The notes below the pieces were generated by a model. It was not told the origin of the DNA and searched no databases. It worked only from the letters and a program-made list of their open reading frames with translations. From Nitrosospira multiformis (lineage in GTDB: Bacteria; Pseudomonadota; Gammaproteobacteria; Burkholderiales; UBA11063): 28,198 bases of DNA. Both the position numbers and the translations under genes were made by a program. Of this stretch, positions 1-28,198 are shown in pieces; the stretch's first letter is position 1; every line of letters starts with the position of its first letter. The stretch lies in NCBI GenBank assembly GCA_020726205.1, contig DYTA01000002.1, forward strand, positions 1-28,198, given 5' to 3'.

Positions 1-560
1 ACTTGCCAAAAACCTTGTTCATCTTGCCAAAACTCTAACGGCTGACAGTTAGCAATAGTTGGCATTACTACATTCAACGCTTGGCAGATCGCAACTAAAA
101 CACCACCATGTGCAATAATTAATGATGGTAACTCTTGTTTTTGCGATAAAATATAATCTAAGCTAGTCATAACTCGAGAGCTAAATTCCGACCATTTTTC
201 ATAGCTATCTGTTAAATTATCGGTAGTAATATGTTCCAAATCATCATGTAACATTCCACTTGGAAACCCACGTTCTTTTAGACCTTGTAAAATTTGAATA
301 GCTAATCCTGTATCTTCAGTGAGTATTTGTGCGGTTTTGTAGGCTCTTTGTAGTGAACTAGAAAAAACCAAACCAAATTTACATTGCATTATTATTATCT
401 TAGCTAATTTAGCTTGTTGGATACCTGTTTCATTTAAAGGTATATCCATTTGTCCCATTAAGATACCTTGTTTATTCCAATCAGTTTCACCATGGCGTAC
501 AAAGTAAAATTTTTGGCGATGCATTTCAGCAAATTCTTTAATAATTTCTTGGTTATTCAT
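1..560 (-). CDS. Histidine phosphatase family protein (phosphoglycerate mutase-like), partial
   Basis: The reading frame opens at the ATG at 560-558 and is still open at the left edge, so 186 codons are seen and the C-terminus is missing. The protein has the family signature RHGET at residues 22-26, where His23 would be the phospho-acceptor, and a second catalytic-type His151 in IIAHGG. The stretch between them (FSSSLQRAYKTAQI) matches the conserved SxLxRAxxTA region. These features support a cytosolic phosphatase or mutase of the histidine phosphatase superfamily. The substrate cannot be told: cobalamin-pathway phosphatases, GpmB-like and broad sugar-phosphate phosphatases all look alike here. 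It starts 7 bases after rnhB ends, and a GAGGT inside the rnhB stop region can act as ribosome binding site, although about 12 bases from the ATG. An internal Met13 is a possible alternative start. It is probably the last or a late gene of the envelope operon. Confidence 0.85.
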   Translation of the reverse strand, partial: MNNQEIIKEFAEMHRQKFYFVRHGETDWNKQGILMGQMDIPLNETGIQQAKLAKIIIMQCKFGLVFSSSLQRAYKTAQILTEDTGLAIQILQGLKERGFPSGMLHDDLEHITTDNLTDSYEKWSEFSSRVMTSLDYILSQKQELPSLIIAHGGVLVAICQALNVVMPTIANCQPLEFWQDEQGFWQ

Positions 561-567
561 ATTAATT

Positions 568-1143
568 TTATACCTCAAATAGATTTAGTTGTCTAATTGG
601 TGAAAAACTTTGGCGATGAATGCCTTTTATTGGACCATGTTTAATTAGTGCCTCAAGATGCAGTTTTGTGCCATAACCTTTATGCTTAGCAAATCCATAC
701 TCAGGGTACAATTTATCCAATTCATAAAGCTGTTTATCTCGAGTTACCTTAGCTAGAATTGATGCCGCAGATATTTCAGCTATTAGTCCATCACCGCCAA
801 TTATAGCTTCAGCTGGAATTATTAATTGTGGCGGTAGCTTATTACCATCAATAAGAGCTTTATTTGCATTTGGATTAAGTTTTGCAACTGCTCGGCTCAT
901 TGCTAATAAACTAGCTTGTAATATATTTAGCCTATCGATTTCTTCAACACTAGCCTCGGCAATTGCATAGGCTAGGGCATTTTCTATAATCAGCGGATAA
1001 AGTAAATCACGTTTTTTTTCACTTAGTTTTTTAGAATCATTTAATCCTGCAATTGGTTTAGATGGATCGAGTATTACTGCGGCAGCAACAACATTGCCAG
1101 CTAATGGTCCACGACCAGCTTCATCAACACCGCAAATTAACAT
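568..1143 (-). CDS. rnhB: Ribonuclease HII
   Basis: A 191-residue protein of normal RNase HII length. It would cleave the RNA strand of RNA-DNA hybrids and nick at single ribonucleotides misincorporated in DNA, in the cytoplasm. The N-terminal motif [11 protein letters not shown] (residues 6-16) supplies the catalytic Asp7 and Glu8. Asp99 in ALIDGN and Asp118 in GGDGL are the other expected metal ligands. The motif [12 protein letters not shown] (35-46) and the helix [15 protein letters not shown] are also typical. Its ATG overlaps the end of lpxB by 7 bases, so translation is probably coupled. The lpxA-lpxB-rnhB order is common in beta- and gammaproteobacteria. Nothing is odd about the sequence. 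Confidence 0.97.
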
Positions 1144-2282
1144 TTATATTCTACTAAATTTAAAATTGCTTGTGCTCCTTCAATGCTTGCGTCTTGACGG
1201 AGTTGTTGGTGAAGTTTTTCAAACTCAGTAATCATTGTTTGGCGTTTTTCTGGATTGTTATATAATTCTATCATATAGTTACTCATTGCTTGAGGATTAG
1301 CATCTTCCTGTAAAAACTCTTTAACAATTTCTTTACCTGCAATAATATTTGGTTGTCCTACATATTTAATCGTAATTTTACGACGTAACATCCATTCAGT
1401 AAATTTATTAATTTTATAGCAAATTAACATTGGTTTTTTGCATAGTGCTGCTTCAAGACTTACAGTACCACTTTTTGCAATTGCATAATCACAGGCTTTA
1501 AGTGTTTCTCGTGTGCGATTTAATACCAGCTGATAGGGGAATTTAACACTTGCCATTTGTAAGTGTTCCTTCATCATTGCTTGAGTTGTTTGATTTGCAA
1601 ACGGAAACACAAATATACTATTTGGTATATTATTATGAATTAAATTACATGTGTCAATTAATGTTGTTGCTAAACTATCTATTTCACGCTTACGACTACC
1701 GCTTAATACTGTATAAATAATTTTATCAGTCGGTAAACTTAATTGATTACGATAGTGCTGTGTATCAATACTCATTTCAATTGCATTTGCCATCGGATGA
1801 CCTATGAATTTAGCTTTCATTTTTTCTTTAGTGTAAATAGCTTCTTCAAATGGAAAAATACATAGCATTAAGTCTGTTGATTGTTTTATTTTATGGATTC
1901 GTTCATAACGCCATGCCCAAATAGTTGGGCTAATATAATGTACTGTTTTTATTCCTGCTTGTTTTAATTTATGTTCAATGAAAAAATTAAAATCTGGCGC
2001 ATCAACACCGATAAATACATCTGGTTTATAGCTTAGTAGTTGTTTGAGTACCGTATAACGTAATTTAATTAATTCTGGTAATGATTTAATTACTTCAATA
2101 TATCCCATTACTGATAGAGTTTCCATGTTATGCCAGCTTATGAAACTTGCTTGTTTCATCATTGTGCCACCAATTCCTACAAACTCAATTTCTCCGTGAT
2201 ATTGTTCTTTGAGTGCTGATATTAAAGAAGAGGCTAACATATCACCTGAAGCCTCTCCTGCAATCATTGCTACTTTAAGCAT
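1137..2282 (-). CDS. lpxB: Lipid-A-disaccharide synthase
   Basis: A 381-residue glycosyltransferase, family GT19. It joins UDP-2,3-diacylglucosamine and lipid X (2,3-diacylglucosamine 1-phosphate) to make the lipid A disaccharide at the inner face of the cytoplasmic membrane. The N-terminal GEASGD motif (residues 9-14) is the LpxB signature. Further family features are [11 protein letters not shown], the SGSRKREI nucleotide-binding loop and the donor-site stretch [16 protein letters not shown]. Length matches the family (about 380). Its ATG shares one base with the lpxA stop (TAATG), a classic translational coupling arrangement, and its end overlaps the rnhB start. It is an essential step of the lipid A pathway together with lpxA and lpxD in the same operon. 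Confidence 0.97.
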
Positions 2283-3061
2283 TAGCGAATAATTCCACGG
2301 GTTGATTGTTGAAAGAACTCGACATAAGCTTTAAGAACCACATTGTCTACAGACATATCTTCAATAAACGTTTTGGCTTCATTATAAGATAATCCATTAC
2401 GATACAAAATTTTATATGCTTGTTTGATTGAGTCAATTTGTTCTGCTGTGAAGCCTCTGCGTTTTAGACCTTCAGTATTCACACCTTTAGGTTCAGCACG
2501 ATAACCTGATGCCATTGTATATGGAGGTACGTCTTGTGCAACTGCTGTTTGTCCGCCAATCATCGCATGTTCACCAATAATACAGAATTGATGTACTGGA
2601 ACTAGCCCACCTAAAATTACCCAATCTTTAACTGTAATATGTCCAGCTAATGTAACACCATTTGCAAAAATAACATTATTACCAATGATACAGTCATGTG
2701 CAATATGTACATATGCCATAATCCAGTTATTATTACCAATAACCGTTTGACCATTACCTTGAACAGTACCGGTATTAAGTGTACAGTATTCACGAATTGT
2801 ATTATTTTCACCAATAATTAGTTTAGTATCTTCACCTTGATATTTTTTATCTTGTGGAGCTTCACCTAAAGATGCAAAGTGATAAACTTTGGTGCCTTTA
2901 CCGATTGTAGTGTTTCCTGTAATATTTACGTGATTACCAATCCAACAGTTTTCACCTAGTACAACTTTAGGACCAATAATTGAATAAGCACCAATTTCAG
3001 TACCTGCACCAATTACAGCATTACTATCAACAATAGCTGTTGGATGAATTTTAACAGTCAC
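2282..3061 (-). CDS. lpxA: UDP-N-acetylglucosamine O-acyltransferase
   Basis: A left-handed beta-helix acyltransferase that moves a 3-hydroxyacyl chain from acyl carrier protein to UDP-GlcNAc, the first step of lipid A synthesis. Isoleucine-rich hexapeptide repeats fill the first two thirds. The catalytic His lies in VHIAHDC (His122 from the start used here). VHQFCIIG and the C-terminal GLKRRGF and STRGIIR are family hallmarks. I chose the GTG at 3061-3059, giving 259 residues (MTVKIHPTAI...), because an AGAGG sits six bases upstream and this matches the N-terminus of known LpxA proteins. An in-frame ATG at 3082 would add seven residues that overlap the fabZ end and has no good ribosome binding site. 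The gene shares one base with lpxB. Confidence 0.95.
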   Translation of the reverse strand: MTVKIHPTAIVDSNAVIGAGTEIGAYSIIGPKVVLGENCWIGNHVNITGNTTIGKGTKVYHFASLGEAPQDKKYQGEDTKLIIGENNTIREYCTLNTGTVQGNGQTVIGNNNWIMAYVHIAHDCIIGNNVIFANGVTLAGHITVKDWVILGGLVPVHQFCIIGEHAMIGGQTAVAQDVPPYTMASGYRAEPKGVNTEGLKRRGFTAEQIDSIKQAYKILYRNGLSYNEAKTFIEDMSVDNVVLKAYVEFFQQSTRGIIR

Positions 3062-3062
3062 A

Positions 3063-3521
3063 TTACACCTCTTTTTTTGCAATCATTATTTCAGCTTCAG
3101 CAGCAATTTGTCCATCAACTTTTGCTACTGCACGATACTTACCAATTCCACGAGTTACTTTAACCATTTCAACTTCAAACATAAGTTGGTCACCTGGAAT
3201 AACTTGACGCTTGAAACGTGCTTTATCAATTGCCGCAAAAAAATATAATTCATTTTCTTTGCGTTCACCATACGTCATTACAGTTAGTAACCCAGCGACC
3301 TGTGCCATTGCTTCAACAATCAAAACACCTGGCATTACAGGAAACTCAGCAAAATGTCCAACAAAAAATGGTTCATTAATTGTTACATTCTTATATGCAC
3401 TGATTGATTTACCTGCTTCATAATTAGTCACTCTATCAACTAATAGAAATGGATAACGATGTGGTAAACACTTCATTATTTCTAGGATATTTAATTGTGA
3501 TAAATTAATATTTTCACTCAT
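3063..3521 (-). CDS. fabZ: 3-hydroxyacyl-ACP dehydratase FabZ
   Basis: A 152-residue hot-dog fold dehydratase of normal length. It removes water from 3-hydroxyacyl-ACP in fatty acid elongation and competes with LpxA/LpxD for the same 3-hydroxyacyl-ACP pool. The catalytic His56 is in FFVGHF and Glu70 is in VLIVEAMAQ; the N-terminal [12 protein letters not shown] (residues 19-30) is the family signature. The ATG overlaps the end of lpxD by 8 bases, with GAAGG just upstream inside lpxD. Placement between lpxD and lpxA is the standard proteobacterial arrangement and ties fatty acid supply to lipid A synthesis. Confidence 0.97.
3068..3072 (-). promoter_or_regulatory. Ribosome binding site that fixes the lpxA GTG start
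   Basis: AGAGG on the minus strand lies within the last codons of fabZ, six bases before the GTG used as the lpxA start. This spacing is ideal, while the upstream ATG at 3082 has no comparable site. Confidence 0.7.
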
Positions 3522-4551
3522 CTTTTTTACCTTCTAATTGTTCTACTTTAGTTTGTAAATCACGTATTTTATTATTCATCTTATCTATGTTACGTAGGTG
3601 TACATAAGTTTTTGCCCAATCCTTATACTCCATTGCAGTCATTCCACATGAATAAAGTGCCGGTTTAGTTATGTTTTTGCCAACATTTGAACTTGCACCA
3701 ATTACAGTATAATCACAAATTTCAATATGATCTGCAATACCTGCATTTCCACCAAGCATTACATGTTTACCAATTTTTGTATTGCCTGCAATTCCAACTT
3801 GTGATGCTATACCTGCGTGTGCACCAATTTTCACATTGTGTGCAATCTGTACAAGATTATCAATACGAGCACCATCTTCAATAATTGTTGGTTCAAATGT
3901 TCCACAGTCTACTGTAGTATTGGAACCAATTTCTACATTATCACCTATCACAACCCCACCAATTTGAGGAATGCGGTTATAGTGCATTTTTTCATTTTTG
4001 GCATTGCCAAAGCCATCCGAACCTATAGCTGCACCACTGTGAATTACGCAGTTATTTCCGATTTTAACATTATCATAGATTGTTGCGTTAGGATATATAA
4101 AAACATTATCGCCGATTTCAACATTATTACCAATAACTACATTTGCAAATATTTGACAATTATCGCCAATTTTAGATTGACTTCCAATCACTACATTGTG
4201 GCTAACTGATGGATTTTTCCCAAGCTGAGAGTCTTGTTCTATGTAGGCACTTGTGGCTATACCAGCTTTAAGTTTACGACGCGGATTAAATAAATTGCTT
4301 ACTAAGCTAAAATAATAATAAGGATTTGGTGTAATGATTTTTGGAATCATTACGTCATTAGCATCTTCTTCTTTTATTATAATCGCACTTGCTTGGCAAG
4401 ATGTTAATAATTTTTTATATTTATTATCAGATAAAAACGTAATATGACCAATTTGAGCTAAGTCTGTTGGTGCTATGGCTGTAATTGTCGTATCTTCACC
4501 AACCAGTTTTCCACCAAAAAGAGCAACTAGTTCTGAAAGTTTGTATTGCAT
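3514..4551 (-). CDS. lpxD: UDP-3-O-(3-hydroxyacyl)glucosamine N-acyltransferase
   Basis: A 345-residue enzyme for the third lipid A step, N-acylation of UDP-3-O-acylglucosamine. Residues 1-95 form the N-terminal uridine-binding domain. Residues 95-310 are a left-handed beta-helix of hexapeptide repeats, with the catalytic His238 in LVQIAHNV. The last 30 residues look like a short coiled coil ([15 protein letters not shown] onward), as in other LpxD trimers. One oddity: the usual IDRG motif before the catalytic segment reads VDCG (Cys207 instead of Arg), a single C-to-T change at the codon level. The GGA nine bases before the ATG can serve as a weak ribosome binding site. A 114-base gap with two hairpins separates it from ompH. 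Confidence 0.96.
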
Positions 4552-4583
4552 TTTATTTAATCCTTGTCATCGTTACAATATGT

Positions 4584-4624
4584 AATTATAGCTCAAACCA
4601 TAATAAAATGTTTGAGCTATAATT
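4584..4624 (-). other. Perfect 15-bp inverted repeat between ompH and lpxD
   Basis: Arms at 4584-4598 (aattatagctcaaac) and 4610-4624 are perfectly complementary around an 11-base loop. In the RNA of the minus-strand operon this makes a stable hairpin, but no long U-run follows it. It is more likely an attenuator, partial terminator, RNA processing or 3' end stabilising element than a full terminator, because lpxD has no obvious promoter of its own. Confidence 0.6.
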
Positions 4625-4665
4625 TTAGTTTGAAGTAGAATCAATCATACTTCAACCCAAACTAA
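4625..4665 (-). other. Second, bulged inverted repeat directly after the ompH stop
   Basis: The inner arms tgaagta (4631-4637) and tacttca (4648-4654) pair around a 10-base loop. The outer arms ttagttt (4625-4631) and aaactaa (4659-4665) extend the stem across a four-base bulge. The element abuts both the ompH stop codon and the 15-bp hairpin at 4584-4624, so the ompH transcript would end its coding part in two tandem stem-loops. Confidence 0.45.
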
Positions 4666-5292
4666 TTACTTAGTTACAGGTGCTGGAGCTGCTGCTACAG
4701 GAGCTTGTCCCATTGCAGTTTGTTGTGGAGCTGGATTATTGATTTGTTTAATAATATCAGATGTATCAATTGTGTTTAATTGATCCATAACTTGATCTGT
4801 TAAATCAAATTTAGGTTTAGCATAAACTAATTGATTTGAAGTTAGAACTAAATCATAACCTTTTTTATCACTTAAATCTTTAAGAATAGTATTTGTTTTT
4901 GTCATTAACAATGATAATGCTAACTCTTGAGATTTTTGTACATTTTGTTGGAATGTTACATATTTTTGTTGGAATGCGCCTTGGTCTTTTTGATATTGAG
5001 CTTCTAAAGTTTTCAATTTAGCTTGATCTGCTTTAGCTAATTTATCAAAACTAGGTGCTTTGTTAGCAATTGTTTGCATTTGGTTTTGTTCATTTACAAT
5101 GTTTGTATTCATTGTTTGTAATTCAGTTTGTTGTGGCGCATATTTAGCTTTTAATGCTTGTTGAATAGCTTGAGCTGGTTTTGCTTCTGCAAATACACGA
5201 TCAACATTAATATAGCCAAGTTTAAAATCATCAGCAAAAGCTAAAGAACTAGCTAAGCTAAGACCTAACAACGCTAATTTAGTTTTTTTCAT
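4666..5292 (-). CDS. skp: Periplasmic chaperone of the OmpH/Skp family
   Basis: A 208-residue secreted protein with a clear Sec signal peptide (MKKTKLALLGLSLASSLAFA, cleavage before DDF). The mature start KLGYINVDRVFAEAKPAQ is the OmpH/Skp signature. The middle (about residues 50-140) is Lys/Gln-rich and helical, consistent with the coiled-coil tentacles that hold unfolded outer-membrane proteins in the periplasm for delivery to BamA. It lies directly downstream of bamA, as in many proteobacteria, and has an AGGAA site seven bases from the ATG. It is longer than E. coli Skp (161 residues). The extra length is mostly a low-complexity C-terminal tail rich in Pro, Ala and Gln (from about residue 185), whose role I cannot tell. 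Confidence 0.93.
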   Translation of the reverse strand: MKKTKLALLGLSLASSLAFADDFKLGYINVDRVFAEAKPAQAIQQALKAKYAPQQTELQTMNTNIVNEQNQMQTIANKAPSFDKLAKADQAKLKTLEAQYQKDQGAFQQKYVTFQQNVQKSQELALSLLMTKTNTILKDLSDKKGYDLVLTSNQLVYAKPKFDLTDQVMDQLNTIDTSDIIKQINNPAPQQTAMGQAPVAAAPAPVTK

Positions 5293-5326
5293 AGTAAAGT
5301 TCCTATAAAGTTAAGTTAAGAAAAGA

Positions 5327-7624
5327 TTAAAACATTTGTCCAAGAGTAAATTGGAAGTTTTGGACACTATCATTTGGTTGACTAAACATCGGTTGAGCAT
5401 AGCTTAATTGAATCGGTCCCATTGGAGAAATCCATAGTAAACCAACACCATAACTTGCTCTAAACATTTGTCCAGCACTTAAATCAAATGGGCTACCACC
5501 AAATAAAGTACCCATATCATAGAATAAACTCATTCGTACTGATTTTTCGTCTTTTACACCAGGGATTGGGAACATTAAATTATTACTTAACATTGCCCAA
5601 CGTGTACCACCAATAGAAGAGCCGTCAGTGTCTTTAGGACCTAAACTACCAATGTAGTAACCTCTAATTGAACCAGGTCCACCTTCTAAGAAGTTTTGGT
5701 AGAATGGAACTTGGCTATCGCCACCATATGCATTTACAAAACCTAACTCACCGTTCGTTTTCCATGTGAAGTCTTCACTAATCGGGAAATACCAGGCATC
5801 CACTGAGTCAAATTTATAATATTGAGCACCAACACCTGGTGCTGTTGCAGTAATTGTTTGTGAGTAGTTAGCACCTTGAGTTGGCCACAACGAGCTATCG
5901 GTTGTATTTCTAGCCCAGCTAACCGTTAATGGAATAGCATTGACTGAGTTACCATATTGATTTGTAAATTGAACAAAACGTAATGGTGCTGTATTATTAT
6001 TTATACTAATTTGATTATTTTCAAAACCAATACTCATATTAATGCGATCAAATTCAGATACAGGTACAGATGTTCTAATCCTTGCACCTAGTGTTGTTGT
6101 TGAGTATGGGCTAATACCAATATTTCCAGGAGTATATGCGGTATCATAAATATCATAACCTAAACTGGTACCATTTGATAAATAATATGGATCTGTAAAA
6201 GATAATGAGATACTTTGATTTAAGGCACTCGTCGAAGCATTTAGTGAGGCTGATTTACCAGATCCAAATAAATTACTTTGCGTAATACCACCATTTAAAA
6301 TTACCCCTTGTCCTTGGGCATAACCAACCCCAAAATTAATACTACCTGTATTATTTTCTACAACTTTAACATTCATATCAACTTCATCATTTACTCCAGG
6401 TACTGGTGCCGTAGTAACATCTGTTGATTTAAAATATCCTAATACGTCTAAACGATCTTTAGAACGTTTAATTGCTTGAGAGTTATACAATGCAGCCTCT
6501 TGTTGTCGCAGCTCTCTACGAATCACAACGTCTCGAGTTTTATCATTACCACTAATATTAATATTGCGAATATAGATTTTTTTACCAGGATCGATAAACA
6601 ATGTGTAAGCAACCGTATGAGTTTTTGCATCAACATCAGGAATTGGATTGACATTGGCAAAAGCATATCCATAATTACCCATAGTATTTTTAATATTTTC
6701 AATATTTTTATTAAGAGTTTGTTGATTAATAATTTGATCTGGTTTTACTGTTATTAGTGGGGCAATAACTTCTGGTGGAATGTCTTTATAATCCCCAGCT
6801 AATTTAATACTTTTGAATTTATATTGTTCACCTTCAAAAATATTAGCGGTGATATAGATTTGTTTTTTATCTGGTGTTAACTGAACTTGAACCGAGTTTA
6901 GTCTGAAATCAATGTAACCATTATTGAGATAAAAAGAACGAATAGTCTCCAAATCACCAGCCAATTTATCACTAGAGTATTGGTTATCTTTGTACCACCA
7001 ACTCATCCAGTTTCCAGTGGTCAAATAAATTTGACTCAGTAACTCGTGGTTGCTAAAAATTTTATTGCCGGTAAATGCTATACCTCCAATTTTAGCGATT
7101 GATCCCTCAGAAATTTTAATGTTAATGTTGACCCGATTTCTTTCAAGCTGAGTTACAACTGGAGTTATAATAACTGAGTACATACCTCGATTATAGTATT
7201 CTGTTTTAATACTTAATACTGCATTATCTAAAATACTTTGGTCAAAAATTAATCCAGTAGCTAAACCATTATTTTTGAGTGATTTTAATAATTCTTTATC
7301 ATCAAATTCAGATGTTCCAGTCATTTCTAATTTTGAAATTACAGGTCTTTCTTGTACATCAATGATTAATGTAGAGCCTTGTTCTTCAACTCTAACATCA
7401 TCAAAAAAACCAGTGTTATACAGGCGATGAATTATTTCATCTGTTTGCTCAGCACTTAATGCATCACCAACTTTAACGGGTAAGTAGCTAAATACGGTAC
7501 CCATTTCAATTCGTTGTAAACCTTCAATGCGAATTTTTTGTACCACAAAGCTACTGTTTGCAGCATAGCTTGATGAAAACAGACATAGCAATGTCAAACC
7601 AAGAGTTTTATATTTATGTTTCAT
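5327..7624 (-). CDS. bamA: Outer membrane protein assembly factor BamA
   Basis: A 765-residue Omp85 protein, the central subunit of the BAM complex that folds beta-barrels into the outer membrane. Residues 1-21 are a signal peptide ending in SSYA. Five POTRA domains span roughly residues 25-425, and a 16-strand barrel fills the rest. The lid-loop motif appears as GSIRGYYIGSLGP (the VRGF/Y element with its conserved Arg-Gly). The protein ends in Phe within FQFTLGQMF, the barrel recognition signal. Its ATG shares one base with the rseP stop (TAATG) and lacks a strong ribosome binding site, so it is probably translated by coupling to rseP. Length and order (rseP-bamA-ompH) are standard. Confidence 0.98.
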   Translation of the reverse strand: MKHKYKTLGLTLLCLFSSSYAANSSFVVQKIRIEGLQRIEMGTVFSYLPVKVGDALSAEQTDEIIHRLYNTGFFDDVRVEEQGSTLIIDVQERPVISKLEMTGTSEFDDKELLKSLKNNGLATGLIFDQSILDNAVLSIKTEYYNRGMYSVIITPVVTQLERNRVNINIKISEGSIAKIGGIAFTGNKIFSNHELLSQIYLTTGNWMSWWYKDNQYSSDKLAGDLETIRSFYLNNGYIDFRLNSVQVQLTPDKKQIYITANIFEGEQYKFKSIKLAGDYKDIPPEVIAPLITVKPDQIINQQTLNKNIENIKNTMGNYGYAFANVNPIPDVDAKTHTVAYTLFIDPGKKIYIRNINISGNDKTRDVVIRRELRQQEAALYNSQAIKRSKDRLDVLGYFKSTDVTTAPVPGVNDEVDMNVKVVENNTGSINFGVGYAQGQGVILNGGITQSNLFGSGKSASLNASTSALNQSISLSFTDPYYLSNGTSLGYDIYDTAYTPGNIGISPYSTTTLGARIRTSVPVSEFDRINMSIGFENNQISINNNTAPLRFVQFTNQYGNSVNAIPLTVSWARNTTDSSLWPTQGANYSQTITATAPGVGAQYYKFDSVDAWYFPISEDFTWKTNGELGFVNAYGGDSQVPFYQNFLEGGPGSIRGYYIGSLGPKDTDGSSIGGTRWAMLSNNLMFPIPGVKDEKSVRMSLFYDMGTLFGGSPFDLSAGQMFRASYGVGLLWISPMGPIQLSYAQPMFSQPNDSVQNFQFTLGQMF

Positions 7625-8973
7625 TACAGATTAAATAACTTAATAAAATCGTTATATAACGCAATACCACTGATTGCAAGTACGGCAATTAAGCCAATTT
7701 TAAATAAAATTTGTTGTGATGCTGAGCTAAGTTTTTTACCTGTTATACATTCTATAGTGTAAATCACTATATGACCACCATCCAAAACAGGAATTGGCAA
7801 TAAATTCATTATAGCTAAGCTTAAACTTATTAATGCCAATAAATCAATAAATGCCTTCACCCCTTGATGTAACGCAGCTTGAGATGCTTTAGCTACACTA
7901 ATAGGACCACCTAAATTATGCCAAGATAATTTACCTTGTACCATATAACTCAACATTGTTAAATTAGTTTGAATTAAATTTAAGCATGATGAATAAGCGT
8001 AATTAAAGCTACTAAAAACACTGTAGTTCTTTATGTAGCTATTTTGCATCAACAATTCAGCATCTAAAGTAGGCATTATACCAACTTTACCAATTATTTG
8101 TCCATTATCATCAGTGCTTGAATCTGCAATTAAACTAATATGTTTAAGATTATTTCCTCGATTAATTTCAAAGTTGAGCTTATCACTAGGTGCTGCACGA
8201 ATAATTTGAGCTATATCAAACCATGATTTTACATTGTTTTGATTGATTTTTACTATTTTATCTTGTTCTAATAATCCAGCTTTTGCAGCAGGTGATTGTG
8301 GTTCAACATAGCTAATAATTGGTAAGTATTTAAATGGATAAACTCCTAGGTCTCCAAGATCTGGTGTTTCATTATTGTCAAGATATTTTTTTAAATCTAG
8401 TTGAATTATTTTATCTTTTACTGTACTTGATGTTTTAACGGTTATGTTAACAATTGGATTTTGTTCTACTTGATTATAAAAAATTTTATTGGCAGAGCTC
8501 CAAGAGGTTACTGAGTTATTATTTATACTTACAATAGTACTATTTAGTGGAATTTGATTTAAATTTTGTACCAATGGGGTAGGGGTAATTGTCTGAATTA
8601 CTGGTTTTAAAGTATAAACACCATAAATACCCATTACATAATATGCTAAAAAAGCAAATAAGATATTAAAAAATGGTCCAGCAAAAGCAATTAATAATTT
8701 TTGGTATGGCGGTTTATTATTATACGCTTGAGCTTTTAATTCGGATGGTACTACATTATCCTGTTCATCTAACATTTGTACATAACCACCTAATGGGATA
8801 GCGCTAATACACCACTCATTATGTTTGCTTTTCCATTTTAAGAGTTTAGGTCCAAATCCAATTGAGAAGCAAATTATTTTAACTTTGAATATTCGTGCTA
8901 CAACGTAGTGTCCAAATTCATGAACTACTACTAAAATACCGATAGTTAATAAAAATCCAATAATACTTAACAT
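7624..8973 (-). CDS. rseP: Regulator of sigma-E protease RseP (site-2 metalloprotease)
   Basis: A 449-residue inner-membrane zinc protease of the M50 family. It cuts transmembrane segments, typically an anti-sigma factor such as RseA, and remnant signal peptides. The first membrane segment carries HEFGH (residues 18-22), two zinc ligands plus the catalytic Glu. The third ligand region, NLLPIPVLDGGH, is near residue 395 in a C-terminal membrane segment. Between them lie a poorly conserved PDZ domain (about 115-195) and a clearer one (about 205-290, starting PQSPAAKAGLLEQDKIV). Length fits the family. In many relatives dxr or cdsA lies just upstream; here the upstream neighbour is lon, with a terminator between. 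The start codon follows that terminator stem by only 19 bases. Confidence 0.96.
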   Translation of the reverse strand: MLSIIGFLLTIGILVVVHEFGHYVVARIFKVKIICFSIGFGPKLLKWKSKHNEWCISAIPLGGYVQMLDEQDNVVPSELKAQAYNNKPPYQKLLIAFAGPFFNILFAFLAYYVMGIYGVYTLKPVIQTITPTPLVQNLNQIPLNSTIVSINNNSVTSWSSANKIFYNQVEQNPIVNITVKTSSTVKDKIIQLDLKKYLDNNETPDLGDLGVYPFKYLPIISYVEPQSPAAKAGLLEQDKIVKINQNNVKSWFDIAQIIRAAPSDKLNFEINRGNNLKHISLIADSSTDDNGQIIGKVGIMPTLDAELLMQNSYIKNYSVFSSFNYAYSSCLNLIQTNLTMLSYMVQGKLSWHNLGGPISVAKASQAALHQGVKAFIDLLALISLSLAIMNLLPIPVLDGGHIVIYTIECITGKKLSSASQQILFKIGLIAVLAISGIALYNDFIKLFNL

Positions 8974-8984
8974 AAAATTCTTTA

Positions 8985-9027
8985 CTAATAATAAAACGGT
9001 AGCGAGACTCTAATTTGCTACCGTTTT
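8985..9027 (-). terminator. Intrinsic terminator after lon
   Basis: Read on the minus strand, an 11-bp perfect stem (arms 9027-9017 and 9003-8993, AAAACGGTAGC) encloses a 13-base loop and runs into TTTTATTATTAG. This is a good rho-independent terminator 18 bases after the lon stop. It ends close to the rseP ATG, so rseP must be read by readthrough or by a promoter that overlaps the terminator. Confidence 0.85.
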
Positions 9028-9045
9028 GTACTATTATTTTAATAA

Positions 9046-11493
9046 TTAGGCATGAACACCAGGCGTTACCGCTTTAGTTGTATCCACCAGCTTTTGATCA
9101 TTATTCAATTGAATTGTATTTTCAATTGGTAATGGTTTATATTCTAGTGCAATGTCTAATACTTGTTCAATTGAGCTAACTGGAATAATTTCTAGTTGAA
9201 CTTTAATTTCATTCGGTATTTCTTCCAAATCTTTTGTATTTTTTTCTGGAATTAAAACCGTCTTAATCCCTGCTCTTAGTGCCGCCAACATTTTTTCTTT
9301 TAATCCACCAATTGGTAATACTTCACCATATAATGTTACTTCACCAGTCATTGCGACGCTAGATTTAATTGGTACGTGATTTAGGCTTGACGCAATTGCC
9401 GTTACCATAGCAATACCTGCAGATGGGCCATCTTTTGGTGTAGCTCCATCTGGTACGTGAATATGAATATCTTTATTCTCGTAAAATTTTTCATCTATAC
9501 CTAAAGATTTACAGCGACTCCTAACTAATGTAATTGCAGCTTGAATAGATTCTTTCATTACATCACCAAGTTGTCCACTACGAATTATAGCTCCTTTGCC
9601 AGGTATTGCAATTGCTTCAATCGTTAGAATATCACCACCAACTTCTGTCCAGGCCAATCCCGTTACTCGTCCAATGCGATTTTCTTTCGCACTTACACCA
9701 AAATCATTGATTTTAATACCCAGAAACTCACTTAAATTGTCTGGTGTAATTTTAATTTTTTTGGCTGTAGTTTTTTTGGTATCAATTTGCGTTACAACTT
9801 TGCGACATAACTTACCAATCTGACGGTCTAGATTACGCACGCCAGCTTCCGCAGTGTAGTAACGAATTACGTCTAAAATAGTATTATCATCAATAGCAAT
9901 TTCACTTGCTTTTAAGCCATTATTTTTAATTTGGCGTGGTAATAAATATTGTTCCGCAATTTTTAATTTTTCTTGTTCTGTATAGCCAGACAATCTGATT
10001 ACTTCCATACGATCTCTAAGCGGACCTGGAATATTCATCGAATTAGAGGTACACAAAAACATAACTTGCGATAAATCAAATGCAACTTCAGTGTAATTAT
10101 CAGTAAATGCTTTATTTTGTTCTGGATCTAATACTTCAAGTAACGCTGCTGCGGGATCACCACGATGATCAGCGCCGATTTTATCAATTTCATCAAATAA
10201 AACTAACGGATTTTTAACGCCACTTTTAGTAATATTTTGCATAACTTTACCAGGCATAGCACCAATATACGTTTTACGATGCCCACGAATTTCAGCCTCG
10301 TCGTGTAACCCACCCAAAGCAATTCTGACATATTTACGATTGGTTGCTTTAGCAATTGATTCACCCAAAGAGGTTTTACCAACTCCAGGAGGTCCTACAA
10401 AACATAAAATAGGTGCTTTATTATTTTCTGCACGACGCTGTACAGCAAGATATTCCACAATTCGTTCTTTAATTTTTTCTAAACCATAATGGTCTTTATC
10501 TAATATTTTTTGGGCTTTATCTAAGTCGCTACTAACTTTTGTTGTTTTTGCCCATGGTAAATCAATTAAGTGTTCAATGTAATTGCGAACTAATGAGCTT
10601 TCTGAAGACATTTGTGGCATCATTTTTAGTTTTTTCAATTCTGACGTTGCTTTTTTGACCGCTTCTTCACTCATTTTTGCTTTAGCAATTTTAGATTCTA
10701 ATTCTTGAACTTCATTCTGTTCTTCAGCTTCACCTAATTCTTGTTGAATTGCTCTTTGTTGTTCATGTAAGTAATATTCTTTTTGATTTTTTTCGATTTG
10801 CTGCTTAACTCGTCCTTGAATTTTACGTTCAACATTTAAAATTTCAATTTCACGGTTTAATTCACGTAATAGTAAAGTTAATCGTTTTTTGAGAGATGCA
10901 GTTTCTAGTAATTCTTGACGCATAGCTAAATCAACAATTACATGCGTGATAATCACGTCGGCTAATTGCTCAATATTTGTTATTTTGGCGATAATAGATA
11001 CCACTTCATCAGGTACTTTTTGGTTTAATTTTGCAAACTCATCAAATAGTTGAATTATTTCACGTCGTTGCGCCTCTAGTTCAATTTTACTGATATCTTG
11101 TTTGGTTTTTAACTCTTCTACTTCTGATGCTAAAAGACCATTTTTATCTTCAATATTTAAAGCCTTTGCTCTAGTTTTACCTTCAATTAGAACTTTTTTT
11201 GTTCCATCTGGTAGTGGTAAAATTTGTAAAATTTTTGCGAGTGTACCAGTCGTATGTAAATTTTCTGGACTAACGTCATTATCTCCTGGATTTTTTTGAC
11301 TTAGTAAAATTACTTGTTTATCTTTTTTATCAGCAACTTCTAAAGCATTTATTGATTTTTGACGCCCAACAAATAATGGGACTACCATATTTGGAAATAT
11401 TACCACATCTTTGAGAGGGATAATTGGAACCAAGTTATCTGCTATTTCAATATCAGTAGTGATATTGCTGTTATTGTTATCTTGTGTAATCAT
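9046..11493 (-). CDS. lon: ATP-dependent protease Lon
   Basis: An 815-residue LonA protease, slightly longer than E. coli Lon (784), with a short extra polar C-terminal tail. It unfolds and degrades damaged and short-lived regulatory proteins in the cytoplasm. The N-terminal substrate-binding domain starts near residue 20 and is followed by a coiled-coil stretch (about 200-290). The AAA+ module has Walker A GPPGVGKT (367-374) and Walker B VLFDEIDK (431-438). The protease domain has catalytic Ser691 in KDGPSAG and Lys734 in GGLKEK. AAGGA lies seven bases before the ATG. It follows spoT by 29 bases and is probably co-transcribed with it. I see no convincing heat-shock promoter in that gap, although one could lie inside spoT. 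A terminator follows. Confidence 0.98.
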   Translation of the reverse strand: MITQDNNNSNITTDIEIADNLVPIIPLKDVVIFPNMVVPLFVGRQKSINALEVADKKDKQVILLSQKNPGDNDVSPENLHTTGTLAKILQILPLPDGTKKVLIEGKTRAKALNIEDKNGLLASEVEELKTKQDISKIELEAQRREIIQLFDEFAKLNQKVPDEVVSIIAKITNIEQLADVIITHVIVDLAMRQELLETASLKKRLTLLLRELNREIEILNVERKIQGRVKQQIEKNQKEYYLHEQQRAIQQELGEAEEQNEVQELESKIAKAKMSEEAVKKATSELKKLKMMPQMSSESSLVRNYIEHLIDLPWAKTTKVSSDLDKAQKILDKDHYGLEKIKERIVEYLAVQRRAENNKAPILCFVGPPGVGKTSLGESIAKATNRKYVRIALGGLHDEAEIRGHRKTYIGAMPGKVMQNITKSGVKNPLVLFDEIDKIGADHRGDPAAALLEVLDPEQNKAFTDNYTEVAFDLSQVMFLCTSNSMNIPGPLRDRMEVIRLSGYTEQEKLKIAEQYLLPRQIKNNGLKASEIAIDDNTILDVIRYYTAEAGVRNLDRQIGKLCRKVVTQIDTKKTTAKKIKITPDNLSEFLGIKINDFGVSAKENRIGRVTGLAWTEVGGDILTIEAIAIPGKGAIIRSGQLGDVMKESIQAAITLVRSRCKSLGIDEKFYENKDIHIHVPDGATPKDGPSAGIAMVTAIASSLNHVPIKSSVAMTGEVTLYGEVLPIGGLKEKMLAALRAGIKTVLIPEKNTKDLEEIPNEIKVQLEIIPVSSIEQVLDIALEYKPLPIENTIQLNNDQKLVDTTKAVTPGVHA

Positions 11494-11522
11494 TGTTAAT
11501 TCCTTGTTGTGTAATTCTAAAT

Positions 11523-13634
11523 CTAAACTCTTGTTGCTTTAACCACAAAATCATGATCGATTATACTTGCTAATAATTCATCTATTTCTTTAGATGAGTG
11601 ACTTGTTATCGTTAAACGAACATTTACTAAGTTGTGATTTTCATGACGTTCTTGAAATATTTCTTCCATATTTATTTGTCTTTCGGCAATTATTGATGAA
11701 AGTTTATTAAATGTTCCTGGCAAATTATCGATCGTAATCATAACTTTTGATAAAAATTCCATATGTATATCATTTAAGATGGTGATGGAAACTAGTTTAT
11801 CAAGACCAATTGCTTTATTTTTACGACAATTATGGCGGTGTAGTTCTAATTCACCTTTTCTATTGATTTTACCTAAAATCACTTCATCTGGCAAAGGGCA
11901 GCACAGTTCATCTTGAATAATTGGTAAGTTACAATTGCTTAACTTGATTGGTAATGGTTCTTCTTCTGTGAGATTAATTAACTCTCGTACAACTTTTAGA
12001 ACTGGTATTTCATTAATTCCAATTTTTTGTTCAAAATCATCTAATGCCAGGCGACGATATTTTTTCTTAACATAATCATTGAGTAATTCATCACTAGCAA
12101 CTAAGTCACTACCAACTATATTTAATCCTATTCCAATTAGTTGTATTCCATTACTTACATCATCATCATATTTTTGTTCTTTAAGATATTGTTTAATTTT
12201 ACTAATAGCCCGACCACTTACTGCATAATTTAGCCATTCACTATCTGGTTCACTATCTAAAGATGTTGTTACATCAACGATATCTCCGTTTTGTAATTGA
12301 TAATTCAATGGTACTGAGTTTTGATTTACCCTTACACGATAGCAGCGGTTGCCAATATCCGTATGAATAGTGTATGCAAAATCAATCGGAGTAGCACCTT
12401 TTGGTAAATGAATAATTTTACCTTTAGGAGTGAAAGTGTATATACTACTAGGAGACAAATCTTTTTTTATGTTTTCAAGAAAATCAGTTGCTGAAAATGT
12501 ACTTGATTGAATATCTAAAATATTTTTTAACCAATTTGAGGTGTGTTTATGAACTGAGTTGTCTTTTTCTTGTAATTTTAGACCATAACTCACCACTCCC
12601 CGTTCTGCAATTTGTTCCATTTCTTTTGTGCGTATATGGATTTGAATCGGTGTACCATTTGGTCCAATCATTGTTGAGTGGAGGGATTGATAACCATTGC
12701 TTTTGGGTACAGCAATAAAGTCTTTAACTTTACCTGGTATTGGTTGATAAATACTATGAATTACACCCAATGTTAAATAGCAGTCACCAATTGTTTCAAC
12801 AATTACTTTTATTTCAAAAATATCATAAATTCTATTAAAAGCCTGTTTTGTTTTTAACATTCTGGTATATAGATTATAGATTGTACGCTGACGGTATTTA
12901 AATTCGCCATTGATTCCATTTGACTTAAGTCCATTATCTATATTTGTTAAAATGTCTTGAATTACTGGAAGTCTATTTTGGTGTGCTTTTTCTGCAACTG
13001 CAGATAAAACTTTATAGCGACATGGGTATAGATACTTGAAACTTTCTTCTGCTAATTCTAAGTGAACTTTATGAAGACCTATTTTATTCGCAATTGGTAC
13101 ATAAATTTCCATAGTTTCTTGCGCAATCTTTTTTTGCTTTAATGGACGCATAGATTTGAGTGTCATCATATTATGCATACGATCTGCAAGTTTTATCAAA
13201 ATTACTCGCACATCTTTTGCCATTGCTAAAACTACTTTGCGAAAGTATTCGGCATGTGCGGCTTCTTCTGATTCGAAATGGAGTTTATCTAATTTGGTTA
13301 CACTATCTACTAATTCAGCAATACTGATACCAAAAATACGGGTTAATTCTTCTTTACTGACATCTGTATCTTCGATAACATCATGCATTAAGGCACCAGC
13401 TATGGTTTGCTCATCTAATCCCCATTCAGCAATTAGAGTTGCAACTTCAATAGGGTGAGTTATGTACGGCTCACCACTTTTGCGAAATTGTCCCAAGTGT
13501 GCATGATTAGCAACCTGAAAAGCTAACTCAATGGTCTCAATTTGTTTACCATGCATTGTTTGTCGTGCTGTTTGCAGTAATTTACGACGCAAATTATCAA
13601 CTAAAAGCTGATAGTCACCATGATTAATTTCCAT
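11523..13634 (-). CDS. spoT: (p)ppGpp hydrolase SpoT (RSH family) with a substituted synthetase site
   Basis: A 703-residue full-length RSH protein with HD hydrolase, synthetase, TGS and ACT domains in order. The hydrolase site looks intact: His60 in YITHP, His84-Asp85 in ALMHDVIEDT, and Asp151-Arg152 in KLADRMHNM. The synthetase domain keeps KSNGYQSLH (311-319) and Asp271. However, the catalytic Glu of the usual VEVQIRT motif is Gln331 (codon CAA at 12644-12642, motif IQIHIRT). The REKHLYSI-type motif reads RQRTIYNL (248-255), and the usual AAHWxYK reads VSYGLK (348-353). From family knowledge the Glu is needed for ppGpp synthesis, so I infer a hydrolase-only enzyme. TGS (about 397-460) and the C-terminal ACT domain (about 630-703) are present. 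The gmk-rpoZ-spoT order is classic; it lies 27 bases after rpoZ. Confidence 0.95.
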   Translation of the reverse strand: MEINHGDYQLLVDNLRRKLLQTARQTMHGKQIETIELAFQVANHAHLGQFRKSGEPYITHPIEVATLIAEWGLDEQTIAGALMHDVIEDTDVSKEELTRIFGISIAELVDSVTKLDKLHFESEEAAHAEYFRKVVLAMAKDVRVILIKLADRMHNMMTLKSMRPLKQKKIAQETMEIYVPIANKIGLHKVHLELAEESFKYLYPCRYKVLSAVAEKAHQNRLPVIQDILTNIDNGLKSNGINGEFKYRQRTIYNLYTRMLKTKQAFNRIYDIFEIKVIVETIGDCYLTLGVIHSIYQPIPGKVKDFIAVPKSNGYQSLHSTMIGPNGTPIQIHIRTKEMEQIAERGVVSYGLKLQEKDNSVHKHTSNWLKNILDIQSSTFSATDFLENIKKDLSPSSIYTFTPKGKIIHLPKGATPIDFAYTIHTDIGNRCYRVRVNQNSVPLNYQLQNGDIVDVTTSLDSEPDSEWLNYAVSGRAISKIKQYLKEQKYDDDVSNGIQLIGIGLNIVGSDLVASDELLNDYVKKKYRRLALDDFEQKIGINEIPVLKVVRELINLTEEEPLPIKLSNCNLPIIQDELCCPLPDEVILGKINRKGELELHRHNCRKNKAIGLDKLVSITILNDIHMEFLSKVMITIDNLPGTFNKLSSIIAERQINMEEIFQERHENHNLVNVRLTITSHSSKEIDELLASIIDHDFVVKATRV

Positions 13635-13661
13635 TCCGAAATCCTACAAGAATGTTATAAC

Positions 13662-13868
13662 TTACTCAACTTTTGCTAAAATTGTTTTATCAATTTTATC
13701 TGCAGCAATTTCTCGTAGTGCAATTACTGTTGGTTTGTCTGATTCTTCATGTTCAATCAGTATATCTCCACCTTTTGCAATTTGACGAGCACGCAATGCT
13801 GCAGCAATAGTCATGTCAAAACGGTTGTTAATTATTTCCATACTGTCTTCTACTGTAAATCTAGCCAT
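13662..13868 (-). CDS. rpoZ: RNA polymerase omega subunit
   Basis: A 68-residue protein of normal omega length. It helps assemble the core RNA polymerase by clamping the beta-prime subunit and forms part of a ppGpp binding site in E. coli. The N-terminus [20 protein letters not shown], followed by [11 protein letters not shown], is the conserved omega signature. AAGGA lies nine bases before the ATG. It sits between gmk and spoT, the usual arrangement, which links GTP supply, ppGpp turnover and the polymerase target of ppGpp. Confidence 0.96.
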
Positions 13869-13882
13869 TTTATATTTTCCTT

Positions 13883-14491
13883 TTATTGTATGTTAAATTG
13901 ATTTTTTATAACTTCTAACATTGATTTAGTTTTGTTTCTTGGGGCTCTAATTATACTACATAAATCTTGCAATGCAACATCAAAGCTATCATTGACAATT
14001 AAATAGTCAAATTCTGATGCATGACTTATATCATCCAGAGCTAAATCTAATCTTTTTTGTATCACTTCTAAGCTATCGGTGTTACGGTTCCTAAGCCTTT
14101 GTTCTAAAGTTGCTAATGATGGTGGTAAAATGAATATAAGTACTGCCTCATTAAACAGCTTACGAATTTGTCTTGCTCCTTGCCAATCTATTTCTAAAAT
14201 TATATCTTTGCCAGTTGCTAAGAAGTCTTTAATTGTATTGATGTTAGTTCCATAGTAATTACCATATACACAGGCATACTCAAGGAACTCGTTGTTACCA
14301 ATCATTGTTTGAAACTCATCATTTGTAACAAAAAAATAATTAATTCCATTTTTTTCGCCATCACGGATTGGTCGTGTAGTATGTGATACCGATAGTTGTA
14401 CCTGTGGATCTACATTGCATAATGCATTGACTAAGGTAGATTTGCCTGCTCCAGATGGTGCTGCAATGACATAAATTTTGCCACGATTCAT
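13883..14491 (-). CDS. gmk: Guanylate kinase
   Basis: A 202-residue cytosolic kinase that converts GMP and ATP to GDP and ADP. The P-loop APSGAGKST is at residues 11-19. [20 protein letters not shown] (39-58) is the GMP-binding signature, and [11 protein letters not shown] is also characteristic. Length is typical. It is the first gene of the minus-strand gmk-rpoZ-spoT-lon block and is transcribed divergently from tatD. Its ribosome binding site (AGGGA) lies rather far, about 12 bases, from the ATG. GMP kinase is itself a known ppGpp target in many bacteria, which fits its position beside spoT. Confidence 0.97.
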
Positions 14492-14643
14492 TTATATGTA
14501 TTGTCCCTAAGATTTATTTCAATTGAGATGACTCAAATCAGCAATATGATACAATCATAAGCTTAAATAATATTCGTTATTGATTGTAAGCTATAACTTA
14601 ATCATCACGTAAAGCAAATATTTTATCAAAATAAGGTATACAA
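14492..14643. promoter_or_regulatory. Divergent promoter region between gmk and tatD
   Basis: This 152-base AT-rich region must hold promoters for both directions. A TATAAC at 14592-14597 (plus) and a TATCAT at 14551-14546 (minus) each match five of six bases of the -10 consensus. I cannot find a good -35 at proper spacing for either. An 8-bp inverted repeat, tacaatca (14550-14557) and tgattgta (14581-14588), lies between or on them and could be an operator. A small ttgag/ctcaa hairpin (14523-14536) falls in the gmk leader. Confidence 0.4.
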
Positions 14644-15429
14644 ATGTTAGTAGATTCACATTGTCACTTAAATTTTCCTGAGTTATCCGATAATTTACCT
14701 CATTATTTAGCGCAAATGGCAAATAATAAAGTTGATTGTGCATTAGTTGTTGCAACAAATTTGGATAATATCTCTAAAGTAGTTAAATTGTCACAAGAAC
14801 ATTCAAATTTATTTGCGGCTGTTGGTATTCATCCTGATGAAAAAATTGAAACACCGGATTCGTTAGGTGATATTTTATTTCAATTAGCACAAAATGATAA
14901 AGTTGTTGCAATCGGGGAAACCGGTTTAGATTACTATTGGAATAAAGAACAAGATTTAAGTTGGCAACGAAATCGTTTTGAAACACATATTGAGGTTGCA
15001 AAATTAACCAATTTACCTTTGGTTGTGCACACTAGAGAAGCCGCCAATGATACATATCAGATGCTGAAAACTGAAAAGATTGATGTTTGTGGTGCAGTTA
15101 TTCATTGTTTTACAGAAGATGTTGTGTGGGCTAAAAAATTTTTAGATTTAGGGTGTTATATTTCACTTTCTGGTATTGTAACATTCAAAAATGCTACTCA
15201 AATTCATGAAGTTGCAAAATATGTTCCATTAGATAGAATTTTAGTTGAAACTGATGCTCCTTATTTAGCACCGGTTCCTTTTAGAGGTAAATTAAATCAT
15301 CCTGGTTTAGTGTTACACACAGCGCAATTTATTGCAGATTTAAGACAAATAAATCTTAATGAGTTTGCTCAGGCAACTACTGCAAATTTTTTCAAATTAT
15401 TTAAAAAAGCTTATGTGATTGATGGTTAA
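14644..15429 (+). CDS. tatD: TatD family metal-dependent hydrolase
   Basis: A 261-residue TIM-barrel hydrolase of the TatD/YcfH family; some members act as 3'-5' DNA or RNA exonucleases. The metal-binding set is visible: DSHCH at residues 4-8 (His6, His8), Glu92 in GETGLDYYW, His129 in VVHTREA, His154 in IHCF and Asp204 in VETDAPYLAP. Length is normal. AAGG lies seven bases before the ATG. Whether it corresponds to TatD, YcfH or YjjV of E. coli cannot be settled from sequence alone. It stands between two operons: divergent from gmk and 266 bases upstream of rsmH. No clear terminator follows it, so some readthrough into the dcw operon is possible. Confidence 0.93.
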   Translation: MLVDSHCHLNFPELSDNLPHYLAQMANNKVDCALVVATNLDNISKVVKLSQEHSNLFAAVGIHPDEKIETPDSLGDILFQLAQNDKVVAIGETGLDYYWNKEQDLSWQRNRFETHIEVAKLTNLPLVVHTREAANDTYQMLKTEKIDVCGAVIHCFTEDVVWAKKFLDLGCYISLSGIVTFKNATQIHEVAKYVPLDRILVETDAPYLAPVPFRGKLNHPGLVLHTAQFIADLRQINLNEFAQATTANFFKLFKKAYVIDG

Positions 15430-15460
15430 ATTAAGTTACGTATTGTAAAAAGTTGTATTA

Positions 15461-15490
15461 TTGACGTATTGATTATTTGTGTGATAAAGT
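15461..15490 (+). promoter_or_regulatory. Candidate sigma-70 promoter upstream of rsmH
   Basis: TTGACG (15461-15466) is five of six to the -35 consensus. TAAAGT (15485-15490) is four of six to the -10 and lies after an 18-base spacer. The call is by eye only. Confidence 0.35.
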
Positions 15491-15636
15491 GCATCCTTGT
15501 ATTCTATTGTTTGTTGGGGTCGATAAATAGACATAGTATCAATTGTAACTAAAGCAAGAAATTTGTCATTGGTGTTAAAATAGTTCGTTATGTTTTGAAT
15601 TTTGCAATTTGAAATAGTTGTGAATATTATTACTAC

Positions 15637-15664
15637 TTGTATTCTTTAAATATTTACGTATGCT
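15637..15664 (+). promoter_or_regulatory. Second candidate promoter close to rsmH
   Basis: TTGTAT (15637-15642), a 16-base spacer and TATGCT (15659-15664) form a weak match. Transcripts would have a leader of about 25 bases before the rsmH ATG. Confidence 0.25.
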
Positions 15665-15695
15665 ATTGTTTTTAATTTAAATTAGTTTTTATGAT

Positions 15696-16625
15696 ATGGA
15701 TTTTATGCATTATTCTGTTTTACTAAATGAATCTATTGAAATGTTAAATATTAAGCCAGATGGTGTTTATGTTGATGGAACATTAGGGCGTTGTGGACAT
15801 ACCAAAGAAATACTTAAAAAACTTGGTGTAGGTGGTATTTTAATTGCATTTGATAAAGATCCAGATGCTATTGAGTATGCTAGACATGAGATTAATGATC
15901 CTAGGTTTCATTTGTTTCATGGTAGTTTTGCGGAAATAAATAAAGTTTTAGAACAATTGGGTATTGTAAGCATAGATGGTATATTGCTTGATTTAGGTAT
16001 TTCGTCTCCTCAGATAGATACCCCCGAGCGTGGTTTTAGTTTTCGTTTTGATGCGCCTTTGGATATGAGAATGAATAACTTGCAGGGTATTAGTGCAGCC
16101 GATTGGATTAATCATGCAGATGAAGTTGAGTTGGCTGATGTTTTTTGGCGATATGGCGAAGAAAAATTTTCTCGTAAAATTGCAAAAGCGATAGTTTCGC
16201 AACGTATAAATACACCATTTAAAACTACTTTTGAATTAGTTAATTTAGTAAGTAATCAAATTCCATACCGTGAAAAAGGTCAAAATCCAGCAACCAGAGT
16301 TTTTCAAGCTATAAGAATACATATAAATAATGAGCTCACAGATCTGGAAAACTTATTAGAATTAATTCCTATACGATTAAAATTGGGTGGAAGAATTGTT
16401 GTAATCAGTTTTCATTCATTAGAGGATAGAATTGTAAAGCAAAAATTTACAAGTTTAGCAACTGTTGAAAAATTACCGAAATGGGTTATGATGAATGAGT
16501 GTGATAGTGAGTTCAAAGTAATTGCTAAAAAAATCAAAGCTAGCGCTAGTGAAATATTAGAAAATAATCGTAGTAGAAGTGCAATTATGCGTTGTCTGGA
16601 GCGTGTTAGTGTTAAGAATAATTAA
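15696..16625 (+). CDS. rsmH: 16S rRNA (cytosine(1402)-N(4))-methyltransferase
   Basis: A 309-residue SAM-dependent methyltransferase (formerly MraW) that modifies C1402 in the decoding centre of 16S rRNA. The N-terminus carries HYSVLLNE. The SAM-binding motif DGTLGRCGHT (residues 28-37) has Cys33 where Gly or Ala is usual. LLDLGISSPQID, RGFSFRFDAPLDMRM and VISFHSLEDRIVK are family signatures. The ATG at 15696 has no good ribosome binding site; an ATG three codons later (15705) is possible and removes only MDF. It is the first gene of the dcw operon here because mraZ is missing. Its end overlaps the start of ftsL by 17 bases. Confidence 0.97.
   Translation: MDFMHYSVLLNESIEMLNIKPDGVYVDGTLGRCGHTKEILKKLGVGGILIAFDKDPDAIEYARHEINDPRFHLFHGSFAEINKVLEQLGIVSIDGILLDLGISSPQIDTPERGFSFRFDAPLDMRMNNLQGISAADWINHADEVELADVFWRYGEEKFSRKIAKAIVSQRINTPFKTTFELVNLVSNQIPYREKGQNPATRVFQAIRIHINNELTDLENLLELIPIRLKLGGRIVVISFHSLEDRIVKQKFTSLATVEKLPKWVMMNECDSEFKVIAKKIKASASEILENNRSRSAIMRCLERVSVKNN
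16598..16601 (+). promoter_or_regulatory. Ribosome binding site that fixes the ftsL GTG start
   Basis: GGAG inside the 3' end of rsmH lies seven bases before the GTG at 16609. Two other in-frame GTG codons exist upstream (16579 and 16603), but the first has no such site and the second is too close to it. Confidence 0.6.
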
Positions 16626-16869
16626 TTTTTTGTTAGTCATTGCTGTGCTAATTAACGCATTTTATTTAATTAATCAGCGCTATACAGCTAGACAGTACTA
16701 TATGCAATTAGCGGATTTACAAAATAAAGCAATTAGCTTAAATAAGGAATATACTAGACTACAGATTGAAGAAGGTACCTATTCATCTGGGTTAGCTGTT
16801 CAAGATTATGCAAGCAAGGGGTTAGGGCTGATTCAACCTGATAAGCAACATGTAGTGGATATACCATAA
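16609..16869 (+). CDS. ftsL: Cell division protein FtsL
   Basis: A small bitopic membrane protein of 86 residues when started at the GTG at 16609. It begins MLRIINFLLVIAVLINAFYL, a short cytoplasmic tail and one membrane segment. A periplasmic helical, coiled-coil stretch (about residues 25-60) follows. FtsL forms a complex with FtsB and FtsQ that activates FtsW-FtsI at the septum. The family is poorly conserved, so the call rests on position between rsmH and ftsI, size and topology; the N-terminus resembles betaproteobacterial FtsL. The frame can be extended to a GTG at 16579 (96 residues), but the shorter form has the better ribosome binding site and a normal tail. It overlaps rsmH by 17 bases and ends one base before ftsI. 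Confidence 0.88.
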   Translation: MLRIINFLLVIAVLINAFYLINQRYTARQYYMQLADLQNKAISLNKEYTRLQIEEGTYSSGLAVQDYASKGLGLIQPDKQHVVDIP

Positions 16870-16870
16870 G

Positions 16871-18622
16871 ATGAAATCAAATCAAAATATTCGTCAGTTA
16901 TACTTAAAAATGAAGCAGGACGAAAATCAACTACGCTTTTCATCTTCAGTAAAAGAAGCGTTTACTAAATCAAAAGATCGCAGTACAACTATTAATCGAT
17001 TAGCACTTTTTTTAACGGTATGTCTCGCTATTCGTTTAATCTATATTAATACAATTAGTAGTAAGTTTTTAACAGATCAAATGAATACTCGTGTTTTGAG
17101 AACCGTGAAATTAACTGCAATGCGTGGCACAATTACAGATCGTAACAACCTTCCTCTTGCAGTTAGTACTCCTGTAGAAGCAATTTGGGCTGACCCATCT
17201 GATTTACCCGAGTTAACTACAGATCAAGTTCAGCAATTAGCTAAGGTGTTAGATATGCCTCTAGATGAACTTAATCAAAAATTAAATGAAAAAAATAAAA
17301 CATTTGTTTATTTAAAACGCGCTTTATCACCACAAAATGCTAAATTAGTTATGTCTCTTGGCATTGATGGTGTTTATTCAATGCCTGAATATAAAAGATT
17401 TTATCCTAGTGGAGAGGTTACTGCTCACGTGGTTGGATTTAATGATATTGATGATAAAGGTGCTGAAGGTATTGAGTATGCTGATGAAAAACTACTTGAA
17501 GGTAAAGATGGTTCTCAGCAAATTATTCGAGATTTAAGAGGGCATGTTGTCGATAATATTGGGGTTGCTACTCCTGCAGTAAATGGTAAACAAATTACAT
17601 TATCAATTGATAGTCGTATTCAATATATTGCATATGATGCATTAAAAACTCAGGTCGAAGCATCACAAGCTAAAGGCGGCTCAGCAGTTGTTTTAGATGC
17701 TAAGACTGGTGAAGTTTTAGCAATGATTAATATGCCAACATATAACCCTAACAATCGTCAGAATGTTACACCTGATATGTTGAAAAATAGAGCGGCAACT
17801 AATGTTTATGATCCTGGATCTATCATGAAGCCATTGGTTATAGCTAAAGCATTAGATTTAAAAATGGTAACTCCAAAAACAGTGTTTGACACACATCCAC
17901 ATTCAGTTGGTCCAAAATTAATTAAAGATGACCATTCATTTCCACAGATGACAGTGGCAGAAATTATTCAACATTCTAGTGATATTGGAACATCTAAGAT
18001 TGCGATGAAATTTGCTCCTGAAGATTTATGGAATTTTTACCATCAAGTTGGTTTTGGTCAAAAATTAGGTACTGGATTTCCAGGCGAAACTAAAGGTATT
18101 TTATTACCATGGAAAAAATGGTATCCTGTTGATCAGGCGTTAATGTCATTTGGTTATGGTATCTCAGTTAGTTTGTTCCAAATGATTCATGCTTATACGA
18201 TCTTTACGAATGATGGATGCTTATTACCAGTAACATTTAATAAACTTGGTGGTAGTGACAAATTATCTTGCGAACAGGTTGTAACTCCTGATACAGCTGC
18301 AACTATGCGCTCTATATTAGCAACAACTACTGAAGAGGGTACTGGTAAAAATGCTCGGGTTGATGATTATACTGTTGCTGGTAAAACTGGTACGGCTCAG
18401 GTTTTAGATGGTGCACATTATAGTAATAGCAAACATATTGGTTCTTTTGTTGGTTTTGCACCTGCCTTAAATCCTAGAATTATTGTTGCTGTCATGATTG
18501 ATCAGCCAACTGTGGGAGCTTATTATGGTGCACAAACTGCTGCACCTGTATTTGCTAAAATAGTTGAGCCAACATTGCATTTGTTGGGTATAAAACCAGA
18601 TAAACAACAACCTGAGAAATAG
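16871..18622 (+). CDS. ftsI: Septal peptidoglycan transpeptidase FtsI (PBP3)
   Basis: A 583-residue class B penicillin-binding protein that cross-links septal peptidoglycan with its partner FtsW. A cytoplasmic tail of about 43 residues is followed by one membrane segment (about 43-62). The non-catalytic domain opens with MRGTITDRNNLPLAVS (84-99). The transpeptidase domain has the active-site Ser317 in SIMK (317-320) and KTG at 505-507. The second motif, normally SSN in FtsI, reads SSD (369-371, codon GAT at 17981). That variant is unusual for this subgroup, although E. coli PBP2 (MrdA) carries Asp at the equivalent place (SCD). Position after ftsL and the motif set favour FtsI over MrdA. The ATG follows the ftsL stop by one base. 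Confidence 0.96.
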   Translation: MKSNQNIRQLYLKMKQDENQLRFSSSVKEAFTKSKDRSTTINRLALFLTVCLAIRLIYINTISSKFLTDQMNTRVLRTVKLTAMRGTITDRNNLPLAVSTPVEAIWADPSDLPELTTDQVQQLAKVLDMPLDELNQKLNEKNKTFVYLKRALSPQNAKLVMSLGIDGVYSMPEYKRFYPSGEVTAHVVGFNDIDDKGAEGIEYADEKLLEGKDGSQQIIRDLRGHVVDNIGVATPAVNGKQITLSIDSRIQYIAYDALKTQVEASQAKGGSAVVLDAKTGEVLAMINMPTYNPNNRQNVTPDMLKNRAATNVYDPGSIMKPLVIAKALDLKMVTPKTVFDTHPHSVGPKLIKDDHSFPQMTVAEIIQHSSDIGTSKIAMKFAPEDLWNFYHQVGFGQKLGTGFPGETKGILLPWKKWYPVDQALMSFGYGISVSLFQMIHAYTIFTNDGCLLPVTFNKLGGSDKLSCEQVVTPDTAATMRSILATTTEEGTGKNARVDDYTVAGKTGTAQVLDGAHYSNSKHIGSFVGFAPALNPRIIVAVMIDQPTVGAYYGAQTAAPVFAKIVEPTLHLLGIKPDKQQPEK

Positions 18623-18638
18623 TTAAGTATAAGGTATA

Positions 18639-20132
18639 ATGATGTATTCTTTAAATAATATTTCTATAAATGAAAAAATTGTAACCCAGTTGATTGAGCA
18701 ACTGGGCTTGTTGTTAACATCTAACTATAAACTAGTTATTGATAGTAGAAAAATATCTATTGGTAATATTTTTTGTGCGTATCCAGGCGTTACTAGTGAT
18801 GGTAGAAATTTCATTGATACCGCAGTAGAGAACGGTGCTAGAGCTATATTATGGGAACCTGGTATAGATTTTAATTATAATCTTGAAAATTATTCAGTTT
18901 CTAATTTAATGCAGATGGTCGGTATTTTGGCTGCTAAACAGTATAATTTTCCTAGTGATAAATTAGTAGCTATTGGTGTTACTGGAACAAATGGTAAGAC
19001 TTCAATTAGTCATTGGTTAAATCAGGCATTTAGTTTTTTAGGTAAATCTAGTGCTATCATCGGTACGACAGGTGCTGGTATTTATCCAAATATTGTTGAT
19101 TATGCTTCTACGACTCCAGACCCAATCACTCTACAGTCATTGTTGAGTGATTTTGTTCACGATAATGTTGATGTTGTAGCTATGGAAGTTTCATCACATG
19201 CCTTAGATCAAGGAAGAGTTAATGGGGTTAAGTTTTCCTCAGCTGTTTTTACTAATTTGACACAAGATCATCTTGATTATCATCAAAACATGGAGAATTA
19301 TTTTCAAGCAAAAGAACAGTTGTTTTATTGGTTTGGACTTAAGAGTGCAATTATTAATGTTGATGATAAATATGGTGAGCGTTTAATTAATAAATTAAAC
19401 ACTCAAAATGACGGCTTAAATGTTATTAGTTATGGTATTAAAAATGGTGATATACGAGCATCTAATATTGAGTTGACCTTGCAAGGTGTTATATTTGATT
19501 TATCGTATAAAAATAGTGTAGTTAGATTAAGTTCTCCAGTGCTTGGAATGTTTAATGTTTATAACTTATTGGCTGTTTGTGCTACATTGTTAGCAAACGA
19601 TGTGTCTTGGGATATTCTGCCTGCAATCTTAAGTAATCTAAAACCAGTAATTGGTAGAATGGATGCACAGATAGTTTTTAATAAACCATTGGTTGTAGTT
19701 GATTTTGCGCACAGTCCAGATGCTTTAGAAAATGCATTAAAAACTCTTCGTGATTTGGAGGGAATTAATCAGTTGATTTGTGTATTTGGTTGTGGTGGAA
19801 ATCGAGATAAATTAAAGCGTCCAATTATGGGGCAAATTGCTACTAATCTAGCGGATAATGTAATTATTACCTCTGATAATCCTCGAAATGAAAAAGCTAG
19901 TGATATTATTAATGATATTGTTGCTGGTATAAATCTAGATAATTATATGGTAATTGAGGAACGTCAGCAAGCAATTGAATATGCTATTAAAAATGCCAAG
20001 CATAATGATGTTATTCTAATTGCTGGCAAAGGTCATGAAGAATATCAAGAAATAAATGGTGTAAAGTATCCATTTAGTGATTTAAAACTAGTAAAAAATT
20101 TATTGAATATTATGAGTCCTAATATATCGTAA
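18639..20132 (+). CDS. murE: UDP-MurNAc-L-Ala-D-Glu--meso-diaminopimelate ligase
   Basis: A 497-residue Mur ligase that adds the third stem-peptide residue in the cytoplasm. The ATP loop is GVTGTNGKTS (113-122), and Lys225 in YFQAKEQLF fits the carbamylated lysine. DNPR (413-416) is the motif that selects meso-diaminopimelate rather than lysine, so the wall is predicted to be the usual Gram-negative type. The N-terminal IDSRKISIGNIFCAYPG is typical of the substrate-binding domain. Two adjacent ATGs exist (18639 and 18642); AAGG is four bases from the first and seven from the second, so the second may be used. It lies 16 bases after ftsI. Confidence 0.97.
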   Translation: MMYSLNNISINEKIVTQLIEQLGLLLTSNYKLVIDSRKISIGNIFCAYPGVTSDGRNFIDTAVENGARAILWEPGIDFNYNLENYSVSNLMQMVGILAAKQYNFPSDKLVAIGVTGTNGKTSISHWLNQAFSFLGKSSAIIGTTGAGIYPNIVDYASTTPDPITLQSLLSDFVHDNVDVVAMEVSSHALDQGRVNGVKFSSAVFTNLTQDHLDYHQNMENYFQAKEQLFYWFGLKSAIINVDDKYGERLINKLNTQNDGLNVISYGIKNGDIRASNIELTLQGVIFDLSYKNSVVRLSSPVLGMFNVYNLLAVCATLLANDVSWDILPAILSNLKPVIGRMDAQIVFNKPLVVVDFAHSPDALENALKTLRDLEGINQLICVFGCGGNRDKLKRPIMGQIATNLADNVIITSDNPRNEKASDIINDIVAGINLDNYMVIEERQQAIEYAIKNAKHNDVILIAGKGHEEYQEINGVKYPFSDLKLVKNLLNIMSPNIS

Positions 20133-20154
20133 TTAATTTCATTTGAGAGCCTTT

Positions 20155-21504
20155 ATGATTAATTTAACCGCAAAACAAATTTTAAAATTAGTTGAAGGAA
20201 CACCTTCTATTAATTTTGACAGTGATTTACATGTCAATCAGGTTAGTATGGATAGCCGTAAAGTAACGGATAATTTCATATTTATTGCATTATACGGCGA
20301 AAAAAATGATAGCCATAAATATGTCGCAGATTTAGTTAAAAATAAAACTAATCTTGCAATAGTTGATCAAAATTTTGCTGAAGATTTACCTAATTTAATT
20401 CGTGTTGAAAATACTACTTTGGCATTGGGGGTTTTAGCAAAAAATTATCGCCAATTATTTACATTGCCTGTGGTAGCAATAACTGGCAGTAATGGTAAAA
20501 CTAGTGTCAAAGAAATGTTGCGGATAGTTTGTGAAAACCATTTTGGTAAAGGTAATGTTCTAGCGACTAGTGGTAATTTGAATAATCATTGGGGTATGCC
20601 ATTAACATTATTAGAATTATCGCATTTGCATAAGGTTGCAATTATTGAAATGGGCATGAATCATAGTGGCGAAATTAATTATTTAACAAATATTGCAAAG
20701 CCAACTTTAGCGGTTGTAAATAACGTGATGTTTGCGCATGCCGGTCATTTTAATACTTTAGATGATATTGCTGATGCCAAAGCAGAAATCTATCTTGGCT
20801 TAAATGATAGTGCTATTGCTTGTGTTGATATATCAAGTAGTTATGCGAATAAATATATTGAGAATAGTAAAAACGCACAAATTTTTACATATGGTAGTAG
20901 TAATAGCTCTTGTTATATTGTTGAAATTTCGGAAGGTAGTGCGATTTATCAGACTCCATTTGGTAAGTTAGATATTAAATTAGGTATTTTAGGCAAACAT
21001 AATTATTACAATGCACTAACTGTTATTACCTTAGCTATCAATCTTGGGTGTAGTTTAAAAAATATAAAACTTGGTTTAGAAGCATATACAGGTTATAAAG
21101 GTCGCTTAGAGCAAAAAAAAGCTTTTAATGGATCTCTCATTATTGATGATACGTATAATGCTAATCCTGACTCTGTAAAAGCAGCTCTTGAGGCAATAAG
21201 TAATTTACCACGACCACATTGGTTTATTTTTGGTGATTTAAAAGAGCTAGGTGAGAGAGAAGCTTGGTTTCATCAGCAAATTGGTGAATTCGCTAATAAG
21301 TCAAAAATAGATATGCTGATTACAGTTGGTGAATTAGCAAAATATGCGAGTAATTTTTTTAATGGTAGTAAAATGCATTTTGAATCGAATGATGATGTAG
21401 TAAAATACTGCATTTCTTATTTGCCTAGTCTCGCAACAATTTTAATTAAAGGTTCAAACTCAATGCGTTTATCTGAGGTAGTGGATTCTTTAGTTTTTAA
21501 TTAA
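20155..21504 (+). CDS. murF: UDP-MurNAc-tripeptide--D-alanyl-D-alanine ligase
   Basis: A 449-residue Mur ligase that adds the D-Ala-D-Ala dipeptide to complete the pentapeptide precursor. The ATP loop is [29 protein letters not shown] and [17 protein letters not shown] are MurF signatures, and IFGDLKELG is typical of the C-terminal domain. I start at the ATG at 20155 ([10 protein letters not shown]), preceded by GAGAG five bases upstream. The frame is open further to a TTG at 20143, which would place that ribosome binding site inside the gene. It follows murE by 22 bases and precedes mraY by 20. The order murE-murF-mraY-murD is standard. Confidence 0.97.
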
Positions 21505-21524
21505 CATACATTAAAGGTATAGTT

Positions 21525-22610
21525 ATGCTTTATTTACTAGCTCAATATCTTGAGCAATATATTAGTGCTTTTCGAGTTTTTGATTATGTAACATTTCGTG
21601 CGATAATTGCAGGTATGATTTCATTAACCTTTTCTATGGGATTTGGTAAGCCTGTTATCACTTGGTTAACGAAGTTAAAAGTTGGCCAAACAGTTCGTAG
21701 TGATGGACCACAAACACATTTAGTTAAATCTGGAACGCCAACAATGGGTGGTGTGTTAATTATTATTTCAATTACAATTACTACGCTTTTAGTTGCCGAT
21801 CTTTCAAATTTATATATTTGGGTATTATTATTTGTTTTGATTTCTACCGGAGTATTGGGTTTTATTGATGACTATCGTAAAATTGTGTATAAAGATCCTA
21901 ATGGATTACCTCCTCGTGCAAAAATGATTGGGCAATCACTAATTTCAATACTTACAGGATTATTTTTAGTTTATATCGTTAAGATGCCAAATACAGCAGA
22001 AGTGGTAGTACCATTTTTTAAAATGGTTGAACATCCATTTGGTGTTATTGGATTTTTGGTTATGACATATTTTGTTATTGTTGGTAGTTCGAATGCAGTA
22101 AATCTGACTGATGGGTTGGATGGTCTAGTTTCAGTTCCTGTAGTATTGGTAGCACTAGGATTAGCTATTTTTGCTTATATTGCTGGTCATAAGTTATTTG
22201 CGGGTTATTTATTTTTACCTCATGTGCCATTAGCGCATGAAATAGTTGTATTCTGTATGGCTATTGCTGGTGCAACCATGGGATTTTTATGGTTTAATGC
22301 TTATCCAGCACAGGTATTTATGGGTGATGTTGGTGCTTTATCGCTAGGTGCTGTATTGGGGACTATTGCTATTATAGTTCGTCAAGAGATTGTTTTTGGA
22401 ATTATGGCTGGATTATTTGTTATTGAGGCATTATCGGTTATGCTACAAGTCGGTTCATATAAGCTTCGTAAAAAAAGAATTTTTTTAATGGCACCAATTC
22501 ATCATCATTTTGAATTAAAAGGTTGGAAAGAAACTCAGGTAGTTGTTAGATTTTGGATTATTAGTATAATATTTTTATTAATTAGTCTTTCAACTATTAA
22601 ACTACGTTAA
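21525..22610 (+). CDS. mraY: Phospho-N-acetylmuramoyl-pentapeptide-transferase MraY
   Basis: A 361-residue polytopic inner-membrane enzyme, about ten membrane segments, that attaches phospho-MurNAc-pentapeptide to undecaprenyl phosphate to make lipid I. Family motifs seen in order are [20 protein letters not shown] near residue 57, the Asp pair in [27 protein letters not shown] and the His-rich [12 protein letters not shown] near residue 325. Length equals the E. coli enzyme (360). AAAGG with the following TATAGTT gives normal spacing to the ATG. It lies between murF and murD, in the standard position. Confidence 0.98.
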
Positions 22611-22631
22611 TTTAGTTAAGTGTGGTATATA

Positions 22632-23969
22632 ATGATAATTAACTTTAAGTTAGATAAATTCGTAGTAATTGGCACTGGAGAAACTGGGCGTTCAGTTATT
22701 AGATATTTGGAATATAAAGCAGCTAATATTTTGCATGTGCTTGATACGAGAAAAAATCCTCCGCAACTTGCAAATTTTGAAGTTATTGGTGGAGAGTTAG
22801 ATTATAGCAACATTAATGATGCTAATGTAATTGTTATAAGTCCAGGTATTTCAATATATCATCCAATACTACAAGAGGCTATTCATAATGGAAAATTAGT
22901 TATTGGTGATATAGAGTTATTTGCTAGAGAAATCATCTCTTGGAATAGCAAGGTTATCGGTATAACTGGAAGTAATGGTAAAACAACCACGACAGCTTTA
23001 ACTGGATTTTTAGCTCAAGAAAGTGGTATTAACACACTTGTTGCTGGTAATATTGGCAAACCTGTACTTGATGCTTGGTTGGAAATAGTAAATTGTAATA
23101 TTTATCCTGAATTAATTGTATTGGAACTATCTAGTTTCCAGTTAGAAACAACTCATTCATTATGTTTAAATAGTGCAACGGTATTAAATATATCTGAAGA
23201 TCATTTAGATCGCTATCGAGATCTTATGGAGTATGCATATATTAAGTCCAATATATTCAATAACTCTAAGGTGCAGGTGATAAATCAGAATGATAGCTTA
23301 GTTATGTCAATGATTAGAAATAATCACCGCCAAATTTATTTTTCTGAAGAATTTGGTGATTTTAAATTGGTTAAGTCACAAAATAAACTATGGTTATCAA
23401 TTAATCAAGATTTATTTTTATCTTGTGATAAGTTAAGTGTTGTTGGTCGCCATAATTATTTAAATGTTTTGGCTAGTCTGGCTTTGTTAGACGGTGCTGG
23501 GTATGATATTTCTTTATTTAAAGGCTTATTGTCAAAATTCATTGGTCTTGAGCATCGCATGCAAAAAGTAGTAGAGCATAATGATGTTATTTATATTGAA
23601 GATTCTAAAGGTACAAATGTTGGTGCTGTATTGGCTGGAGTCAATGGTTTAGACAGACCAGTTCATTTAATTTTAGGTGGTGATGGTAAAGGACAAGATT
23701 TTTTACCATTGCGTAATTTAGTACTTCAAAAGTGTAAATCTGTAGCAATCATTGGTCAGGATGCCCAATTAATTGCAGCTGTACTGGAAGAAATTCCAAA
23801 TATTCAATTATTTAGTTCTTTACAGGATGCGGTTATTGCTTGTATAAAAAAAGCTGTATCTGGTGACGCAGTTGTTTTATCTCCCGCATGTGCATCATGG
23901 GATATGTTCAAAGATTATAAACATAGAGCACAAGTTTTTATTGATACAATATATGCAAATATTAAATAA
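22632..23969 (+). CDS. murD: UDP-MurNAc-L-alanine--D-glutamate ligase
   Basis: A 445-residue Mur ligase that adds D-Glu to UDP-MurNAc-L-Ala. The N-terminal Rossmann-like domain begins FVVIGTGETGRSV. The ATP loop is [26 protein letters not shown] and NISEDHLDRY are typical, and the C-terminal domain has EDSKGTNVGAV, a variant of NDSKATN that I associate with betaproteobacteria. I start at the ATG at 22632 (MIINFKLDKF) with GG six bases upstream; a GTG at 22620 would add four residues. The end overlaps ftsW by 17 bases. Confidence 0.96.
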   Translation: MIINFKLDKFVVIGTGETGRSVIRYLEYKAANILHVLDTRKNPPQLANFEVIGGELDYSNINDANVIVISPGISIYHPILQEAIHNGKLVIGDIELFAREIISWNSKVIGITGSNGKTTTTALTGFLAQESGINTLVAGNIGKPVLDAWLEIVNCNIYPELIVLELSSFQLETTHSLCLNSATVLNISEDHLDRYRDLMEYAYIKSNIFNNSKVQVINQNDSLVMSMIRNNHRQIYFSEEFGDFKLVKSQNKLWLSINQDLFLSCDKLSVVGRHNYLNVLASLALLDGAGYDISLFKGLLSKFIGLEHRMQKVVEHNDVIYIEDSKGTNVGAVLAGVNGLDRPVHLILGGDGKGQDFLPLRNLVLQKCKSVAIIGQDAQLIAAVLEEIPNIQLFSSLQDAVIACIKKAVSGDAVVLSPACASWDMFKDYKHRAQVFIDTIYANIK

Positions 23970-25143
23970 AATTTTACGTTGGTTAACTACCGATAAACAG
24001 AAACCAGGAACAATTGGTTTAGACAATAATATATTATTTTCTACAATTTTGTTAATGACAATTGGTATTGTTATGGTGTATTCTGCATCAATTGCATATG
24101 CTGGTAAAGACTCAGGTAGTGGTAATCAGTATTATTATGTCATAAGACATGTAATTTCTATTGCTATTGGTCTTGTTGCTAGTATTACTGCATTTTCTCT
24201 ACCGACATCTTTTTGGAAAGAAAATGCTAATAGGATAATTGTAATAGTAATTTTATTATTAATTGCAGTATTAATTCCACATGTTGGACGTGTTGTTAAT
24301 GGTTCTCGTAGATGGTTACCATTAGTATTCTTCAATTTACAGCCATCTGAGCTCGCAAAAATAGGTACTGCTATTTACATGGCAAATTATTTTTGTGGTA
24401 GTAACATAAATTGGAGAAATATAAAAGGTGAAGTTTTTCCTGTTTTACTAACTTTATTAACAATTTGGTTATTATTGTTACTAGAACCAGATATGGGATC
24501 TACTACTGTTGTATTTCTTATTGCTCTTACTATTCTATACTTGTCGGATTTAAACGTTAAAGTAATTTGGGGTGCTCTTTTGCTAGGTGGTACAGCATTT
24601 GTTGGGCTGATTGTTTTTGAACCATATAGAATGAAGCGTGTAACGGGATTTTTAGACCCGTGGACAGATGCTTTAGGTAAAGGTTATCAATTAAGTCACT
24701 CGCTATTAGCGTTTGGACATGGTGGCTGGTTTGGTGTTGGTCTAGGAAATAGCATTGAAAAATTATATTATTTACCTGAGGCACATACTGATTTTATTAT
24801 GGCTGTAATCGGTGAGGAATTTGGTGTTGTTGGTGTATTGTCTATTTTAATTTTATTTTGGATAATTTTTTATCGAGGTTTTACTGTTATTGCAACTGAA
24901 TCTCGAAGAATAAATGGTCGTAAATTTCAAGCATTACTAGCTCAAGGTATTAGTACTTGGTTTTTTGCTCAAGCAGTTGTAAATATTGGTGTTGCCGTTG
25001 GTGTTTTACCTACAAAAGGGTTAACTCTTCCATTTGTTTCATTTGGTGGTAGTTCAATTTTAGTAAATTGTATTGCGATTGGTATATTATTAAAAATTGA
25101 TTTAGAAAATAAAATACTTCGATCTAAAGGAACTTCGCAATGA
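23953..25143 (+). CDS. ftsW: Septal peptidoglycan glycosyltransferase FtsW
   Basis: A SEDS-family polytopic membrane protein (396 residues from the ATG at 23953) that polymerises lipid II at the septum with FtsI. About ten membrane segments are visible. Signatures are GSRRWLPLVFFNLQPSELAK, LLEPDMGSTTVVF, the extracellular region FLDPWTDALGKGYQLSHSL with GHGGWFGVGLG, and EAHTDFIMAVIGEEFG. The catalytic Asp expected in this family falls in the DPW region. The frame can be extended back to 23863 inside murD, but residues there look like out-of-frame murD, so I chose the Met just before the first hydrophilic stretch. That start lacks a good ribosome binding site and overlaps murD by 17 bases, which suggests coupling. 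It overlaps murG by four (ATGA). Confidence 0.95.
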   Translation: MQILNKILRWLTTDKQKPGTIGLDNNILFSTILLMTIGIVMVYSASIAYAGKDSGSGNQYYYVIRHVISIAIGLVASITAFSLPTSFWKENANRIIVIVILLLIAVLIPHVGRVVNGSRRWLPLVFFNLQPSELAKIGTAIYMANYFCGSNINWRNIKGEVFPVLLTLLTIWLLLLLEPDMGSTTVVFLIALTILYLSDLNVKVIWGALLLGGTAFVGLIVFEPYRMKRVTGFLDPWTDALGKGYQLSHSLLAFGHGGWFGVGLGNSIEKLYYLPEAHTDFIMAVIGEEFGVVGVLSILILFWIIFYRGFTVIATESRRINGRKFQALLAQGISTWFFAQAVVNIGVAVGVLPTKGLTLPFVSFGGSSILVNCIAIGILLKIDLENKILRSKGTSQ

Positions 25144-26201
25144 AATCAAATATAATTATTAGTGCAGGTGGTACTGGTGGGCATATTTTTCCAGCTTTAG
25201 CCATAGCAAAACAACTATCTGTAGATTATCAAATAATTTGGGTTGGTGCTAAAGTTGGGCTAGAAAATACTATTGTACCTGAACATGGATATAAGTTGGA
25301 AACTGTAACTGTCTCAGGAGTGCGTAATAAAGGTTTATTAAGTAAAATATGTTTACCGTTTAAAATATTAAAATCTATAATGGAATGTTTAATTATTTGC
25401 TTAAAATATAGACCAAAAGCAATAATCGGTTTTGGTGGGTATGCTACCTTTCCAATTTGTCTAACTGGCAAGATATTAGCTAGACCAATTATTATTCATG
25501 AGCAAAACTCTGTGGCAGGCTTAACTAATAAAATAGTTGCTAAATTTGCCCGCACTATTTTAACTGCCTTTCCAAATGTTTTACCATCAAAAAAAACTTT
25601 TTTAGTTGGTAATCCTGTGAGAGATGATATTATTGCTAGTTATGATTGGCGAATTAAACAACCAAATATTAGTGATAAATTAAGAGTTTTAATTATTGGT
25701 GGTAGTCTTGGTGCTAAAGCTTTGAATGACATTGTGCCACAATCGCTAGCTTTAATTCAAGAACATATTTCACAAATAACTCATCAAGTTGGTCGTAGTA
25801 ATCCTGATGAGATTAGAGATAGTTATACTAATTTAGGTATAAATGCTAATGTAGTTAAGTTTATTGACAACATGGGGCAAGCTTATGCTAATGCAGATTT
25901 AATCATCTGTCGAGCTGGTGCATCTACCGTTGCAGAAGTTGCAAGTGCTGGTATTGCAGCAATTTTTGTTCCATATCCATATGCAGTTGATGATCATCAA
26001 ACTACTAATGCGCAGTATTTAGTTGATGGCAATGCTGCTTTCATTATTCATCAAAAAAACTTAACCGTATCTGATTTAGCTCAAACAATTAGTAAAATTA
26101 GTATTGTTGATTGTCAGCAAATGGGTAACCAAGCTCGTAAATTAGCAATTAATAATAGCAGTCAATTAATTTGTGAACAGTTAAGTAAAATAGTGCAATA
26201 A
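25140..26201 (+). CDS. murG: UDP-GlcNAc:lipid I N-acetylglucosaminyltransferase MurG
   Basis: A 353-residue peripheral membrane GT28 glycosyltransferase that turns lipid I into lipid II. The glycine-rich loop SAGGTGGHIFPALA is near residue 8. GFGGYATFP, HEQNSVAGLTNK and VGNPVRDDI follow. The C-terminal donor site has RAGASTVAEVASAG and PYPYAVDDHQTTNA. Length is typical. The ATG overlaps the ftsW stop (ATGA) and AAAGGA precedes it. It is the last peptidoglycan gene of this cluster; murC, ddl, ftsQ, ftsA and ftsZ do not follow. Confidence 0.98.
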   Translation: MKSNIIISAGGTGGHIFPALAIAKQLSVDYQIIWVGAKVGLENTIVPEHGYKLETVTVSGVRNKGLLSKICLPFKILKSIMECLIICLKYRPKAIIGFGGYATFPICLTGKILARPIIIHEQNSVAGLTNKIVAKFARTILTAFPNVLPSKKTFLVGNPVRDDIIASYDWRIKQPNISDKLRVLIIGGSLGAKALNDIVPQSLALIQEHISQITHQVGRSNPDEIRDSYTNLGINANVVKFIDNMGQAYANADLIICRAGASTVAEVASAGIAAIFVPYPYAVDDHQTTNAQYLVDGNAAFIIHQKNLTVSDLAQTISKISIVDCQQMGNQARKLAINNSSQLICEQLSKIVQ

Positions 26202-26226
26202 ATTAAACTATGCTTCAGGAGAGCTT

Positions 26227-27348
26227 ATGCAAGTTTTTGCTAAGTATGCAGTAAATGCTAGTAAAGGACGCTTTCATCAAGAAGATGCACCTCGTCTGCG
26301 TAGCGATTTTCAGAGAGATCGTGATCGTGTTATTCATTCAAGTGCATTTCGTCGTTTAGAATATAAAACTCAAGTTTTTATTAATCATGAGGGCGACTTA
26401 TTTCGTACTCGTTTGACTCATACCTTAGAGGTTGCTCAAGTAGGAAGATCCATTGCTAATGCTTTAAATCTAAATGTTGATCTTGTTGAGGCAATTTGTT
26501 TAGCACATGATTTAGGGCATACACCATTTGGTCATAGTGGGCAAGATGTTTTAAATAGTTGTCTACTCAAATATGATTCAGGTTTTGAACACAATTTACA
26601 GTCGCTGCGTATAGTTATGGAATTGGAAGAACGTTATGCTGAGTTTAATGGACTAAATCTAACTATTGAAACACTTGAAGGAATATTGAAGCACTGTAGT
26701 TTGGCAAAAGCTAAGGAACTAGGTTTATTGGGCGAGCGATTCTTGCATAATCTTCGACCTAGTTTAGAGGCGCAATTAGCTAATCTAGCGGATGAACTTG
26801 CATATAATTTTCATGATTTAGATGATGGACTAAGAGCTAATCTTCTTACTCTTGAACAGCTTGAAGATGTTGAAATTATTCGTACACAGTTAAATATTAT
26901 TCGTGAGAGATATCCAAGTTTATCAGGTCGTAGACTTCATAAAGAATTAGTGCGTCATTTAATTAATACTACGATTTATGAGTTAATTGATAATAGTCAA
27001 GCAAATATTGCAAAATATCGTCCTCAATCAGTAGAAGATGTTCATCATGCACCAGCATTAATTCAATATAGTGAGGAAAGTTTTCGCAAACAGCGTGAAT
27101 TGAAAAAATTTTTGCACCAAAATATGTATAAACATTATAGCGTAATGCAATTGCGTTATAAGGCTGAAAAAGTAATTCGTCAGTTATTTGATGCTTTTAT
27201 GAGTGAGTCACGCCTATTACCAGATCAATACCAAGCTCGCATTGAACAAGATGGACTACCTCGTGTAGTTGCTGATTATATTTCAGGTATGACTGACAGA
27301 TATGCTTTTCGTCTTTATAATCGCTTATTCACGGTAGAAAATGTCTAA
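26227..27348 (+). CDS. dgt: Deoxyguanosinetriphosphate triphosphohydrolase-like HD protein
   Basis: A 373-residue HD-domain protein of the dGTPase family, which releases tripolyphosphate from dNTPs. The N-terminal SSAFRRLEYKTQVF and RTRLTHTLEVAQ are family signatures. Metal ligands are likely His65, His94-Asp95 in CLAHDLGHTPFGHSG (92-106) and a later Asp in LADELAYNFHDLDDGL. It is shorter than E. coli Dgt (505 residues) and matches the shorter dGTPase-like class seen in many proteobacteria, whose preferred substrate varies. GGAGAGC lies just before the ATG. It starts 25 bases after murG and ends 12 bases before relA, so it is probably co-transcribed with both. That puts a guanine nucleotide enzyme next to the ppGpp synthetase gene. 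Confidence 0.93.
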   Translation: MQVFAKYAVNASKGRFHQEDAPRLRSDFQRDRDRVIHSSAFRRLEYKTQVFINHEGDLFRTRLTHTLEVAQVGRSIANALNLNVDLVEAICLAHDLGHTPFGHSGQDVLNSCLLKYDSGFEHNLQSLRIVMELEERYAEFNGLNLTIETLEGILKHCSLAKAKELGLLGERFLHNLRPSLEAQLANLADELAYNFHDLDDGLRANLLTLEQLEDVEIIRTQLNIIRERYPSLSGRRLHKELVRHLINTTIYELIDNSQANIAKYRPQSVEDVHHAPALIQYSEESFRKQRELKKFLHQNMYKHYSVMQLRYKAEKVIRQLFDAFMSESRLLPDQYQARIEQDGLPRVVADYISGMTDRYAFRLYNRLFTVENV

Positions 27349-27360
27349 AGGATAACTATT

Positions 27361-28198
27361 ATGGTTACCATCAAAAGTAATTTTAATGATGTTCAGAGTT
27401 GGCTTGAAGTGCAAAAACAGCACTTTAGTACACATGAAATTGAACAATTTGAAAAAGCAATTCATATTGCAGAGCAATTTTATTTAGGTAAGAAATTTTA
27501 TCCGACTAATCTTGATTTATTGTTACATGCTTTAACCTGTGCTGATAAAATTGCAAATTTACATTTATATGCAGATGCAGTTACTGCAACAATTCTTTAT
27601 GCGTTGCCTTTATGTTGTAAAAATTGGGTTGATGAGGTTACAGTATTTGACAAGAAAGTTGTTGAATTAATTGATGGTGTCAATCGAGTAACGCAAATTC
27701 GTAAAATTGGTGATCTTGATCTTAACATGGATGAGCAAGAGAAGAAAACTCAGATAGAGATTATCCGCAAGATGTTATTAGCAATGGCTAGTGATATTCG
27801 TGTTGTTTTAATTGTATTAGTTGGTCGTGGCGAGTTGATGTTGCATCTTAAAAGTTGTGAAGATACACAATTGCAGCACAAAATAGCATTAGAAACTATG
27901 GAGATTTTTGCACCACTAGCGAATCGGTTGGGTGTTTGGCAAATAAAATGGGAGCTTGAGGATTTATCTTTCAAATATATGCATCCAGATCAATATAAAA
28001 TAATTGCGAAACTATTGGATGAAACACGCCAAGAGCGATTAGATTATATTGAAAATATGAAATTGTTTCTTGCTAATCAAATGGAAGAAAGCGGAATCCA
28101 CAACTATCAAGTATCAGGACGAGCTAAGCATATATATTCTATTTGGAAGAAAATGCGTAAGAAAAACTATGATTTTGATGGCTTGTATGATATTCGTG
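27361..28198 (+). CDS. relA: GTP pyrophosphokinase RelA (partial, N-terminal part)
   Basis: The frame opens at the ATG at 27361 with AGGA upstream and runs off the right edge after 279 codons. It is an RSH protein: the N-terminal domain is a degenerate hydrolase, and the synthetase domain begins near residue 210. Where SpoT in this window has ALMHDVIEDT, this protein has TILYALPLCC, so the HD pair is gone; KLADRMHNM is replaced by VLVGRGELM. FAPLANRLGVWQIKWELEDLSF is a RelA/SpoT signature. GRAKHIYSIWKKM (253-265) is the canonical synthetase motif, and Asp277 in YDIR fits the metal-binding Asp. This pattern marks a monofunctional, ribosome-linked RelA. The catalytic Glu, TGS and ACT domains lie beyond the window. 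Confidence 0.94.
   Translation, partial: MVTIKSNFNDVQSWLEVQKQHFSTHEIEQFEKAIHIAEQFYLGKKFYPTNLDLLLHALTCADKIANLHLYADAVTATILYALPLCCKNWVDEVTVFDKKVVELIDGVNRVTQIRKIGDLDLNMDEQEKKTQIEIIRKMLLAMASDIRVVLIVLVGRGELMLHLKSCEDTQLQHKIALETMEIFAPLANRLGVWQIKWELEDLSFKYMHPDQYKIIAKLLDETRQERLDYIENMKLFLANQMEESGIHNYQVSGRAKHIYSIWKKMRKKNYDFDGLYDIR

Follow-up and report, generated by a model that had tools for sequence, protein, structure and literature searches.

A probable hydrolase-only SpoT with an altered synthetase site in the Aquella clade

The window, the 28,198-nt stretch of DNA analyzed here, encodes a SpoT that is very probably a (p)ppGpp hydrolase only, with a dead synthetase domain. The protein combines two features expected of a hydrolase-only SpoT at the residue level, an intact set of HD residues and the loss of residues critical for synthesis. 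An earlier note on this DNA had proposed such a protein from a Glu-to-Gln change at the synthetase catalytic site; this reading is now supported by further losses in the same site, by the intact HD domain and by an intact RelA in the genus. The window forms a single contig in a genome of 1.04 Mb and 69% completeness, whose genus we regard as Aquella as GTDB defines it.

The spoT locus and the residues of its two catalytic sites

The minus strand carries, in order, gmk, a small ORF, spoT and lon. We presume the small ORF to be rpoZ, which spoT also follows in E. coli. A relA gene, starting on the plus strand about 14 kb from spoT and directly behind a dgt-like gene, is cut by the contig end. 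A promoter scan around spoT returned 34 sites compared with 29.4 expected. The features are given below; the bounds of the HD and pseudo-synthetase domains are our choice.

9046..11493, minus strand: lon protease, downstream of spoT (profile match)
11523..13634, minus strand: spoT, a long RSH of 703 aa (translation and profile matches)
12585..13064, minus strand: predicted pseudo-synthetase domain, residues 191-350 (profile match, altered residues and model)
12636..12638, minus strand: His333, aligned with the catalytic Gln325 of Rel_Seq
12642..12644, minus strand: Gln331, codon CAA, at the catalytic Glu (Rel_Seq Glu323, E. coli SpoT Glu319)
12678..12704, minus strand: guanine-side loop, residues 311-319 (Rel_Seq K304, N306, Y308 and H312), key residues unchanged
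12822..12824, minus strand: Asp271, the metal acid Asp264 of Rel_Seq, kept in the window SpoT (alignment)
12861..12893, minus strand: altered ATP-side motif, residues 248-258 (K243 to R250, S247 to N254, K251 to R258; R241 kept as R248)
13065..13547, minus strand: HD hydrolase domain, residues 30-190, catalytic residues intact (residue comparison, RHHDEDDHNT)
13662..13868, minus strand: 68-aa ORF upstream of spoT, putative rpoZ (sequence and position)
13883..14491, minus strand: gmk, guanylate kinase (profile match)
27361..28198, plus strand: the first 279 codons of relA, which the contig end truncates ahead of the Glu323 position

The window SpoT carries HD, RelA_SpoT, TGS and ACT domains in one chain, the domain content of a long RSH. 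Matches to HD_4, RelA_SpoT and TGS lie above the profile cut-offs, and the ACT match is weak and below its own. The RelA/SpoT family model TIGR00691 scores 622.7 bits, above its cut-off, and PRK11092 scores 609.8 bits, below its cut-off of 947. Identity to matches from other families is 39-46% for SpoT-type and 27-38% for RelA-type proteins, which places the protein, as judged by identity, closer to beta- and gammaproteobacterial SpoT than to RelA. Its HD motif is of the SpoT type.

The codon at 12644-12642 and the translation confirm Gln at residue 331, and the motifs quoted in the earlier note (IQIHIRT, RQRTIYNL and VSYGLK) are present in the 703-aa translation. Gln, and not Glu, occupies the catalytic position in both alignments, under Glu323 of Rel_Seq (1vj7) with HMMER and under Glu319 of E. 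coli SpoT with MAFFT. Three observations go beyond the earlier note: Gln325 of Rel_Seq is replaced by His333 (HMMER), the adenine-stacking Arg269 by Lys276, and Asp264 is kept as Asp271. On the ATP side, Lys243 and Lys251 are both Arg; we take these lysines to be the counterparts of the ATP-phosphate lysines of RelP. By their numbering, we also take Asp272 and Gln347 of Rel_Tt to correspond to Asp264 and Gln325 of Rel_Seq. These two are reported to be the catalytic residues of Rel_Tt (PMC9974481). Asp264 and Glu323 are described as the catalytic, metal-coordinating residues (PMC7983052). In the same account the adenine is sandwiched between Arg241 and Arg269; the residues listed for guanosine are Tyr308, stacked against the guanine, Asn306, residue 305 and Ala335.

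For the hydrolase site we compared ten residues characteristic of the RSH family. All ten (RHHDEDDHNT) are identical to both Rel_Seq and E. coli SpoT, and the hydrolase motifs are thus intact, as had been claimed. The Glu-to-Gln change is a known laboratory route to a synthetase-dead enzyme: E. coli SpoT E319Q, the same substitution at the aligned residue, is reported to be severely synthetase-deficient with ppGpp decay unchanged (PMC6085430). This allele is a single change in an otherwise working site, whereas in Aquella several residues of the site are changed and the changes are fixed across the clade. Since the E319Q change is here joined by others in the same site, synthesis would be expected to be lost and hydrolysis kept.

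We propose that the HD domain would remove the 3' pyrophosphate from (p)ppGpp, and that the synthetase domain would fold without carrying out pyrophosphate transfer, its metal acid being Gln, its catalytic Gln being His and its ATP-holding residues being changed. The pseudo-synthetase fold is retained in the predicted structure of the window SpoT; with a pTM of 0.60 for the model and an rmsd of over 20 between full-length chains, this result extends to the fold of the domain and not to the compact tau state known from A. baumannii SpoT. Most (p)ppGpp would probably come from RelA. The dead domain may persist as a scaffold that regulates the hydrolase, as has been shown for A. baumannii SpoT, and its retained guanine side may in addition still bind GDP or GTP.

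The altered site and RelA across the Aquella clade

The altered SpoT site is an old trait of the whole Aquella clade and not of the window genome alone. Gln323 and His325 (Rel_Seq numbering from here on) occur together in 16/16 SpoTs of the same genus that cover the site, and in 0/37 from other families of the order. The 23 genus genomes comprise these 16, four with a fragmentary SpoT missing the site (G004, G007, G010 and G017) and three with no spoT in the assembly (G001, G006 and G021). In G004, spoT runs to the contig end. An assembly gap is likely in G021, because a gmk fragment lies at the start of one contig and lon on another. An assembly error or a lone oddity as the source of the altered state is ruled out by its clade-wide occurrence.

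Among the best 120 of 7,999 scored proteins, 81 of the nearest 90 have Gln at 323. The states at 323/325 in these 90 are Gln/His in 80, Glu/His in six, and Gln/Gln, Arg/His, His/His and Glu/Gln in one each; the 30 that follow (P0092-P0121) are all Glu/Gln. Asp264 and Glu323 are kept together in 0/104 clade rows and in 39/39 outgroup rows, the outgroup consisting of 37 families of the order, E. coli and N. gonorrhoeae, with P0092-P0121 and the divergent G060 not included. The 264/323 pairs in the 104 clade rows are Asp/Gln (83), Asn/Gln (12), Asn/Glu (6), and Glu/Gln, Asp/Arg and Ser/His (one each). As the clade rows hold near-duplicates, with one genome entering via two sources, a set thinned to below 90% identity was also made; here too 0/77 rows keep both acids (Asp/Gln 64, Asn/Gln 5, Asn/Glu 5 and three singles). 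P0090, in which Asp, Glu and Gln are intact, covers 49% of the query and is considered to lie probably outside the clade; it was excluded from the clade counts and the tree, and the short sequences P0079, P0085, P0088, P0089 and P0091 were also excluded from that tree.

Across the clade rows, K243 is R in 98/103, S247 is N in 99/103, K251 is R in 92/103 and R269 is K in 98/105, with His at 325 in 103/104; Asp264 is kept in 85/105 and Arg241 in 94/103. The HD residues are intact in 75 of the 77 thinned rows, the other two being one sequence with a single change and one fragment.

Six proteins (P0049, P0065, P0066, P0069, P0073 and P0076) have Asn264 with Glu323, the mirror of the usual Asp/Gln pair. 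They form one group (SH-aLRT 99-100), which two quick trees nest within the Gln clade. A regain of Glu323 in these six is not claimed, as the AU test (p 0.22) leaves the alternative placing unrejected.

RelA of the genus has the synthetase Glu and Gln intact in 18/18 sequences covering the site, and its HD residues are degenerate, which makes RelA the likely source of (p)ppGpp. In the window, the relA fragment has an intact first synthetase motif, GRAKHIYSI, and degenerate HD residues. At the level of the genus, SpoT is therefore accompanied by a RelA predicted to be able to synthesize. RelA was not found in G004, a relative that is 94% complete, which fragmentation may explain. Another (p)ppGpp synthetase acting in place of RelA was considered and rejected; extra RelA_SpoT matches occur in 5/23 genus genomes (G005, G006 below the cut-off, G007, G009 and G015). 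A family search found no RelA_SpoT match besides the two long RSHs in G000 and G016 (A. oligotrophica). Three of the extra matches, G007:C168 (L240), G015:C4 (L241) and G009:C182, are frames of 330-344 aa with one RelA_SpoT domain each, and an IEIQLRT or IEFQLRT motif, with its Glu, was read in the L240 and L241 frames. The match at G005:C108:31000-32700 (L242) is weak and lies in a 537 aa frame, 481 aa of it within the stretch read.

Constraint on the synthetase domain and alternative readings

In the thinned clade, Lys243 is changed to Arg in 73/77 rows, Lys251 to Arg in 70, Arg269 to Lys in 71, Glu323 to Gln in 70 and Gln325 to His in 76; Arg241 is kept in 69/77 and Asp264 in 65/77. Lys304, Asn306, Tyr308, His312 and Ala335 are unchanged in 77/77 and Lys297 in 76/77, and guanine-side site 305 is variable. 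A concentration of the changes on the ATP/catalytic side (5/7 sites compared with 1/4 or 1/7 on the guanine side) is not significant by Fisher's test (p 0.24 and 0.10), and the number of unchanged guanine-side sites behind the contrast is five to six. This pattern suggests that the guanine-nucleotide half has been kept and that the pseudo-synthetase may still bind GDP or GTP and regulate hydrolysis. Guanine-side retention is not unique to Aquella, since three altered SpoTs from other families (G160, G090 and G088) keep the same five residues, and it may have a structural reason.

The altered domain could instead be functionless and drifting under relaxed selection, in which case SpoT would still be hydrolase-only. 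In line with such decay, at an HD identity of 0.7-0.8 the mean synthetase-domain identity is 0.66 within the genus (44 pairs) and 0.73 in other families (263 pairs), and decay of the domain in G060, which belongs to a different family of the order, has gone beyond these motifs. Plain decay is nevertheless unlikely given the five residues that are unchanged throughout the thinned clade, whose most divergent members are only ~50% identical to the window SpoT. The synthetase domain also has a dN/dS of 0.017 in the single pair (1/7) with dS below 1 in every domain. Moreover, over the same pairs the TGS domain (0.60 within the genus, 0.75 in other families) and the C-terminal part (0.40 and 0.60) differ more than the synthetase domain, indicating greater divergence of the regulatory half than of the dead synthetase.

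Another reading keeps SpoT weakly bifunctional, with Gln331 and His333 forming an altered but working site in which Asp271 holds the metal. Because Asp264 and Arg241 are mostly kept and the Lys/Arg swaps are conservative, weak residual synthesis is compatible with the sequence; the guanine-side residues are also kept in most rows, and the high conservation of His at 325 could mean that it is used. We consider this quite improbable, because E. coli SpoT reportedly loses significant synthesis through E319Q alone (PMC6085430), and because Asp264 is replaced by Asn, Ser or Glu in 20/105 clade rows, which a working metal site could hardly tolerate. Conservation of the Gln-x-His pair across the clade, without drift, would also fit an altered site with new chemistry, giving another nucleotide product or hydrolysis. 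We know of no precedent for this, the ATP-side and metal residues are both changed, and Gln itself is replaced by Glu, Arg or His in 8/104 rows; this reading is the most improbable of those weighed here. A hydrolase-only SpoT, which we infer to have lost synthesis and to have kept hydrolysis, remains the preferred reading, after counting against it the six Glu323 clade rows, the intact P0090, the relative G004 without RelA and the cut relA of the window.

Hydrolase-only SpoT in other lineages

Loss of synthetase function in SpoT has been reported for Moraxellaceae (PMC3153485, PMC9974481), so that, as the earlier note recognized, the principle is not new. In A. baumannii, a dead SpoT beside a live RelA was shown experimentally; the pseudo-synthetase is reported to exert control over hydrolysis, with RelA as the apparently only alarmone source (PMC9974481). 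Reduced hydrolysis has been proposed as one route from iron starvation to raised (p)ppGpp (PMC12742793). The SpoT[Hs] of Moraxellaceae (A. baumannii, PDB 7qpr) and that of Aquella are alike in being long RSHs with an intact HD domain and lost synthetase-critical residues, and in having a partner RelA with a live synthetase and a dead HD domain, in Aquella as judged by residues. They differ in the route of loss. In A. baumannii SpoT, Asp is replaced by Ser, the catalytic Gln by Thr and the guanine-stacking Tyr by Asn, and GDP is reported not to bind (PMC9974481). In Aquella the Asp is mostly retained, Gln and His stand in place of Glu and Gln, and the guanine side is kept; the loss of both Tyr and Asp seen in Moraxellaceae does not apply, as Tyr is kept in 77/77 and Asp in 65/77 thinned rows. 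The bifunctional SpoTs of other Burkholderiales, Neisseria and E. coli share the domain order and HD residues of the Aquella protein and, unlike it, keep Asp264, Glu323 and Gln325 (39/39 rows, without G060).

The loss in Aquella appears to be an independent case, as the earlier note had suspected: 37/38 other families of the order keep Glu and Gln, and the 38th, G060, has decayed differently. The SpoT of this family (G060:C1:4256800-4259400, L238) combines intact HD residues with a synthetase domain in which the known motifs have been lost to decay; synthetase residues are intact in the RelA of the same genome (L239). A full-text search, covering top-ranked results and few subscription papers, found no report of hydrolase-only SpoT from any betaproteobacterium, Aquella included, and the terms ppGpp, stringent and spoT are absent from the main text of the A. 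oligotrophica paper (PMC6612550). Hydrolase-only SpoT is thus known as a kind, and Aquella adds a further lineage and residue route for which we found no earlier report.

To survey SpoT more widely, one genome per family was taken across the class, giving 114 genomes with that of the window. Of these, 112 matched at E 1e-100 or better and two (G063 and G076) did not; the best matches of 109 genomes were fetched, and G065 and G102 were handled separately. The fetched matches comprise 107 SpoT-like and two RelA-like proteins (G064 and G074). Asp/Glu/Gln is found in 103 of the SpoT-like proteins, and the site is altered in four: G160 (Asn/Asp/Gln), G090 (Gln/Glu/Gln), G088 (Asp/His/Gln) and G124 (Glu/Ala/Lys). 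Re-examination of the poorly matching genomes showed an altered SpoT in G102 and the three residues intact in G065. Altered SpoTs therefore number 5/109 in the class survey and represent six families once G060 is added. The five survey loci are L216, L217, L218, L221 and L225 (G160, G090, G088, G124 and G102, respectively). Lys304, Asn306, Tyr308, His312 and Ala335 are partly kept in G124 and G102 and not in G060. All six genomes also hold a long RSH with intact synthetase residues and degenerate HD residues; in G160 one TAA was reported within the stretch matched by this RelA-like protein. Some of the survey genomes with an altered SpoT may be Moraxellaceae. In G063, which is 97% complete, the only RSH match (G063:C16:43082-43894, L227) is a 287-residue frame ending inside the synthetase domain.

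With six more families carrying an altered SpoT, each paired with a RelA that keeps its synthetase residues, loss of synthesis by SpoT seems, from these residue patterns, to recur across families. A broader proposal, which we put forward tentatively and hold to be rather doubtful, is that the altered domain is a half-site nucleotide sensor: the ATP/metal half would have been retired and the guanine half kept under selection, so that GDP, GTP or the product tunes the hydrolase. Its companion claim, no firmer, is that SpoT synthesis is lost recurrently where RelA is present, by different residue routes. If the sensor proposal were true, SpoT in Aquella would sense the level of guanine nucleotides and no longer make ppGpp, in contrast to the A. 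baumannii protein, which has lost GDP binding. The half-kept site lends itself to asking if guanine-nucleotide sensing, and through it control of the hydrolase, can outlast the loss of synthetase activity. Aquella, a betaproteobacterial genus whose cultured type strain came from tap water, would together with the six families make the split between making and breaking (p)ppGpp a repeated and comparable outcome.
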